Origin: Candidatus Pelagibacter communis
Lineage (GTDB): Bacteria > Pseudomonadota > Alphaproteobacteria > Pelagibacterales > Pelagibacteraceae
Assembly (NCBI RefSeq): GCF_001180105.1
Contig: NZ_CVSO01000040.1
Location: 1 to 64,000, forward strand
Direction of reading: 5' to 3'
DNA: 64,000 bases
Shown: one piece after another, positions 1 through 64,000 of the stretch
How positions within the stretch are numbered: the first letter of the stretch is position 1
Layout of the letters: every line of letters begins with the position of its first letter
Notes under the pieces: generated by a model
Seen by the model: the letters and a program-made list of their open reading frames with translations, nothing else
What the model was told of the DNA's origin: nothing
Database searches by the model: none
Made by a program: the position numbers and the translations under genes

Positions 1-275
1 GAGATGTATGTGAAAAATTAAAAGATTTAATACCGCGGCATAATTTTATGATTCCAGTTCAAGCAGCAATAGGTGGTAAAATTATTGCTAGAGAAACAAT
101 CAAAGGGTTCAAGAAGGATGTTCTAACTAAGATACATGGTGGTGGTGCTAGAGACAGAAAAAGAAAACTTTTGGATAAACAAAAAAAAGGTAAGGTCAGA
201 TCAAAACAATTTGGTAGAGTAGAAATACCACAAGAAGCTTTTATAGGAGTTTTAAAAATAAACAAAGAGAGATAG
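1..275 (+). CDS. lepA: Elongation factor 4 (LepA), C-terminal end, partial
   Basis: This is the 3' end of a gene that begins upstream of the window; the reading frame is open from base 3 to the TAG at 273-275. The translated end carries the LepA-specific C-terminal domain: the IPRHNF and [15 protein letters not shown] segments, a lysine/arginine-rich stretch ([19 protein letters not shown]) and the [12 protein letters not shown] ending. LepA is a ribosome-bound GTPase that back-translocates or remodels stalled ribosomes; the GTPase domains lie outside the window. Its stop codon directly abuts the start of the next gene, a glycosyltransferase, so the boundary between core and accessory DNA is very tight here. 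Confidence 0.93.
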
Positions 276-1085
276 ATGATTTATGATTGTTTTTCTTACT
301 GGGATGAGGATTTATTATTAGACTTGAGATTAAATATTTTAAACGAATACGTTGATTTTTTTGTAGTAGTTGAAGGTAATAGGACATGGCAAAATAATCC
401 TAAAAAATTAAAGTTTGATAAAGGTAAATTCTCAAAATTTAAAAAAAAAATTATTTATGTCCCTGTAGAGGATTTTCCTGATGGCAAAGACCCTTACGAT
501 CGTGAAAATCATCAAAGAAACGCAATATCTAGGGGCCTAGTTAACGCTAAAGATGATGATTTTGTAATAATTTCAGACTTAGATGAAATACCTAATCCAA
601 ATGTAATTAAAAATTTTCAAAAGGTAATGCGTTTTGCAGCTTTTAAGCAAAAACATTATTATTATAAATTTAATCTCAGAAGTGAAAAAAATCCTTTTTG
701 GCATGGATCTCGAATCTGTGTAAAAAAATACTTGAAATCGCCTCAGTGGCTAAGAGATTTAAAGTTCAAAAAAAGACCCTTTTGGAGATTAGATAAGTTT
801 AGATTAAATAATATATTGGAGGATGGAGGGTGGCATTTCTGTAATCTAAAAAAACCAATTGATTTATTATATAAATACCAAAACCTTTGTGAAACAAACG
901 ATCCAGTTAATTTTAAAGAAAAAATAGACCAAAAATATTTAAGTTTGGATGAAATTACAAATAGAGTAAGTAAAGGTGACGATATAATTGGCAGAGATGA
1001 TAGATTTAGTAAAACTGATATAGACACAACTTTCCCAGAATATTTAATAGAAAATAAAAAAAAGTATTTAGAGTGGATAGCTTAA
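276..1085 (+). CDS. Glycosyltransferase family 17 protein
   Basis: The 269-residue protein opens with MIYDCFSYWDEDLLLDLRLN and continues with DFFVVVEGNRTW, the N-terminal signature of GT17-type transferases (relatives of beta-1,4-N-acetylglucosaminyltransferase III). An ISDLDEIPNP segment near residue 100 supplies the acidic D-x-D-E site typical of nucleotide-sugar transferases. There is no signal peptide, so it should act on the cytoplasmic face of the inner membrane. It starts on the base after the lepA stop and heads a run of polysaccharide genes, which suggests a role in surface glycan assembly. Donor and acceptor sugars cannot be read from the sequence. Confidence 0.82.
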   Translation: MIYDCFSYWDEDLLLDLRLNILNEYVDFFVVVEGNRTWQNNPKKLKFDKGKFSKFKKKIIYVPVEDFPDGKDPYDRENHQRNAISRGLVNAKDDDFVIISDLDEIPNPNVIKNFQKVMRFAAFKQKHYYYKFNLRSEKNPFWHGSRICVKKYLKSPQWLRDLKFKKRPFWRLDKFRLNNILEDGGWHFCNLKKPIDLLYKYQNLCETNDPVNFKEKIDQKYLSLDEITNRVSKGDDIIGRDDRFSKTDIDTTFPEYLIENKKKYLEWIA

Positions 1086-1098
1086 TTTTGAAAAATTT

Positions 1099-2106
1099 AT
1101 GAAATGGTCAATCATTGGGTGTGGAAATATTTCTAACAAATTTTGTGATGATTTATTACATGTAAAAAATGCAAAAATATCTGCAATTGCCTCAAATAAC
1201 ATCAAAAGATTAAAAATTTTCGGTGACAAATATAAAATACATGAAAAAAGTATGTTCCAAGGGTATGAAGAAATTTTGGATACAGAATTTGATATTGCAT
1301 ATATAGGACTGATAAATTCATTACATAAAAATATTGTAAAGACATTTGCAACAAAAGGAAAAAACATTTTAATAGAAAAACCTTGCTTTTTAAGTTTAAA
1401 GGATTTCAATGAATGCGAGGAACTCATAAAGAAAAACAAAATTTTATTTGTTGAGTCGATGATGAACTTGCATCACCCACAATCAAACTTAATATTTAAT
1501 CTAATTAAAAATGAAGAAATTGGAGATATTTTTGGATTTGAGCATAATTTTGGATTTGATATCCGCCAAAAAATTTTATTGATTTTTAAAAAAAAAATAG
1601 ATTTCCTAAACAGACTAACAGATCCACTATTGGGAGGAGGTGCGATTAATGATCTTGGTTGTTATGGTGTAGCCTTTTCTAACAAAATTTCAAAATTACT
1701 TAATAAAGGACCTGTAAGTTCATTGAAAAAAAAAAATATTATCGGACCGACTGGAGTAGATATAAATTCAACAATTGAAATAAATTACAGTAATAATTTT
1801 AAATCAACAATTAAGGTTTGCTTTGATGAAAAATTGGGTTGTTCGGCAAGAATATTAGGTTCAAAAGGAGAAATATTTATACCAAATTTAGTAACCCCAG
1901 AGAGAAAATTTAAAATTATACTAAAAAAGAGTTCTTTAAAAGAATATCAGGAAGAGTCCAAAGGACTTTATTCTTATGTTGCTAGCGATGTCCAAAGATA
2001 TTTAGAAAAAAAAATTCAAGAACCAGATAACTATGGTTTAAAATTAAAAGAGATAAAACAAAATTTAAAAATTTTAGATGAATGGAAATCTTATGAAGAT
2101 ATTTAA
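1099..2106 (+). CDS. Gfo/Idh/MocA-family NAD(P)-dependent oxidoreductase
   Basis: The N-terminus MKWSIIGCGNISNKF is a Rossmann dinucleotide-binding turn. The segment YIGLINSLHKNIVKTF and then LIEKPCFLS correspond to the family's conserved H and EKP motif, whose lysine is catalytic. The 335-residue length matches the two-domain Gfo/Idh/MocA fold. Such enzymes oxidise or reduce a hydroxyl of a sugar or nucleotide sugar. Its place between glycosyltransferase genes suggests that it makes or modifies a rare sugar for a surface polysaccharide; the substrate is unknown. It overlaps the next gene by 14 bp or more. Confidence 0.85.
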   Translation: MKWSIIGCGNISNKFCDDLLHVKNAKISAIASNNIKRLKIFGDKYKIHEKSMFQGYEEILDTEFDIAYIGLINSLHKNIVKTFATKGKNILIEKPCFLSLKDFNECEELIKKNKILFVESMMNLHHPQSNLIFNLIKNEEIGDIFGFEHNFGFDIRQKILLIFKKKIDFLNRLTDPLLGGGAINDLGCYGVAFSNKISKLLNKGPVSSLKKKNIIGPTGVDINSTIEINYSNNFKSTIKVCFDEKLGCSARILGSKGEIFIPNLVTPERKFKIILKKSSLKEYQEESKGLYSYVASDVQRYLEKKIQEPDNYGLKLKEIKQNLKILDEWKSYEDI

Positions 2107-3202
2107 AAATTTGTTAAAAAAATTTTATAGATTAGTTGTAAAATATATCTTTTATTTTTTATATGGAAAAATAAATATTTCAAGGTCGGGCCTCACGAAT
2201 GTAAAAAAAAGATATCTTAAAAATAAAAACATAAAAAAAAAAGATCTTTACCAATATTCTATTTATACTATCAAAAATGGAAGAGTGTGCACAGATAGCG
2301 TTGAACAAGTAGCATATATCTCTCAAAACTACCTTTTAAAAGATATAGCTTACACTCAGATTAAAGGAAAGTTATCAAGCCCAAAAAATAATTTTGTTTT
2401 AAGTAGAGGCACACCTTATTTACAAAAAAAAATAAACGGAACTATCGTATCACTTGCTCAAGGCGCTAGTGGCAATAAGAACTATTTCCATTGGTTATTT
2501 GATATTTTACCAAGACTTCATATAACACTTAATTATATTGACTATGAAAAGATTAATTATTTTTACATGCCAAAGTTGAAAAAATTTCAAATAAAAACGT
2601 TAAGATGCCTTGGTATTAAAAATTTAAAAGTACTAGACTCTGAAAAATATAAACATGTTAAAGCCAAAGAAATAATTGTATCAGAGCATCCATGGTATCA
2701 TAAAGGAACTATATTTGCAGAGTCTGACAACATACCTAAATGGATAATCTATTGGTTAAAAGAATCATTTGCACATCTAAAAAAAAACAAGAAAAAAGAT
2801 AAGAAAATTTTTATTGATAGGTCGGAATCTGAATTTAAACACTGTAAATTTATTAATAATAAAGAAATTAAAAAGATACTCAAAAAAAAAGGTTTTGAGA
2901 TTGTTAAAACAGGTCAATTAGATTTTATAAGCCAAATTAATTTATTTAGTAACGCAAAAATGGTAGTGGGCCCTCATGGTGCAGCTTTTTCCAATTTAAT
3001 TTTTTGTGAAAAAAAGACCAAAGTTTTAGAAATTAAACCCTTTGCGCAGCCGAATAACTACAAAATGATATCGAAAATAAATAAATTAAAATATAGTCAA
3101 ATTAATTTACCATCATTAGGAAGCAAATATGATAATGGTGATATGTATATTGAACCAAAAATACTCTTGAAAAAGATAAAGATGTTAGAAAAAAATGTCT
3201 AA
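2093..3202 (+). CDS. Glycosyltransferase family 61 protein (DUF563)
   Basis: The GT61 hallmarks are visible: NYFHWLFDILPRLHI in the N-terminal half, an IFIDRSES segment introducing the second half, and VVGPHGAAFSNLIFC near the C-terminus, the conserved GxHGA nucleotide-sugar site. I place the start at the ATG at 2093 (protein begins MKIFKNLLKKF); an in-frame ATG at 2078 would lengthen the overlap with the oxidoreductase from 14 to 29 bp. A hydrophobic, basic N-terminus (about residues 8-25) may attach it to the membrane. GT61 enzymes add sugars to polysaccharides or glycoproteins; linkage and substrate are not deducible. Confidence 0.8.
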   Translation: MKIFKNLLKKFYRLVVKYIFYFLYGKINISRSGLTNVKKRYLKNKNIKKKDLYQYSIYTIKNGRVCTDSVEQVAYISQNYLLKDIAYTQIKGKLSSPKNNFVLSRGTPYLQKKINGTIVSLAQGASGNKNYFHWLFDILPRLHITLNYIDYEKINYFYMPKLKKFQIKTLRCLGIKNLKVLDSEKYKHVKAKEIIVSEHPWYHKGTIFAESDNIPKWIIYWLKESFAHLKKNKKKDKKIFIDRSESEFKHCKFINNKEIKKILKKKGFEIVKTGQLDFISQINLFSNAKMVVGPHGAAFSNLIFCEKKTKVLEIKPFAQPNNYKMISKINKLKYSQINLPSLGSKYDNGDMYIEPKILLKKIKMLEKNV

Positions 3203-3992
3203 AATTAAAATTTTTTGTGTAACGAACCAAAAAAAAAAATATCTTGAAAATCTTGGATTAGAATTAGTTGGTGTAGGACGAAATAATTTTTCAAAAAAGT
3301 ACATTAATTGTTTATCAGGTAAAAATATTCAATATAAAGAAAAAAATTATTCAGAATTAACTTTTCATTACTGGTTTTGGAAAAATAAACTTAAAAAACA
3401 CAAAGAAGACGAGTGGATTGGATTTTGTCAAAAAAGAAGGTTTTTTGTTAAAAAAAAGATAAGAATAAAGAACTTAAAAATGCTTAAAGACAATCTATTA
3501 AAAGAAATACCAAAAAAATGGAAAAATTATGAGAGCTTGATTTGTAAACCAATTAACATTGACAATCCAAAAAGAATGAAATTGATAAAAAGAGGCTGGA
3601 AAAATATTTTAAAAGATCCCACCATTTTCGTTGATAAAAAAAAACAAAATATCCTTTTAAATTTTGACATGAACCATGGTTTTGGGGTGTTGGATAAAGC
3701 AATAAATGTTTTAGGCAAAGAGGACAGAGAGGACTTCAGAAAGTTTGTTTCCAAAAGAACAAGGTTTAATCCTCACATAATGATGATATCCAAAAAAAAA
3801 ATTCTCAGTCGATGGTTTAAAAACGTATTTGACTGGTTATTTAAATGTGAGAAAATTTTTGGACTTAAGCAATTAAAAGGTTATGATCAACAACGTCTCT
3901 ATGCATATCTTGCTGAGAGATATTTATCATTCTGGTTTTCAAAATATACGAAACATCATGAGTGTGACTGGGTTTTTTTTGAAGAAAAATGA
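3195..3992 (+). CDS. DUF4422-like putative glycosyltransferase
   Basis: The 265-residue protein begins KIKIFCVTNQKKK, then has SELTFHYWFWKN and WIGFCQKRRFF, and ends with a YLAERYLSFWF segment. These match the pattern of DUF4422, a family found in capsule and exopolysaccharide clusters (E-x-T-x-x-Y-W-x-W-K-N, then G-x-x-x-x-R-R-F). The family's enzymatic activity is poorly defined; sugar transfer is inferred from context. It overlaps its upstream neighbour by 8 bp and the next gene by 4 bp (ATGA), so translation is probably coupled. Composition is extremely AT-rich, with many long A runs. Confidence 0.65.
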   Translation: MSKIKIFCVTNQKKKYLENLGLELVGVGRNNFSKKYINCLSGKNIQYKEKNYSELTFHYWFWKNKLKKHKEDEWIGFCQKRRFFVKKKIRIKNLKMLKDNLLKEIPKKWKNYESLICKPINIDNPKRMKLIKRGWKNILKDPTIFVDKKKQNILLNFDMNHGFGVLDKAINVLGKEDREDFRKFVSKRTRFNPHIMMISKKKILSRWFKNVFDWLFKCEKIFGLKQLKGYDQQRLYAYLAERYLSFWFSKYTKHHECDWVFFEEK

Positions 3993-4978
3993 TCAAAAAT
4001 TTATTTGAAAACAATACGCTATATTTGTGTCAAGTTTCGTTGAAAGGAAATATACCAATCATAATCGAAAACTATGAAAATTTTAGAAAATTTTATAAAA
4101 AAGTAAAAATCTTTGTGATTTGTCCAAAAAAAGAAATAAACACTTTTAAAAGAAAAATTAATAGAAAAGACATAACAATACTTAGTGAGGATAAAATTTT
4201 AACTTTTTTTAATTTTAAGAAAATATTTCAAAAATATTCTTTTAAGTATCCTCATAAAACTTTATTTAATTCAAGATTAAAATGGTATTATCAACAAATA
4301 CTTAAATTAAGCTTCACAATATATTTTATTGGAAAATTTAAAAAAGATATGGTCATTTGGGATGCTGATACGCTTTTAATAAAAAAAATAGATTTTTTTA
4401 AGGATAGCTATTCTATCAAATATGGAACGCCATTTGAATTTCATAAGTCATATTTTGAAACAAATGAAAAAATAATTCAAACTAAGCCAAAAAATTTTCT
4501 CTCCTTTTTAACTCAATTTTCTGCAATTTCTTATAATGAGTTTTTAAATATAAAAAAAAAATTAAAAATATCCTCAACATCATTAAAATATATATCTAAT
4601 AAGTTGTCCAAAAAAATATTGCACGCAATCTTAAAAATCAATAGAGCATACAATGGTTCGCTATTTTCTGAATACGAGTTGATAGGAACAATAAACTATA
4701 GTTTAAGACCGTGTATGCAAAAGTCTTTAATGACTCTAAGAAAGGGACTTAGTGGAAAACTAACGAAAAAACAAATTTTTTTTCTGAGTTTAATAGATAT
4801 TATTCATGTCACATATGAGCATACATATAATAATAAAAATTCAAGAGGTATGCTAAATAGAAAACATAAATGGCATAAGTTGTTAAAATTGGTGATAAAA
4901 AAATATTTTAGGTATTTTGTAAAAACTTTTAAATATTATCTAATTTTTAAATTAAAGAATATTTATAGTTTTTTATAA
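3989..4978 (+). CDS. Putative DUF6492-like glycosyltransferase
   Basis: I do not recognise this 329-residue protein with certainty. A central segment WYYQQILKLSF followed by VIWDADTLLIKKIDFF resembles the DUF6492 group of sugar-transferase-like proteins: the Q-Q-x-L-K helix, then a D-A-D triad that would serve as a D-x-D metal and nucleotide-sugar site. A later TQFSAISYNEF segment fits the same family. It is the last gene before a tRNA-Ser in a polysaccharide run and its codon use is even more AT-biased than the housekeeping genes. A role in surface glycan synthesis is inferred from context. Confidence 0.5.
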   Translation: MIKNLFENNTLYLCQVSLKGNIPIIIENYENFRKFYKKVKIFVICPKKEINTFKRKINRKDITILSEDKILTFFNFKKIFQKYSFKYPHKTLFNSRLKWYYQQILKLSFTIYFIGKFKKDMVIWDADTLLIKKIDFFKDSYSIKYGTPFEFHKSYFETNEKIIQTKPKNFLSFLTQFSAISYNEFLNIKKKLKISSTSLKYISNKLSKKILHAILKINRAYNGSLFSEYELIGTINYSLRPCMQKSLMTLRKGLSGKLTKKQIFFLSLIDIIHVTYEHTYNNKNSRGMLNRKHKWHKLLKLVIKKYFRYFVKTFKYYLIFKLKNIYSFL

Positions 4979-4980
4979 TT

Positions 4981-5070
4981 GGAGAGATGGCCGAGTGGTT
5001 TAAGGCGCACGCTTGGAAAGCGTGTTTAGGGGAAACTCTTTCGTGGGTTCGAATCCCACTCTCTCCGCCA
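4981..5070 (+). tRNA. tRNA-Ser (anticodon GGA)
   Basis: The 90-nt class II tRNA has a GGAGAGA/TCTCTCC acceptor stem, an anticodon stem CACGC/GCGTG with loop TTGGAAA (anticodon GGA, serine), a long variable arm, a standard T arm (GTGGG TTCGAAT CCCAC) and an encoded CCA at its 3' end. The D loop keeps the usual GG pair. It sits inside the glycosyltransferase block, two bases after the preceding gene, which makes it a plausible recombination or insertion landmark, though no att-like repeat is visible. Confidence 0.95.
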
Positions 5071-5140
5071 TTTATTTGATCTTTTATAATTTTTAAAATA
5101 ACGTTAAAATACTTTGGTCGTCATGTGGACGTCAATAATT

Positions 5141-6016
5141 ATGAATAACCAAATTACAATTGTAATCATACTTTATGAAGAATCAGAAAGTATGGTCTTT
5201 AAATGCTTAGACAATTTACAAAATTTTAAGATTATAATTGTAGATAATGCTGGTAATGATTTATTAAAAAAAAAAATTGAGAAAAAATACGATATATATA
5301 GATATGTCCTTAATCCAAAAAATTATGGTTATTCAAAAGCGGCCAATCAAGCAATAAAAATTTCTAATACAGATTTTATTTTGATGTTTCAGGCAGATGG
5401 CATTATTAAACAAGGAGATATTTTTGAACTTTTAGAAGCTCATAAAAAGTATGAAAATACTTTTATTACTTCACCAACATATTATGATCACAATAAAGAT
5501 TTAAGTTATAATGCAGGACATTTCCCAGAAAAAAATATAAAGAAAAACATTTTAAATTTTAATGGTGACACATGTGTTGAAACTGTTCTTGGATCTATAA
5601 TTATGTTCAAAAAAAAGGATATGATAGATATTGGGTTATATGACGAAAATTTTTTTCTTTATTTTCTTGATTTTGATCTCTGCAGAAGGGCTAGAAAAAT
5701 GAAGAGGTCTATTATACAAGTATCAAAAGCTAAAGTTGTTCATGCCCATGGCCAAATAAAAGTCAAAAATCAGCTAAAAAAAATATATATTAGACATTTT
5801 CATCTTACATTTGATGAACTTTATTATTTTTTTAAAGTTAAAAAACACGAGCAAATATTCCAAGATCTCAAAAAAAAAGTACCTAAATATATAATTAAAA
5901 TGATATTTAACTTAATAATTTTAAGATTTAGTCGAGTCGTATATTTTGTATCCAAAATAATGGCTTTTTACAAATTTAATGAGTTGTTCAATAAAAAAAA
6001 AATTTTGAACGAATAA
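5141..6016 (+). CDS. Glycosyltransferase family 2 (WbbL-like rhamnosyltransferase type)
   Basis: The GT-A fold is clear: an N-terminal ITIVIILYEESESM strand, IIIVDNAGND, LNPKNYGYSKAANQAI (the N-x-G-x-x-x-A-x-N motif of WbbL-type rhamnosyltransferases), a D-x-D-like FQADG, and a C-terminal acceptor motif YDENFFLYFLDFDLCRRAR. I use the ATG at 5141 (MNNQITIVI); upstream in-frame TTG 5114 and ATG 5123 would add a non-conserved leader. A hydrophobic stretch near the C-terminus may contact the membrane. It probably transfers rhamnose or a related sugar to a lipid-linked O-chain; the exact sugar is inferred from family only. Confidence 0.82.
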   Translation: MNNQITIVIILYEESESMVFKCLDNLQNFKIIIVDNAGNDLLKKKIEKKYDIYRYVLNPKNYGYSKAANQAIKISNTDFILMFQADGIIKQGDIFELLEAHKKYENTFITSPTYYDHNKDLSYNAGHFPEKNIKKNILNFNGDTCVETVLGSIIMFKKKDMIDIGLYDENFFLYFLDFDLCRRARKMKRSIIQVSKAKVVHAHGQIKVKNQLKKIYIRHFHLTFDELYYFFKVKKHEQIFQDLKKKVPKYIIKMIFNLIILRFSRVVYFVSKIMAFYKFNELFNKKKILNE

Positions 6017-6080
6017 ACCAACAAATTCAACCCTTTTTTGACTATAAACAGAATTGGTGTTTTATAAAATTTTCTAAAAA

Positions 6081-6089
6081 TGTTATAAT
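6081..6089 (+). promoter_or_regulatory. Extended -10 promoter of gyrB
   Basis: The sequence TGtTATAAT at 6081-6089 is a perfect sigma-70 -10 hexamer with an extended TG element. Transcription would begin near 6096, giving a leader of only about 11 nt before the gyrB ATG at 6107. A weak -35 (TTTATA, 6061-6066) sits 17 bp upstream. The same 11-mer TGTTATAATAA occurs before the SRP RNA gene at 57606. The call is based on sequence only. Confidence 0.6.
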
Positions 6090-6091
6090 AA

Positions 6092-8166
<2,075 letters not shown>

Positions 8167-8167
<1 letters not shown>

Positions 8168-9447
8168 TGGTATCTAAATCTGCATCGAATATTTATACAT
8201 TAAATAAACTTACATATATTAACCTTAGATGGATTGCTATTTTTGGACAATTCGTAACAGTGAATGTTGCAAAATATGTATTTAATTTTGAATTAGACAT
8301 TTTAACTATAAACCTCGTTATTTTGTTAGGAGTTATTTCAAATTTATTTTTGATGTATTTTTATGAAAAGAATATTCTTTCAAACAGAGCTTCATTTATC
8401 TTTTTGCTTATAGATATCATACAATTAAGTGGTATTTTGTATTATTCAGGCGGTATATTAAATCCGTTCTCAATATTTATTTTAATCCCAAGTGTTTTTT
8501 CTTCTTCTAATTTGAGCCTAAAAACAAGTCTTTTACTAATATTTATAACAATTTTGTGTATTATATTTCTTACAGTTGACCACCGACAGCTAATCTACCC
8601 TCTTGGAAAAGAAATTTCATTTAATGAATTTTATTATTATGGCGTTCCTATTTCATTAGTGATTGCGTTAATTTTCCTCAATTATTTTGCAATTCTTTTT
8701 GGTAGAGAATCCAACTTAAGGAAAGAGGCTTTTAATAAAATTGAGGAGTTTATAGCAAAAGAACATGAGTTGGTTTCATTAGGAGGTCAAGCCGCAGCTG
8801 CAGCTCACTCATTAAATACTCCTCTATCTACTATTAAAATTATATCACAGGATTTATCTAAACAATTTAAAGACAAACAAGACTTGAAAAAAGATATTGA
8901 ATTATTAGTAAATCAAGTAGATAGATGTAGTCAAATTCTTAAGAAACTAACTTTAAACCCTGGAATTGAAGATGATTTTATTGATGTAGAATGTGCTTTA
9001 AAGGATTATGTTACTGAAATAATTAAATCTTTTCAGGAAATTTCAGAAAAAGAATTTATTTTTAATGACGATCAAGATGATAACTCTTTTAAAATACCAA
9101 AATTAATAGAATTGGTTTATGGAATTAGAAATTTCATTGGAAATGCAAATAAGTTTGCCAATAATAAGGTTTATATTTCTGTTAAAAGTGATAATGAAAT
9201 TTCTGAAATTTCAATTGAAGATGATGGACCAGGTTACCCGAAAGAAATATTAAATAAAATTGGTGAACCATATATTAAATCAACTTCATCATTTGTAAAA
9301 TCAAAAACAGGGTTAGGACTAGGAATATTTATAGGTAAGACACTTTTGGAAAGACATAATGCATCAATAATTTGTAGAAATTCCAAAACTAGATCTGGGG
9401 CTGAAGTTTTAATATCGTGGAAAAACAAAGATTTAAAAAACCTCTAA
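8167..9447 (+). CDS. regB: RegB/PrrB-type redox-sensing sensor histidine kinase
   Basis: The 426-residue protein has about six hydrophobic segments in residues 20-180, a kinase H-box [15 protein letters not shown] with the phosphoacceptor at His214, and ATPase boxes DDGPGYP and [12 protein letters not shown]. Two features point to the RegB/PrrB/ActS family: the GGxxNPF heptapeptide (GGILNPF, residues 95-101), which binds ubiquinone in RegB, and the cysteine in VDRCSQIL (Cys254), at the place of the redox-active cysteine. RegB phosphorylates the regulator RegA in response to the quinone pool and oxygen. The cognate regulator is not in the window. ATG overlaps the gyrB stop by one base (TAATG). 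Confidence 0.82.
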
Positions 9448-11249
9448 TTTAATTTCTTTTTGCTAATTTTTTTTTTGAATAAGTCACTTAGTTGGGAAAT
9501 CATTACATCTCCTAATTCTTGAACATCTGATATTTTAATCGCCTTTTTGTAGTATCTTGAAACATCATGCCCTATTCCAATTGCTAAAATTTCAACAGTG
9601 GAGCTAGTTTCTATAAATTTTACAGTTTTTTTTAAATGTTTTTCTAAGTAATCACCAGAATTAACCGAGAGAGTGGAGTCATCAACTGGTGCACCATCAG
9701 ATATGACCATTAAAATTTTTCTCTCTTCTCTTCTTTTATTAATTCTGTCGAATGCCCAAACTATTGCTTCACCATCAATATTTTCTTTTAACAAACCCTC
9801 TTTTAACATTAATCCTAGATTTTTTTTCGACTGACGCCAATGAGTATCAGCTCCTTTATAAATGATATGTCTCAGGTCATTCAGTCTTCCTGGATTTTTA
9901 GGTTTTCCATTTTTGCTCCAATTTTCTCTAGAATTTCCTCCCTTCCAATTTTTCGTTGTAAATCCTAATATTTCGACTTTAACGTTGCATCTTTCAAGTG
10001 TTCTCGAAAGAATATCAGCACATAATGCTGCAATTGTTATTGGTCTACCTCTCATTGAACCAGAATTATCGATTAAAAGAGTAACTATCGTGTCTTTAAA
10101 TTCGAAATCTTTTTCTTTTTTAAAAGATAAAGAGTTTTGTGGATCAATTATTATTCTACTGAGCTTTGAACTATCCAACAATCCTTCCTCTAAATCATAT
10201 TCCCATGAACGATTTTGTTTAGCTAGCAATTGTCTTTGTAACTTATTTGCAAGTTTAGTCACTAAGTCTTGAAGATTAGTTAATTGTTGGTCTAAATTTT
10301 TTCTTAACTTTATTATCTCCTCTTCTTTTTCTAAGTTTTCAGCCTTAGCTATTTCGTCAAATTTTTTTGTATAAATAGAGTAATCAATATCTTTTTTTAA
10401 AGTATTCAATTTTTGTATAACATTTTCCTTTCCTTCAACCTCGCTTCCGTCTTCTGTTAATTCTTCCTCCATTCTAAATTCGTCTAGACCATCAGAGGTC
10501 TGAATTTCGTTTTCAGCACTAGTTTGCTGTTCATTGCTATTTTCATTGTTTTTCTCACTTTTATTATCATCCTTATTTTGTGGATTTTCTTCATTCGATT
10601 TATTTTCCTCTTTTAAATCTTTTTCAGAGTCGAAAATTTTCATATTTTTTAAAATTTCTGAAAATTTTTCGTTATATTTATCTTGGTCTTCTATATTTTT
10701 TGATAAAAAGTGAATATGTTTTTTAATTGTTAAATCAAATTCTTTCTCCCAAAAACTCAATTTCTTTTTTGAAAGAGCATTGAGATCAATATTCATAAAT
10801 TTACTTATTAAATATAATTCAAATGCTTCAATTGCACTTACATCATCTTTTTTTCTTATTTCCCTTTGATCTTTCTTTATGTTTTTAAGAAAATAATTTT
10901 CTGAAATATTTTTTTTTATACCTTGAAGAATTCTAAAACCTAATAATTCGCACCTTATTTTCTCTGAAAGCTCATAAAAACTTTTGTAAGATGAGTTTTG
11001 TGGAGCGTATTTATTATAAACATTAGAGTTTGAAAATTTTAATTTTAATGCATTGGAGTCTGTCTCTGCTCTTAATTTCGTAAAGTCGTTTTTAGTATCT
11101 AAACTATTAATCTTAATTTGATCAAAATATTCGTTCTTTTTTATTTCAGACTTTTTTTCAGTTTTAATTCCTAAGTCTGATAAAACTTTATATGTTGAAT
11201 TTAAGGCTTGTTTAAATTGATCTTTAATGAACTCTTCTTTTTTACTCAT
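9444..11249 (-). CDS. cobT: CobT-like cobaltochelatase subunit (VWA protein)
   Basis: The 601-residue protein has the CobT architecture: an N-terminal region with [13 protein letters not shown], a long acidic low-complexity middle (about residues 205-280), and a C-terminal von Willebrand A domain with a MIDAS motif ([11 protein letters not shown]) and [12 protein letters not shown]. In aerobic cobalamin synthesis CobT works with the AAA+ ATPase CobS and the large subunit CobN to insert cobalt into hydrogenobyrinic diamide. No cobN or other cobalamin gene is in the window. The gene overlaps cobS by 8 bp and its 3' end overlaps the convergent kinase gene by 4 bp. Confidence 0.85.
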
Positions 11250-12222
11250 TAGATTGAATATTAATCAAAGACTCAGGTAAATCCTCGCCAAAACATCTCT
11301 GATAATACTCAGCGATAATGTTTTTTTCGGTCTCATCGCATTTATTTAAAAATGTTACTCTGAATGAGTAACCAAGATCATTGAAAATTTGATTATTTTC
11401 AGCCCAATGCAAAACTGTTCTTGGGCTCATGACTGTAGAAATATCACCCGACACAAAACCTTTCCTAGTCAAGGATGCCACTTTAATCATGTTAGCAACT
11501 TTTTCTTTACCTTTGGGGTTATTATATGATTTATTCTTCGCTAGTATAATTTCCATTTCTCTTTCTAGACTTAAATAATTTAAAGTTGTAACTATATTCC
11601 ATCTATCCATTTGACCTTGATTTATTTGTTGGGTACCGTGATATAACCCTGTAGTGTCACCTAAACCAACAGTATTTGAAGTGGCAAATAACCTAAAATA
11701 TTTGTGTTGTTTTAAAACTTTATTTTTATCTAAAAGAGTAAAGTTACCTTCTGCTTCCAGTATTCTTTGGATAACAAACATTACGTCAGGCCTACCAGCG
11801 TCGTATTCATCAAAAACGAGGGCAACTGGATTTTGGATTGTCCATGGAAGAATTCCTTCTTGAAATTCTGTTATTTGTTTTCCATCCTTAATTTTGATTG
11901 CATCTTTGCCAATTAAATCAATTCTACTAATGTGACTATCAAGATTAACCCTAACACAAGGCCAATTAAGTCTGGCCGCAATCTGCTCTATATGAGTTGA
12001 TTTTCCAGTTCCATGATATCCTTGAATTAATACTCTTTTATTATAAGAAAAACCCGAGAGAACCGCCAAGGTTGTATCTTTGTCAAACTTATAATTTTTA
12101 TCGATTTCGGGAACAAACTCATTCTTTTTTGAAAAGGCATCCACCTCAATATCTGTTTCAAAACCAAAGGTTTGTTTTACTGAAATTTTGATATCAGGAA
12201 TTAAATTTAGATTTTCATTCAT
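11242..12222 (-). CDS. cobS: CobS-like AAA+ ATPase (MoxR group)
   Basis: The 326-residue AAA+ protein has a Walker A ([10 protein letters not shown]), a Walker B ([14 protein letters not shown]), a sensor-1 region ([12 protein letters not shown]) and the CobS-type N-terminus with [14 protein letters not shown]. CobS forms a hexameric ring that pairs with CobT, much as MoxR ATPases pair with VWA proteins. The order DnaJ-like, cobS, cobT is the common alphaproteobacterial arrangement. It overlaps the DnaJ-like gene by 4 bp (ATGA) and cobT by 8 bp, so the three are almost certainly co-transcribed and translationally coupled. Confidence 0.88.
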
Positions 12223-12734
12223 CGCCTGTAACTCCTTCTAAGTTGAGTATATGCCAACGTTATTATTTTCAATTTTTCCTCGTATTTTTTGTTTCCTGAA
12301 TTCTTATCAGGGTGAAATTTTTTGACAAGTTTTTTAAATTTATCTCTTATTTTTGACCAGTCAACGCCTATTTTTAAACTCAATATATTAAAAGCTTTAA
12401 TATCATCATCTGAATAAGTAAAACGTTTAATTTGTTCAGCTTTATTTGGATCTTTGATTTCATCTAAGTTTTCCTTCAGAGTGTTGTTCCATAAAATCTT
12501 AAAAAAATTGTCTTGCGCACTGAAATTTTGTGTTGGCTTATGCCATGTCATATCTGACTTAATGAATTCATTGACCTGTTGATCAGTCATATTTGCGAAA
12601 TAATTCCAATTCTTATTGAATTCTTTAATATGCTCGTAGCAGAGAAGGCGATAATTTTTGCTATTATCCTTCTCAATAGGTGCCTTATATTCACCCAATT
12701 TGTCACAATTATTCCAATCGCAAATTATTTTCAT
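12219..12734 (-). CDS. J-domain (DnaJ-like) protein upstream of cobS
   Basis: The last 60 residues form a J domain: FNILSLKIGVDW, KFKKLVKKFHPDKN with the invariant HPD at residues 141-143, and a final helix ending in LRRSYRR. The N-terminus (IICDWNNC, then LLCYEH) has cysteines and a histidine spaced like a small zinc-binding site. J domains stimulate the ATPase of DnaK. The fixed position before cobS-cobT suggests that it helps assemble or recycle the CobS/CobT ring complex; this is inference. The gene is divergent from bolA, with only 24 bp between the two starts. Confidence 0.8.
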   Translation of the reverse strand: MKIICDWNNCDKLGEYKAPIEKDNSKNYRLLCYEHIKEFNKNWNYFANMTDQQVNEFIKSDMTWHKPTQNFSAQDNFFKILWNNTLKENLDEIKDPNKAEQIKRFTYSDDDIKAFNILSLKIGVDWSKIRDKFKKLVKKFHPDKNSGNKKYEEKLKIITLAYTQLRRSYRR

Positions 12735-12758
12735 TGTAGTATTATTATAACAATTATT

Positions 12759-13019
12759 ATGGAAATAAATAAATTAATCGAACTCGTTGAAAAAAAAATC
12801 TTAGATCAAATTAAAATTGATGGAATTAAAATTGAGGATAAATCTTTTCTTCATCAGGGTCATAAAGAAAATAGTAAAAATAAATTCCATTTAAAAATAT
12901 CTATATTTTCAAAAGAATTAATGAACAAAAGCAAGGTAGAAGTTACAAAAAAAATTTATAAAATTTTACAAATTGAAATGAAAGAGTATATTCACTCTCT
13001 TCAACTAATTATAAATTAA
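12759..13019 (+). CDS. bolA: BolA/IbaG family protein
   Basis: The ATG at 12759 gives an 86-residue protein with the BolA fold signature: SFLHQGHKENSKNKFHLKISIFS, where the central His of GH lines up with the conserved Fe-S-binding histidine, and a C-terminal LQIEMKEYIHSLQLII helix. BolA proteins partner with monothiol glutaredoxins to handle iron-sulfur clusters and can affect envelope gene expression. The reading frame is open further upstream, but that part runs antisense through the DnaJ-like gene and has no BolA similarity. The 3' end overlaps aroB by 15 bp in convergent orientation. Confidence 0.82.
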   Translation: MEINKLIELVEKKILDQIKIDGIKIEDKSFLHQGHKENSKNKFHLKISIFSKELMNKSKVEVTKKIYKILQIEMKEYIHSLQLIIN

Positions 13020-14099
13020 GCGATCGAAAAATTTCTTTATTTCTATTTTAGAAAAATTTTTATTAATAATTGGCCTTGAAATTTTCTGTAACAAAATCAA
13101 ATTGATCAAATTATTTTGATTTTTCTTATCTTGTTTCATGTATTCAATGATCTTCGGAATATCTTTAATTTTAAAATATCTGTTTAAATTATCATAATTT
13201 AATTTTTTGAGATGTTCCATTATTAGATTAAATTCATTATCTTTTAATAAATTTTTCTTATGACTAAATTTTGATGCTGACATAATACCTAATAAAACTG
13301 CTTCACCATGATTTAGTTTTTTTGTATATCCCTTTGAAGCTTCAAAGGCGTGTGCAAATGTATGTCCAAGATTTAGTGTTTTTCTAAGGTTTTTCTCTTT
13401 TTCATCTTTTTCGACAATTCTTTTTTTAATATTACAACTTTTAAAAATTGCTATTTTTAAATGTTTGGAATCTTTTTGAATTATTTTTTTAAAATTTTTT
13501 CTCAGATAATCAAAAAACTTTCTGTTGCTTATTAAAGAGTGTTTTAATATCTCAGCATAACCACAAATCATTTCCTTTTTAGGTAAACTTTTTAGAAAAA
13601 TTGTATCGGAAATTACGATAGATGGTTGATAAAAAGTACCGATCATATTTTTTCCAGTTTCTGAATTTACACCAGTTTTACCTCCTATAGATGAGTCAAC
13701 TTGACTTAAAAAGGTTGAAGGAACATTTACAAAAGCTAAACCCCTTTTAAATATACTTGAGGCAAATCCACAAATATCACCACATATACCGCCACCTACT
13801 GAAATCAAACAATCATTTCTATTAAAATTATTTTTTTGTAATTTTTTTAAAATTTTAGATATTGTTTTAAATGTTTTATTTTTTTCATTAAAAACGATTT
13901 CAATTTTATATACTGATTTGTTACTTAACTTTTTAAGAATTTTTTTAATTAAAATTTTTGGAACATTACTATCGTAAACAACTAATATTTTACTCGGGTT
14001 GATTTTAGTCCTTCTTAAAAGTTTATTAATATTTAAAAATATATTTTTTCCTATATAAATCGGATACGAACCATCATTTGTGTTAATTTGAATTTTCAT
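13005..14099 (-). CDS. aroB: 3-dehydroquinate synthase
   Basis: AroB converts DAHP to 3-dehydroquinate, the second step of the shikimate pathway. The 364-residue protein shows SVGGGICGDICGFASS, the VPSTFLSQVDSSIGGKTGVN segment (NAD and substrate binding) and the metal-ligand region NLGHTFAHAFE. Length and motif order are normal. It is co-transcribed with aroK upstream, whose end overlaps the aroB start by 17 bp; this aroK-aroB pairing is common in proteobacteria. The 3' end runs 15 bp into bolA on the other strand, leaving no room for a terminator between them. Confidence 0.95.
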   Translation of the reverse strand: MKIQINTNDGSYPIYIGKNIFLNINKLLRRTKINPSKILVVYDSNVPKILIKKILKKLSNKSVYKIEIVFNEKNKTFKTISKILKKLQKNNFNRNDCLISVGGGICGDICGFASSIFKRGLAFVNVPSTFLSQVDSSIGGKTGVNSETGKNMIGTFYQPSIVISDTIFLKSLPKKEMICGYAEILKHSLISNRKFFDYLRKNFKKIIQKDSKHLKIAIFKSCNIKKRIVEKDEKEKNLRKTLNLGHTFAHAFEASKGYTKKLNHGEAVLLGIMSASKFSHKKNLLKDNEFNLIMEHLKKLNYDNLNRYFKIKDIPKIIEYMKQDKKNQNNLINLILLQKISRPIINKNFSKIEIKKFFDRLIYN

Positions 14100-14610
14100 T
14101 TTTTTCTAAAATGTTTTTTATTATATCAACAATTTCGTTTTTTTTATGATTTTCACAAAATATCCTAAAGTCTGATTTAATGTAAATTTTGTTTCTTTCT
14201 TTAATAATTTTTCGAATTTCGCTTTTATTTAAGCCATTTATTAAAGGTCTTTTTTTGTTGTTAATTGTTCGTTTTACCAATGTCTCTGCATCCCAGTCTA
14301 GCCAGAAAGATAAAGAATTATCTTTTATACTTTTTCTAATTTTTTCATTCAAAAAAGCACCTCCACCTATTGAAATAACAATGTCTTTTTTTTGTTCTAA
14401 AAAAGATAAAGTAAAATCTTGCTCAAGTTCTCTAAAAAAAACTTCCCCCTTGTCTTTAAAAATTTGATGTATTTTTTTCTTTTGAAAAATCTCTATTTTT
14501 TTATCTATATCCACGAATGATTTATTTAATTTTTTTGATAATATTGCTCCAATTGTCGATTTTCCTGAACCCATCATACCTAATAAAACAATTTTTTTTT
14601 TTGTTTTCAT
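14083..14610 (-). CDS. aroK: Shikimate kinase
   Basis: AroK phosphorylates shikimate at the 3-hydroxyl using ATP. The 175-residue protein begins with a Walker A (LLGMMGSGKSTIG), followed by FVDIDKKIE (the D-x-D that binds magnesium), GEVFFRELE (substrate arginine) and SIGGGAF, then a lid region NNKKRPLI. It overlaps aroB by 17 bp. The start at 14610 is 57 bp from the divergent small-protein gene, so this short spacer must hold promoters for both directions; none stands out clearly. Confidence 0.93.
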   Translation of the reverse strand: MKTKKKIVLLGMMGSGKSTIGAILSKKLNKSFVDIDKKIEIFQKKKIHQIFKDKGEVFFRELEQDFTLSFLEQKKDIVISIGGGAFLNEKIRKSIKDNSLSFWLDWDAETLVKRTINNKKRPLINGLNKSEIRKIIKERNKIYIKSDFRIFCENHKKNEIVDIIKNILEKNENSN

Positions 14611-14667
14611 AAATTTCTACATTGAAAAAACACAAATATGTCTTAATTTGAAATTATTAAAAAATAT

Positions 14668-14853
14668 ATGCAATTTTATAAAAAAACAAGTATTGGTAGT
14701 TCATCAAACCCCTTAAAAATCATTATTAAAGTAGTATTAGTTATAGTAGTAATTTTTGGAATGATAGTGTTTGTAGGCAAGATTAATTTTCCATCACCAA
14801 ATAAACTAATTGAAAAAAAAATCCCACAAGAAAACTTAAAAATTGTTAAATAA
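14668..14853 (+). CDS. Small single-pass membrane protein of unknown function
   Basis: The 61-residue protein has a short polar start (MQFYKKTSIGSSSNP), one hydrophobic helix (about residues 17-42, IIIKVVLVIVVIFGMIVFVG) and a polar tail ending in LKIVK. The tail would lie in the periplasm if the positive-inside rule holds. No family is recognised. It overlaps the TTG start of the large exported protein by 11 bp, so the two are probably made together and may work as a pair at the inner membrane. Confidence 0.6.
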   Translation: MQFYKKTSIGSSSNPLKIIIKVVLVIVVIFGMIVFVGKINFPSPNKLIEKKIPQENLKIVK

Positions 14854-16570
14854 TCTCTCTATAATTTTTTTATTAATTTTTTTTTTCACAAGTAAAACTT
14901 TTTCCAATGAACCAACAGACATTTGGAAACTTGAAAAGGAAGAAGAAAAAACGCTTGAGATTAAAAGTAAAGATAAACCAAAAAGCATTAAAATCGAAAC
15001 TCAAAATAGCGCAACAAGTAATAAAAGTGAAATTATCACTCAAGAAAATTTTACCAACACAAACGATATGATTGTTGGGATTTATGATCCGAATGAAAAC
15101 GGATTGACAATTGATATGTGGCAAAATTCAAATGAAGAAAAAGTTTATGGAATCAAAAAAAAAATTAATAGAATGAATTTATCTGATGATGCTAATCGTT
15201 TGTATCAAAAAATTTTGTTAACCAACGCATATCCCCCGAATGGCAACAAAGAGAAAAAAATTTTTTTTGATTTAAAAGAAGAGTGGTTAATAAAAAATGG
15301 AGATTTAGAATTAATAGAAAACTACGTGACTAAAAATCTCAATATTATATCAAATGAAAATTTAATTAAATTTGTTTTAGATGAGTATTTATCCAAGGCA
15401 GAAATTAAAGATGCATGTAATCTATTTGAAAAAATAAATCAAAATTTTAACGATTACTATTTGAAAAACTTTTCAATATATTGCTTGATACATAATAAAA
15501 AAAATGATCTTGCAACAATGCGTTTTGATTTAGAAAAAGAATCTGGTTATTCAGATCCTTTTTTTGAGAAAAAGTTTAATTCATTGATGGGACTTTCAAA
15601 AGATGATAATACTTCATCAGATAAAAATCTTTTAAATTTACACCTTTCATTTAAAACAATTAAAGATTTTAAATATGTGCCCACAAAAAAAACATCAAAG
15701 TTATTTTGGACATATTTAAGGTCTAATAATTTACTAGATAGCACCAGTGATATCGATACAACTGATGAGAAAAAAATCTCATTGTTAGAAAAGGCTACAC
15801 ATGAGAGAAATTATAATGAGAAAGATTTATTTAATGTATATAAAAAATTTCAATTCTCTATAGACCAGCTTCTTAACGTAGAAACAGAAAAAGAGAATTT
15901 ATCAAATATAAAATCTAGAGCTTTGATGTATCAAGGAATTTTATTGAATGATGATCCCAACAAAGTAACACAACTTTCCAAAGATCTTAAATTATCCTTT
16001 ATTAAAGATGGTTTAGAAAATGCTTTTAAAGATGAATTAAGATTTATTCTTAAAGGATTTAAAGAAAGTGAATTAAATTCAGATTTAACAGATTTTTATG
16101 TTTTAAATTCTAAAACAGAAAATCCAAATAAAAAAATTAAATACAATAATAAAATTTTGCATCAATCAAAAATTATAAATTATTTCATACAAGAAAAACC
16201 TTCAAAAAAAAAAGCTGAGAAAGATCTCAATAATTTTTTAAAAAAAATTAAAAAAAGTAAAAAAAATTATTTAATTACAAAAGATGTAATTGTTATAGAG
16301 TCATTAAAATTTGATGGAATTGAAGTAAACGAGGAATATAAAGACCTTTATACAATTAACGAAAATATTATGCCCATAGACATACAGGTTTTGATTAATG
16401 ACGGAGAAATTGGTTTAGCAATGTTAAGAATTATAGAAATAATTGGTGAAGACGAACTTAAAAATCTTGGTTCAGAAACTCTATATTTTTTAGTAAATGC
16501 ATTAAATCAAATGGACGTAGATTTAATAAGAAATGAAATTCTCTCTATAATCTTACCAGTTAGAATATAG
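14843..16570 (+). CDS. Large exported protein of unknown function
   Basis: The protein of about 575 residues starts with TTG at 14843, inside the preceding gene, and carries a signal peptide (hydrophobic LSIIFLLIFFFTSKTFS, predicted cleavage near residue 22). After a charged linker (about residues 28-70) comes a largely helical body with DLKEEWLIKNGDLELI, ACNLFEKINQNFNDYY and repeated amphipathic helices that suggest a TPR-like solenoid, though I cannot assign a family. It sits between the small membrane protein and def with only 8 bp to def. A periplasmic structural or secretion-related role is possible but unproven. Confidence 0.65.
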   Translation: MLNNLSIIFLLIFFFTSKTFSNEPTDIWKLEKEEEKTLEIKSKDKPKSIKIETQNSATSNKSEIITQENFTNTNDMIVGIYDPNENGLTIDMWQNSNEEKVYGIKKKINRMNLSDDANRLYQKILLTNAYPPNGNKEKKIFFDLKEEWLIKNGDLELIENYVTKNLNIISNENLIKFVLDEYLSKAEIKDACNLFEKINQNFNDYYLKNFSIYCLIHNKKNDLATMRFDLEKESGYSDPFFEKKFNSLMGLSKDDNTSSDKNLLNLHLSFKTIKDFKYVPTKKTSKLFWTYLRSNNLLDSTSDIDTTDEKKISLLEKATHERNYNEKDLFNVYKKFQFSIDQLLNVETEKENLSNIKSRALMYQGILLNDDPNKVTQLSKDLKLSFIKDGLENAFKDELRFILKGFKESELNSDLTDFYVLNSKTENPNKKIKYNNKILHQSKIINYFIQEKPSKKKAEKDLNNFLKKIKKSKKNYLITKDVIVIESLKFDGIEVNEEYKDLYTINENIMPIDIQVLINDGEIGLAMLRIIEIIGEDELKNLGSETLYFLVNALNQMDVDLIRNEILSIILPVRI

Positions 16571-16578
16571 ACTTAGTT

Positions 16579-17103
16579 ATGGCAAAAAAAAACATCATAC
16601 TGGTTCCAGATGAAATACTCAAAAAAAAATCTGAAAAAATTGAGAAAATAACTAACAGAGAAAAACAGTTAGCAGATGATTTATTTGAAACAATGTACAA
16701 AAATAATGGCATAGGACTTGCTGCTGTTCAAGTTGGTGTTTTGAGAAGAATGATTGTAATTGATGTTTCAAAGAAAGATGAAAAAAAAAAACCTTTATGT
16801 TTAATAAATCCAGTCATAAAATCTTTTGGTAAAGAAAGATCAATATATGAAGAAGGTTGTTTATCGATACCTGAAACATTTATTGAAATTGAAAGGCCAA
16901 AAACCTGTATTGTTGAATACATTGATATCTCAGGGAACAAAATAAATATGAAATGTGATGATTTACTATCAACATGTATCCAGCACGAAATTAATCACTT
17001 AGATGGAAAGCTGATAATTGATTTTTTATCAAAACTGAAAAAAGATATTCTAATAAAAAAATTATCTAAAAATAAAAATACATCTAGTAGAGTTATTGTG
17101 TAA
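16579..17103 (+). CDS. def: Peptide deformylase
   Basis: Def removes the N-formyl group from nascent proteins using a metal ion. All three motifs are present in the 174-residue protein: GIGLAAVQVG (motif 1, with Val where most enzymes have Pro), EEGCLSIP (metal-ligand Cys) and QHEINHLDG (HExxH). The gene is followed directly by fmt, which adds the formyl group to the initiator tRNA, and then truA; def-fmt-truA is a common translation operon. The def stop abuts the fmt start. Confidence 0.95.
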   Translation: MAKKNIILVPDEILKKKSEKIEKITNREKQLADDLFETMYKNNGIGLAAVQVGVLRRMIVIDVSKKDEKKKPLCLINPVIKSFGKERSIYEEGCLSIPETFIEIERPKTCIVEYIDISGNKINMKCDDLLSTCIQHEINHLDGKLIIDFLSKLKKDILIKKLSKNKNTSSRVIV

Positions 17104-18033
17104 ATGTCAGATAATATCATTTTTATGGGTACTTCAAAATTTGCTGTACCTATTCTTGAAAAGATAAGTGAAAGTAAACTCAATATTTCTGTTGTTTATA
17201 CACAACCGCCAAAAAAATCTAGCAGGGGAATGAAAATTCAAAAAACTCCAATTCATGCTAAATCTGAATTACTTGGTTTACCAATTAGAACTCCAAATAG
17301 TCTTAAAAATAATATTGATGAGTATAACTTTATAAAAAAAACAAAACCTTCAATTGTTGTAGTAATTTCATATGGTCAAATTATACCGAAGGAATTTTTG
17401 GACCTTTCCAAAAATGGTTTTTTGAATATTCATGCATCCATCTTGCCCAAATTTAGGGGTGCTGCACCAATACAGAGAGCAATAATGAGTCAGGATATTG
17501 AAACAGGAATTAGTTTTATGAAAATTAATGAACACTTAGATGCTGGTCCCGTTCTTGAGACTTATAAAATAAAAATTGACTTACATTTAAATGCAACTGA
17601 GCTCCAAGAAAAATTATCTCAATTAGCAGCGTTAAAAATTATTGAAAACATAGATAGAATTATAAGTGGTAAAGCGAATTTTAAAGAACAAGACCATTCT
17701 AAGGCAACATATGCTGAAAAAATAAATAAAGCAGAGGGAAAGATAATTTGGAATGATACTGCCAAAAAAATCATTGGAAAAATAAATGGTTTGCACCCTA
17801 ATCCAGGAGCGTATTTTATGTTTAAAGGAGATAGATATAAAATATTAAAAGCTGAAATTGGAAATGGAACAGGACCCTCCGGTAAAGTTATTAATGACAA
17901 ACTTGAGATAGCATGCTCAAATAATGAAAGCATAAAGGTTATTGAAATTCAAAAAGAGGGAAAAAAAATTCAAGAAATAAGTGAATTTTTGCATGGTTCA
18001 AAAATAAGTAAAGGCTGCATTCTTAATGAATAG
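17104..18033 (+). CDS. fmt: Methionyl-tRNA formyltransferase
   Basis: Fmt formylates the methionine on initiator tRNA with 10-formyltetrahydrofolate. The 309-residue protein shows the catalytic segment NIHASILPKFRGAAPIQRAI (Asn, His) and HLDAGPVL (catalytic Asp), plus a C-terminal oligonucleotide-binding domain beginning around KAEGKIIW. It starts right after the def stop and overlaps truA by 8 bp. Domain order and length are typical, and no anomaly was seen. Confidence 0.95.
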   Translation: MSDNIIFMGTSKFAVPILEKISESKLNISVVYTQPPKKSSRGMKIQKTPIHAKSELLGLPIRTPNSLKNNIDEYNFIKKTKPSIVVVISYGQIIPKEFLDLSKNGFLNIHASILPKFRGAAPIQRAIMSQDIETGISFMKINEHLDAGPVLETYKIKIDLHLNATELQEKLSQLAALKIIENIDRIISGKANFKEQDHSKATYAEKINKAEGKIIWNDTAKKIIGKINGLHPNPGAYFMFKGDRYKILKAEIGNGTGPSGKVINDKLEIACSNNESIKVIEIQKEGKKIQEISEFLHGSKISKGCILNE

Positions 18034-18766
18034 ATATCAAATTCTTATTGAATATGTCGGCACTAATTATAATGGATGGCAGGTACAGAGAAAAGGGAAA
18101 ACAATTCAAGGGAGAATTCAAAATACTATTTCAAAAATTTTTAAAGAAAAGATAAATATAATAGGATCAGGCAGAACTGACTCCGGAGTACATGCTCTAG
18201 AACAATCAGCTCATTTTGATACAAGCACAAAAATAAAAGATAGCTATAAATTTTTAAAATCAGTTAATCATTTTTTATCCAGATACGGCATTAGTATTTT
18301 AAACTTAAAAAAAAGGAAGCTCACTTTTCATGCTCGATATTCTGCAAAAGCGAGAATATATAAATATGTAATTTTAAATCGTAAATCTGGTTCAGTGTTA
18401 AAAAATAAAAGGTGTTGGCACATAATAAAAAAACTTAATCTAGAAATGATGAAAAAAGGAGCAAAAAAATTAATTGGTACAAAAGATTTTTCAACATTTA
18501 GATCATCAAGTTGTTCAGCGAAAACTCCAGTTAGAACGATTAAATCAATTAAATTTTTAACTAAAAAAGATATTATTGAGATTGAAATAAAAGCTCAGTC
18601 ATTCCTTCAAAATCAGGTAAGGTCGATGGTTGGTTGTTTGAAGTATGTTGGTGAAGACAGGTGGAGCATTCAAAAATTTGACAAGATAATCAAATCAAAA
18701 AAAAGAATTAATTGTGCACCTCCTGCTCCAGCAGAAGGACTATATTTAACTAAAGTAATTTATTAG
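18026..18766 (+). CDS. truA: tRNA pseudouridine(38-40) synthase
   Basis: TruA isomerises uridines 38-40 in the anticodon arm of many tRNAs. The 246-residue protein has the GSGRTDSGVHA motif with the catalytic aspartate at residue 52, an internal FHARYSAKARIYKY and the C-terminal SFLQNQVRSMVG. It overlaps fmt by 8 bp. Its 3' end overlaps the convergent SET-domain gene by 17 bp. Confidence 0.95.
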   Translation: MNRYQILIEYVGTNYNGWQVQRKGKTIQGRIQNTISKIFKEKINIIGSGRTDSGVHALEQSAHFDTSTKIKDSYKFLKSVNHFLSRYGISILNLKKRKLTFHARYSAKARIYKYVILNRKSGSVLKNKRCWHIIKKLNLEMMKKGAKKLIGTKDFSTFRSSSCSAKTPVRTIKSIKFLTKKDIIEIEIKAQSFLQNQVRSMVGCLKYVGEDRWSIQKFDKIIKSKKRINCAPPAPAEGLYLTKVIY

Positions 18767-19232
18767 TTTTTTTTTTACTAATAGCAAATTTTTTATTTAT
18801 CCTAAACCTTGAACCTGCTCTTACAATATATCCACAACAATTTTTTGCACCACATTTACAAGGGAATTGTTTATAGTCTTTATCAAATGCAAAACCATAA
18901 TCGCAAGTAAGTTCTTCTCCTTTTTTAATATCTCTTATTGCTGTTACCCAGACCTTAAAACCTTTTCCCTCATAGTCACAATTATTATTACATGAATGAT
19001 TAATCAAACCTGCAGTATTCCAATGAAAGTCTCCGTCTAAGGTATATCTATTATTAAGTGTGAATAAATAGATTGGTTTATTATTATCAAATTTTGCTGA
19101 CTCCTCGACTTTTCTATTGGTAATGATTTTTCCAATGTAATTAATTATTTTTGTTCCTTCTTTAATTTCTTTTGTTGCATATAAACCTCGCTTGTTGTCT
19201 ATTTTAGACTTTTTGATCTTATACAGTTTCAT
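18750..19232 (-). CDS. SET-domain protein (putative protein-lysine methyltransferase)
   Basis: The 160-residue protein is essentially a bare SET domain: GLYATKEIKEG at residues 16-26, NHSC at 78-81 and ELTCDYG at 107-113 build the knotted SAM and substrate site, followed by a post-SET cysteine cluster (Cys125, Cys127, Cys132) that would bind zinc. SET enzymes methylate lysines in proteins; in bacteria the targets are mostly unknown and may include ribosomal or DNA-binding proteins. It shares one base with the upstream deacetylase-like gene, so both come from the same message. Confidence 0.85.
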   Translation of the reverse strand: MKLYKIKKSKIDNKRGLYATKEIKEGTKIINYIGKIITNRKVEESAKFDNNKPIYLFTLNNRYTLDGDFHWNTAGLINHSCNNNCDYEGKGFKVWVTAIRDIKKGEELTCDYGFAFDKDYKQFPCKCGAKNCCGYIVRAGSRFRINKKFAISKKKTNKLL

Positions 19233-20155
19233 TAATTATTTTCTACGAGAGCATTTACATGATTAAATGCACTATCTGCAAGGGCATTAAGGTCGTACCC
19301 TCCTTCTAACACTGATACAACTTTTCCATTAGTGAATTCGCTTGTTGCTTTGAGAGTTCTTCTTGTAATCTCATAAAAATCTTCAGATTTTAATTCAAAC
19401 TGCGCTAGAGGATCAGCAATGTTAGCATCGAAACCCATGCTTAAAATCAAAAATTCAGGTTTAAATTCAAATAGTTTATCTAAAATTCTATCCAAAGCAT
19501 TCATATATTTTTCTGATGTTGTCCCAGCAGGAAGAGGCACATTGAAAATGTTATTGTGTTTACCTTTTTCTTTTTCACTTCCAGTCCCTGGATAAAATGG
19601 ATATTGGTGAGTAGATAAATACAAAACGTTTTTATTATCATAAAAAATATCTTGTGTACCATTTCCATGATGGACATCTGGATCGAATATTGCAATTTTT
19701 TTGTATTTATACTTTTCAATAAGATAATGAGCGGCAACTGCACAATTATTATAGATGCAAAAACCCATCGCTTTATTTTTTTCTGCATGGTGTCCAGGAG
19801 GTCTTACTACACAAAAAGCATTTCTAAATTTCTTCTGTTCAACACCATCTACTGCTTTAATTACTGATCCCACCGCATCTATTGTGGCATCTTTGCTTCC
19901 AGGTGAAATAATAGTGTCGCCATCTAAAAATCTTAATCCTTGATTAGGAAAACTTTTTTTAACCATGCTAACATAATCTTCACCATGTGCTTTTTTTAGT
20001 ATATTTTCATCAAAGGAGATTGGCTTATCCCAAATTAAACTTTTATTTTTTTTAAGTCTTTCAGTTATCACAGTAACTCTTTTAGGTTGTTCAGGGTGAC
20101 CATCACCTGTTAAATGATTAACCGAAGTTTTTGAAGATATTATCGCAGTTTTCAC
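19232..20155 (-). CDS. Histone-deacetylase-family protein
   Basis: The 307-residue protein has the arginase/deacetylase fold motifs: RPPGHHAEKNKAMGFCIYNN (His pair and the glycine-rich loop), DPDVHHGNGTQDIF (zinc Asp and His), YPGTGS and LSMGFDAN. The zinc ligands and catalytic histidines are all present, so it should be an active amidohydrolase. Bacterial relatives include AcuC-type, HdaH-type and acetylpolyamine amidohydrolases; I cannot tell a protein deacetylase from a polyamine enzyme. It overlaps dapE by 4 bp and the SET gene by one base. Confidence 0.87.
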   Translation of the reverse strand: MKTAIISSKTSVNHLTGDGHPEQPKRVTVITERLKKNKSLIWDKPISFDENILKKAHGEDYVSMVKKSFPNQGLRFLDGDTIISPGSKDATIDAVGSVIKAVDGVEQKKFRNAFCVVRPPGHHAEKNKAMGFCIYNNCAVAAHYLIEKYKYKKIAIFDPDVHHGNGTQDIFYDNKNVLYLSTHQYPFYPGTGSEKEKGKHNNIFNVPLPAGTTSEKYMNALDRILDKLFEFKPEFLILSMGFDANIADPLAQFELKSEDFYEITRRTLKATSEFTNGKVVSVLEGGYDLNALADSAFNHVNALVENN

Positions 20156-21309
20156 AAAAAATAGTTATTAAGAATGTTAGCATAAATTTTTGTTAATTTT
20201 TTAAGATCATTTAGGGATACTGCTTCATCAACTTTATGCATTGTCTTACCTACAAGGCCAAATTCTAAACATGGAGAAATATTTTTTATAAATCTAGCGT
20301 CAGATGTTCCTCCGGTTGTCGAAAGTTTTGGTTTAATTTTTGTAATTTTTTTTACAACATTCTGAATCATATTTGTCGTTGCATTTTGTTTTGTTAAAAA
20401 TGCTTCACCAGACACTCTGTAATCTATTTTAAATTTTGATTTATTTTTTGTACTAATTTTACTTAAAATTTTATTAATTTTTTTTTTGATAGAGCCTGAT
20501 GAGTGCTTGTTATTAAATCTTATATTAAAAGTTGCATTAGCAACTCTTGGGATAATATTATCAGCTTTATTATCAATATTTATTTTCGTAATCTCTAAGT
20601 TTGTTGGCTGAAAGTTTTTGGCACCTTTATCAAACTTTATATTTTTTAATTCATTTAAAACTTTAATAATTATCGTTGAGGGATTATTTGCTCTATGAGG
20701 ATAGGCAACATGCCCTTGCATACCAATTATTTCTATTTTTCCAGTTAAACTTCCTCTTCGACCAATTTTTATCATTTCTCCTAATTTATTTGGATTCGTT
20801 GGTTCACCTACCAAACAAAAATTAATTTTTTCCTTTTTCTTTTTTAAATAATCTACGACTTTTTTTGTGCCGTTTACCGCATCTCCTTCTTCATCACCTG
20901 TTATTAATAAACTAATTGATCCATTAAAACTTTTATTATTATTCAAAAAAATACTTACGGCTGAAACAAAAGCAGCTACTGAGCCTTTCATATCATTCGC
21001 ACCTCTACCAATTAAATGACCTTTTTTAACAGAAGGTCTGAAAGGATTAACTGTCCAGTCTTTAATATCTCCAGGGGGTACAACATCTAAGTGGCCCGCA
21101 AAACAAAAATTAGGCCCTTTACTTCCTAGTCTAGCATATAAATTTTTTACTGGTTGAAAATTTTTTTCTTTGAAATTTAAAATTTTAGTTTTGAAACCCA
21201 TTTTTTTTAATTTTTTTTCTAAAAATTTCATTACACCAGCGTCTCTAGGTGTTATTGATGGAAACTTCATTAGCTCTTTAGCTAATTGTAATTCATTTAT
21301 TTTTTGCAT
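20152..21309 (-). CDS. dapE: Succinyl-diaminopimelate desuccinylase
   Basis: DapE removes succinate from N-succinyl-diaminopimelate in the lysine and peptidoglycan precursor route. The 385-residue M20 peptidase-like protein shows FAGHLDVVPPG (metal His, Asp), RGANDMKGSVAAF (bridging Asp), ITGDEEGDAVNG (catalytic Glu pair) and the late TTGGTSDARF. It follows dapD with a 2-bp gap, so two successive steps of the pathway are translated together. Confidence 0.95.
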   Translation of the reverse strand: MQKINELQLAKELMKFPSITPRDAGVMKFLEKKLKKMGFKTKILNFKEKNFQPVKNLYARLGSKGPNFCFAGHLDVVPPGDIKDWTVNPFRPSVKKGHLIGRGANDMKGSVAAFVSAVSIFLNNNKSFNGSISLLITGDEEGDAVNGTKKVVDYLKKKKEKINFCLVGEPTNPNKLGEMIKIGRRGSLTGKIEIIGMQGHVAYPHRANNPSTIIIKVLNELKNIKFDKGAKNFQPTNLEITKINIDNKADNIIPRVANATFNIRFNNKHSSGSIKKKINKILSKISTKNKSKFKIDYRVSGEAFLTKQNATTNMIQNVVKKITKIKPKLSTTGGTSDARFIKNISPCLEFGLVGKTMHKVDEAVSLNDLKKLTKIYANILNNYFL

Positions 21310-21311
21310 AA

Positions 21312-22115
21312 TTAGTCTCTTAAAAGATCGTTAATTGATGTCTTTGACCTTGTCTTTGAGTCTACAGTTTTTATTATATGAACAGCATAAAGATCTTTAT
21401 GAGTACCAGGTACCACGACCGAATAAGGTGGAACATGCCCTTTTGTAACCTCGCCATTTGATCTATTTACAATTTTTGTACTTTGACCAATGTAACATCC
21501 CATTGAAAGAACGCTTCCTTCTCCCACTATAACACCCTCTACAACTTCTGACATTGCTCCAACGAATACGTTATCCTCAATTATAGTTGGGAGTGCTTGA
21601 GCTGGTTCTAACACTCCACCAATACCTGAACCAGCAGATATATGACAATTTTCTCCAATTTGACAGCAGCTACCAGCTCTACTAAAAGTATCCATCATTG
21701 TTCCAGCACCGATGTACGCTCCTATGTTTACATAACAAGGCATGAGCACGGCATTTTTTCCAATGAAAGATCCTGGTCTTACTGGACTGTTTGGTGTCAT
21801 TCGAAATCCAGCAGCCTCATGTTGTTCCTTTGTCCAATTAGCTGTTTTACCTTTTAATAAGTGAGCTTTATCGTACCAGCTACTATACGGACCGCTTAAA
21901 TTATCCATAGGGTAAATTCTAAAGCTAAGCATGATAGCCTTTTTAAGATATTGGTGAGTTTTCCATTCTCCATTAATTTTTTCTGCTACTCGAGACTTAC
22001 CACTATCTAAATCTTTAATTACTTGGTTTATTGCATCCTTCAAAGATTGATCTGAATCTTGATTTATTTGGTCTTTTTTTTCCCAGGCATCATTAATCAT
22101 TTTTTCTAAGGACAT
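21312..22115 (-). CDS. dapD: Tetrahydrodipicolinate N-succinyltransferase
   Basis: DapD transfers succinate from succinyl-CoA to tetrahydrodipicolinate. The 267-residue protein carries the left-handed beta-helix of hexapeptide repeats (SFIGKNAVLMPCYVNIGAYI and on to GEGSVLSMGCYIGQ) and the C-terminal GHVPPYSVVVPGTH segment. It is 3 bp downstream of the HAD nucleotidase gene and 2 bp upstream of dapE. Length and motifs are typical for the succinylase pathway. Confidence 0.95.
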   Translation of the reverse strand: MSLEKMINDAWEKKDQINQDSDQSLKDAINQVIKDLDSGKSRVAEKINGEWKTHQYLKKAIMLSFRIYPMDNLSGPYSSWYDKAHLLKGKTANWTKEQHEAAGFRMTPNSPVRPGSFIGKNAVLMPCYVNIGAYIGAGTMMDTFSRAGSCCQIGENCHISAGSGIGGVLEPAQALPTIIEDNVFVGAMSEVVEGVIVGEGSVLSMGCYIGQSTKIVNRSNGEVTKGHVPPYSVVVPGTHKDLYAVHIIKTVDSKTRSKTSINDLLRD

Positions 22116-22118
22116 AAT

Positions 22119-22811
22119 TTATTTACTTTTTAATAACCTTATTTCTTTAAGAAATAAAGATAGATTTTCAATTTTATGAGAAATATAATCTTTATCAGAG
22201 TCAATTTTTCCAAAATGTTCATCATTGATTAACCAAACAGTTGTACAGCCTTTTTCAAAACCGATACTTAAATTTTTAGCTATATCCTCAATATAAATTG
22301 TTTCTTTGGGTTTAATACCAAATTTTTTGACCATTAAATCAAAGGTCTGGGCCTCTGGTTTAGGAACATATCCAGCATCTTTTATATCGAACACTTTTTC
22401 TTTTCCAAAAAGATCGTATATACCTAATCGTGTTAAAATATTTTTAGCATGTTCAGCGCTACCATTTGTAAAAATAAATTTTTCCATATCTAAATTCTCT
22501 AGTTCACTTCTCAATATTTTGTCTTCTTTCATAAATGAAATGTCAATATCATGTACATATTTAAGAAATTCATCCCCAATAACATTATGATGTAACATTA
22601 GACCATTAAGACTGGTATTGTATTTATAAAAATAATTAGTTTGAAGTTCTTTTGCCTTTTTTTCATCTAAACCAAGTTTTTCCTGAATAAAAAGAGTCAT
22701 TCTTTTTGATACAAGACCAAAGACTTTTTCTAAAGGATAACCATTATGAGAACCATAGCAAACTCCATCAAGGTCCAAAAGAAGGTATTTCATTTCTTTC
22801 AAATTTTTCAT
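22119..22811 (-). CDS. HAD-family hydrolase, pyrimidine 5'-nucleotidase type
   Basis: The 230-residue protein begins with HAD motif 1 (LLLDLDGVCY, nucleophile Asp and acid Asp), then a helical cap with NTSLNGLMLHH, motif 2 FTNGSAEHA and motif 4 IEDIAKNLS. This cap pattern matches the pyrimidine 5'-nucleotidase group (Sdt1/PhoB-like) that dephosphorylates UMP or CMP. The place between argB and dapD is common in alphaproteobacteria. It overlaps the argB end by 4 bp. The exact substrate is inferred. Confidence 0.78.
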   Translation of the reverse strand: MKNLKEMKYLLLDLDGVCYGSHNGYPLEKVFGLVSKRMTLFIQEKLGLDEKKAKELQTNYFYKYNTSLNGLMLHHNVIGDEFLKYVHDIDISFMKEDKILRSELENLDMEKFIFTNGSAEHAKNILTRLGIYDLFGKEKVFDIKDAGYVPKPEAQTFDLMVKKFGIKPKETIYIEDIAKNLSIGFEKGCTTVWLINDEHFGKIDSDKDYISHKIENLSLFLKEIRLLKSK

Positions 22812-23656
22812 TTTCTTATTAATGTTCCCGATCCTTTATCGGAAAATAATTCAAATAAAACTGAACGAGGTTTACGACCGTCAATTATACCAACTGCAGT
22901 TACATCGTTTTTCACAGCATCAAGACAAGTATTTATTTTTGGGATCATACCCTCAGTAATTGTTTTATCCTCTATCATTTCAATTATTTTTGAAGAATTG
23001 ATTTCCGAAATAAGTTTCTTCTCTCTATTCAAAACGCCCTCAACATTTGTCATTAAAAGAAGTCTTCTTGATTTAAGAGATTTCGCAACTGCTCCAGCTG
23101 CATGATCTCCATTAATATTGTAGGTCTGTTTATTTTCTCCAAGTCCTAAAGGGGAGATAATAGGTATAATATTATTTTTTAATTTTCCAAAAATAGTCTC
23201 TGTAATAATTTTATCAGGAACTCCTACAAAACCAAGTTCCTTTTGTTCAGGTATAATTTCTATAACATTGTCTTTTTTTGTATGCAGTGAGGCTGCCTGG
23301 GATCCAATTTTTTTTAGAGAATTTACAATATCCTCATTAAAGTCAATAAGCACTGTCTCAACGATATTAATAATTTTTTCATCAGTAACTCTAAGACCTC
23401 TTACAAATTTTGACTCAATATTTTGTTTAGATAATTCCCTTTTTATTCTTGGCCCTCCCCCGTGCACAACAACCACTTGTAAACCAAGCTTGTTAAGTAC
23501 ACTTAAATCTTTGATAAAATTATCGAAAATTTCTCTATCAATAAATACATTGCCCCCATACTTTATAACTATTATTTCATTTTTGTATTTCTCAACATAT
23601 TTCAAAACTTCTTCGACTGGCGGTCCGTCTGTAGGTAAGATCTTTTTTAAATCCAT
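22808..23656 (-). CDS. argB: Acetylglutamate kinase
   Basis: ArgB phosphorylates N-acetylglutamate, the second step of arginine synthesis. The protein has IVIKYGGNVF (ATP-binding Lys), VVVVHGGGPRIKREL and NINGDHAAGAVA. I choose the ATG at 23656 (MDLKKILPTDG, 282 residues), which overlaps the yidC stop by one base (TAATG). The frame is open 78 bp further upstream but that part is antisense-free overlap with the yidC end and not family-like. In many alphaproteobacteria engB lies between yidC and argB; here it is absent. Confidence 0.94.
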   Translation of the reverse strand: MDLKKILPTDGPPVEEVLKYVEKYKNEIIVIKYGGNVFIDREIFDNFIKDLSVLNKLGLQVVVVHGGGPRIKRELSKQNIESKFVRGLRVTDEKIINIVETVLIDFNEDIVNSLKKIGSQAASLHTKKDNVIEIIPEQKELGFVGVPDKIITETIFGKLKNNIIPIISPLGLGENKQTYNINGDHAAGAVAKSLKSRRLLLMTNVEGVLNREKKLISEINSSKIIEMIEDKTITEGMIPKINTCLDAVKNDVTAVGIIDGRKPRSVLFELFSDKGSGTLIRK

Positions 23657-25341
23657 TATTGAGAGGTTTTCACAGTAGTTCTCTTCATAATGACGTACTG
23701 TTGAGCCATTGTAAGAATATTGTTGGCCGTCCAATACAGAACTAATCCCGAAGGGAAAGGTGCAAGTATTACAGTTAAGAAGACAGGAAAAAACATAAAA
23801 ATTTTCTTTTGTATATCATCTTGTGGAGCTGGATTAAGTTTCTGTTGCGCCCACATTGTTAGGCCCATTAGCACGGGTAACGCACCGATGATCAAAAAGT
23901 CAGGTGGTGACCATGGTATCAGTCCAAATAAATTAAAAATTGATGTGGGGTCTTTTTCAGAAAGATCTTTTATCCATCCAAAAAAGGGCTGATGTCTCAT
24001 TTCAATTGTTACAAACAACATTTTATAAATAGCGAAAAAAAATGGTATAGAAATTAAAATTGGCACACAACCACTTACAGGATTAACTCCTTCTTTCTTA
24101 TAAAGCTGCATAATTGCTTGCTGAAGTTTCATCTTATCATCTTTATGCACTTCTTTAAGACGAGCCATTTCGGGTTGCAAAATTTTCATACGACTCATCG
24201 ATCTAAATGCATAATTATTTAGTGGAAAGAACAATAATCTCAAACAAACAGTTATTAATATAATTGCTAATCCATAATTTCCTGCAAGTTTAAAAAAGTA
24301 ATCATTTAAAAAGAACAAAGGTTTTACAATCCAATAAAACCAACCCCAGTCGATAACCAGATCAAATTTTGATAATCCTAACTTCTCATTGTACTCATCA
24401 ATTACATCTACCTCTTTTGCAGCTATAACAATATCAACTTTATTACTAATTTGCTTATTTGGCTCTGCCTCTAAAGGCTCAGTTTCTATATAACTAATTT
24501 TGAATTTTTCACTATACTCAAAGTCTGCTCTAAAATTTTTATTCTTTTCTGGTATTAAGCTTGTTAGCCAATATTTATCAGTGATACCTAGAAAACCTTC
24601 TTCAGCATTGATTGAATATTTTTTGTCTATTACGTCATCATAATCTTTCTCCACTAACTGGTCATCAAACACTCCAAGCGGCCCCTCATGTAAAATAAAA
24701 AAATTGACTATGTCTTTAGGAATATTTTTTCTAATAATTTGGCTATAGGGATAAAAATTATATATTTTATTTGTATTATTTTTTATTTTTTGGTTAATAG
24801 TAAATAAAAATTTATTATCAATGCTAATAATCTTTTCAAAAGTTAGTCCTTGATCGTTTTTCCATTTTAACTTAACGTCATTACCTGGAGAAAGTTTTGT
24901 GTTTCCCTCTACTTTCCATTTTGATTTATTATCTGGTAAACCAATATTTTTGTTGTTAGTAACCCAGCCTGTTTCAAGGTAATATGTATCAGAAGCGTTT
25001 CTTGGATTTAGTAGTACTACCTTTTTTGTGCCCTCAAGTTTTTCATTGTAATTTTTAAAAAGCAAATCATCTATAATTGCGCCTTTTAAAGAAATTGAAC
25101 CTTTTACGTTATCGTTTTCAAATATAATTCTTTTATCTTTATTTAGAGCCTCTGTTCTTGAAAGAAGTTTGTTAGATTCAGAATTTTCTATTTCTGGAGC
25201 ATCTAAACTTTTAACCGAATCTATTCTTTTCTGTTTTATTTTTTCTCGATCTTCTGGTGAAGGTGAAAAAAATAAAGCCCATAAAACAATTATTGCTGCA
25301 CTAAGCGATATAGCCGCGATTATATTTTTATTAGAGTCCAT
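23656..25341 (-). CDS. yidC: Membrane protein insertase YidC
   Basis: YidC inserts and folds inner-membrane proteins, alone or with SecYEG. The 561-residue protein has an N-terminal membrane anchor (residues 6-25), a large periplasmic beta domain (about 55-340) and the conserved five-helix core with YGLAIILITVCLRLLFFPL, the cytosolic EMARLKEVHKDDKMKLQQ loop, GVNPVSGCVPILISIPFFFA, and the final APFPSGLVLYWTANNI helix. It follows yidD by 2 bp. The gene order rpmH-rnpA-yidD-yidC is almost universal in bacteria. Confidence 0.96.
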   Translation of the reverse strand: MDSNKNIIAAISLSAAIIVLWALFFSPSPEDREKIKQKRIDSVKSLDAPEIENSESNKLLSRTEALNKDKRIIFENDNVKGSISLKGAIIDDLLFKNYNEKLEGTKKVVLLNPRNASDTYYLETGWVTNNKNIGLPDNKSKWKVEGNTKLSPGNDVKLKWKNDQGLTFEKIISIDNKFLFTINQKIKNNTNKIYNFYPYSQIIRKNIPKDIVNFFILHEGPLGVFDDQLVEKDYDDVIDKKYSINAEEGFLGITDKYWLTSLIPEKNKNFRADFEYSEKFKISYIETEPLEAEPNKQISNKVDIVIAAKEVDVIDEYNEKLGLSKFDLVIDWGWFYWIVKPLFFLNDYFFKLAGNYGLAIILITVCLRLLFFPLNNYAFRSMSRMKILQPEMARLKEVHKDDKMKLQQAIMQLYKKEGVNPVSGCVPILISIPFFFAIYKMLFVTIEMRHQPFFGWIKDLSEKDPTSIFNLFGLIPWSPPDFLIIGALPVLMGLTMWAQQKLNPAPQDDIQKKIFMFFPVFLTVILAPFPSGLVLYWTANNILTMAQQYVIMKRTTVKTSQ

Positions 25342-25343
25342 TT

Positions 25344-25586
25344 TTAATTTTTATTTTTTTTAACTGGTTCAAATCCTTCACCACCACCAAGGAATTTTAT
25401 AGGATGACAACTTAAAACTCTTTTGGTGCCTTTGAAAAAACCTTTAATCAAACCATACTCTTTTAAAGAGTCTATAAAATATTCTGAACAAGTTGGTAAA
25501 TATCTACAGTTATTACCCAGCAAAGGTGAGATTAAGTACTGATAAAAATTTATTATCTTGATTATAATCTTTGTTAAAATCTTCAT
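25344..25586 (-). CDS. yidD: Membrane protein insertion efficiency factor YidD
   Basis: The 80-residue protein has the complete YidD signature: an amphipathic N-terminal helix (IIIKIINFYQYLISPLLG), then CRYLPTCSEYFIDSL and GTKRVLSCHPIKFLGGGEGFEPV with the conserved cysteines. YidD sits at the inner membrane and helps YidC-dependent insertion. Its start overlaps the rnpA stop by one base. Confidence 0.93.
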   Translation of the reverse strand: MKILTKIIIKIINFYQYLISPLLGNNCRYLPTCSEYFIDSLKEYGLIKGFFKGTKRVLSCHPIKFLGGGEGFEPVKKNKN

Positions 25587-25927
25587 TAACTTATTTTTTC
25601 AAAACTTTTTTGTAATGCCTCTTTAATTTCATCGTATTTTTCCTCTAAAACACTTTTTTTTGCAAGAACTAAATAAGAAAAGTTAAGATTTAATTTAGCT
25701 ATTTTAGTTATTGCATATGTCATATTTTTGAGCCTTCTTTTTATCTTATTTCGATCAATAGCTTTACCCATTTTTTTTTTTGCTACAAAACTAATATTGA
25801 GACATGTATTTTTTTTATCAGGAATCTTTTTAAAAAAAATTGTTAGATATGAATTAGAAATTTTTTTTCCATGAAGGAGTTTTTTAAAGTCCTCATTTTT
25901 TGAGAGACTTTTAATTTTAATATTCAT
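25586..25927 (-). CDS. rnpA: Ribonuclease P protein component
   Basis: RnpA is the protein cofactor of RNase P, which matures tRNA 5' ends. The 113-residue basic protein has the KSLSKNEDFKKLLH start and the RNA-binding motif FVAKKKMGKAIDRNKIKRRLK (the RNR motif, here RNKIKRRLK). It overlaps the rpmH stop by one base and the yidD start by one base. The RNase P RNA gene is not in the window. Confidence 0.93.
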   Translation of the reverse strand: MNIKIKSLSKNEDFKKLLHGKKISNSYLTIFFKKIPDKKNTCLNISFVAKKKMGKAIDRNKIKRRLKNMTYAITKIAKLNLNFSYLVLAKKSVLEEKYDEIKEALQKSFEKIS

Positions 25928-26061
25928 TAAACAGTAAGTTTTTTTCGACCTTTTTTTCTTCTTCTGGCAAGAAGTTTTTTTCCACCTTTTGTTCTCATTT
26001 TTGATCTAAATCCGTGGCGTCTTTTTCTGACGAGTTTACTTGGTTGATAAGTTCTTTTCAT
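25927..26061 (-). CDS. rpmH: 50S ribosomal protein L34
   Basis: Reading the minus strand from the ATG at 26059-26061 gives a 44-residue protein beginning [20 protein letters not shown] and ending in a basic tail KGRKKLTV. This is L34, a small basic protein of the large ribosomal subunit, at full normal length. Its stop codon (25927-25929) overlaps the rnpA start codon by one base. It is the first gene of a minus-strand run of ten genes that reaches down to 18750, so ribosomal, membrane-insertion, arginine and lysine genes probably share one transcript. Confidence 0.95.
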
Positions 26062-26118
26062 AAGATTTTAATTATGTAGTATTAAAAATTTAAGTACTTA
26101 TAATGTAAAATCTATAAT
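26062..26118. promoter_or_regulatory. Divergent promoter spacer between rpmH and the VTT gene
   Basis: This 57-bp AT-rich spacer must hold promoters in both directions. On the plus strand a perfect TATAAT lies at 26099-26104, so a start near 26111 would give an almost leaderless message for the gene starting at 26119 (or at the in-frame ATG 26128). On the minus strand TTTACA followed about 19 bp later by TAATAC is a candidate rpmH promoter. No longer dyad is visible. Confidence 0.4.
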
Positions 26119-26841
26119 ATGCAAACTATGAAAAACGTAAAAATATGGTTAGGTTTAGCCTATATTTTATTCCTGGGATTGTTTTTATACTTCTTATTAA
26201 CTTACACAAGTATTGAGGAATTAACTTCATATAGTTTTCTCAAATTAAATAGTGAATATCTAATTAATTTTAAAAAAAATAATATAATGTTCTCATCTTT
26301 TGTATTTATTATATTTGGAATTGTTTGGATTTCTTTACTTCAAGGATTTGGGTCTCCATTAGGGTTGATTTGTGGATATATTTTCGGACCTTACTTCGGA
26401 ACTTTAATTTTTTCATTAACTTTTGCTTTAGGATCTAGTGTAACCTTTATCGTTGCTAATTATTTTTTTAAAAACTACATCATTGAAAAAATACAAAATA
26501 AGTATCAATATCTTAATGACAAAATAAGAAATAATCAGCTTTTAGCGGTTGGCCTCCTTAGATTTCTTGGTGGTATTCCGATACAGATACAAAATCTAAT
26601 TCCCGTATTATTTGATGTAAAATTAAAAAACTATTTTTTTGGAACCTTACTTGGAGTTATTATTCAAGCATTTATTGTTTGTTCACTAGGATCAGCTTTA
26701 GAAAAGAAAATATATGAAAATGACGAATTACCTAAAATATTAGATCTTTTAAAAACTCAAGAAATTTATGTACCAATATCAGCTATAATATTTTTGTTCG
26801 TTCTGACATTCGTTTTAAGAAAATTTTTCTTTAAAAAGTAA
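26119..26841 (+). CDS. TVP38/TMEM64 (VTT domain) membrane protein
   Basis: The 240-residue protein has about five to six hydrophobic helices and the VTT-domain (DedA-like) features: GSPLGLICGYIFGPYFGTLI, the GSSVTFIVANYFFKNYI segment and the re-entrant LLRFLGGIPIQIQNLIP motif with conserved R and P. VTT/DedA proteins are linked to lipid scrambling or flipping and membrane homeostasis. The start may be 26119 or the ATG three codons later (26128). The stop codon directly abuts the 3' end of the convergent tRNA-Thr gene with no base between. Confidence 0.82.
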   Translation: MQTMKNVKIWLGLAYILFLGLFLYFLLTYTSIEELTSYSFLKLNSEYLINFKKNNIMFSSFVFIIFGIVWISLLQGFGSPLGLICGYIFGPYFGTLIFSLTFALGSSVTFIVANYFFKNYIIEKIQNKYQYLNDKIRNNQLLAVGLLRFLGGIPIQIQNLIPVLFDVKLKNYFFGTLLGVIIQAFIVCSLGSALEKKIYENDELPKILDLLKTQEIYVPISAIIFLFVLTFVLRKFFFKK

Positions 26842-26916
26842 TGGTGCCCTCGATGAGAATCTAACTCATGACTGACCCTTACCAAGGGCCTGTTTTAACA
26901 CTAAAACTACAAGGGC
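26842..26916 (-). tRNA. tRNA-Thr (anticodon GGT) with altered elbow
   Basis: On the minus strand a 75-nt tRNA folds with acceptor GCCCTTG/CGAGGGC, discriminator A and encoded CCA; anticodon stem GGCCC/GGGTC with loop TTGGTAA (anticodon GGT, 26881-26883); and T stem ATGAG/CTCAT. Two universally conserved elbow bases differ: position 19 is T (26898) instead of G, and position 56 is A (26862; T loop TTAGATT) instead of C, so the 19:56 tertiary pair becomes U:A. One extra T (26903) sits in the D arm after position 13. All stems pair fully, which argues against a pseudogene. Confidence 0.88.
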
Positions 26917-26960
26917 GAATAAATAAAAATAGTGTAAAAATCAATAAAATTCAAATTTTT

Positions 26961-26992
26961 GACTTAATTTTTTATTTTATTAAGTCTATAAT
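26961..26992 (+). promoter_or_regulatory. Inverted repeat next to a -10 box, upstream of small protein gene
   Basis: GACTTAAT (26961-26968) and ATTAAGTC (26979-26986) form a perfect 8-bp inverted repeat with a 10-bp spacer, directly followed by TATAAT (26987-26992). The gene for the 64-residue protein starts at 27009, so the TATAAT would give a very short leader. A TTGACT overlaps the left arm, but at 22 bp the spacing is long. The dyad could be an operator or an RNA-independent chance palindrome. Confidence 0.4.
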
Positions 26993-27008
26993 AATTTTTG
27001 GTAATTTT

Positions 27009-27203
27009 ATGGGAATTCACTACGATTATAAATCTACAAGAGGCGCTAAAGCAATGGAGAAGCAAGCTAAAAGAGAAAAGAAATTAGCTGAGAGAAGAGC
27101 CAAAAAACAATCTAAGCAGGGAACAAATAAATCTGAAGATAAGACAATACCAATTGATCAGGTTGTAACTTTGGAGCATCTTACCAATCCTGAGAAAAAA
27201 TAA
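27009..27203 (+). CDS. Small charged protein of unknown function
   Basis: The ATG at 27009 gives a 64-residue, highly charged protein: MGIHYDYKSTRGAKAMEKQ, then a lysine/arginine/glutamate-rich helix (about residues 17-40), and a tail with IPIDQVVTLEHLTNPEKK. No family is recognised; the helix suggests nucleic-acid or protein binding. The longer in-frame opening (from 26868) runs through the tRNA-Thr gene and is rejected. It is followed by another small basic gene and then dcd and murA. Confidence 0.6.
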   Translation: MGIHYDYKSTRGAKAMEKQAKREKKLAERRAKKQSKQGTNKSEDKTIPIDQVVTLEHLTNPEKK

Positions 27204-27211
27204 TCTTTTTA

Positions 27212-27325
27212 ATGAATTCTAAAAGAAAGCCTTCTAAGCTCGATCTCGAGAAAGCCCTTAGAAAAAATTTAAGAAAAAGAAAAATTCACAAACAAAAAAA
27301 CCAAAAAAATGATTCTAAACGATAA
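27212..27325 (+). CDS. Very small basic protein
   Basis: A 37-codon frame runs from ATG 27212 to TAA 27323-27325. It begins MNSKRKPSKLDLEKALRKNL and ends in a lysine-rich tail. The LEKALRKNLRKRK core resembles short basic proteins seen in alphaproteobacteria near murA, though I recall this pattern only loosely. It starts 8 bp after the preceding gene and overlaps dcd by 17 bp, typical operon packing. Coding status is probable rather than certain because lysine-rich frames arise easily in A-rich DNA. Confidence 0.5.
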   Translation: MNSKRKPSKLDLEKALRKNLRKRKIHKQKNQKNDSKR

Positions 27326-27860
27326 ACAAATTAAGAAACTTGCAGAAAAAGAGGAGATGATAAGTCCATTTGTAAGTGAAAGTATATCTAAAGGCATTAG
27401 TCATGGACTTAACTCATTTGGCTACGACTTAAGATGCGGCTCTGAATTCAAAATTTTTACAAATATAAAAGGAGCAACTGCTGATCCAAAAAATTTTAGC
27501 GAGGATAATTTTATTACTATTAAAGGTGAAGATTCTGTTTTAATTCCTCCGAATTCTTTCGCATTAGCAAGCAGTCTTGAGTATTTTAAAATGCCAAGAA
27601 ACGTGACCGGTTTAGTAACTGCTAAGAGCACTTACGCAAGATGCGGACTTGGAACTCCTCCCACAGTTCTAGAAGCAGGTTGGCATGGCAACTTAGTTTT
27701 AGAATTTTCAAATCATACAAGCAACTCAATAAAATTATATGCAAATAGTGGAGCAGCTCAGATTTTGTTCTTTAGTGGAGATCAACCAGAGGTATCCTAT
27801 TCTGATAGAAAAGGAAAATATCAAGGTCAAGTTGGCATAACCTTAGCAAAATCAAAATAG
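27309..27860 (+). CDS. dcd: dCTP deaminase
   Basis: Dcd deaminates dCTP to dUTP, feeding thymidylate synthesis. The 183-residue protein of the dUTPase superfamily shows NSFGYDLRCG, AKSTYARCGLG (the conserved Ser/Arg motif) and TVLEAGWHGNLVLEFSN with the catalytic Glu, ending in YQGQVGITLAK. The length matches the alphaproteobacterial form. It starts inside the preceding small gene and ends one base before murA. Confidence 0.93.
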   Translation: MILNDKQIKKLAEKEEMISPFVSESISKGISHGLNSFGYDLRCGSEFKIFTNIKGATADPKNFSEDNFITIKGEDSVLIPPNSFALASSLEYFKMPRNVTGLVTAKSTYARCGLGTPPTVLEAGWHGNLVLEFSNHTSNSIKLYANSGAAQILFFSGDQPEVSYSDRKGKYQGQVGITLAKSK

Positions 27861-27861
27861 T

Positions 27862-29130
27862 ATGAAAAGATTTATAATTACTGGCCCGAGCAAAGCCATA
27901 AATGGATCGGTAGACATAAGTGGTGCAAAAAATTCATGCCTTCCCCTTATGGCAGCATCTATTCTTTTTAAAAAAGAGGTAATTTTAAGAAATGTTCCTT
28001 TGGTTCAAGACGTTCTTACAATGAAAGATCTTTTAATTTCCTTAGGTTCTAAAGTTAAAATTTTAGAGAAAAAAAAGATTATGATTATTACAAATAAAAA
28101 GGATCATAAATTAACTGTTCCCTATAAATTGGTATCTACAATGCGAGCAGGAGTTTTAACCATGGGCTCCTTACTTGGAAGATATCCAAAGAAAAACATA
28201 AGAGTTGCTCAAGGGGGAGGTTGTGCATTAGGAATTCGTGATACATCTTGGCATCTCGAAGGTTTCAAAAGTTTAGGGGCTGAACACGTTTTGGAAAAGG
28301 GATATGTGAAAATATCTTCAAAGAATGGTTTGGTAGGTAAGAGCTATAAGTTTCCAAAAATTACAGTAACAGGTACGTCAAATTTAATCATGTCTTCAGT
28401 TTTTGTAAGAGGTTCCCACGTTTTAAAAAATATATCTTTAGAACCTGAGGTAACAGATCTTATAAAATTCCTAAATAACTCAGGCGCAAATATAAAGTTT
28501 ATTGGCAAAAGATCTTTAAGAATAAAAGGTGTTAAAGAGTTATTAAGTGGCAATCATAAAATTATTGGTGACAGGATAGAAGCATTTAGTTATCTATGTG
28601 TAGGAGCAATTACAAAGGGCAGTGTAAAAGTGGCGAATATAAATCCTAAATTTTTACCCTCAGAATTAAAGTTATTGAAAAAAATAGGTTTTAAAATTGG
28701 CGTAAGTAAAAATTCTATAAAATTAAATACTATAAAAAAATTAAAACCTATAAACGTTAAAACTGGACCATGGCCTGGATTTGCAACAGATTGTTTGCCT
28801 ATTTTAATACCTGTTTTGACCAAAATTTTTGGGCAAAGTAAAATTGAGGAAACGATTTTTACAAATAGATTTATGGCTGTGCCCGAACTTAATAGAATGG
28901 GAGCAGATATAAAAATTAAAAAAAATTTTGCAGTAATTAATGGAGAAAAAAAGTTGAATTCTGCCGATTGTATTTCATCTGACCTTAGAACTACCTTCTC
29001 AATAATATTGGGTGCAATCGCAGCAAAGGGATCATCAACAATATCAAGAGTTTATCATGGATTGAGAGGGTACTCAAATCTTCAACTTAAATTAAGAAAA
29101 CTTGGTGTTAAAGTAAAAATGAAAATATAA
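27862..29130 (+). CDS. murA: UDP-N-acetylglucosamine 1-carboxyvinyltransferase
   Basis: MurA transfers enolpyruvate from PEP to UDP-GlcNAc, the first committed step of peptidoglycan synthesis. The 422-residue protein has SGAKNSCLPLMAA (Lys-Asn active-site pair), STMRAGVLTMG, and VAQGGGCALGIR with the PEP-adduct cysteine at residue 121, which predicts fosfomycin sensitivity. The stop shares one base with the start of the DUF2948 gene. murA-DUF2948-hisD is a standard alphaproteobacterial order. Confidence 0.96.
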   Translation: MKRFIITGPSKAINGSVDISGAKNSCLPLMAASILFKKEVILRNVPLVQDVLTMKDLLISLGSKVKILEKKKIMIITNKKDHKLTVPYKLVSTMRAGVLTMGSLLGRYPKKNIRVAQGGGCALGIRDTSWHLEGFKSLGAEHVLEKGYVKISSKNGLVGKSYKFPKITVTGTSNLIMSSVFVRGSHVLKNISLEPEVTDLIKFLNNSGANIKFIGKRSLRIKGVKELLSGNHKIIGDRIEAFSYLCVGAITKGSVKVANINPKFLPSELKLLKKIGFKIGVSKNSIKLNTIKKLKPINVKTGPWPGFATDCLPILIPVLTKIFGQSKIEETIFTNRFMAVPELNRMGADIKIKKNFAVINGEKKLNSADCISSDLRTTFSIILGAIAAKGSSTISRVYHGLRGYSNLQLKLRKLGVKVKMKI

Positions 29131-29519
29131 TGGTAAAAAATTTCTTATCCAAGATATTAGCAAGAGATCTCAATGGTTTAAATATAATTTCTACATATTG
29201 CGAGGACTCAACCACCAGTGTTTCAGAGATTAAATATCTAAAAAAAAATAAAATATTTTTACTGTCTCTAACTCGAAAATCTCTCAAAGATAACAAAAAA
29301 AGCAACATTATGAGTGTTTGTAAATTTGAATTTATAGAAAATGTAGTAGCAAAAAATATAGATCAAAAAGACAGTAAACTAAAATTAAAGTTGATGGGAA
29401 TAGATATAACGAAAATAGATGAACAATATGAAATTAATTTGTTATTTTCAGATAATCGCTTTATAACCCTATATTCTGAAATTATAGAGGTAACATTGGA
29501 GGATTTAAAAAAGAAATAA
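29130..29519 (+). CDS. DUF2948 family protein
   Basis: The 129-residue protein matches the DUF2948 pattern in its segments LNIISTYCEDSTTSVSEI, YLKKNKIFLLSLTR and CKFEFIENVVAKNI, and in its fixed place between murA and hisD, where alphaproteobacteria carry this family. Its function is unknown. It overlaps murA by one base (TAATG) and is separated from hisD by one base, so it is translated with them. Confidence 0.75.
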   Translation: MVKNFLSKILARDLNGLNIISTYCEDSTTSVSEIKYLKKNKIFLLSLTRKSLKDNKKSNIMSVCKFEFIENVVAKNIDQKDSKLKLKLMGIDITKIDEQYEINLLFSDNRFITLYSEIIEVTLEDLKKK

Positions 29520-29520
29520 A

Positions 29521-30807
29521 ATGAAAGTAATTTCTGCTAAAAATAAGAATTTTGATAAATTATTGGATACTCTTCTTTCTAAAAGAAAAAATAAGCTTCG
29601 ATCAGATTATATTTCAGTAAAAAATATAATTAAAGATGTAAGAAAAAATGGAGATAAAGCCCTAGTAAAATACGAGAAAAAATTTAATAAAAATAAAACC
29701 ATTATTCCGAACTTAAAAAAAATTAAAGACTCAATTAAATCCTTAGACCAAAAAGTAAAAAAAGCGATAGATGCAGCTTACAACAGAATTTATAAATTCC
29801 ATTCACTTCAAAAGTTTAAAGATTTTTCATATACTGATAAGTATGAAAATAAAGTGAAATATCAATATGTCCCACTTGAGTCAGTTGCAATTTACGTGCC
29901 AGGCTCAAAAGTTTCTTATCCATCTAGTGTCTTAATGAATACAATTCCTGCAATCGTAGCAGGAGTTAAAAGAATTGTGATGCTGAATCCTTGCTACAAA
30001 GGAAATCAAAACGCTGCAGTTTTGTATGCTGCAAGAAAATGTAAAATTAAAGAAATTTATTCTATTGGCGGCCCTTCAGCAATTGCAGCTGCCGCGTATG
30101 GAACTAAATCAATTAAACCTGTAAATAAAATTGTAGGACCAGGAAATTCATATGTTGCCTCAGCAAAAAAAGAGGTCTTTGGGGATATAGGTATTGAGTC
30201 AATGACAGCTGGACCTTCAGAGGTTTTAGTTGTTTGTGACAACAAATCGAATCCAGAATGGTTGGCAAGTGATTTAATTGCTCAAGCTGAACATGATTCT
30301 CTCGCCCAGTGTGTTTTAATTTCAAAAGATAAAAACATTCTAAAAAAAACTAAGATTGAAATAATAAATCAACTTAAAAGCATTTCGAGGAGCTCAGTTG
30401 CAAAAAAAAGTTTAATGATGAATGGTATACTAATCTTCGAAAATTCAGAAAATAAAATAGCAGAAATAATAAACAAAATTGGACCAGAGCACTTAGAACT
30501 AAATATAAGGAACTACAAATCTTTAGCGTCAAAGATTAAGAATGCAGGCTCTATATGTTTAGGAAAATATGCTGTGATGGCTATGACAGATTATGGAGTG
30601 CCAGGCACCAATCATGTGTTACCAACCAATATGACTAGCAAATACGCAAGCGGGTTAAGTGTTTCAGAGTTTATTAAAAAAATTTCATACATAAATTTAT
30701 CAAAAAAGGGTATTGAAACTCTTGGTCCATCAGTTATAACTCTTGCAACTAATGAAGGTTTAGATGGACATGCTAAATCAATTAAAAAAAGATTAGGAGA
30801 ATTATAA
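29521..30807 (+). CDS. hisD: Histidinol dehydrogenase
   Basis: HisD oxidises histidinol to histidine in two NAD-dependent steps with zinc. The 428-residue protein shows [62 protein letters not shown] (zinc Gln/His) and [10 protein letters not shown]. Length and motifs are typical. It is followed two bases later by infA, and the other histidine genes of the window (hisZ, hisG, hisS) lie within 4 kb downstream. Confidence 0.96.
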
Positions 30808-30809
30808 AT

Positions 30810-31025
30810 TTGTCAAAACAAGATTCTTTAGAATTTAAAGGAAAGGTAATAGACCTTTTACCCAATGCAATGTTTAGAGTAAAATTAGAAAATAATCACA
30901 TTGTTACTGCACATACAGCAGGCAAATTAAAAAAAAACAGAATTAGAGTTTTGCAGGGAGATAATGTTACTGTAGAAGTAACTCCGTATGATCTTACAAA
31001 GGGTCGTATTATATTTAGATTTTAA
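30810..31025 (+). CDS. infA: Translation initiation factor IF-1
   Basis: IF-1 blocks the ribosomal A site during initiation. The 71-residue S1-fold protein is highly conserved: [34 protein letters not shown] and [14 protein letters not shown]. The only start that gives a normal N-terminus is TTG at 30810, two bases after hisD; no in-frame ATG lies at the right place. It ends two bases before the tRNA-Phe gene, so the message is probably processed there. Confidence 0.95.
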
Positions 31026-31027
31026 AT

Positions 31028-31102
31028 GGCCTTGTAGCTCAGTAGTAGAGCAGTACCCTGAAAAGGTATGTGTCGTAAGTGCGATTCTTACCAAGGCCAC
31101 CA
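31028..31102 (+). tRNA. tRNA-Phe (anticodon GAA) with altered elbow
   Basis: The 75-nt tRNA has acceptor GGCCTTG/CAAGGCC, discriminator A, encoded CCA, D stem GCTC/GAGC, anticodon stem GTACC/GGTAT with loop CTGAAAA (anticodon GAA, 31060-31062) and T stem GTAAG/CTTAC. Two near-universal bases differ: position 18 in the D loop is A (31044) rather than G, and position 55 in the T loop is G (31081; loop TGCGATT) rather than T. The usual G18-pseudouridine55 contact is therefore replaced, while G19-C56 is kept. Confidence 0.92.
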
Positions 31103-31171
31103 CCAAAAAAACTGAATATTAGACAATAAATTCACTTGCATCTAATTTAGAAATCTAATAACTAAACATGA

Positions 31172-31189
31172 TCTTTGTATAAGCAAAGA
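31172..31189 (+). promoter_or_regulatory. 5' leader hairpin of the cold-shock gene
   Basis: In the 110-base leader between tRNA-Phe and the cold-shock gene, TCTTTG (31172-31177) and CAAAGA (31184-31189) form a 6-bp hairpin with a 6-nt loop, ending 23 bases before the ATG. Further upstream ATTAGA can pair with either of two TCTAAT copies, giving alternative folds. Long structured leaders are common in cold-shock genes and act as thermosensors; that role here is inference. Confidence 0.4.
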
Positions 31190-31212
31190 CAAATTAATAA
31201 AGAAAGAGTAAA

Positions 31213-31425
31213 ATGAGTAAAAAAGGTAAAGTGAAATGGTTCAACGGCAAAAAAGGTTATGGATTTTTGGAGCTAGTTGGAGAAGAAGGTAAAGACGTAT
31301 TCGTTCACGCTTCTGCTGTAAGAGAAGCTGGTTTAAGATTCTTAAATGAGGGCGATGAAATTACATTCGAAATTGAAGATGGAGAAAAAGGTCCTTCCGC
31401 AGTAAAACTGCAAAAAACCTCTTAA
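31213..31425 (+). CDS. Cold-shock domain protein
   Basis: The 70-residue protein is a single cold-shock domain: [18 protein letters not shown] holds the RNP1 motif (KGYGFLEL, usually KGYGFI) and DVFVHASAV is RNP2. Such proteins bind single-stranded RNA or DNA and act as RNA chaperones. The acidic [18 protein letters not shown] end is normal. It has its own leader of about 110 bases and is followed directly by a region able to form several long stems. Confidence 0.92.
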
Positions 31426-31426
31426 T

Positions 31427-31612
31427 TCTAATTCATCATTATTGTATAGGAGTATGAAGATCATTAGGTCGGCTATTCCTATACAATTCATTCTTGTATT
31501 TTAGGAATTAGATGCTATTTAAATACTATGATTATATTAAATAATAAGTTTAACTCTCTTCACAGACATCATACACATGCTGGCTGCACGCTAGCTATTT
31601 GATTATTTAATA
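31427..31612 (+). ncRNA. Candidate structured RNA or 3' UTR after the cold-shock gene
   Basis: Starting two bases after the cold-shock stop codon, TCTAATTC (31427-31434) pairs with GAATTAGA (31505-31512) and encloses a 14-bp stem with one G-U pair, 31441-31454 with 31474-31487, around a 19-nt loop. A second unit follows: an 11-bp stem, 31535-31545 with 31602-31612, enclosing a GC-rich hairpin GCTGGC-TGCAC-GCTAGC (31579-31595). Local GC in the hairpins is above background. No open frame of note and no poly-T terminator directly follow. It could be a stand-alone small RNA or a stabilising 3' UTR. Confidence 0.42.
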
Positions 31613-31651
31613 AATTTAAATTTAACAACAATTAATATAAAATAAATATAC

Positions 31652-31726
31652 GCCCTGGTGGTGAAATGGTTATCACGGAAGTTTGTGGAACTTCAGTTTT
31701 TGGTTCGATCCCAAGCCAGGGTACCA
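31652..31726 (+). tRNA. tRNA-His (anticodon GTG), no encoded G-1
   Basis: The 75-nt tRNA has acceptor GCCCTGG/CCAGGGT (closing G1-U72), discriminator A73, encoded CCA, D loop with GG, anticodon stem GAAGT/ACTTC with loop TTGTGGA (anticodon GTG, 31685-31687) and a standard TTCGATC T loop. The base before G1 is C, and position 73 is A, so the otherwise universal G-1:C73 identity pair of tRNA-His is absent, as known for a large group of alphaproteobacteria. It ends five bases before the hisS start codon. Confidence 0.94.
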
Positions 31727-31731
31727 AAAAA

Positions 31732-33126
31732 ATGAGTAAAGAAAATAAATTAAGTCCTGGCTTACCCCAGGGATTTGAAGATAGGTGGAATAAAAAATTA
31801 CTTCTTAAAAAGAAACTTTTAAAAGTTATAGAGAATAATTTTATAAAATACGGGTTCGACCCTTTGGAAACTCCATCGTTTGAAATTGCAGAAAATATCG
31901 GATCCTTTCTCGCAGAGGACGAGAATAATCCCATGTCTGATGTATTCTCCTTTAAAGATGGAGTAAAAGATATTACTCTTCGTTATGATCTATCAAGTCC
32001 ATTGGCGAGATTTGTTGCTCAAAACAACCAAGACCTTCCATCAATATTCAAAAGATATGCAATCCAAAATGTTTTTAGAAATGAGAAAGCTGGTAACGCG
32101 CGTTATAGAGAATTTACACAAGCAGATTGTGATATTGTAGGGAATGTTAATCCCGCTCAAGCGAATGCAGAATTATGTAATTTAATTTCAAGCACATTGT
32201 TGGAATGTGGTCTAAAAACTGATCAATTTATCATTAACGTCAGCAACAGAAAAATAATTCAAGGTCTAATCAAAGATCTAAAAATTCCAGATACTAAACA
32301 GGTCAAGGTTATGAGAGCAATTGACAAGCTTGATAAACCTGATTTTGGATTAAGAGGTGTTGAAGATTTATTAAAAAAAGAGAGAAAAGATAAAAGTGGT
32401 GCAATTACAAAAGGCGCTAATCTGAATGATGAGCAAGTATCTAAAATTTTAAATTTTTTAAAAATTAATGATTTAAATGAACTCAAACAAAATTTCAAAA
32501 ATCCTTTAACGCAGGAAGGAATTAAAGAATTAGAAGATCTTCTAGAAATTTTAAAGTTTGGAAATTGTTTTGATCAAATAAAAACTAATTTTACAATTGT
32601 AAGAGGTCTTGCATATTATGATGGTTTTTGTGTTGAAACTAATCTTAATTTTAAAGTAAAAAATAACAAAGGCAAAGAGGTAGATATTGGAAGCATTTGC
32701 TCTGGGGGACAATACAATAAGTTAATATCTAGATTTAAAGGAGTAGATATACCTGGTACTGGCGTGAGTATTGGTGTTGATAGATTGTTATTTGCGATGA
32801 TGCAATTAAACCCAGAAATAGATGAACAAAAGCCAGTTATAATTTGTGTGATGGATGAAAAATATTTGAAAAATTATTACGAAATTTTGGAAACTTTGAG
32901 AAAAAATAATATCAATTCAGAAATCTTTTTAAATAGTAAAAAAAATCTTGGGAAACAATTAACTTATGCCAATAAAAAAGGGTGCCCTGTTGCAGTAATT
33001 TGTGGGGAGAATGAATTTAAAGATAATAAAATTACCTTAAAAAATCTTCTTGGTGTTAAAGGAGAAAATAATCAAGCTACATTTTCAAAAGAAAATTTAA
33101 TTAATGAAATCAAAAAATTTATCTGA
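31732..33126 (+). CDS. hisS: Histidyl-tRNA synthetase, divergent (eukaryote-like) type
   Basis: The class II synthetase of 464 residues starts at ATG 31732 (MSKENKLSPGLPQGFEDRW); a longer frame begins inside the tRNA-His gene and is rejected. Motif LRYDLSSPLARF, motif 2 AIQNVFRNEKAGNARYREFTQ and the histidine motif GLAYYDGF are nearer to eukaryotic/archaeal HisRS than to the E. coli type (LRPEGT). Alphaproteobacteria that lost G-1 of tRNA-His carry this divergent enzyme, which fits the A73 tRNA-His just upstream. Only five bases separate tRNA and start codon, so tRNA 3' processing would leave an almost leaderless hisS message. Confidence 0.93.
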   Translation: MSKENKLSPGLPQGFEDRWNKKLLLKKKLLKVIENNFIKYGFDPLETPSFEIAENIGSFLAEDENNPMSDVFSFKDGVKDITLRYDLSSPLARFVAQNNQDLPSIFKRYAIQNVFRNEKAGNARYREFTQADCDIVGNVNPAQANAELCNLISSTLLECGLKTDQFIINVSNRKIIQGLIKDLKIPDTKQVKVMRAIDKLDKPDFGLRGVEDLLKKERKDKSGAITKGANLNDEQVSKILNFLKINDLNELKQNFKNPLTQEGIKELEDLLEILKFGNCFDQIKTNFTIVRGLAYYDGFCVETNLNFKVKNNKGKEVDIGSICSGGQYNKLISRFKGVDIPGTGVSIGVDRLLFAMMQLNPEIDEQKPVIICVMDEKYLKNYYEILETLRKNNINSEIFLNSKKNLGKQLTYANKKGCPVAVICGENEFKDNKITLKNLLGVKGENNQATFSKENLINEIKKFI

Positions 33127-34153
33127 AAAAATTCTTAGATCTGTAAAATCTAAAGGATTTAAATACATTGATTTGCCATCTGTAATTGAAGCTAATCATA
33201 TAGTGCAAAGATCAGGTGAAAATTTTAGAAAGTTTATCTTTTCATTTATCGATCAAAATGGAAGCGAGTTATGTTTAAGACCTGATTTAACAATAGTCTC
33301 ATGTCTTAGATACCTTGAAAACAATCTTAAAACTAAAGAAAAAATATTTTATAGTGGTCAGGCATATAGAAAATCCAATAATAAAAAAGACTCAATTATT
33401 AGAGACCAAATTGGATTTGAAATTATTGGTTCAAAAGATGAGAAAAAAGATGATAAAGAAATAATTGATACTTCTCTAAAATCAATAAAAAATTTAAATT
33501 ATTCTACAGGCACATTGACAATCGGCAACGTAGAGATATTTAATCTTTTAATTTCAAAATTAGATATCCCTAAAAGATGGAAATTAAGACTTTCAAGGCA
33601 TTTTTGGAGAGAAAGTTATTTCAACGACTTACTTAAAAGATTAGAGACAAACTCAGATGTTGATCCAACAATTGTCGAGATTGATAAAAGACGTTATTTA
33701 AAAATGACTAGAGAAAATAAGTCATCAATAATTGCTGGTAGATCCATTGATGAAATTTTAAAGAGGTTTGATAAAAAGATTAAAGACCCAAGACGCCCAA
33801 GTAAAGGTAGAAATGTTTCTAAAATTATTAGAGGGTTTCTAAAGATCAAATGTCCAATTGATAAAGCAGCTCAGGAATTAAATAAATTTTTTAAAAAAAA
33901 TAAAGTTAATCTAGCAGTCGATCAAAAATATTTTCCATTATCAAATAAAAAAGTTTCAAAGCTTAATGTAATTTTTTCAACTGCATTTGGAAGACAGCTT
34001 GAATATTACACAGGTATGGTGTTCAAAATTGACATTAAATCAAAAAATAAAATTAAAAATATATTTAATGGTGGAAGATATGATCAATTAATTTCTGATT
34101 TAGGATCGAAAAAAAAGGTGCCAGCTGTTGGTGCAGCAATAAACTTAAAGTAA
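33104..34153 (+). CDS. hisZ: ATP phosphoribosyltransferase regulatory subunit
   Basis: HisZ is a HisRS-like protein without aminoacylation function that activates short-form HisG. The 349-residue protein keeps the HisRS catalytic-fold outline (LRPDLTIVSCLRYL, YSGQAYRKSNNKKDSIIRDQIGFEIIG, GRQLEYYTGMVFKI, FNGGRYDQLISDLG) but lacks the C-terminal anticodon-binding domain. Its first 23 bases overlap the end of hisS and it is followed three bases later by hisG, so the HisZ-HisG complex is encoded in order. Confidence 0.9.
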   Translation: MKSKNLSEKILRSVKSKGFKYIDLPSVIEANHIVQRSGENFRKFIFSFIDQNGSELCLRPDLTIVSCLRYLENNLKTKEKIFYSGQAYRKSNNKKDSIIRDQIGFEIIGSKDEKKDDKEIIDTSLKSIKNLNYSTGTLTIGNVEIFNLLISKLDIPKRWKLRLSRHFWRESYFNDLLKRLETNSDVDPTIVEIDKRRYLKMTRENKSSIIAGRSIDEILKRFDKKIKDPRRPSKGRNVSKIIRGFLKIKCPIDKAAQELNKFFKKNKVNLAVDQKYFPLSNKKVSKLNVIFSTAFGRQLEYYTGMVFKIDIKSKNKIKNIFNGGRYDQLISDLGSKKKVPAVGAAINLK

Positions 34154-34156
34154 ATT

Positions 34157-34840
34157 ATGAAAAATACAATTAACATAGGTATACCAAGCAAAGGCAGATT
34201 AAGGAAAGACGTTTTAAAGATTTTTAAAAGAAAAAAACTAAAACTTGTTTCAGAAAGAGGGGAAAGGGATCTCATTGGATCAATTAAAAATAAAAAAAAT
34301 TTAAAAATATTATATTTACATGCTAGAGAGATTATAGAAAGACTAGGGGATGGTTCTCTAGATATAGGTTTTTCTGGTTTTGACTTATTTAAAGAAAGTG
34401 AATTTAATACACAAAAAAAAATAAACCTTGTTAAAAAATACGATTTTGGAAAAGCAAATCTGGTTGTTGCTATTCCTGATCCATGGATTGATGTTCAAAC
34501 AGTTGCAGACTTAGAGGAAATTGCGTTTGAATTTAGAGATAAAAAAAAGAAAAGACTTAGAGTTGCAACTAAATATCCAAATCTGACTAGAGACTTCTTA
34601 TTTTCAAAAGGTGTAACTCAATTTCAAATTGTCGAAAGTTTGGGCGCTACGGAAGTTTATCCTTTTACTGGTTCAGCAAATTTGATTTCTGACATCACCT
34701 CTACTGGGAAAACGATTAAAAGTAATAACTTACGCATACTTAAAGACGGTGAAATTTTGAAATCTCAGGCGTGTGTTTTTTCATCAAAAAAAAGTTTTTC
34801 AAAAAAAGGTTTAAAAAATATTATTAAGTTATTTTCTTAG
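34157..34840 (+). CDS. hisG: ATP phosphoribosyltransferase, short form
   Basis: HisG catalyses the first step of histidine synthesis, joining ATP and PRPP. The 227-residue length is the short form without the C-terminal ACT-like regulatory domain, which needs HisZ, present just upstream. Recognisable segments are IGIPSKGRLRKDVL, GDGSLDIGFSGFDL and RVATKYPNLTRDF, then VESLGATEVYPFTGSANLISDI (PRPP loop). Feedback control is expected to pass through HisZ. Confidence 0.94.
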   Translation: MKNTINIGIPSKGRLRKDVLKIFKRKKLKLVSERGERDLIGSIKNKKNLKILYLHAREIIERLGDGSLDIGFSGFDLFKESEFNTQKKINLVKKYDFGKANLVVAIPDPWIDVQTVADLEEIAFEFRDKKKKRLRVATKYPNLTRDFLFSKGVTQFQIVESLGATEVYPFTGSANLISDITSTGKTIKSNNLRILKDGEILKSQACVFSSKKSFSKKGLKNIIKLFS

Positions 34841-34960
34841 TAATAAGTCCTTAAGATAGATAAGAATAATTTTAATTACATCTAAATTTCTTAAAGTTGC
34901 ATAAACAGCTATTAAAACGCTTACTAAAATTATTATTTTAAAGGTTAATTGAAATTCCAT
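34829..34960 (-). CDS. Possible small membrane protein antisense to the hisG end
   Basis: On the minus strand a 43-codon frame runs from ATG at 34958-34960 to TAA at 34829-34831. It begins MEFQLTFKIIIL and has one strongly hydrophobic helix (about residues 7-22, FKIIILVSVLIAVYATL) followed by a basic, amphipathic tail ending LLRK. It fills most of the 210-bp gap between hisG and rmuC and overlaps the hisG 3' end by 12 bp. No ribosome-binding site is visible, but this is common here. Whether it is translated is uncertain. Confidence 0.35.
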   Translation of the reverse strand: MEFQLTFKIIILVSVLIAVYATLRNLDVIKIILIYLKDLLLRK

Positions 34961-35050
34961 TATTTTAATTAATATATTACAATTTCATTTGTTTTTTTTA
35001 TCTTTTTACTTGTATACTTTGATAAAATAGGAATATTCATAATTGATAGC

Positions 35051-36106
35051 ATGCAAGATTCGATATTATATTTAATTTTAGTTTTAATGGTAATAATAAT
35101 TTACCTATTAATTACTCAGAGGAGAAATAAATCGGAACCAAAAGATAATTCTCAAGAAATTAACAATTTAAGGGATAGTATTAATAGTTCATTTAATACA
35201 ATGAGTGCATCTTTTAACAGTTTATCTAAAGATGTCACAAGAGACATGACTCAGACACTAACATCAGTAAATCAAAAAGTTGAAGCATTTAACATGCAGG
35301 TAAAAGATTTAAATGAAAGCCAGAGAGGCATAAATAAGATACTTGCAGGGGTGAAAAAATTTGGAACATTAGCTGAATTCAGTTTAGGATCTTTATTAGA
35401 GGATTTGTTACCAGCTTCACAATATTTGTCTAATGTTAAAATGAAAGAAGATACGAGTGAAAATGTTGAGTTTGCTATCAAACTTAAAGAGGATGTGCTT
35501 GTACCAGTAGATAGTCATTTTCCTGTAGATAAATTTAAAGCCATAGAGGATGCATTTAAAGATGAGGATAAAAAGGCCGCTGCTGATGCAAGAAAAAATT
35601 TAGCAAAAGCTTTTAGGGACAAAGCAAAATCAGTTAATGATAAATATATAAACCCTCCTAAAACTACAGACTTCGCAATTGTTTATGCTCCGACAGAAAG
35701 TTTATTTTCAGAATTAAGCTCTTACCAAGACCCTGTTAATAAAGAGCTGTTGACGCAAGAAATAATGAAAAAGTATAAAGTTGTAATTTTAGGACCAAAT
35801 ACACTCTCAGCTTATTTGCAATCTCTTCATATGGGATTTCAAACTTTGAAAGTTCAAAAGCACGCAACAGAAATCTATGATCATTTAAAAACAATCAGCA
35901 CTAGATTTTCAACTCATTTCGATAATATTTATAAATTAAGAAAAAAATTAGAGGAGGCTATGACAGTCGTTGACAGTTTTGGAAAAGATGCCAGATCAAT
36001 TACCCGGACACTAGAAAATATAAAAGATCCAGAGCAGATTGAAAGAGCTATCAATACAGAGAATGTAGAAAAGCTAGGTAAACAACCCAAACAAGCCAAA
36101 AACTAA
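35051..36106 (+). CDS. rmuC: RmuC-family DNA recombination protein
   Basis: RmuC limits DNA inversions at short repeats and is thought to be a nuclease. The 351-residue protein has an N-terminal membrane helix (residues 4-22), a coiled-coil region (about 30-95, NSSFNTMSASFNSLSKDV) and the RmuC core: FGTLAEFSLGSLLEDLLP, EFAIKLKEDVLVPVDSHFPV and DFAIVYAPTESLFSEL, then VVILGPNTLSAYLQSL. The RmuC core is a PD-(D/E)XK-like fold. It opens a run of three nuclease-related genes. Confidence 0.9.
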   Translation: MQDSILYLILVLMVIIIYLLITQRRNKSEPKDNSQEINNLRDSINSSFNTMSASFNSLSKDVTRDMTQTLTSVNQKVEAFNMQVKDLNESQRGINKILAGVKKFGTLAEFSLGSLLEDLLPASQYLSNVKMKEDTSENVEFAIKLKEDVLVPVDSHFPVDKFKAIEDAFKDEDKKAAADARKNLAKAFRDKAKSVNDKYINPPKTTDFAIVYAPTESLFSELSSYQDPVNKELLTQEIMKKYKVVILGPNTLSAYLQSLHMGFQTLKVQKHATEIYDHLKTISTRFSTHFDNIYKLRKKLEEAMTVVDSFGKDARSITRTLENIKDPEQIERAINTENVEKLGKQPKQAKN

Positions 36107-36142
36107 TTCATTTCAAATTAAAAAACAAATATAACGGTTCAA

Positions 36143-36826
36143 ATGGAATGGAATAAAAAATTTAATTATCCAAGTTCTACTCGAGCATTAATTCAAGGAA
36201 AAAGGCATTACGCTTTAGATGGATCTAACTTACCTTCTGTTACCACCATACTTTCAGCAACAAAAAGTGAAGAGGACAAAGCTGCATTAGCTGCATGGAA
36301 GGAAAGAGTCGGAAAGCTTGAGGCAGATAGAATCAAAAAAGAAGCATCAAGTAGAGGTAGTTCAATTCACAAGTTTATTGAAGAGTTTCTACATGGAAAG
36401 CTCAATCAAGATTTAATTGATGATAACAATCACTCAAAAAAAATGGCAGAAGAAATTATAGATAATGGTCTAAAAAATAAACTAACAGAAGTTTGGGGCG
36501 CTGAAGCAACACTATATTATCCTAACAAATATGCTGGCACAGCTGACTGTATAGGTGTTTATGAAGGTAGAGAGACAATTTTAGATTTTAAACAAAGTAA
36601 TAAACCAAAAAAGAAAGAGTATATTGAAGACTATTTTTTACAAATAGGGGCATATTCATTAGCGCATAACACAGTTTATAACTCCAACATCACTCAGGGA
36701 GTTGTTTTGATGTGTACGGTAGATAGACTATTTCAAGATTTTAAAATTGAAGGCAATGAACTTTTAGATTATCAAAATAAATTTCTTGAGAGAGTTGAAA
36801 AATTTTACAACCTTTTTGTCAAATGA
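36143..36826 (+). CDS. PD-(D/E)XK nuclease family protein (phage-exonuclease/MGME1-like)
   Basis: The 227-residue protein has the layout of short single-strand exonucleases of the PD-(D/E)XK superfamily: LPSVTTILSATKSEEDKAAL and WKERVGKLEADRIKKEASSRG, SSIHKFIEEFL (His, Glu), YAGTADCIGVYEG (catalytic Asp), ETILDFKQSN (the D-x-K motif) and LQIGAYSLAHN (Gln-x-x-x-Tyr motif IV). Similar proteins are common in T4-like and pelagic phages and in mitochondrial MGME1. It sits between rmuC and an exonuclease I gene. A role in DNA-end processing is likely; phage ancestry is inferred from resemblance. Confidence 0.75.
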   Translation: MEWNKKFNYPSSTRALIQGKRHYALDGSNLPSVTTILSATKSEEDKAALAAWKERVGKLEADRIKKEASSRGSSIHKFIEEFLHGKLNQDLIDDNNHSKKMAEEIIDNGLKNKLTEVWGAEATLYYPNKYAGTADCIGVYEGRETILDFKQSNKPKKKEYIEDYFLQIGAYSLAHNTVYNSNITQGVVLMCTVDRLFQDFKIEGNELLDYQNKFLERVEKFYNLFVK

Positions 36827-36828
36827 AA

Positions 36829-36856
36829 TTGACAAATTATTAAATTAATATAATAA
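36829..36856 (+). promoter_or_regulatory. Candidate promoter of the exonuclease I gene
   Basis: A consensus TTGACA lies at 36829-36834, just after the preceding stop codon. TAATAA at 36851-36856 is 16 bp downstream (an overlapping TATAAT at 36849-36854 is 14 bp away). Transcription from here would give a leader of about 65 bases before the TTG start at 36931. Only sequence supports this. Confidence 0.5.
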
Positions 36857-36930
36857 CAAATTTACTTGCTACTTGTTTAGATGCGAGATCACATCCTCTT
36901 CACAAAAAGCATTAAATAAAAGGAAAAAAA

Positions 36931-38361
36931 TTGAATATTGTTATTTGGGATATTGAATCATCAAGTTCTTCTACTGATTTTGGCAGCATAATTGAAATTG
37001 GAGGAATATTGGTTGATGAAAACTTTAAAGAAAAAGACAGATTCAATTTAAGATGTAGACTACCCGAAGGTGAAATACCTCAGTGTATGGCGCTGCTCGT
37101 TAATAAAACAAATGTAGATTTGCTTACAAAAACGAACCTAAGTCATTATCAGATGTTAAATCAAGTTGAAGCAATTTTTAAAAAGTGGAGTCCCGCAATC
37201 TTTATGGGATGGTCAAATATAGGTTTTGATGATGAAATGATTAGAAAAGAGTTTTTTAAGGGAATTAGATACCCCTACATTACCAACGCATCACCTAACA
37301 AAAGACACGATGGACTAAATATAGCAAGAGGTGCTTTTGCTATTGATAATAAAATATTAAATACTGAGATTAACGAGAGGGGTAATGCAATAATGAAATT
37401 AGAGTCTTTAGCAAGGATGAATGGTTTTGAATCTGGCGGTGCTCATAGTGCAATTTTTGATGCTGAGCTCACACTTAAAGTACTAGGCTTAATTAAGAAA
37501 AAACAGCCAGAAACTTGGAACGATTTTTTAAAAACTGCAAATAAGCTTGACACAGAAACAATTATTAAAAAAGAAAAGATTATTACCTTAAATGAGTATT
37601 TTTATGGAAAATCAAGGCTTTATCTCTGTGCTCCTCTTCATCCTAAATTTTGCACCCATCCGATATATCAGTGGGGTCAAGCGGTCGACTTAAGGGTTGA
37701 TGTAGAGCCCCTTCTTAAAATGTCGATCAATGATTTAAAAGCTGAGATGAAAAAATCACCCAAATTTTTAAGAACTATCCGATCAAATAAAGCACCTATA
37801 ATTTTGGATAAAAAATTTGGTATGGATGTTGAGCCGTATAACGCAATAGATAAAAATATACTAATAAAAAGAGCTGAATTTATAAATAGTAACGAAAAAT
37901 TTTCAGAAAATATATTAACCGCTTTAAGAGAAATTGCTGAAGAAAAAGAACAATCAAAATCTCAAGAGGATATACTTCCAGAAGAGAGTATATATAAAAA
38001 GTTCACTCCAAATAAAGATACAAATTTATTTTCAAAATGGCATGAGGCATCTTGGTCAGATAAACTAAGATTGCTTGATAAGTTTGAGGATGAAAGACTT
38101 GTTGGATTTGGCAAAAAGATAATATTTCAAGAAGCTCCACATGTTCTGCCCGAATCTATTTTAAAAAAGGTGAAGCAAGATATAGCTAAGAGAATTCTTA
38201 GTGATAAAAAAGAGAAGTGGTGGACTTGCAAAGAATTTTATTTTGAGTGCGACAATTTAAGAGATAAGTTTACTAATGAAAATGATGAGAAAAATCTCAA
38301 ATTTTTAGACCAATTAAATAATTTTGTAATGTCTATTGAGAAGAAATATCAAAATGTTTAA
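36931..38361 (+). CDS. sbcB: Exonuclease I family (SbcB-like) DEDDh 3'-5' exonuclease
   Basis: ExoI degrades single-stranded DNA 3' to 5' in recombination and mismatch repair. The 476-residue protein starts with TTG at 36931 (MNIVIWDIESSSS). The DEDDh site is visible: Asp and Glu in VIWDIESSS, Asp in GWSNIGFDDEMI, and His/Asp in GGAHSAIFDAELTL. The remaining SH3-like and helical parts match ExoI in length. It has its own promoter and a long leader, unlike most genes here. A 12-bp perfect inverted repeat begins at its last codons. Confidence 0.87.
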   Translation: MNIVIWDIESSSSSTDFGSIIEIGGILVDENFKEKDRFNLRCRLPEGEIPQCMALLVNKTNVDLLTKTNLSHYQMLNQVEAIFKKWSPAIFMGWSNIGFDDEMIRKEFFKGIRYPYITNASPNKRHDGLNIARGAFAIDNKILNTEINERGNAIMKLESLARMNGFESGGAHSAIFDAELTLKVLGLIKKKQPETWNDFLKTANKLDTETIIKKEKIITLNEYFYGKSRLYLCAPLHPKFCTHPIYQWGQAVDLRVDVEPLLKMSINDLKAEMKKSPKFLRTIRSNKAPIILDKKFGMDVEPYNAIDKNILIKRAEFINSNEKFSENILTALREIAEEKEQSKSQEDILPEESIYKKFTPNKDTNLFSKWHEASWSDKLRLLDKFEDERLVGFGKKIIFQEAPHVLPESILKKVKQDIAKRILSDKKEKWWTCKEFYFECDNLRDKFTNENDEKNLKFLDQLNNFVMSIEKKYQNV

Positions 38362-38391
38362 TGTGGATAAAATAAATTTTAAACATTTTGG
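38351..38391 (+). repeat. Perfect 12-bp inverted repeat with a DnaA box in the loop
   Basis: CAAAATGTTTAA (38351-38362) and TTAAACATTTTG (38380-38391) are perfectly complementary and flank a 17-base loop. The left arm contains the sbcB stop codon. The loop begins with TGTGGATAA (38363-38371), the exact complement of the DnaA-box consensus TTATCCACA. There is no T run after the right arm, so it is not a standard terminator, although it may stabilise the sbcB message end. Confidence 0.6.
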
Positions 38392-38427
38392 GCTTGAATA
38401 TAAATCTAATCTTTATATATAAATACT

Positions 38428-38745
38428 ATGGCTACTGTAAACGTAACAGATGAAAACTTTGAAGCTGAAGTTATTAAGGCTGGCAAACCAGTTATAGTTG
38501 ACTTCTGGGCAGAGTGGTGTGGACCTTGCAAACAAATCGGACCAATCTTAGAAGAAATTTCTAATGAGATGTCTGATATTGTAATTGCAAAACATAATAT
38601 CGATAACGAACCTAACACTCCAACAAAATACGGAATCAGAGGTATACCAACTATGCTCTTATTTTCTGGAGGAGAATTAAAGGCAACAAAAGTTGGAGCG
38701 ACCACTAAATCTAATATTGTTTCTTGGATTAAAGAAAATACTTAA
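38428..38745 (+). CDS. trxA: Thioredoxin
   Basis: TrxA reduces protein disulfides using thioredoxin reductase. The 105-residue protein has VIVDFWAEWCGPCKQIGP with the redox CGPC, the buried Asp of VDFWAEW and the cis-proline segment IRGIPTMLLFSGGE. It is the usual cytosolic form. Its 3' end overlaps the convergent folC by 4 bp. In many alphaproteobacteria trxA sits between addAB and folC; here exonuclease I takes the addAB place. Confidence 0.95.
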   Translation: MATVNVTDENFEAEVIKAGKPVIVDFWAEWCGPCKQIGPILEEISNEMSDIVIAKHNIDNEPNTPTKYGIRGIPTMLLFSGGELKATKVGATTKSNIVSWIKENT

Positions 38746-40010
38746 TTTAAATTTAAGACTTCCCCAATTAAATAAAGCGATCCATACACTAAGGTGATAG
38801 TATTCATGTCTTTTGAGTTTGAGCGAATTGCACTATCGATACTATCAGATATTTTTAATGTAAAATTGAAATTGCTTATTTTTTCTTTTAATTCTTTTTT
38901 GGAAATTCCTCCAACCTGATTAGGAATATCAATTAAAGTAACTGAATTAACTAGACCCTCAAAAGATTTCATAAATTCTTGATGCTCCTTATCTTTCATC
39001 ATAGCTACGACGAGATTAACTTTTTGATTTTGGTTTTTAATCCAGTTTGCAATAACATAACTACTTGAAATATTATGACCTCCATCAACTACTAATCTAT
39101 TATTACCCATAATCTTTTTGAGTTTTCCCGACTTTATTTCCTGCAATCTTCCTCTTAGAGAGATGTTTTGAATACCTGATTTGATATCTTGATCTTTAAC
39201 GTTAAATATTTTTCTAGACGCTGCAATTGAAGTACTAATATTATAAAGTTGATGATCTCCTAAAATATTCGGTTCTGGCAGTATCAATTCACCAATATCA
39301 TCTTGGTATTGAATGAAGCTATTATCTGATCTCGAGATATTGAAGTTTTTTCCAAAAAAATATTTATTTGATGTATTTTCATTTAAAGATTCTTCCACTT
39401 TTTTACCTATCTCATCATTCACCTGTTTGTTTACAAAAATATTAGAGTTTAAAAGCTTAGAAGTTTTTTCATGTATAACTCCATCAATACTCTTATTTTC
39501 TAACCATTGAAAATGATCGTTATGTATTACACCAATTAATGTCATTAAATTTTTTTTAAAAACATTGGTACTATCGAATTGGTGAAATAATCCAGCTTCA
39601 ATTATATTGACATTGTTTTTGAAGCTTTCTGCATATTTTAAAAAAGCACATGTAAGTATTTCAAAAACAGTTGCATTATCATCTCCTAAGACTTTTTCTG
39701 TATCCTCTAACAACTTAAAAAGATTTTCTTCATCAATTTCAGTATCATTAAATACAAAACGTTCAGTATAGGATTGAAGATGTGGAGAGGTGTACATATT
39801 ACACTTTAATCCCGCTTGATTAAGGATTGCCTTAAGACTATATGACATACTTGCCTTAGCATTCGTTCCTACTACTGTGACTATATTTTTAAGTTTGTCT
39901 TGAGGGTTTCCAAGTTTTTCTAAAAGATTAAAAGTTCGACCTAAAGAAAGATCTAATTTCTTTTTATGATGCTTCTCTAGTTCCGATATTAAATTCTGGA
40001 GTTTGTTCAT
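38742..40010 (-). CDS. folC: Dihydrofolate synthase / folylpolyglutamate synthase
   Basis: FolC adds glutamate to dihydropteroate and to folates. The 422-residue Mur-ligase-like protein has NLLEKLGNPQDKLKNIVTVV, YTSPHLQSYTERF (the conserved S-P-H-L), IEAGLFHQFDSTN and a C-terminal VVDGGHNISS. The P-loop reads VGTNAKAS instead of the usual GTNGKGS, with alanine at both glycine positions. The start lies 47 bp inside accD, the longest same-strand overlap in the window. Confidence 0.9.
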   Translation of the reverse strand: MNKLQNLISELEKHHKKKLDLSLGRTFNLLEKLGNPQDKLKNIVTVVGTNAKASMSYSLKAILNQAGLKCNMYTSPHLQSYTERFVFNDTEIDEENLFKLLEDTEKVLGDDNATVFEILTCAFLKYAESFKNNVNIIEAGLFHQFDSTNVFKKNLMTLIGVIHNDHFQWLENKSIDGVIHEKTSKLLNSNIFVNKQVNDEIGKKVEESLNENTSNKYFFGKNFNISRSDNSFIQYQDDIGELILPEPNILGDHQLYNISTSIAASRKIFNVKDQDIKSGIQNISLRGRLQEIKSGKLKKIMGNNRLVVDGGHNISSSYVIANWIKNQNQKVNLVVAMMKDKEHQEFMKSFEGLVNSVTLIDIPNQVGGISKKELKEKISNFNFTLKISDSIDSAIRSNSKDMNTITLVYGSLYLIGEVLNLN

Positions 40011-40893
40011 TATTCTCTGAATTTACTTCAGAATTTTTCTTTAGCAATATAGATAATACCTGGCTAATTTTTTTTGATAAATCTTTACGCGGAATTATGT
40101 TATCTACAAATCCACAATCAAGAACATGCTCAGCTTTTTGAAAATTTTCAGGCAATTCTTCTTTTACTGTTCCTTCTATAACTCTTCTTCCTGCAAATGC
40201 AATTAGGGCTCCAGGCTCAGATATTTGAATGTCTCCAAGCATCGCAAAAGAAGCAGTGATCCCTCCAGCAGTTGGATCTGTGAGACACACTATGTAAGGT
40301 AATTTATTTTCTTTTAAATCATTAATAGCCATAGTTGTTCTCGTCATTTGTGCAAGGGCTAGGGGACTTTCATGCATTCTTTGACCACCACCACAAGTGA
40401 AAATCACAAAAGGTTTTTTTTCCTCAACAGCTTTTTGAATACCAAAAATAATTGCTTCACCTTCACTTGTTGCAATTGAACCACCCATGAAAGCAAAGTT
40501 AATTGCACCAACTACAGCATCTATGTTTCCAATTTTACCTTTAGCAATCATGACTGCACAATCTTGATTTGTTTTTTTTCTCGCAGAATTTAATTTCTTA
40601 ATATATGGAGAAGAATCTTCAAATTCCAAAGGATCGTCGGCAGGTATCGGAGTTTTTAATACTTCATAATTATTTTTACCAAAAATTATATCAAATCTTT
40701 GAATACAATTTATACGATGATGTTTTCCACATGCATTACAGACCCATAAATTTTCCTCTAAATCTTTTTTCAGAACTGGTCCTTTACAGCAAGAAGTCCA
40801 ATCACTATTTTCTATATCACTCTTTGATGGTCTTTTTTTTAATAACTGCTTTATCTTTTCACCGAATCTAAGAGTTTTTTTTAACCAATTCAT
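39964..40893 (-). CDS. accD: Acetyl-CoA carboxylase carboxyltransferase subunit beta
   Basis: AccD and AccA transfer the carboxyl group from biotin to acetyl-CoA to make malonyl-CoA. The 309-residue protein shows the crotonase-like core CAVMIAKGKIGNIDAVVGAI, FTCGGGQRMHESPLALAQM and DPTAGGITASFAMLGD. The N-terminal zinc ribbon is unusual: WTSCCKGPV then LWVCNACG, so the first cysteine pair is adjacent rather than the usual C-x-x-C. It lies in the trpF-trpB-trpA-accD-folC order typical for the class. The accA partner is at 62545. Confidence 0.93.
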   Translation of the reverse strand: MNWLKKTLRFGEKIKQLLKKRPSKSDIENSDWTSCCKGPVLKKDLEENLWVCNACGKHHRINCIQRFDIIFGKNNYEVLKTPIPADDPLEFEDSSPYIKKLNSARKKTNQDCAVMIAKGKIGNIDAVVGAINFAFMGGSIATSEGEAIIFGIQKAVEEKKPFVIFTCGGGQRMHESPLALAQMTRTTMAINDLKENKLPYIVCLTDPTAGGITASFAMLGDIQISEPGALIAFAGRRVIEGTVKEELPENFQKAEHVLDCGFVDNIIPRKDLSKKISQVLSILLKKNSEVNSENNEQTPEFNIGTREAS

Positions 40894-41690
40894 ATAATTT
40901 TATTTTTTAATTTCCTTACTAATTTACTTACATTTGTGACGGGATTTTGTCTATCTTTTAAACTTCTTGTTATTTCTCGACAAATTGCACTACCAACAAC
41001 TAGACCATCAGCAGATCTTAGATTTGAAATAGTTTTTTCGGTTATACCAAAACCTATTACAACATTTTTTGATGGTTTGATTCTTTTTATAACATTATAA
41101 TTTTTAATAATTCTTTTTATACTATATTTTAATGCAGATCCTGTAGTTGATATAGTTGAAATCATATAAATCATTTCATGTGAACTCTTGATTATCTCTT
41201 TCATTCTTTTCACAGTTGTAGTTGGTGCTATTAATTGAACGAAACAAATAGAATTTTTTTTACACAATTTGGCAAAATTTTTATTATCTGGAAATGAGAG
41301 ATCAACAACAATTAGTCCATCAACACCAGATGCTTTGCATTTTTGGATAAATTTTTTTTCTCCAAAATTAAATATCATTTGGTAGTAACCCATCAATATT
41401 ATTGGTTTAGAAGGTTTTGTTTTCTTAAATTTTTTAACAAGACTAAAAATATCACTTAATCTAATACCATTTTGTAAAGCTCTGTAAGAACTATTTTGGA
41501 TATCTTTACCATCGGCAGTTGGGCAATTGTGAGGTATTCCCCATTCTGCAATATCCAAATCCTCTGACATTGAATTTAGTATTTGTAGTGATTTGTCCTT
41601 AGTATTATCACCACAAACTGTATAGGATATCAGCGCAGGTCTGTTTTCACTTTTCGCAATTTTAAAGGCATTGTTAATAGAGTTTTTCAT
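40890..41690 (-). CDS. trpA: Tryptophan synthase alpha chain, divergent
   Basis: TrpA cleaves indole-3-glycerol phosphate to indole. The 266-residue TIM barrel keeps the catalytic Glu (DIAEWGIP) and Asp (TADGKDIQ), GVDGLIVVDLSFPD and IGFGITEKTISNLRSADGLVVGSAI. Between the catalytic residues the near-invariant PFSDP stretch is PHNCP, and other active-site loops diverge. It overlaps trpB by 4 bp and accD by 4 bp. Synteny supports TrpA, but sequence divergence is high and matched by TrpB. Confidence 0.87.
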   Translation of the reverse strand: MKNSINNAFKIAKSENRPALISYTVCGDNTKDKSLQILNSMSEDLDIAEWGIPHNCPTADGKDIQNSSYRALQNGIRLSDIFSLVKKFKKTKPSKPIILMGYYQMIFNFGEKKFIQKCKASGVDGLIVVDLSFPDNKNFAKLCKKNSICFVQLIAPTTTVKRMKEIIKSSHEMIYMISTISTTGSALKYSIKRIIKNYNVIKRIKPSKNVVIGFGITEKTISNLRSADGLVVGSAICREITRSLKDRQNPVTNVSKLVRKLKNKII

Positions 41691-42901
41691 TTTGGGTAGT
41701 ATCCTAATTGTTCAATATAAATCTTTTTATCTTTGTAACCTTTTCCACAATTGTTGACTACAAGCACATCACTTTTTTTCAATTTTGGAGCTAAACGAAT
41801 GCATTCACTCCATGCATGCGCTGGTTCCAAACTTGGCCGGATATCTTCTAACTTAGTAATTAATTTGAAAGCAGCTAATGCTTCTTTATCTGAAGCATTC
41901 GTATATCGTGCTCTTCCAGAGTCTTTTAATAATCCGTGTAATGGACTCGAACCTGGATAATCTAAACCTGCACTCAATGAATGGGTCTCTGCTATTTGAC
42001 CTTCTTTATCAGTCAAACAATATTGTGCAGCTCCATGTAAAATAGCAACTTTTGCGTTTGTAGATAAAGGGGCAGCATACTTTGCCTCAACACCAATTAG
42101 TTCAACATGTTTTTTATCGTAGTCAATGAACTCATTCCAAAATCCTAGCGCGCTACTTCCCCCACCTATGACATTGATTAATTTAAGTTTCGGTATTTCA
42201 CCAAACTCTTTAATTAATTGTTTTTTTAATTCTCTAGAAATTTGAGAAGTTGACCATGCACAAATCTTTAAAAAAATATTGCAGCCAATTGCTGAGCCCA
42301 CCGCTAGATGTGTATTATCACAGTTTGAAACATAGTGGCGCATGCACTCAGAAACAGCATCGACTAAAGTTTTTGAGCCTGAGTTAACAGGCACAACCTC
42401 AGCTCCTGCATTACGCATAAATTTTACATTTGGCGCTTGTCTAGAAATGTCTTTTGTTCCCATAAAAATTTTGCATTTGAGGTTCATTTTTTTTGCTGCC
42501 ATTGCAAGATTTTTTCCAAACATTCCGGCACCTGTATCGCCTGCTATGTAGCGTTTACCACTCTCTTTACAAATTAATGCGTTTACAGTTGCGTGATACG
42601 CCTTATGCGCATCACCGTTTATAGCTGACACGTCTTTACACCAAATTTGAGCTCCACCTAAATGTTTGGTCAAATTTTCTAATTTAAAAAAGGGCGTTTC
42701 CCCTCCAAGATAATGTTTAAAATAATGATCTCTTTTTTTAAGAAATTTTCTATCTTTTCTTAATTTTTCAAAAAGCTTAGATAGATCCTCAATTGGTTTT
42801 CGCATTGTTTCTGCACAATAGTTTCCACCAAATTTATTTCCATAAAATCCAAACTTATTGTGTTGGTCAATAAGAGGAGTTTTTTTCTTCAATTTAATCA
42901 T
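41687..42901 (-). CDS. trpB: Tryptophan synthase beta chain, divergent
   Basis: TrpB condenses indole and serine with PLP. The 404-residue protein keeps the PLP lysine (NGDAHKAYHATVNAL, Lys100), the phosphate loop VIGGGSSALGF and the SAGLDYPGSSPLHG segment. Several catalytic positions differ from classical TrpB: AETGAGQHG is GDTGAGMFG, placing Asp122 where the catalytic glutamate sits, and the PLP-nitrogen serine segment NLSGRGDKD is NNCGKGYKDK (Cys385). The operon position between trpF and trpA argues that it is the native TrpB; altered activity cannot be excluded. Confidence 0.87.
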   Translation of the reverse strand: MIKLKKKTPLIDQHNKFGFYGNKFGGNYCAETMRKPIEDLSKLFEKLRKDRKFLKKRDHYFKHYLGGETPFFKLENLTKHLGGAQIWCKDVSAINGDAHKAYHATVNALICKESGKRYIAGDTGAGMFGKNLAMAAKKMNLKCKIFMGTKDISRQAPNVKFMRNAGAEVVPVNSGSKTLVDAVSECMRHYVSNCDNTHLAVGSAIGCNIFLKICAWSTSQISRELKKQLIKEFGEIPKLKLINVIGGGSSALGFWNEFIDYDKKHVELIGVEAKYAAPLSTNAKVAILHGAAQYCLTDKEGQIAETHSLSAGLDYPGSSPLHGLLKDSGRARYTNASDKEALAAFKLITKLEDIRPSLEPAHAWSECIRLAPKLKKSDVLVVNNCGKGYKDKKIYIEQLGYYPK

Positions 42902-43514
42902 TTAATTTTTTTACGTTGTCTAAGAAAATTTTTACTTTAGAAATATCTTTTAATCCAGATGTCTCTACACCCCCAGATATATCAATATAATTACAAATTT
43001 TCATAAACTTATCAAGATTATCGTTGTGTTTAATATTTCCAGCGATCATGCTATTTACACTTACTGGCACATTTTCCATCAACGTGTGGTCAAATTCTAA
43101 TGATTTTTCATATCCTTTACTGTCAAATAATATTATATCAGAACAATCTTCATATTTTTTATATTTGAGAATATCCTCTTTAGTCTCAACGGTAATTGCA
43201 GTAATAATCTTTTTATTATATTTTTTTTTTATTGATTTTATTTCATCAGGCGCACAATCATAAATTTGAAAATACTCAAAATTTAGTTTTTGCATTTCAT
43301 TCAATATAAATTCATCGGGTTTAACTAACACAGATACAAATTGAGATTTTTTATTGTCAACCTTTAGTAGCTTCTGAAGAGTATTTATAGTTACAAATCT
43401 TTTAGATTTTGGATAATTACATATAAAACCGATTAATTCAGGGGGATATCTATAATTTATTAAAAAGTTTAACGTATCACTATCCCTGACTCCACAAATC
43501 TTAGATTGCATCAA
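42894..43514 (-). CDS. trpF: Phosphoribosylanthranilate isomerase
   Basis: TrpF catalyses the Amadori rearrangement of phosphoribosylanthranilate. The 206-residue TIM-barrel protein starts MMQSKICGVRDSDTL with the catalytic cysteine, has IGFICNYPKSKRFV, the catalytic Asp in IILFDSKGYEKS, and the phosphate site NYIDISGGVETSGLKD. It overlaps trpB by 8 bp and pyrF by 4 bp. Divergence is moderate; the key residues remain. Confidence 0.9.
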   Translation of the reverse strand: MMQSKICGVRDSDTLNFLINYRYPPELIGFICNYPKSKRFVTINTLQKLLKVDNKKSQFVSVLVKPDEFILNEMQKLNFEYFQIYDCAPDEIKSIKKKYNKKIITAITVETKEDILKYKKYEDCSDIILFDSKGYEKSLEFDHTLMENVPVSVNSMIAGNIKHNDNLDKFMKICNYIDISGGVETSGLKDISKVKIFLDNVKKLND

Positions 43515-44188
43515 TCCTCTAAAATTTTCAATAAATTCTTAAAATTCTTTTTAATATCTCCGCTCGTAATTGATCTACCAATTACTAACCAATCGCTGCC
43601 AGCAACAAAAGCATCTTTAGGTTTCATAAATCTTTTTTGATCATTTTGAAAATTCTGTATTTTTATTCCGGGTGTAATTATTTCTTTTTTAAATACCTTC
43701 TTCACCGATCTTATTTCATGTCCACTACAGACTATTGCATCTAAATTCGCTCTTTCCGCAAGTTTTGCTTGATGTTTTACTAAATCATTTACCTTTTTAT
43801 TATATCCAATCTCTTTTAAATCTTTATTATTCAATGACGTTAAAGTTGTGACGCCAACAATTTTTGTATTTTTACTTTCTTTCTTCAAAATTTTCAAAGC
43901 ACTAAAACCTGAGCTTAGATGAACAGTCAAATAAGAGATTTTCAAATTTTTCAATGATTTTAAAGCTGACACAACTGTATTTGGAATATCATTAAGCTTT
44001 AAATCTAAAAAAATTGTTTGATTTTTTAAGCTCGAAAGAAATTTTCTACCATCTTTTGAATAAAAAAACTCAAGACCAAACTTGTAACCGACATCAATCT
44101 TATTTGTTTGTGTATCTCTTATTATTTTTTTTGCTCTGGAGATTTTACTTGTATCAATAGCAACAAAAATTCTTTTTTTATTTTTCAT
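43511..44188 (-). CDS. pyrF: Orotidine 5'-phosphate decarboxylase
   Basis: PyrF makes UMP from OMP. The 225-residue protein has the catalytic array in IFLDLKLNDIPNTV (Asp-x-Lys-x-x-Asp), AIDTSKISRAK near the N-terminus, ITPGIKIQ and the phosphate-binding SDWLVIGRSITSG. It overlaps ihfB by 11 bp and trpF by 4 bp. Length and residues are standard. Confidence 0.94.
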   Translation of the reverse strand: MKNKKRIFVAIDTSKISRAKKIIRDTQTNKIDVGYKFGLEFFYSKDGRKFLSSLKNQTIFLDLKLNDIPNTVVSALKSLKNLKISYLTVHLSSGFSALKILKKESKNTKIVGVTTLTSLNNKDLKEIGYNKKVNDLVKHQAKLAERANLDAIVCSGHEIRSVKKVFKKEIITPGIKIQNFQNDQKRFMKPKDAFVAGSDWLVIGRSITSGDIKKNFKNLLKILED

Positions 44189-44465
44189 TTAACTTATTAA
44201 AAAGTTCTTTTGACATTTTAAAGTGTATACTTTTTTTTTCCATAGTGATGATTTCTTCTCCTGTTCTTGGATTTCTTGACTTTCTGCTTTTTTGTTTTTT
44301 AGAAGAAAAAATACCCCAACCTCTTAATTCAACTCTTTCATCATTTTTTAATGCTGTCTTAATTTCATTTAAAAAAATATCTAGAAACTTCTCCAAATCT
44401 TTTTTATATATATTTGGATAGGATCTGGACAACGCTCTAATCAAATCTGACTTAGATTTTGGCAA
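44178..44465 (-). CDS. ihfB: Integration host factor subunit beta
   Basis: The 95-residue HU/IHF-fold protein starts MPKSKSDLIRALSRSYPNIYKKDLE, has VELRGWGIFSSKKQKSRKSRNPRTGE with the intercalating proline in RNPRTG, and a C-terminal FKMSKELFNKLN helix. The DLIRAL start and place after rpsA identify IHF beta rather than HU. IHF bends DNA at specific sites. The gene is 12 bp downstream of rpsA. Confidence 0.92.
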   Translation of the reverse strand: MPKSKSDLIRALSRSYPNIYKKDLEKFLDIFLNEIKTALKNDERVELRGWGIFSSKKQKSRKSRNPRTGEEIITMEKKSIHFKMSKELFNKLNEK

Positions 44466-44477
44466 AATTTCAATTAC

Positions 44478-46205
44478 CTATTTTTTTTCTTTATCTTTCT
44501 TTTTAAGTTTATCAGATAGTGTTGAAAAAGGTAAGTTTTTTCCAGATAATGGAGAACTGAATTTAGAAACAGCCTCTTTATTTTGAATTTCTTCAAGAAG
44601 CTTAATACTTAGCGAAACTTTTCGCTTTTCAAAATTAAGTTCCGATATTGCCGAGTCTATTCGTTCTCCGCCCACGAATCTTGATGGACGTGCATCTGAA
44701 GAACTTACAGCTATTTGGGATTTTTTTATTACAATATTCATTAGTGATCCCTCTGGCTGGACTATAAGACCTTTGTTGTCTGAAGAAATAATTTTTACTG
44801 TTATTGTATCATTAATTTTTTTATCTTTAAAATAATCAAATGGATCTTTTTCTGTTTGTTTTAACCCAACTCTTACTTTTAGTTGATCTTCTTTTATTTC
44901 AAGAATTTTAACTTTTATCTTTTTACCAATTTTGTAATTTTTCAATTCTGTTTCAGGGTCACCAGTATATGAAAGGTCGTTGCAATGTAAAAATGCATCA
45001 ATATCGTACTTATCGAGTTTGACATATAGGGCGTACTCATTCGAACTACTTACCACACAGTCTATTGTGCTGCCTACTGGATGGTTTTTAACTAACTGCT
45101 TATAAGGGTTTTCTGTTGTAAGTTTGTGAGAAATTGCTATTCTTCTTTTTTCTTTATCTATTTCAGTAATTACACACATTATTTTATCACCTACCTTAAA
45201 ACTTTTTTTCGGTGAAGCATTTTTTCTTGTCCACGAAATTTCTGAAGAATGTAATAAAGTACTTAGACCAGGCTCTAATTCACAGAATGCACCAAAATCC
45301 ATAAGCTTGATAACTTTAACCTCATATTTTTTATTGAGTTCATAATTTGAAATTTTTTCAAAAGGGTCGGGAGACAATTGTTTGATTGAACAACCAACTT
45401 GCAGTTTTTCTTTATCAATAGATATAACAAGCAAATCATGCTTGTCTCCAATAGTAAAGATTTCTTCGCAATGATTAACTCTAGAATAACTCACTTCCTG
45501 AATATGAACCAAGCAGTCAAGCTCATTATTAACATTAAAAAAACACCCAAAACTTGAATATCCTTTAACAACAGCATTTTTTATAATGTCACCTACTTTA
45601 TATTTCTCAATTATTTTCGCTTTATCTTCTTTTTTGCTTGATGAAATTATCTGTCTTCTAGAAACGCACGCATTACCTCTGACCTTGTCCATTTTAATAA
45701 GCGCAAACTTCTGTGGTTCGTTCATTAAGTGTGAAATATCTTTAAGTGGAGTATCAGAAATTTGAGAACCTGGGCAAAACATTAGTGAACCTGTATCTAG
45801 ATGCTCTACTATTACGCCTCCTTTACATTTACTAATTATCTTGCCAGTTATTGGTTCATTTTTTTCAAAATGGTCGATTAATATGTCCCATCCTTTTATT
45901 TTTTGGGCTTTACTAGCTGAAACTAAAATTTCACCATTTCTATCTTCTAATCTTTCAAGTAGCACAGGAATTTTTTCGCCAGTTTTAATTTTTTTTTCTA
46001 AACCAATAGTTTTTAACTCGTTAATATCTACGATAGGTTCTGATTTTAATCCACAATCTAAAAAAACATATTTATCACTTATTTTTGTGACAGTACCCTC
46101 TATTATTTTACCTTCTACTAAATTTTGGGTTTTAGATAATTGGGTGTTAAGTAGTTTTTCAAACTCTTTTGCTTCGGGCGAATCTGAATTTTTGTATAAT
46201 TCCAT
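44478..46205 (-). CDS. rpsA: 30S ribosomal protein S1
   Basis: S1 helps mRNA bind to the ribosome, which matters in genomes with few Shine-Dalgarno sites. The 575-residue protein holds six S1 (OB-fold) repeats, opening at about residues 33 (EGKIIEGTVTKISDKYVFLD), 118, 205 (VGDIIKNAVVKGYSSFGCFF), 290 (KYEVKVIKLMDFGAFCELEP), 378 and 464. A lysine-rich tail ends it. It has a separate leader of up to 113 bases. In most alphaproteobacteria cmk lies just upstream; it is absent here. Confidence 0.95.
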   Translation of the reverse strand: MELYKNSDSPEAKEFEKLLNTQLSKTQNLVEGKIIEGTVTKISDKYVFLDCGLKSEPIVDINELKTIGLEKKIKTGEKIPVLLERLEDRNGEILVSASKAQKIKGWDILIDHFEKNEPITGKIISKCKGGVIVEHLDTGSLMFCPGSQISDTPLKDISHLMNEPQKFALIKMDKVRGNACVSRRQIISSSKKEDKAKIIEKYKVGDIIKNAVVKGYSSFGCFFNVNNELDCLVHIQEVSYSRVNHCEEIFTIGDKHDLLVISIDKEKLQVGCSIKQLSPDPFEKISNYELNKKYEVKVIKLMDFGAFCELEPGLSTLLHSSEISWTRKNASPKKSFKVGDKIMCVITEIDKEKRRIAISHKLTTENPYKQLVKNHPVGSTIDCVVSSSNEYALYVKLDKYDIDAFLHCNDLSYTGDPETELKNYKIGKKIKVKILEIKEDQLKVRVGLKQTEKDPFDYFKDKKINDTITVKIISSDNKGLIVQPEGSLMNIVIKKSQIAVSSSDARPSRFVGGERIDSAISELNFEKRKVSLSIKLLEEIQNKEAVSKFSSPLSGKNLPFSTLSDKLKKKDKEKK

Positions 46206-46318
46206 ATAATTTAAAAAAAGTGTGTTCTTTTAGATAAAAATATCGAAATAATCAAGATACAAATAGTTTAATAATTAAATAAAAAACATCATGATTTTGT
46301 GCAATAATCTTTAATTTA
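46206..46318 (-). promoter_or_regulatory. Leader and promoter region of rpsA
   Basis: The 113 bases between aroA and rpsA hold no gene. Read on the minus strand they contain TTGCAC, a 17-base spacer and TATTTA, a fair sigma-70 promoter that would leave a leader of about 75 bases. S1 commonly represses its own translation through its leader, but no specific structure can be claimed here. Confidence 0.4.
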
Positions 46319-47653
46319 TCATGATAATTTAAACTTAATCCCTAGATTTTTTATTATTTTTAAAAAAGATGGAAACGAACTTTTAAAACTTTCGACATCC
46401 TTTATAATCCAATTTCCACCAAAAACAAGACCAGCAACAACTGATGTCATAAAAACTCTATGGTCCTTGTGATAATCTTCTATTACTATTTTTTTTTTAA
46501 TTTTAAGATCTGAGTTTCCATAAATTTTTATCGAATTCGAAGTTAATTTTGTTTTAACTCCCATCAAATTTAGAATTTTTGATCCTAACTTAAGCCTAGG
46601 ACTTTCTTTTTTATTAAGTTCATCCAAATTTCTAAAAATTGAAACACCTTTTGCTTTTGCAGCAACTAAAAAAAGTATTAAAAATTCGTCAATTAAATTA
46701 CTATTGAGTTTCGGAGGGCAATTGATCTTTTTTAAATTTTTTTGACTCTTTACAAGAATATCACCAATTTTTTCCTCATATCTTTTTTTTAAATTTCTAA
46801 TTTTTATCTTCGCACCCATCTTATTCAAAATTTTTATATAACCAATACGTGAGTCATTTAAATTGACATTTTTTAAAATCAAAGATGAATTTTTTGAGAG
46901 TAAAGTCAATACAATAAAAAAAGCACATGAACTTGGATCTGATGGAATTTTGTAATGAAAAGATTTAAAATTTTTTTGCCCTGATATAAAAATCTTGTCG
47001 GTTTCATTATTTTTTTTTATTCTAATTGGTATTCCTAAATATTTAAAAAACCGTTCACTATGGTCTCTGGATTTTTTTGCTTTAATAATAGTTTCACCTG
47101 GAGTGTTTAAAGATGCCAACATCACTGAGCTTTTACATTGAGCTGATCCTTTATTTTCACTATAAATAATTGGATTTACAAATTGTGAACCTAAAATCAT
47201 TAACGGTAAACCTTTTTTTTTGTTGAACTTAAAAGTTGCACCTATTTTTTGCAAAGGCTCTATGATCCTTCCAAAGTCTCTTCTAGATAAACTTTTGTCA
47301 CCTATCAACTTTATAGGATAAGGAGTTTTAATTAAAAGCCCTAAAATTAGCCGAGCAAAAGTTCCAGAATTTCCTGCGTCTAAATGAATTTTTTTTTTAA
47401 ATTTAAAACCATTTATTCCTAAACCATATATTGTACATTTTTTTCCTTTTAAAAGAATCTTTATACCTAATTTTTTCAAACATTTAATTGAGTTAAATAT
47501 ATCATCTGATAGCAAGATGTTATCAATAATGCTCTTCCCGAATGCTTGTGAACCTAATAGGAGAGCTCTTATTGATATACTTTTATCTCCATCTATTTGA
47601 ATTTTTTTGTTAAATTTATTTATATTTTTATTAATATAAATCCTTTGTGCCAT
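46319..47653 (-). CDS. aroA: 3-phosphoshikimate 1-carboxyvinyltransferase (EPSP synthase)
   Basis: AroA joins PEP and shikimate-3-phosphate. The 444-residue protein has IQIDGDKSISIRALLLG (substrate Lys-Ser), LDAGNSGTFARLILGLL, LSRRDFGRIIEPL, SAQCKSSVMLASL and the C-terminal EDYHKDHRVFMTSVVAG. With aroB, aroK and pheA also in the window, most of the late aromatic pathway is nearby. It is separated from lptB by 6 bp. Confidence 0.94.
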   Translation of the reverse strand: MAQRIYINKNINKFNKKIQIDGDKSISIRALLLGSQAFGKSIIDNILLSDDIFNSIKCLKKLGIKILLKGKKCTIYGLGINGFKFKKKIHLDAGNSGTFARLILGLLIKTPYPIKLIGDKSLSRRDFGRIIEPLQKIGATFKFNKKKGLPLMILGSQFVNPIIYSENKGSAQCKSSVMLASLNTPGETIIKAKKSRDHSERFFKYLGIPIRIKKNNETDKIFISGQKNFKSFHYKIPSDPSSCAFFIVLTLLSKNSSLILKNVNLNDSRIGYIKILNKMGAKIKIRNLKKRYEEKIGDILVKSQKNLKKINCPPKLNSNLIDEFLILFLVAAKAKGVSIFRNLDELNKKESPRLKLGSKILNLMGVKTKLTSNSIKIYGNSDLKIKKKIVIEDYHKDHRVFMTSVVAGLVFGGNWIIKDVESFKSSFPSFLKIIKNLGIKFKLS

Positions 47654-47659
47654 AAAAGC

Positions 47660-48436
47660 TTAATTAAATTTAAAGGAATCTCCAAAGTATGCATTTTGTG
47701 CATTAGGATTTTTTACCAGTTCTGAAGGAGTTCCTTTTGCAACTACTTTTCCATCCGACAAGACGACTGCAACATCAACACATGTTAAAAGATCTCTTGC
47801 TTGGTGATCACAAATACATATAGTAATCTTATTTTCAGATTGTAAATTGACAATAATTTGTTGTAACATTTTTATTGTCATGACATCTAATGCTGCAAAA
47901 CACTCATCAAGTAAAAGCAATTCGGGATTTCCAAGTAAAGCCATTGCAATTACTAATTTTTTCTTTTGACCACCTGATAGAAACTTTGCTTTTATATCTC
48001 TGATGGACTCTAAATCGAATTTAGAGGTTAAATAATTTATTTTTTCCATTCTATCTCTTGGATTTTTTATTAAAATTTCGCCAACAGCTTTTAAGTTTTC
48101 AAATAAAGTTAAATCATAAAAATAACCCCCGTATTGAGGTACATATCCAATATTAAATTTGGTTGTTCTAAGGAAAATCGGAAAATCATTCACTTTTTCA
48201 CCCTTGATATAAATTGATCCGCTATCTGGAGATATCAGTCCTGTTATTAAATTAAAAATTGTTGATTTTCCAACCCCGTTTGGGCCTAACATGCCAAAAA
48301 TCTCACCTTTGTTAATATCAAAGCTAATATTTTGCAAAATTTGTCTATTTACAAAAGATAAGCTTACATTCTCTAGTTTAAGAATTGGTTTTTTTTGTTT
48401 GAAGCTTTTAATTCTAAATTTTTTAATTATTGCCAT
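47660..48436 (-). CDS. lptB: LPS export ABC transporter ATP-binding protein
   Basis: LptB powers lipopolysaccharide extraction from the inner membrane. The 258-residue ABC protein has Walker A GPNGVGKSTIF, Q-loop YVPQYGGYFYDLT, signature FLSGGQKKKL, Walker B LLLLDECFAALD (Cys where Pro is usual after DE) and the switch His in CDHQARDL. It overlaps lptC by 14 bp. The LptA gene usually found between lptC and lptB is absent. Confidence 0.9.
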   Translation of the reverse strand: MAIIKKFRIKSFKQKKPILKLENVSLSFVNRQILQNISFDINKGEIFGMLGPNGVGKSTIFNLITGLISPDSGSIYIKGEKVNDFPIFLRTTKFNIGYVPQYGGYFYDLTLFENLKAVGEILIKNPRDRMEKINYLTSKFDLESIRDIKAKFLSGGQKKKLVIAMALLGNPELLLLDECFAALDVMTIKMLQQIIVNLQSENKITICICDHQARDLLTCVDVAVVLSDGKVVAKGTPSELVKNPNAQNAYFGDSFKFN

Positions 48437-49013
48437 TATTAGAGATACTCTTAATTAGTATTTTATTTTTTGAGTCGTTCATAAAAATCTTTGTTTTTTT
48501 TTTTAAAATATCGATTTCAGCTCTATCTGCTTTTAAAGTTGAAATGTTACTGAAATAAAGAACATTATCATATATGGAAACAAGATTATTTTCAAAGGAT
48601 AAATCAAGAAAATCACTTCTAAGACTATGTTCATTAAATTGCACTGTCACCTCACCATTAAAAATTGTGTCATAACTTTTGGAATTGTATTTAGCATTAT
48701 TCGATTTGATAAAAACTTTCTCAGTACTCTTTAATTCAATCATTGCTTCAACATTTTCCATCAGAATTATGTCGTGGTTTGTTCTGTCAATTATGCCCTT
48801 TTTTGCAACTATCTCATAAATATTTCCTGTATCATCTACCGAAAAATATTTAAGATTTTCTATTAAGTTCTCATCAATAATTTGTGTTTGATTTCTTTTA
48901 TTAATGACTTCTTTATTACCTTTGTTTTCGTAAAAATATTTGAAATAAATAAAAACTGAAACGATTACCAGAAACATTAATAAAAATAACTGAAATAGAA
49001 CACCTTTTTTCAT
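48423..49013 (-). CDS. lptC: LPS export system protein LptC
   Basis: LptC is a bitopic inner-membrane protein that hands LPS from LptBFG to LptA. The 196-residue protein has an N-terminal membrane helix (about residues 6-26, LFQLFLLMFLVIVSVFIYF) and a periplasmic beta-jellyroll with YEIVAKKGIIDR, AKYNSKSYDTIFNGEVTVQF and TLKADRAEIDILKKKTKIFM. It follows kdsD directly. Sequence is divergent, and the call leans on the architecture and the lptC-lptB neighbours. Confidence 0.82.
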   Translation of the reverse strand: MKKGVLFQLFLLMFLVIVSVFIYFKYFYENKGNKEVINKRNQTQIIDENLIENLKYFSVDDTGNIYEIVAKKGIIDRTNHDIILMENVEAMIELKSTEKVFIKSNNAKYNSKSYDTIFNGEVTVQFNEHSLRSDFLDLSFENNLVSIYDNVLYFSNISTLKADRAEIDILKKKTKIFMNDSKNKILIKSISNNGNN

Positions 49014-49994
49014 TTATTGGATATTACTCGCTAAAATATTGTGAATGTGAACTACGCCAATAGTCTGTCTATTTTTTTTTGTTTTATGTACACACAATAA
49101 AGTGATTTTATTTGAATTCATCAAAGATAAAGCTTTTGCAGCAAGCATGTCAGAGTTAACAGAAATTGGATTTTTAGTCATTACATCTTTTACTTTCAGT
49201 TTTTGTAAATCCCCTTTTTTTTCGTTAAATCGTCTAATTTGACCATCAGTAACTATTCCAGTCGTATTTTTTTTAGAATTTCTCACTACCAGTACACCCA
49301 ATTTTTTTTTTGATATAAATCTAAGTGCAGACTTCATATTTGAGTTTTCATTTATAAAAGGTATCTTTCCTCCAGTCAGCATCAAGTCCTCAACTGTTTT
49401 TAGTTTTGATCCCAAACTCCCAGAGGGATGAAATTTTTTAAAGTCTTTTTGGCCAAATTTCTTCTGTTTCATTGTAGCTATTGCTATTGCATCCCCAATA
49501 GCTAACTGAACAATGGTTGATGAAGTTGGTACAATTCCACCTGGCCCAGCTTCTTTAACTTCTGGCAATAAAATCTTTATGTCAGAAGCTTTATAAAGAA
49601 GAGAATTTTTTTTTGAAACAATTCCAATTAAAGTTATATTTTTATTTCTGTTTGAAAATTGAATAATATTTTTAAGTTCTGAAGACTCACCACTATTACT
49701 GATTAATATAAGTATATCATTTGAGCTAATTTGTCCAAGATCCCCATGCGAACAAGAGCTTGCGTCTACAAAAAAAGACGGCGTTCCCACTGAAGCCAAA
49801 GTTGAGGAAATTTTTTTTGCTATTATTCCTGATTTTCCAACACCAGATAAAATAACTTTTCCTCTTTTACAATTTAGAATAGCTTCAACTGCCTTTTTAA
49901 AATTAACATCCAAAACGTTAGTCAATTTTTTTAATGAAATTATTTCTGTTTTAATAACTTCTTTAGCGATTTTTTTATAAATATCTTTACTCAT
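49014..49994 (-). CDS. kdsD: Arabinose-5-phosphate isomerase
   Basis: KdsD converts ribulose-5-phosphate to arabinose-5-phosphate, the first step to KDO for LPS. The 326-residue protein has a SIS domain (LSGVGKSGIIAKKISSTLAS, SSCSHGDLGQI, ISNSGESSELKNI) and two C-terminal CBS domains (from about residue 205, ending in VVHIHNIL). It sits directly before lptC, and kdsB, the KDO-activating enzyme, is at 55986. Confidence 0.93.
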   Translation of the reverse strand: MSKDIYKKIAKEVIKTEIISLKKLTNVLDVNFKKAVEAILNCKRGKVILSGVGKSGIIAKKISSTLASVGTPSFFVDASSCSHGDLGQISSNDILILISNSGESSELKNIIQFSNRNKNITLIGIVSKKNSLLYKASDIKILLPEVKEAGPGGIVPTSSTIVQLAIGDAIAIATMKQKKFGQKDFKKFHPSGSLGSKLKTVEDLMLTGGKIPFINENSNMKSALRFISKKKLGVLVVRNSKKNTTGIVTDGQIRRFNEKKGDLQKLKVKDVMTKNPISVNSDMLAAKALSLMNSNKITLLCVHKTKKNRQTIGVVHIHNILASNIQ

Positions 49995-49995
49995 A

Positions 49996-50601
49996 TTAAT
50001 GTGACCATATATCTTCAGAAAAAGATGCTAAATCTAGATTCACTCGTGTATTCACAAACTTTAAACACTCCTCATAAAGTTGATATCTTTTTTCCCTTAT
50101 CAAAATTTTGTTAAGTGCATCATTAATTTTATGAAGATAAAGAACATCATTTGCACAATATTTAATCTGCGCCTGAGATAATTGCCCACCAAAATCTGAA
50201 CTTTGAAATTGTTTACTTATATCGATACCAATAAATTCTTTAATTAAATCTTTTAACCCATGCTTATCAGTATATGATCTAGCTAATTTTGATTGGAGTT
50301 TTGTGTCCTCAATATTTGTAACATCAATTGAAAGATATTTTTTTATAAAAGTTAAATCTGCTCTTGCAAAGTGAAAAATTTTTTTGACTTTTTTATCTGA
50401 CAAAACTTTTTTTAAAACTGGTGAATTGTAATTATCTCTATCAAGTTGAATAATGTGTGCATCTGAATTTCCAGTGGAAATTTGTACTAAACATAATTTG
50501 TCTCTTTGAAAATTTAAACCCATAAATTCACAATCTACTGCAATTTTATTGCCTATTTCTAAATCTTCTGGTAAATCTGATTTGTGAACTTTTATATCCA
50601 T
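49996..50601 (-). CDS. rnd: Ribonuclease D-type 3'-5' exonuclease
   Basis: The 201-residue protein is a bare DEDDy exonuclease domain: VDCEFMGLNF (Asp, Glu), HFARADLTFIKKY (Asp), and QIKYCANDVLYLHKI (Tyr, Asp). It lacks the HRDC domains of full-length RNase D, as do short alphaproteobacterial forms. The likely role is trimming tRNA or other small-RNA 3' ends. It lies one base upstream of kdsD and is divergent from the NDUFA9-like gene. Confidence 0.87.
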   Translation of the reverse strand: MDIKVHKSDLPEDLEIGNKIAVDCEFMGLNFQRDKLCLVQISTGNSDAHIIQLDRDNYNSPVLKKVLSDKKVKKIFHFARADLTFIKKYLSIDVTNIEDTKLQSKLARSYTDKHGLKDLIKEFIGIDISKQFQSSDFGGQLSQAQIKYCANDVLYLHKINDALNKILIREKRYQLYEECLKFVNTRVNLDLASFSEDIWSH

Positions 50602-50621
50602 AAATATTTTTAAATAGTATT

Positions 50622-51587
50622 ATGAAACCAAAAAATTGTCTAATTTTTGGCGCCTCTGGTCAAATTGGGAGAAATTTAATTAGAAGCTTAACCAAAAACG
50701 ATATTAAAGTAACTGCTTTTACGCGCAATATTCATCAAAAAGGATATAACCTAAAAACTCAGGCAAATCCCGGATATCTAGATGTTGTTGAGGGTAGTAT
50801 TTTTGATTATGAGTTACTTAAAAATTTATTTAAGGATGCAGATTTATGCATTAATTTAGTTGGCATCCTTTATGAGAAAGGCCAAAATAATTTTGAAAAT
50901 ATTCATATAAAATTCCCAAAAATTATTTCACAACTTTCTTCCAAATTTAAACTCAAAAAACTAGTCCATTTGTCTGCTTTAGGCGTAGAGGATGCAGTAG
51001 ACTCCTCTTATGCAAAAAGCAAACTATTAGGCGAAAAAGAAATTAATAATAATTTTGGAGATTTTGCTACCATTATTAGACCTTCAATTGTTTACTCAGT
51101 GGATGACAATTTTACAACTCAATTAATGACGTTATTAAATCTTTTACCAGTTTTCCCAATATATTATAATGGAAAAACAAAATTTAGACCTATTTACTGT
51201 CCTGACTTGACTAAATCAATAACAGAAATAATTGTTAAAGATTGTAAAGAAAATATAATAGAATTTGTAGGACCTGAGGAGATGACATTTAAAGAAATTT
51301 TAAAAAAATTACTTTATTCAATCGATAAAAAAAGACTTTTATTTCCCATGCCAATACCTCTTGCTAAATTGACTGCTAATTTATTTCAATTATTGCCTAA
51401 ACCCTTAATTACAATCGACCAATTAAGATTATTAAAATATGATAATATTCTCTCTGGTTGCTATAAAAGTAATATAGACCTTAACTTTAGTTGTAATTCA
51501 AAATTTCAAACGGAAATTAATAAATATTCATATATGTGGAAAAAAGATGGAGAATACTCTAAAGAAAGAGACAAAGTAAATTTATGA
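50622..51587 (+). CDS. NDUFA9-like NAD(P)-binding protein (complex I associated)
   Basis: The 321-residue atypical short-chain dehydrogenase has the Rossmann motif LIFGASGQIGRNLIRSL, LVHLSALGVEDAVDSSYAKSK with the Y-x-x-x-K pair and TIIRPSIVYSVDDNF. This pattern is that of the alphaproteobacterial relatives of complex I subunit NDUFA9. These proteins support assembly or stability of NADH dehydrogenase, probably with a bound NADPH. It overlaps the next small gene by 4 bp. Confidence 0.82.
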   Translation: MKPKNCLIFGASGQIGRNLIRSLTKNDIKVTAFTRNIHQKGYNLKTQANPGYLDVVEGSIFDYELLKNLFKDADLCINLVGILYEKGQNNFENIHIKFPKIISQLSSKFKLKKLVHLSALGVEDAVDSSYAKSKLLGEKEINNNFGDFATIIRPSIVYSVDDNFTTQLMTLLNLLPVFPIYYNGKTKFRPIYCPDLTKSITEIIVKDCKENIIEFVGPEEMTFKEILKKLLYSIDKKRLLFPMPIPLAKLTANLFQLLPKPLITIDQLRLLKYDNILSGCYKSNIDLNFSCNSKFQTEINKYSYMWKKDGEYSKERDKVNL

Positions 51588-51835
51588 TAGTTTTGACAAT
51601 CTACGTTGTTATAGCTCTAATCCTGTGTTTTGTATTGTTTATAGCTTTTAAAGCAATCAATACTGGCATGGAAGCAAAAAAAGCAAAAAAAAAAATTTAT
51701 GAAAATGAGTTGAAGTCTCCTACTCAAAGTGATGATTTGTTAAGCAAGTTGAACAATTTGAACGAACTTTATGAAAAAGGCGCTTTGAGCGAGGAGGAAT
51801 TTAGAGCCGCAAAAGAAAAAATTTTAAATAATTAA
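51584..51835 (+). CDS. Small SHOCT-domain membrane protein
   Basis: The 83-residue protein has one N-terminal membrane helix (residues 2-24) and a C-terminal SHOCT motif (SKLNNLNELYEKGALSEEEF then AAKEKIL). SHOCT is a short oligomerisation module at the ends of many bacterial proteins. The function is unknown. It overlaps the NDUFA9-like gene by 4 bp and its stop lies one base from the gcrA stop on the other strand. Confidence 0.8.
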   Translation: MIVLTIYVVIALILCFVLFIAFKAINTGMEAKKAKKKIYENELKSPTQSDDLLSKLNNLNELYEKGALSEEEFRAAKEKILNN

Positions 51836-51836
51836 A

Positions 51837-52334
51837 CTAAGCAGTTTTAATTTTTCGTCTTATAAACTTAGGAACTTCATTTTCATTTTCCTTATCAAAA
51901 GTTTCTTCTTTTCTATTTTTAGGCTGAAATGCATAAAGTAGATGAAGTTTACAATACGAGAAATCTTTAAGAGATTTTCTTCCACAAAAGTAAAAGTCTT
52001 TTTCATTTGGATGTCCAATCGGCCATTTACATGAATTTTCATCAAGTTCCTCTAACTGTTTTGGATTTTCTGGTTCAAAATCCTTTTCTATAATTAATGA
52101 TTTAAATTTTCCTCTTCTGAAGTTTCTTTTAAGTTCCTTGTTTTGATTTACATTAGAAGAACTTAAATTTGTATTTTTTTTAGTCTTTATTTTTCCTGAT
52201 AAATTTAATCGATGAGCTTTCCCGATGACGGCATTTCTGGTTACACCGCCGAGCACAATAGCAATTTCACTTGCTGTATTGCCTTTACCCCAGAGTTCTT
52301 TCAATTTTTCAACTTTTTCAGGTGTCCAGCTCAT
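51837..52334 (-). CDS. gcrA: GcrA-family cell-cycle regulator
   Basis: GcrA is an alphaproteobacterial transcription factor that binds methylated GANTC sites and sigma-70. The 165-residue protein starts MSWTPEKVEKLKELWGKG, then TASEIAIVLGGVTRNAVIGK and AHRLNLSGK, the full GcrA DNA-binding region. The C-terminal part (CKWPIGHPNEKDFYFCGR and SYCKLHLLYAFQP) is the conserved zinc-like sigma-interacting domain. CcrM, the methylase partner, is not in the window. Confidence 0.92.
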   Translation of the reverse strand: MSWTPEKVEKLKELWGKGNTASEIAIVLGGVTRNAVIGKAHRLNLSGKIKTKKNTNLSSSNVNQNKELKRNFRRGKFKSLIIEKDFEPENPKQLEELDENSCKWPIGHPNEKDFYFCGRKSLKDFSYCKLHLLYAFQPKNRKEETFDKENENEVPKFIRRKIKTA

Positions 52335-52365
52335 TACAATATTTTGATTTAAGTTTTATCATATA

Positions 52366-52379
52366 TACTATATATAGTA
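52366..52379. promoter_or_regulatory. 14-bp palindrome between gcrA and the ABC permease gene
   Basis: TACTATATATAGTA is a perfect palindrome 32 bp before the gcrA start and 69 bp before the permease start, in the 114-bp divergent spacer. It could be an operator or part of a promoter, since it includes TATATA. AT-rich palindromes arise readily by chance, so this is tentative. Confidence 0.35.
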
Positions 52380-52448
52380 GCAATATAATATTTAATATTA
52401 CAAGCATTTTCTTTAATTTCTTAACAACTTATTACTTATTAAATACTT

Positions 52449-53261
52449 ATGGTTGAATTAAATAAAAAATACACAATTGGGGTTAGACGCTTTGGTCTTG
52501 TTAATTGGATTGGTTTTTTTTCTCTGTATAAAAAGGAGACCCTACGTTTTCTAATTGTGTCTGGTCAAACACTTTTTGGTCCAGTCGTAACTGCAGTTTT
52601 GTTTTTAATGGTAATTTCTCTTGCTTTAGGTGAAAACAGAGGGATAGTTCTGGGTGTTCCGTTTGTTGAATTTTTAGCACCAGGGTTGATTAGTATGCAA
52701 ATAATCCAACAATCTTTTGCACACTCCTCATCTTCAATATTATCTGGAAAAATGATGGGAAATATCGTTGATTTGATAGGAAGCCCACTTTCTGCACTTG
52801 AGGTGACACTTGCTGTAATTTTTGCGTCAATTACAAGATCTTTATTAATAAGCTTTCTTTCAATTATCGTCTTTAGTTTTTTTACCGAAATTCACCTAGA
52901 AAATTTTCAACATTTTTTGGTTTTTTTATTTTTGTCATCCTTTTCTATGGGAGCCATGGGTTTTATAGCAGGTATGTGGTCTGACAAGTGGGAAAATATG
53001 GCTACAGTAACGAATTTTGTAATTGTTCCAATGTCATTTTTATCTGGTACTTTTTACTCAATAAATAGACTACCTGAAGTTTTACAAAAAATAAGTTTTT
53101 TAAATCCTTTTTTTCATATGATCGACGGGTTGAGATTTTCTTTTATAGGAAATAGCGATGGATCAATTAAATTTGGTCTTATATATTTATTTTTGTTAAG
53201 TTTAATTATATGGTCCATATCATTTCTCCTTTATAAAAAAGGTTATAAAATAAGAAATTAA
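52449..53261 (+). CDS. ABC-2 type transporter permease
   Basis: The 270-residue protein has six hydrophobic segments and the ABC-2 fold: an N-terminal YKKETLRFLIVSGQTLFGPV, FVEFLAPGLISMQIIQQSF, GNIVDLIGSPLSALEV and NPFFHMIDGLRFSFIG. It belongs to the group with NodJ and YadH-like permeases that export polysaccharide or other large substrates. No ATPase gene is next to it, so the partner must be encoded elsewhere. It ends directly before argD. Confidence 0.87.
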   Translation: MVELNKKYTIGVRRFGLVNWIGFFSLYKKETLRFLIVSGQTLFGPVVTAVLFLMVISLALGENRGIVLGVPFVEFLAPGLISMQIIQQSFAHSSSSILSGKMMGNIVDLIGSPLSALEVTLAVIFASITRSLLISFLSIIVFSFFTEIHLENFQHFLVFLFLSSFSMGAMGFIAGMWSDKWENMATVTNFVIVPMSFLSGTFYSINRLPEVLQKISFLNPFFHMIDGLRFSFIGNSDGSIKFGLIYLFLLSLIIWSISFLLYKKGYKIRN

Positions 53262-54425
53262 ATGTCATTTTTAGCAAATAATTATAATAGAAAAAAAATC
53301 TCTTTCAAAAAAGGCATAGGTAGCTACTTGATTGCTAAAAATGGTAAGAAGTACTTAGATTTTTGTTCGGGTATAGCAGTAAATAGCTTAGGTCATGCAA
53401 ATCCAAGATTAGTAAAAGCACTAAATAAACAAGCAAAAAAAGTCTGGCATGTATCAAATGCTTTCATAATTCCTGAAGGAGAAGAATTGGCAAAAAAATT
53501 AGTAAAAAAAACCTTTGCAGACTCAGTGATATTTCAAAATTCTGGCACTGAAGCAACAGAAGTTGCTATAAAAGTAGCTAGAAGATACTTTTATTCAATC
53601 GGGAAACCAAAAAAAAATAGAATTCTTTGCGTTAAAAATTCTTTTCATGGTCGGACTATAGCTGCTATTTTTGCTAGTGGATCAAAGAAAATGACTGAGG
53701 GATTTGGTCCTAAAGTAAGTGGTTTTGATCATTTTACTTTTGGGGATCACGAGTCTTTAAAAAAAAAAATAACTAAAAATACCGCAGCTATAATGGTTGA
53801 AACAATTATGGGTGAGGGAGGGATAAAAGTAATTCCAGACTGGTGTTTAAAAGATTTAAGAAAATTGTGCAACAAGAAAAAAATATTACTTATACTTGAT
53901 GAAGTACAATGTGGAATTGGAAGATCGGGAGATTTTTTTGCTTTTGAAAATTCAAAAGTAAAACCAGATATTGTACCTATCGCAAAGGGAATAGGAGGAG
54001 GTTTTCCAATGGGTGCAGTATTGATGAATAAAAAGGTAAGTAAAGTGATGGTGCCTGGAACTCATGGATCAACATTTGGAGGCAACCCACTAGCCATGTC
54101 TGTTGGAAATGAAGTAATGAACATAGTTTCAAATAAAAAATTTTTGAATAATGTTAAAAATTTATCTAAATATTTTTTGAAAAATTTAAACAATTTAAAG
54201 GAAAAATACCCAAATATAATTAAACAAATAAGAGGAAAAGGTTTGTTGATAGGAATCCAAATTTACAAAGATCAGAATCTATTTATAAAAAAACTTATGG
54301 AAAATAAGCTACTGACAATTAAAGCAGCTGAAAATGTAATTCGTATTTTGCCACCCTTAAATGTTAAAAAGAAAGAAATAGAAATAGCATTAAAAATTAT
54401 TGATAAAGTTTGCTCAACATTCTGA
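53262..54425 (+). CDS. argD: Acetylornithine aminotransferase
   Basis: ArgD is a class III PLP aminotransferase of arginine synthesis and possibly also acts on succinyl-diaminopimelate. The 387-residue protein has LDFCSGIAVNSLGHANPRL, FQNSGTEATEVAIKVARRY, VKNSFHGRTIAAIFASGS, LLILDEVQCGIGRSG and VPIAKGIGGGFPMGAV with the PLP lysine. It follows the permease stop without a gap and is followed by argF, a frequent alphaproteobacterial pairing. Confidence 0.95.
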   Translation: MSFLANNYNRKKISFKKGIGSYLIAKNGKKYLDFCSGIAVNSLGHANPRLVKALNKQAKKVWHVSNAFIIPEGEELAKKLVKKTFADSVIFQNSGTEATEVAIKVARRYFYSIGKPKKNRILCVKNSFHGRTIAAIFASGSKKMTEGFGPKVSGFDHFTFGDHESLKKKITKNTAAIMVETIMGEGGIKVIPDWCLKDLRKLCNKKKILLILDEVQCGIGRSGDFFAFENSKVKPDIVPIAKGIGGGFPMGAVLMNKKVSKVMVPGTHGSTFGGNPLAMSVGNEVMNIVSNKKFLNNVKNLSKYFLKNLNNLKEKYPNIIKQIRGKGLLIGIQIYKDQNLFIKKLMENKLLTIKAAENVIRILPPLNVKKKEIEIALKIIDKVCSTF

Positions 54426-54433
54426 TAAATAAA

Positions 54434-55363
54434 ATGAATCATTTCATAAATCTAAAAGACATATCAACTAAAGATCTTAGAAAAATTATTGATGACGCAA
54501 AAAAAAGAAAAAAGTTTAGAAAAAAACTTAGCACACTTGAAGTTGATAAGGGATCTCCCCTTAAAGGAAAAATATTGATACAGATGTTTGAAAAACCAAG
54601 TTCAAGAACAAGAATAAGTTTTTTTCTTGCAATTAGGCAGTTAGGAGGGGGGACTTTGACATTAAGGTCTAATGAGCTTCACTTAGGTCAAGGAGGAGAA
54701 AGTATTTCTGACACCGGTAAAATTCTTTCCACCTACGGTGATGGCTTCATGCTGAGAACTGATAGTGAAAAAAAAATGGAAGATTTTAAAAAATATTTAT
54801 CAATACCTATAATAAATGGTTTAAGCCCTTTATCTCACCCAACTCAGGTATTATCTGATATTTTCACAGTTGAAGAAATTAAAAAAAAACCTATTTCAAA
54901 ATTGAATATTTGTTGGATTGGTGACTCAAATAATGTTTTGAATAGTTTAATTGCCGCCTCAGTGAAATTTTCTTTTAAGCTAAGCATTGGCTGTCCAAAA
55001 AAATTTGAACCCGGAAAAGAAGTTAGAAACTGGGTCAAAAAAAATAATAAGAAAATTTTTATTTATAATGATCCAAAAAAAGCAGTTTCTGGTGCTGACG
55101 TAATATTTTCAGATAAAGTAATTTCACTCAACGATAAAGGGAATAAGAAAGAAAAGATTTATGCGTTTAAAAATTTTAAGATAGATAAAAAGTTGACCAG
55201 ATTTGCAAAAAAGGATTTTATATTTTTACATTGTTTGCCAAGAGGAAATGAAGTTTCGGAGGATGTTTTTTTGAGTAAAAACTCACATGTCTGGCAACAA
55301 GCACTTAATAGGGTTCATGTTCAAAAAAGTATTTTGTTATACTGTTTTGGAAAATTAAGGTAA
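54434..55363 (+). CDS. argF: Ornithine carbamoyltransferase
   Basis: ArgF makes citrulline from ornithine and carbamoyl phosphate. The ATG at 54434 gives a 309-residue protein with MFEKPSSRTRISFF (carbamoyl-phosphate site), SPLSHPTQVLSDIFT and FLHCLPRGNEVSEDVF (ornithine site cysteine). An in-frame start at 54410 would overlap argD and add eight residues. The 3' end overlaps the convergent cytochrome gene by 9 bp. With argB and argD, three arginine genes lie in the window. Confidence 0.95.
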   Translation: MNHFINLKDISTKDLRKIIDDAKKRKKFRKKLSTLEVDKGSPLKGKILIQMFEKPSSRTRISFFLAIRQLGGGTLTLRSNELHLGQGGESISDTGKILSTYGDGFMLRTDSEKKMEDFKKYLSIPIINGLSPLSHPTQVLSDIFTVEEIKKKPISKLNICWIGDSNNVLNSLIAASVKFSFKLSIGCPKKFEPGKEVRNWVKKNNKKIFIYNDPKKAVSGADVIFSDKVISLNDKGNKKEKIYAFKNFKIDKKLTRFAKKDFIFLHCLPRGNEVSEDVFLSKNSHVWQQALNRVHVQKSILLYCFGKLR

Positions 55364-55894
55364 CGGCAAAGGGCTATTCGAATTTTTGTTTAAGTATAAA
55401 ATTACTGATGCCCTATCTTTTTCTTTTCTTAAACCTGCGAATGCCATTTTTGTACCTTTTATCCAAGCTTGAGGTTTGATTAAATAACCATTTAACTCTT
55501 CAAAAGTCCAATTTTTTTTGTAGGCAACCAGTGCTTTTGAATATTTGTAATCTTCAACGACAGCAACTTTTCTTCCCACAACATTGTATAAAGCTGGTCC
55601 AATTTTGTTTCCCCCACCCGCTCGTATCGAGTGACATGCAGAACATTTTTTAAAGATTTTTTCGCCATGCGCGAGGTCAGCTTGTGCCATTAAAGCCGAT
55701 ATATCAACTTCGACCTTTTCCTCTTTTTGAGCCACAGTCTTTTTGGTAACATCTTCAGTTACCTCAACTTTATAACCAGAAACTTCTGGCTTTTCCACAT
55801 TGAATAATAAGTTTGAGATTTTTCCAATACCAATGACTAAGAGCGCAACTAACAATACAGCTGCAACTATTTTATTTATTTCAAAAGAATCCAT
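55355..55894 (-). CDS. cycM: Membrane-anchored cytochrome c (CycM type)
   Basis: The 179-residue protein has an uncleaved N-terminal membrane helix (residues 8-30), a charged linker, and a class I cytochrome c domain with KIFKKCSACHSIRAGGGNKIGP (heme CSACH), the axial Met in KGTKMAFAGL, and a C-terminal YLNKNSN helix. Such proteins carry electrons from bc1 to the terminal oxidase in the periplasm. It is divergent from kdsB, matching the usual class order cycM | kdsB-pheA. Confidence 0.92.
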   Translation of the reverse strand: MDSFEINKIVAAVLLVALLVIGIGKISNLLFNVEKPEVSGYKVEVTEDVTKKTVAQKEEKVEVDISALMAQADLAHGEKIFKKCSACHSIRAGGGNKIGPALYNVVGRKVAVVEDYKYSKALVAYKKNWTFEELNGYLIKPQAWIKGTKMAFAGLRKEKDRASVILYLNKNSNSPLPLP

Positions 55895-55912
55895 TATTTT
55901 TTCTCAAGAACT

Positions 55913-55921
55913 CATATAACA
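55913..55921 (-). promoter_or_regulatory. Extended -10 promoter of cycM
   Basis: On the minus strand TGTTATATG (55921 to 55913) gives an extended -10 element (TG, one base, TATATG) 18 bp before the cycM start codon, resembling the gyrB and SRP RNA promoters. The implied leader is about ten bases. Confidence 0.42.
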
Positions 55922-55956
55922 TGTTAATATTAAAATAAACTAATTAAAAAATTATT

Positions 55957-55973
55957 TGCGTCTGTAAGACGCA
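55957..55973. promoter_or_regulatory. GC-rich inverted repeat between cycM and kdsB
   Basis: TGCGTCT (55957-55963), a 3-base spacer and AGACGCA (55967-55973) form a perfect 7-bp inverted repeat, 12 bp upstream of the kdsB ATG and in an otherwise very AT-rich spacer. It could be a repressor operator for kdsB, cycM or both, or an RNA hairpin in the kdsB leader. No known binding motif is matched. Confidence 0.5.
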
Positions 55974-55985
55974 TTAAACTTTAAA

Positions 55986-56732
55986 ATGAATAACACAATT
56001 ATCTTGATACCGTCTAGAATGAGCGCATCAAGGCTTCCTGGAAAACCTTTATTAAAAATAAATGGGATAAGCATCATTCAGCACGTATACAACAAAGCTA
56101 AGGCGACAAATTTGGGCAAAGTTTATGTTGCAACAGAGGATGTTGAAATTCAGACTGAAATTGAAAAAAATGGTGGTAATTCAATAATGACTAGTAAAAA
56201 TCATCAAACAGGCACTGATAGAATTTTTGAAGTAGTAGAAAAAATTAAAAAAGTAGAAAATATCAAATATGTCATTAATTTACAGGGAGACGAACCTCAA
56301 ATATCGACAGAGGATATAATAAATCTTGATAAAAATGTTAGAAAACTAAATTCTAAAATTGGTACGCTTTGCACAGATATTAAAAACAAAAAAATATTTA
56401 GTAATAAGAATATTGTAAAAGTCTCCGTAAATGAAAATTTTCGAAAAAATAATTATTCACCAGCTTTGACTTTTTTTAGAAATGCAGAACAATTTGATGA
56501 AAAAAATACCTATCACCATATTGGAATTTATCAGTATGAAATTTTGACTTTAAAGAAATTTATTAATTTAAAACAGACAGAAAATGAAAAAAAATTTAGA
56601 TTAGAGCAACTACGTGCTTTAGATAATGATATACCTATAGATGTTATGTATACGCAAAATTCTCCAATAGGCGTTGATACCATGGATGATTTTATGGAAA
56701 TTAAAAAAATAATGGAATATAAAAAAGGTTAA
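55986..56732 (+). CDS. kdsB: 3-deoxy-manno-octulosonate cytidylyltransferase
   Basis: KdsB activates KDO as CMP-KDO for LPS inner core. The 248-residue protein has IPSRMSASRLPGKPLLKING, VYVATEDVEI, MTSKNHQTGTDRI, NLQGDEPQI and YHHIGIYQYEILTLKKF. All family motifs are in order. It precedes pheA by 4 bp. Together with kdsD and lptB/lptC it shows that KDO-containing LPS is made. Confidence 0.94.
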   Translation: MNNTIILIPSRMSASRLPGKPLLKINGISIIQHVYNKAKATNLGKVYVATEDVEIQTEIEKNGGNSIMTSKNHQTGTDRIFEVVEKIKKVENIKYVINLQGDEPQISTEDIINLDKNVRKLNSKIGTLCTDIKNKKIFSNKNIVKVSVNENFRKNNYSPALTFFRNAEQFDEKNTYHHIGIYQYEILTLKKFINLKQTENEKKFRLEQLRALDNDIPIDVMYTQNSPIGVDTMDDFMEIKKIMEYKKG

Positions 56733-56736
56733 ATTT

Positions 56737-57567
56737 ATGAAAATTGTATATCAAGGTTCACCCGGAGCATACTCACACCTAGCAGCAAAAAAAATGTATC
56801 CAAAATTTGACACTATATCTTGTAAAACTTTCGAGGAGTGTTTTAAATTATGCGCTGAAAATGAAAATTATAAGACAATAATTCCAGTTGAAAACTCAAT
56901 TGCGGGAAGGGTTGCGGATATACAATATCTTATTAATAAATATAAACTTCAAATTTATGCCGAACATTTTGAACCAATAATGCACAGCTTAATGATACTG
57001 CCCGAAACAAGTATGAAAGAAGTAAATTCTGTAAGATCTCATTCTCAAGCAATTTCTCAATGCCAAAAAATTATTAATGAAAATAATTTAGAACCTATAA
57101 TTGCAGCGGATACAGCAGGTAGTGCAAAATATATAAGTGAAAACAAAATCAAAAATGAAGCAGCGATTGCATCAGAACTTGCAGCGGAAATTTATAAATT
57201 AAAAATAATAAAAAAAAATATTGAAGACAACAGTGGTAATATTACTCGATTCTTGATTATGGGAAATAAAGCAGACCATCCTGAATTTAAAAAAAAAAAT
57301 TACATCACAAGTTGTATATTTAAGGTCAAAAATAAACCAGCTGCACTTTATAAGTGTTTAGGTGGATTTGCTACAAACAACGTTAACTTAAGTAAATTAG
57401 AGAGTTTTTCAGATCAAAATAGTTTTGAACAATATTTATTTATTTGTGATATTTACGGTCATATAGAGGACCCGAAAATTCAAAAATCTTTGGAAGAACT
57501 CGGTTTTCATACGGTTAGTTTGGATATATTGGGCGTTTATGAGGCCAGTGAATTTAGAAAAATTTAA
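56737..57567 (+). CDS. pheA: Prephenate dehydratase
   Basis: The 276-residue protein is a monofunctional dehydratase (no chorismate mutase) with IVYQGSPGAYSHLAAKKM, IIPVENSIAGRV, SHSQAISQCQKI and NSGNITRFLIMGN (the TRF motif), followed by an ACT domain. In that ACT domain the phenylalanine-binding ESRP motif reads ESFS (LSKLESFSDQ) and GALV is PAAL, so feedback control by phenylalanine may be lost or changed. It sits between kdsB and the SRP RNA gene. Confidence 0.93.
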   Translation: MKIVYQGSPGAYSHLAAKKMYPKFDTISCKTFEECFKLCAENENYKTIIPVENSIAGRVADIQYLINKYKLQIYAEHFEPIMHSLMILPETSMKEVNSVRSHSQAISQCQKIINENNLEPIIAADTAGSAKYISENKIKNEAAIASELAAEIYKLKIIKKNIEDNSGNITRFLIMGNKADHPEFKKKNYITSCIFKVKNKPAALYKCLGGFATNNVNLSKLESFSDQNSFEQYLFICDIYGHIEDPKIQKSLEELGFHTVSLDILGVYEASEFRKI

Positions 57568-57605
57568 AAAATTTAAAACTTTTATTGTAGACTAGAAAAT
57601 ATTAC

Positions 57606-57614
57606 TGTTATAAT
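57606..57614 (+). promoter_or_regulatory. Extended -10 promoter of the SRP RNA gene
   Basis: TGtTATAAT at 57606-57614 lies five bases before the first G of the SRP RNA. A weak -35 (TTGTAG, 57585-57590) is 18 bp upstream. The 11-mer TGTTATAATAA is identical to that before gyrB. Confidence 0.65.
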
Positions 57615-57618
57615 AAAT

Positions 57619-57706
57619 GGGGGCCAATCAGGTGGTGTTACCATAAATCCCCCCAGGCTTGAAAAAGAGCAAGGGTAATGAGTATTTTCCAGGTTGATTG
57701 GTCTCC
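57619..57706 (+). ncRNA. ffs: Signal recognition particle RNA (4.5S type)
   Basis: The RNA of about 88 nt forms a terminal stem between GGGGGCCAATCA (57619-57630) and TGATTGGTCTCC (57695-57706 region) with two G-U pairs. At the tip is the SRP domain IV motif: CAGG (57654-57657), CTT-GAAA-AAG (57658-57667) and AGCA (57668-57671), the symmetric loop that binds Ffh. The tetraloop is GAAA rather than the common GGAA. The place directly before dnaX-ybaB-recR is the usual one in alphaproteobacteria. Confidence 0.88.
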
Positions 57707-57716
57707 TTAAAAATAC

Positions 57717-59363
57717 ATGACTAATAATTCAAAAGTCCTAGCCTTAAAGTACAGACCTCAGGTCTTTGACGATTTAATTGGACAAGAAATTATTGTTGAT
57801 ACTTTAAAGAAATCAATAAGCTTTAACAAAATTCCTAATGCTTTTTTATTTACAGGAATTAGAGGGATAGGAAAAACAACAATCGCAAGAGTTTTAGCGA
57901 AATCTTTAAATTGTTCTAAAGGCCAAAATTTTTCTTGTAATAATGATTGTTGTAACAACGGTGTAGAAATATCAGAGTCAAGAAATATAGATGTTTTAGA
58001 AATTGACGCTGCTAGCAGAACTGGCGTAGATGATGTTAGAGAGCTTATTGAATTTTCCAGATATGGTCCAACTTCATCAAAATACAAAATATTTATTATT
58101 GATGAAGTTCACATGTTAAGCAAACAAGCATTTAATGCTTTACTAAAAACTCTTGAGGAACCACCAAATTATTTAAAGTTTATATTTGCAACTACTGAGG
58201 TGAACAAAATTCCAATTACTGTTTTGTCAAGATGCCAGAGGTTTGACTTATCCAGAATTAAATCTCAAGATATGTTACAATTTTTGATAAAGGTCTCTGG
58301 TAAAGAGAGGATTTTGGCAAATACTGAAGTGCTTAAATTAATATCAAAAATTTCTGAAGGCTCAGTAAGAGACGCTTTATCACTGCTTGATAGAATTTCA
58401 TTGAGCAGACTAGATAGTAATGAAAAAGAATTCACACTGGAAGATGCCCAAAAAATTTTTGGGTATTTTGATAAAAGTATCTTAATTGATCTAATTGAAA
58501 GTATTTTTAATGGTGATGAAAAAAAATCGCTAGATATTTATAGAAATATTTATTCTCAAGGTGTCGATCCAAAAGTTTTTCTAAATAATTTCATAGAGAT
58601 AATTTACTATATAAAAAATTTTGAAAATCTCAGAAATATCGACTCTTCAATTAATCTAAATGAGGATAGTATCAATAAATTAGAAAATTTATTTAAAAAA
58701 GTAGATCCGAAAACTTTGATAATGTTCTGGCAATTTTCGATTGAAATAATGGATGAAATTAATATTGTTTTTGATCAAAATTTATCAGTTGAAATGTTTT
58801 TAATAAGACTTCTTTATTTAAATGGAATGATAGACGAACAAACTGAAAACCGAAAACCTGTCAATCAACCTTTTTCCAAAGATCAAACAAAAGATAATAA
58901 AGAGAATATTAAAAATAGTATTGTCAATCAGTTAAAATCATCTACACAAAAAAAAAAAGAAAATAAATTTGAACAAGATCAAAATTTAAATGACCTAAAT
59001 ATTAACTCATTTGCAGATTTAGTAGAAATCTGCACAGTTAAGAAAGAAGCCGAATTAAAGTATGAACTTGAAAATAATGTGAATTTAGTAAGTTTTAAAA
59101 AAGGATATATTGAAATTAGTTTTAACAATAATTTAAAGAAAGAATTTGTAAAGACCTTGTCCTCAAAACTTTATGATTGGACGAAGGAGAGGTGGATACT
59201 CACTTTATCGCAAAAAAAAGGTCAAGATACTTTAAAAAAGAATAGAGCAATTAAAAAAGAAATGGATTTTGAAAAACTTAAAAAAAGCGAAATATACGAT
59301 ACTATTAAAAAGTCGTTTTCTGATGCTGAACTTATAGACATAAAGAGTGAAAAAAATGAATGA
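57717..59363 (+). CDS. dnaX: DNA polymerase III subunit gamma/tau
   Basis: DnaX is the clamp-loader ATPase that also tethers the polymerase. The 548-residue protein has LALKYRPQVFDDLIGQ, Walker A GIRGIGKTT (residues 47-55), a zinc-binding cysteine cluster (about 70-85), Walker B IFIIDEVHMLSKQAFNALLK and VLSRCQRFDL (SRC motif). A run of 11 A (58948-58958) at codons 411-414 lies at the junction to the tau-specific tail; a -1 slip there would stop after about ten codons and give a gamma-sized product. It overlaps ybaB by 8 bp. Confidence 0.95.
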   Translation: MTNNSKVLALKYRPQVFDDLIGQEIIVDTLKKSISFNKIPNAFLFTGIRGIGKTTIARVLAKSLNCSKGQNFSCNNDCCNNGVEISESRNIDVLEIDAASRTGVDDVRELIEFSRYGPTSSKYKIFIIDEVHMLSKQAFNALLKTLEEPPNYLKFIFATTEVNKIPITVLSRCQRFDLSRIKSQDMLQFLIKVSGKERILANTEVLKLISKISEGSVRDALSLLDRISLSRLDSNEKEFTLEDAQKIFGYFDKSILIDLIESIFNGDEKKSLDIYRNIYSQGVDPKVFLNNFIEIIYYIKNFENLRNIDSSINLNEDSINKLENLFKKVDPKTLIMFWQFSIEIMDEINIVFDQNLSVEMFLIRLLYLNGMIDEQTENRKPVNQPFSKDQTKDNKENIKNSIVNQLKSSTQKKKENKFEQDQNLNDLNINSFADLVEICTVKKEAELKYELENNVNLVSFKKGYIEISFNNNLKKEFVKTLSSKLYDWTKERWILTLSQKKGQDTLKKNRAIKKEMDFEKLKKSEIYDTIKKSFSDAELIDIKSEKNE

Positions 59364-59673
59364 TTTTAGTAAAATTCTTGATCAAGCTAAAGAAATAGAA
59401 AAAAAAGTAAAAGAGAGCCAGGAAAAAATTAAAAATATTGAGGCTGAAGGCTCTTCAGGAGGAGGCTTAATAAAAATTTTACTAAATGGAGATGGAGAAA
59501 TATTAAAAGTTGATATATCTCCAAAAGTCTTATCAGAGGAAAAAACAATGTTAGAAGATTTGATTATTGCTGCACATAACGATGCAAAAAATAAGTTAAA
59601 AACTAAAACAACTGAGGAAATATCTAAGGCTACAGGAAATTTTGGTATCCCGGGCTTTAAATGGCCTTTCTGA
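59356..59673 (+). CDS. ybaB: YbaB/EbfC nucleoid-associated protein
   Basis: The ATG at 59356 gives a 105-residue protein with a charged coiled N-terminal helix (DQAKEIEKKVKESQEKIKNI), the central beta segment GLIKILLNGDGEILKVDISP and the ending ATGNFGIPGFKWPF, all typical for YbaB/EbfC. It binds DNA as a dimer. A GTG at 59347 is an alternative start. It overlaps dnaX and ends two bases before the likely recR ATG. Confidence 0.92.
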   Translation: MNDFSKILDQAKEIEKKVKESQEKIKNIEAEGSSGGGLIKILLNGDGEILKVDISPKVLSEEKTMLEDLIIAAHNDAKNKLKTKTTEEISKATGNFGIPGFKWPF

Positions 59674-59675
59674 GC

Positions 59676-60272
59676 ATGAATAATCTCACTGAAATAGAGG
59701 AACTGATAAAAATAATTTCCAAACTTCCAGGACTTGGTCCAAAATCTGCAAAAAGAATAGTGCTTAAATTAATTAGTAATAGAGACGAACTCATTAAACC
59801 TTTGGCTCACGTGCTGGCTCAAGTTTATAAAAATGTATCACGATGTACATCTTGTGGATCTTTAAAGTCAAATTTAAATGGCTGCATTAATTGTGGCAAC
59901 ATAAAAGAAAAACATAATAAAATTTGTGTTGTTGAAGATATTAGCGATCAGTGGTCTATAGAAAACTCAAATATTTATAAAGGTTATTTTCATATACTTG
60001 GAGGAAATTTAAGCTCAGTCGGTCAGAGAAAAGAAGAACTTTTAATAAACTCATTAAGAGAAAGAGTAAAAAGAGATAATATCGAGGAAGTAATTTTAGC
60101 ATGTTCTAATACAGTAGAAGGCCAAACTACTGCATTTTATATTCAAGATAGTTTAAAAAATTTAAATATTAAAATAACTAAGTTGGCACAAGGTTTACCT
60201 GTGGGTGGTGAAATAGAAAGTTTGGATGATGGCACCCTAAATTCCGCCTTCAAAAATAGGACAACTATCTAG
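59676..60272 (+). CDS. recR: Recombination protein RecR
   Basis: RecR works with RecO and RecF to load RecA at gaps. The protein of 198 residues (ATG 59676; an ATG at 59661 would overlap ybaB) has ISKLPGLGPKSAKRIVL (helix-hairpin-helix), the zinc finger CTSCGSLKSNLNGCINC, and a TOPRIM domain with ICVVEDISD and YFHILGGNLSS, then the Walker-like QGLPVGGEIESLDDGTL. The dnaX-ybaB-recR order is conserved across bacteria. Confidence 0.94.
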   Translation: MNNLTEIEELIKIISKLPGLGPKSAKRIVLKLISNRDELIKPLAHVLAQVYKNVSRCTSCGSLKSNLNGCINCGNIKEKHNKICVVEDISDQWSIENSNIYKGYFHILGGNLSSVGQRKEELLINSLRERVKRDNIEEVILACSNTVEGQTTAFYIQDSLKNLNIKITKLAQGLPVGGEIESLDDGTLNSAFKNRTTI

Positions 60273-60278
60273 AGGTTA

Positions 60279-62438
60279 TTAATTTTTTTTTATAGATCTA
60301 TTCAAGTGCAACAAAGGTTCCGTATAACCTGATGGTTGGTCCTTACCTTTAAAAACCAAGTCACAAGCAGTTTTAAAGGCAATAGAATTATCAAAATTAT
60401 CAGACATATTTTTATATTCAGGATCATTTTTGTTTTGATCATCTACAATTTTTGCCATTTTTTTTAATGTCTCTAGTACCTGATTAGGAGTACATATATT
60501 ATGGTGTAACCAGTTAGCAATATGCTGAGAAGAAATTCTTAAAGTTGCACGATCCTCCATGAGACCGATATTGTTTATGTCCGGAACTTTTGAACAACCT
60601 ACACCACTATCTATCCATCTTACAACGTATCCCAATATCCCTTGACAATTATTTTCAAGTTCGGTTTTAATTTCATCAATTGACCAGTTTGGAGCTCTAA
60701 TGATTGGTAATTTTAAAAGATTGTCTAAGTCAAATTTTCTTTTATTAGATAGTTTTTTATGAACTTTGAAAACGTTCACCTTGTGATAATGAGTTGCATG
60801 TAAAGTTGCTGCGGTCGGTGAAGGAGTCCAGGCACAATTCGCTCCAGAAGAGGGATGTCCTATTTTTTCATTTAACATGTCTGCCATTCTATCTGGTGCA
60901 GCCCACATTCCTTTTCCAATTTGTGCTTTACCAGAAAAACCACATTCTAATCCAACAACAACATTATTGTTCTCATATGCTTTAATCCAATCAGAATTTT
61001 TTATATCGCCTTTCTTAATCACTGGACCCGATTCCATAGATGTATGTATCTCGTCACCAGTTCTATCTAAAAATCCAGTATTAATAAAGACAACTCTTCT
61101 TTTTACATTTCTAATACACTCTTTTAAATTAGCACTTGTTCGTCTTTCTTCATCCATTATTCCAATTTTGATTGTATTTTTTTTCATTTTTAAAACATTT
61201 TCAACATGAGTAAAAATTTCATCAGCAAATGCGACCTCATCTGGTCCATGCATCTTTGGTTTAACAATATAAATTGAATTTTTTCTTGAGTTCCCTTTTT
61301 TAATAAAGTCATGCAAACATGCTGCAGAAATAATAAAGGCGTCCATAATACCTTCAGGAACTTCTGATTTATCTGATAATAAAATTGAGGGGTTTTTCAT
61401 TAAGTGCCCAACATTTCTATTCAATAAAAGAGCTCTTCCATGTAATTTAAATTTTTTTCCAGTTTGAGAAATGTAATTTCTATCTGAGTTTAAGACTCTT
61501 TTATATTTTTTTCCTAATTTTTCAAATTTGACTTGTAAGTTTCCTTTCATTAGTCCCAACCAGTTTCTGTAGCCCAGTACTTTGTCACTTGCATCTACTG
61601 CAGCAACACTATCTTCATGATCTATAATTGTTGAGACAGCTGACTCTATTACTAGATCACTAAGCCCAATGGGATCGTTGTTTGCATGGAAAGCGTAAGG
61701 ATTAATAATTAATTCTACATGAAGCCCATTATTAATAAGCAAAACACCTTTAAGACCTTTTTTATCTTGTCGATATCCTTTAAACTGCTTTTTATCTTTC
61801 AAAGATATAGTTTTTTTACCAATTTTTAAAATTAATTTATGTTTTAAAATTTTTAATTCACTTAGTTTTTTCCATGAAGCATTTTTTAATGGAAAAATTT
61901 CATCTAAGAAATCTCTACAATAATTTATGACTTTTCCTCCACGGACAGGATTGTATCTGTTGTCAAGTTTTTCAGAACCGATTGCATCTGTTCCATATAA
62001 AGCATCATATAAACTTCCCCATCTCGCATTTGCTGCATTTAAAGCGTATCTTGCATTTGAAATTGGAACAACCAATTGGGGACCTGGTGTTTTTGATATT
62101 TCTTCATCAACATTTTCTGTTTGGATTTTGAAGTTTTTTCCCCCTTTTTTTAGATATTTAATAGAATACAAAAATTTTTTATATTCTACTAAATTGAACT
62201 CATTATCTTTGTTTTGTATATGCCAATCATTAATTTTTTTTTGAATACTTTCTCTTATATCAATCAACTTTTCATTTTTTGGTTTTAAAATGTGTAAAGA
62301 TTTTTCAAACCCACTCCAAAAATTTTTTGGCTTTATCTTTGTGCCCTTAAGAACCTCATCGTTTACAAACTTTAATAGCTCTTTTGATACATAAAGACTT
62401 CCAACATTTGTATATTCTTTTAAATTTTTGATTTTCAT
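60279..62438 (-). CDS. glcB: Malate synthase G
   Basis: GlcB condenses glyoxylate and acetyl-CoA to malate, ending the glyoxylate shunt. The 719-residue length is typical of the G isoform. Recognisable parts are VVPISNARYALNAANARWGS, AVDASDKVLGYRNWLGL, VKPKMHGPDEVAFADE, KIGIMDEERRTSANLKEC and WTPSPTAATLHATHYHKV. The 3' end lies 6 bp from the convergent recR stop. Some SAR11 genomes control malate synthase by a glycine riboswitch; the 106-bp spacer here shows none. Confidence 0.95.
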   Translation of the reverse strand: MKIKNLKEYTNVGSLYVSKELLKFVNDEVLKGTKIKPKNFWSGFEKSLHILKPKNEKLIDIRESIQKKINDWHIQNKDNEFNLVEYKKFLYSIKYLKKGGKNFKIQTENVDEEISKTPGPQLVVPISNARYALNAANARWGSLYDALYGTDAIGSEKLDNRYNPVRGGKVINYCRDFLDEIFPLKNASWKKLSELKILKHKLILKIGKKTISLKDKKQFKGYRQDKKGLKGVLLINNGLHVELIINPYAFHANNDPIGLSDLVIESAVSTIIDHEDSVAAVDASDKVLGYRNWLGLMKGNLQVKFEKLGKKYKRVLNSDRNYISQTGKKFKLHGRALLLNRNVGHLMKNPSILLSDKSEVPEGIMDAFIISAACLHDFIKKGNSRKNSIYIVKPKMHGPDEVAFADEIFTHVENVLKMKKNTIKIGIMDEERRTSANLKECIRNVKRRVVFINTGFLDRTGDEIHTSMESGPVIKKGDIKNSDWIKAYENNNVVVGLECGFSGKAQIGKGMWAAPDRMADMLNEKIGHPSSGANCAWTPSPTAATLHATHYHKVNVFKVHKKLSNKRKFDLDNLLKLPIIRAPNWSIDEIKTELENNCQGILGYVVRWIDSGVGCSKVPDINNIGLMEDRATLRISSQHIANWLHHNICTPNQVLETLKKMAKIVDDQNKNDPEYKNMSDNFDNSIAFKTACDLVFKGKDQPSGYTEPLLHLNRSIKKN

Positions 62439-62544
62439 AGTTAAAAATTATCTTAGAAATTAATAAATTAACATATATAATAATTACACACTAATAAAAG
62501 TAATCATTTTATTGCCATTTTTAAATATTAGTGGATATTTAATT

Positions 62545-63645
62545 ATGAAAAATTATTTAAATTTTGAAAAAGATATAAAATCCTTAGAAAATGAGATTGA
62601 AAAACTTCAAGATCCATTCGCTAAAGATGGTATCACACAAGTTGAAACTGGAAAATTGGCAAAACTTCAGAATGATTTAAGTTCTAAACTTAATGAAATT
62701 TATTCAAACCTTAATCCATGGCAAACAACAATGGTCGCTCGTCATGAGGACCGCCCTAAATCAAAATTTTTTATTGATAATCTTTTTGAGGATTTCTTTC
62801 CCATTCATGGTGATAGGTTATTTGGGGAGGATAAATCTTTGATTTCTGGATTAGCGACTTTTAAAAATAAATCTGTAATGGTAATTGGACAAGAAAAAGG
62901 TGAGGATCTTGACACTAGAATTGAAAGAAATTTTGGAATGATGAAACCAGAGGGATATCGAAAATCAATTAGACTAATGAAGTTGGCTGATAAATTTAAC
63001 TTACCAATTATTTTATTTATAGATACTCCCGGCGCTTATCCTGGAGTTGGAGCAGAGGAGAGGGGTCAAGCTGAAGCAATAGCAAGATCAATAGAATGCT
63101 CAATGTCGGTTGGTGTGCCTACAATTTCAATCATTATTGGTGAGGGAGGATCTGGTGGCGCAATAGCTTTAGCTTCCTCAAATAAAATTATAATGTTAGA
63201 AAATGCAATTTATTCAGTAATATCCCCAGAGGGATGTGCATCTATTTTATGGAGAGATCCAACAAAAACTCTAGAAGCCGCAAAAGCAATGAAACTAACC
63301 TCTAAAGATCTTTTGAATTTAAAAATTATTGATGAAATAATTTCTGAACCAACTGGTGGAGCTCACAGAGATAAAAACCTAATTTTAGAAAATGTAAAAA
63401 TGTCTATTGATAAAAATTTAAATGAGTTAAGCAATCTTTCTAGAGCTGAAATTAAATCTCATAAAAAAGAAAAATTTTTAGAAATCGGTAGGGATAGAGG
63501 TTTAACAGAGGGAGTTTCTATTTCTAATAGATTGCCAATTAATTTTACAAATATGAATAAATTTATAAAAGTTTTATTCAAATATAAATATTTTTTTATA
63601 GGATCGATATTTATTTTAGCAGCTTTAATTTTTCTCTTAAAATAA
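62545..63645 (+). CDS. accA: Acetyl-CoA carboxylase carboxyltransferase subunit alpha, with C-terminal membrane helix
   Basis: AccA pairs with AccD to make malonyl-CoA. From ATG 62545 (MKNYLNFEKDIKSLE) the protein has 366 residues; the family is usually about 320. Core motifs are intact: DRLFGEDKSLISGLA, FIDTPGAYPGVGAEERGQAE, IIGEGGSGGAIALASS and SVISPEGCASILWRD. After the normal end (KFLEIGRDRG) an extension of about 43 residues ends in a hydrophobic helix (residues 342-366, FFIGSIFILAALIFLLK) that would anchor the enzyme to the membrane. A TTG at 62512 would add eleven residues. Confidence 0.93.
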   Translation: MKNYLNFEKDIKSLENEIEKLQDPFAKDGITQVETGKLAKLQNDLSSKLNEIYSNLNPWQTTMVARHEDRPKSKFFIDNLFEDFFPIHGDRLFGEDKSLISGLATFKNKSVMVIGQEKGEDLDTRIERNFGMMKPEGYRKSIRLMKLADKFNLPIILFIDTPGAYPGVGAEERGQAEAIARSIECSMSVGVPTISIIIGEGGSGGAIALASSNKIIMLENAIYSVISPEGCASILWRDPTKTLEAAKAMKLTSKDLLNLKIIDEIISEPTGGAHRDKNLILENVKMSIDKNLNELSNLSRAEIKSHKKEKFLEIGRDRGLTEGVSISNRLPINFTNMNKFIKVLFKYKYFFIGSIFILAALIFLLK

Positions 63646-63665
63646 TACTGAAACTTATTGGAATT

Positions 63666-64000
63666 TTATCCTCTTTTTTCTACGATTTTTAAATTTAGCA
63701 AAATCATCACTATATCTTGCCTAATTTTATTTAGCAGTGTCTCAAAAGAATGAAACGCCTCCTTTTTGTACTCAACTAATGGATCCCTTTGACCATAAGA
63801 CCTTAAACCTATAACCTGACGTAATTGTTCTAAATACTGAATATGATTTTTCCAGTTTAAATCAATTAATTGCAAAAAGATTTTTTTTTCGATTTCTTTA
63901 GAAGCATCCTCACCTAAATAAGTGCTTCTTTCGTCTCTCTTTTTTTTAAAATTTGAATTAATTAAGCTAGTAATTTCTGTGTCATTCAGACTTCTTAATT
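63666..64000 (-). CDS. secA: Preprotein translocase ATPase SecA, C-terminal end, partial
   Basis: The gene continues beyond the right edge. The 3' part encodes YLGEDASKEIEKKIFLQLID, LNWKNHIQYLEQLRQVIGL and RSYGQRDPLVEYKKEAFHSF, which is the helical-scaffold end of SecA. It stops soon after (LKIVEKRG), so the usual linker and the C-terminal zinc finger (C-x-C-x8-C-H/C) that binds SecB and lipids are absent. SecA drives protein export through SecYEG. It converges on accA with 20 bp between the stops. Confidence 0.92.
   Translation of the reverse strand, partial: LRSLNDTEITSLINSNFKKKRDERSTYLGEDASKEIEKKIFLQLIDLNWKNHIQYLEQLRQVIGLRSYGQRDPLVEYKKEAFHSFETLLNKIRQDIVMILLNLKIVEKRG

Follow-up and report, generated by a model that had tools for sequence, protein, structure and literature searches.

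Paired A18 and G55 substitutions in the tRNA elbow of Pelagibacterales that lack a recognisable truB gene

Few tertiary contacts of tRNA are as strongly conserved as that between residues 18 and 55, and the near-universality of Ψ55 calls for an explanation, given that truB can be lost. Suppressor tRNAs that the Steinberg group selected from randomised D- and T-loops reportedly include working molecules with non-standard elbow bases; those are laboratory selections, whereas the tRNAs described below are natural genes. The closest described systems are these. In the canonical elbow, formed by the G18-Ψ55 and G19-C56 pairs (PMC4810234, PMC7912444), residue 18 is inserted between residues 57 and 58 of the T-loop, where a single hydrogen bond pairs it with Ψ55 (PMC4810234). 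The outward-facing G19-C56 pair serves as a stacking platform for the L1 stalk and RNase P (PMC4810234, PMC5309774). TruB requires the sequence GUUYRANYC at positions 53-61 of its substrate (PMC7912444). In the T-loops of other RNAs the slot can be filled by an adenosine, whose partner in a trans sugar-edge/Hoogsteen pair is a G in the second position of the loop (PMC11363276), and UGNRA is the consensus of T-loops that take up an outside A (PMC2258182). Loop position 2 corresponds to position 55 of tRNA. Such loops are found in the FMN riboswitch (PMC11363276) and, as UGAGA, in the TPP aptamer, where the ring of the ligand fills the slot (PMC2258182). The gene truB is missing from several Mollicutes, namely three hemoplasmas, M. 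genitalium and M. pneumoniae (PMC4014445), which resemble the genomes considered here as reduced genomes missing truB.

The stretch analysed here (hereafter, the window) comprises the first 64,000 nucleotides of contig NZ_CVSO01000040.1 of Candidatus Pelagibacter communis and contains four tRNA genes. The features that bear on the elbow are as follows.

31028-31102, + strand: tRNA-Phe(GAA) (ARAGORN; RF00005, 68.0 bits), with D-loop AGUAGUA, T-loop UGCGAUU and encoded CCA
31044, + strand: A18 of tRNA-Phe by tRNA numbering, where G18 is standard
31045, + strand: G19 of tRNA-Phe by tRNA numbering, standard, pairing with C56 at 31082
31079-31087, + strand: T-loop region of tRNA-Phe, G53-U-G-C-G-A-U-U-C61, with G55 at 31081, fitting UGNRA
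26842-26916, - strand: tRNA-Thr(GGU), G18 U19 and U55 A56 (ARAGORN, Rfam), with U19 at 26898 and A56 at 26862 as counted by hand
31652-31726, + strand: tRNA-His(GUG), canonical elbow (ARAGORN)
4981-5070, + strand: tRNA-Ser(GGA), canonical elbow, for comparison (ARAGORN, Rfam)

Membership of the first gene in the tRNA-Phe family is supported by its RF00005 score against a gathering score of 29, the highest among the four tRNAs of the window, and by the anticodon GAA that ARAGORN assigns; all of its stem pairs are intact in the Rfam alignment. By tRNA numbering T54, G55 and C56 fall at 31080, 31081 and 31082, so that the first-pass annotation had located both A18 and G55 correctly. Like the canonical elbow, that of tRNA-Phe has U54, a purine (G) at 57, A58 and the G19-C56 and G53-C61 pairs; unlike it, the 18-55 combination is A-G in place of G with U or Ψ, and a pseudouridine is impossible at position 55. 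The sequence at 31079-31087, GUGCGAUUC, departs from the TruB substrate rule, and the target U is absent; since TruB needs GUUYRANYC, tRNAs of this type cannot be its substrates. The loop UGCGA instead follows UGNRA. Single-strand free-energy folding of this tRNA-Phe counts against the case, as it recovers the acceptor, D and anticodon stems and replaces the T-arm by another hairpin; the tRNA-Thr of the window folds with an extended D-stem, and a tRNA-Val and a tRNA-Thr from relatives (loci L039 and L286) fold as cloverleaves.

In the tRNA-Thr(GGT) of the window it is the G19-C56 pair that is exchanged, for U19-A56, with G18 and U55 kept. The earlier observation that two of the four tRNAs in the window have one elbow contact swapped on both sides thus holds, tRNA-His and tRNA-Ser being canonical. 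The whole genome is an assembly of 860,157 bases in 80 contigs (78% complete) with 16 tRNAs by RF00005: the T-loop starts with TTC in 14, and only tRNA-Phe and tRNA-Thr(GGT) deviate. The GC content of the window is 25-31% per 4 kb, and the genomes of relatives measure about 1.0-1.5 Mb, features which, together with the gene content, point to a SAR11 bacterium. The tRNA-His genes found 3' of tRNA-Phe are quite dissimilar among relatives (31652-31726 in the window; loci L018, L019, L026, L061 and L075), as if tRNA-His, perhaps with the adjoining synthetase gene, were swapped as a cassette; A18/G55 versions of tRNA-His occur at loci of three relatives (L023, L028 and L289). The window also contains a small SRP RNA at 57616-57714 (Rfam score 46 bits, cut-off 40).

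The distribution of the variant was followed through 297 genomes of the order with a pattern composed of a D-loop ending in AGTA, T33, a T-loop TGCRA and an encoded CCA. The reach of such patterns is confined to class I tRNAs whose D-loop ends in xGTA, whose spacing is standard and whose CCA is encoded. It matched 158 of the 297 genomes, against two for the backward-pattern control. Designating the genera g1 (that of the window's own genome) and g5 to g10 and the sister family f2, the counts before checking for tRNAs were 123/198 in g1, 27/29 in g8, 6/7 in g9, 0/1 in g10, 0/2 in g5, 0/3 in g6, 0/4 in g7 and 2/53 in f2. The two f2 matches (genomes G094 and G037) are attributed to chance, as ARAGORN places no tRNA there, and the remaining 156 genomes all belong to g1, g8 and g9. 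Among the matches listed for these three genera most are tRNA-Phe, accompanied by tRNA-Thr(GGT), tRNA-His and tRNA-Val(GAC), as judged by eye. The pattern is absent from 75 of the 198 g1 genomes, and seven g1 loci carry a canonical tRNA-Phe. In the complete genome G012 three of 32 tRNAs have A18/G55 (Phe, Thr(GGT) and Val(GAC)) and 29 are canonical. A separate tRNA-Thr(GGT) pattern matched 55 of 157 genomes; among the matches listed, A56 was found in six (the window's own genome, G069, G166, G179, G004 and G082), each time with U19, and G55 in five (G149, G009, G139, G120 and G077). The matches of this pattern at loci L266, L297 and L298 were rejected as not being tRNAs. A18/G55 is a lineage feature.

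The same 297 genomes were searched for truB, the gene of the Ψ55 synthase, using the profile PF01509 (TruB_N). Matches were obtained in 51 genomes (2/2 in g5, 3/3 in g6, 4/4 in g7 and 42/53 in f2) and in none of the 235 genomes of g1 (198), g8 (29), g9 (7) and g10 (1); the 11 f2 genomes with no match range in completeness from 54 to 91%. An initial test had matched six of 20 genomes, with complete one-contig g1 genomes among those without a match. The gene order is infB-rbfA-truB-rpsO-pnp in one g5 and one g6 genome. In 12 of 12 inspected genomes with no truB match (eight of g1 including the window's own, two of g8 and one each of g9 and g10) it is infB-rbfA-rpsO-pnp, and rbfA and rpsO are separated by at most 12 bases or overlap. 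In the window's own genome, 78% complete, PF01509 finds no match and rbfA and rpsO adjoin on another contig (G000:C38), so that truB is missing exactly between them. The check for truB proposed by the first-pass annotation carries its claim further: the TruB modification site of tRNA-Phe is gone, and no gene for the enzyme was found either. Of the 51 genomes in the order that match truB, none has a confirmed A18/G55 tRNA. Within the order this association comes mostly from one clade, and a Fisher value computed on the counts summarises them without bearing on cause. In a HisD tree of 49 loci, built in place of a species tree, the seven loci with canonical tRNA-Phe cluster (support 86/85); the tree has several very long branches, fixes neither the root nor the direction of change, and was set aside.

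We consider it probable that A18-G55 constitutes an alternative, modification-free elbow contact, and that truB was lost before some tRNAs exchanged G18·Ψ55 for A18·G55. In this scheme truB would have been lost first, leaving the G18-U55 contact bare of its modification, and some tRNAs would then have traded it for A18-G55, which would need none. By analogy with the adenosine of UGNRA T-loops, A18 may enter a UGCRA loop in the gap between its bases 57 and 58, and the A18-G55 pair is probably of trans sugar-edge/Hoogsteen geometry. The loops UGCGA and UGCAA of these tRNAs share the U1, G2, N3, R4 and A5 of the FMN riboswitch and TPP aptamer loops, and here too there is an A that could enter the gap after residue 4 and before residue 5; they differ in that the loop belongs to a tRNA and the A would come from its own D-loop, in a geometry proposed by analogy with those RNAs. 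That loss of truB preceded the swap is likely. That it caused the swap is a step we infer, because the association lies mostly in one clade and truB-positive genomes elsewhere carry such tRNAs. Loss of truB does not force the swap, as seen in the canonical tRNAs of G012, in the g1 genomes that give no A18/G55 match and in the seven g1 loci with a canonical tRNA-Phe.

The truB-positive genomes come from a scan of named genomes in which the known forms of the order were kept out by excluding G at position 49. The scan returned at least 120 loci with the A18/G55 pattern and yields no rates. ARAGORN was run on 120 listed loci; 73 of these contain a total of 77 matching genes, of which 68 were called tRNA-Gly(UCC), in Streptomyces and relatives, and the other 47 gave no matching gene. 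Two tRNAs from these loci serve as examples.

Locus L081, 296-371, - strand: tRNA-Arg(UCU) of a Berkelbacteria genome, A18 and G55 read by eye from the sequence
Locus L078, 7211-7283: tRNA-Gly(UCC) of Streptomyces with A18 and G55, whose T-stem carries an additional U in the Rfam alignment

Twelve outside genomes with an A18/G55 tRNA were tested for truB, and seven matched: all four actinobacterial genomes (three Streptomyces and one Streptacidiphilus), together with Aggregatilineales, Fimbriimonadaceae and, more weakly, a Woesearchaeote. The five genomes with no match are those of Berkelbacteria, where both a tRNA-His and a tRNA-Arg are of this type, Kaiserbacteria, Amesbacteria, Rickettsiales AB1 and Kazan, the last being the only one described as complete. 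The A18/G55 pair is thus present in several unrelated lineages, with and without TruB, and loss of truB is not required for it. The tRNA-Gly(UCC) of L078 is divergent, yet it combines A18/G55 with a truB gene in the same genome and was counted against a role for truB loss. Some Streptomyces records contain two or three matches to the pattern close together. Typing by script covered 39 of the 61 distinct outside tRNAs and gave 30 canonical, nine A18/G55 and no mixed elbows, the other 22 lying outside the typing.

These seven truB-positive genomes, the concentration of most of the correlation in one clade and the 29 unaltered tRNAs of G012 lend weight to a different account, in which A18-G55 is a true elbow pair of origin unrelated to truB, the gene having been lost through genome streamlining in a clade that happens to share both. 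We judge this unlikely, although it merits serious attention. It sits poorly with the order's 51 genomes that have a truB match, whose two pattern matches proved to be chance, with the gain of A18/G55 by four isoacceptors where truB is missing, and with the five of eight non-actinobacterial genomes that carry such tRNAs and give no truB match.

That both elbow partners were exchanged in a compensated swap we regard as firmly established. Among the 297 genomes the mixed pattern G18/G55 matched six and A18/T55 five, the backward control of the latter being higher at 11, and ARAGORN found no tRNA at any of the 11 mixed-pattern places. Elbow typing of 85 distinct tRNA sequences of the order gave 65 that are canonical on both sides, 17 with A18/G55 (Phe 8, His 3, Thr 3 and Val 3) and three with U19/A56; a two-sided change was seen in 20 of the 85 and a one-sided change in none. 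The loci were picked by our own searches, and for that reason 17 in 85 does not represent a frequency. The first-pass annotation had proposed relaxed or rewired elbow recognition. Rewiring is borne out by two-sided changes in several tRNAs and many genomes; relaxation is not supported, because no single-sided change was seen within the patterns and the 85 sequences.

The T-loop pentamers of the 85 tRNAs are TTCGA (53), TTCAA (12), TGCGA (11), TGCAA (4), TTAGA (3) and AGCGT (2). Because UGCGA or UGCAA is found in 15 of the 17 distinct A18/G55 tRNAs, we read these tRNAs as using the general adenosine-receptor T-loop instead of the form specific to tRNA. The other two, both tRNA-Val, have AGCGU, in which the 54-58 pair is swapped from U/A to A/U in addition to A18/G55.

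Locus L039, 1614-1688, - strand: tRNA-Val(GAC) with T-loop AGCGUAA (Rfam, 53.6 bits)

The same tRNA-Val(GAC) occurs at loci L040, L043, L044, L045, L046 and L199, with one base different in L046. Together with the U19-A56 pair of tRNA-Thr, the A54-U58 pair of tRNA-Val may suggest that evolution of the elbow as a whole proceeds through compensated changes of paired bases.

The assignment of A18 depends on the register of the D-loop, and the seven-nucleotide loop AGUAGUA, taken by itself, permits a reading as A17 G18 with G19 deleted, in which position 18 would still be G. Such an error is very improbable. The D-loops of tRNA-Thr(GGT) are of equal length, eight nucleotides, being AGUUGGUA in g5 and AGGUAGUA in g1 with A replacing G18, which fixes the register of A18; moreover, the A is seen with G55 and never with U55 in the pattern searches and the 85 typed tRNAs. 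A register shift was rejected on the equal length of the tRNA-Thr(GGT) loops.

Specialised staphylococcal tRNA-Gly species with altered elbows exist, and the variant might likewise mark non-translational or regulatory tRNAs or serve as an identity signal. This seems most improbable: four isoacceptor families carry the variant, the complete genome G012 has a single tRNA-Phe among its 32 tRNAs, and the RF00005 search of the window's own genome (16 tRNAs, 78% complete) found no second tRNA-Phe. As the only tRNA-Phe found in both genomes, the variant must translate. The earlier proposal had named canonical bases in very close relatives and a second tRNA-Phe gene as what would speak against it; the relatives G016 and G035 instead carry the identical 75-nucleotide gene, as does G221 of another genus, and G022 has a close version. 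A pseudogene, assembly error or sequencing artefact, which the fragmented state of the window's own genome might suggest, can be dismissed, because independent genomes (G016, G035 and G221) share the identical gene, which takes the change beyond chance or error, and because the change is paired and breaks no stem pair in the Rfam alignment.

With A18-G55 retained as the favoured modification-free contact, its expected consequences differ between tRNAs. No change in the contacts of tRNA-Phe with the L1 stalk or RNase P is predicted, because G19-C56 is kept. In tRNA-Thr(GGT) the outward face is U19-A56, which could matter for those contacts. Literature searches on A18/G55, unusual elbows, SAR11 tRNAs and truB, judged by titles and the openings of abstracts and with most subscription journals outside their scope, returned no description of this elbow, and the available portion of PMC4285135 makes no mention of it. 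As far as these searches reach, A18/G55 represents a natural form of the elbow that had not been described before.

On a broader reading, which we find evenly poised, loss of the Ψ55 synthase would have opened a route along which elbows were rebuilt one isoacceptor at a time, from G18-Ψ55 to A18-G55, in streamlined free-living bacteria and independently in some candidate-phylum bacteria, with the 19-56 and 54-58 swaps as part of the same picture. A natural clade without truB that holds both G18-U55 and A18-G55 tRNAs makes the question of Ψ55 testable, as the two kinds can be compared within one cell for their folding, stability and processing. The A18/G55 tRNAs also illustrate in detail how an RNA may be reshaped once the enzyme that modified it has been lost.
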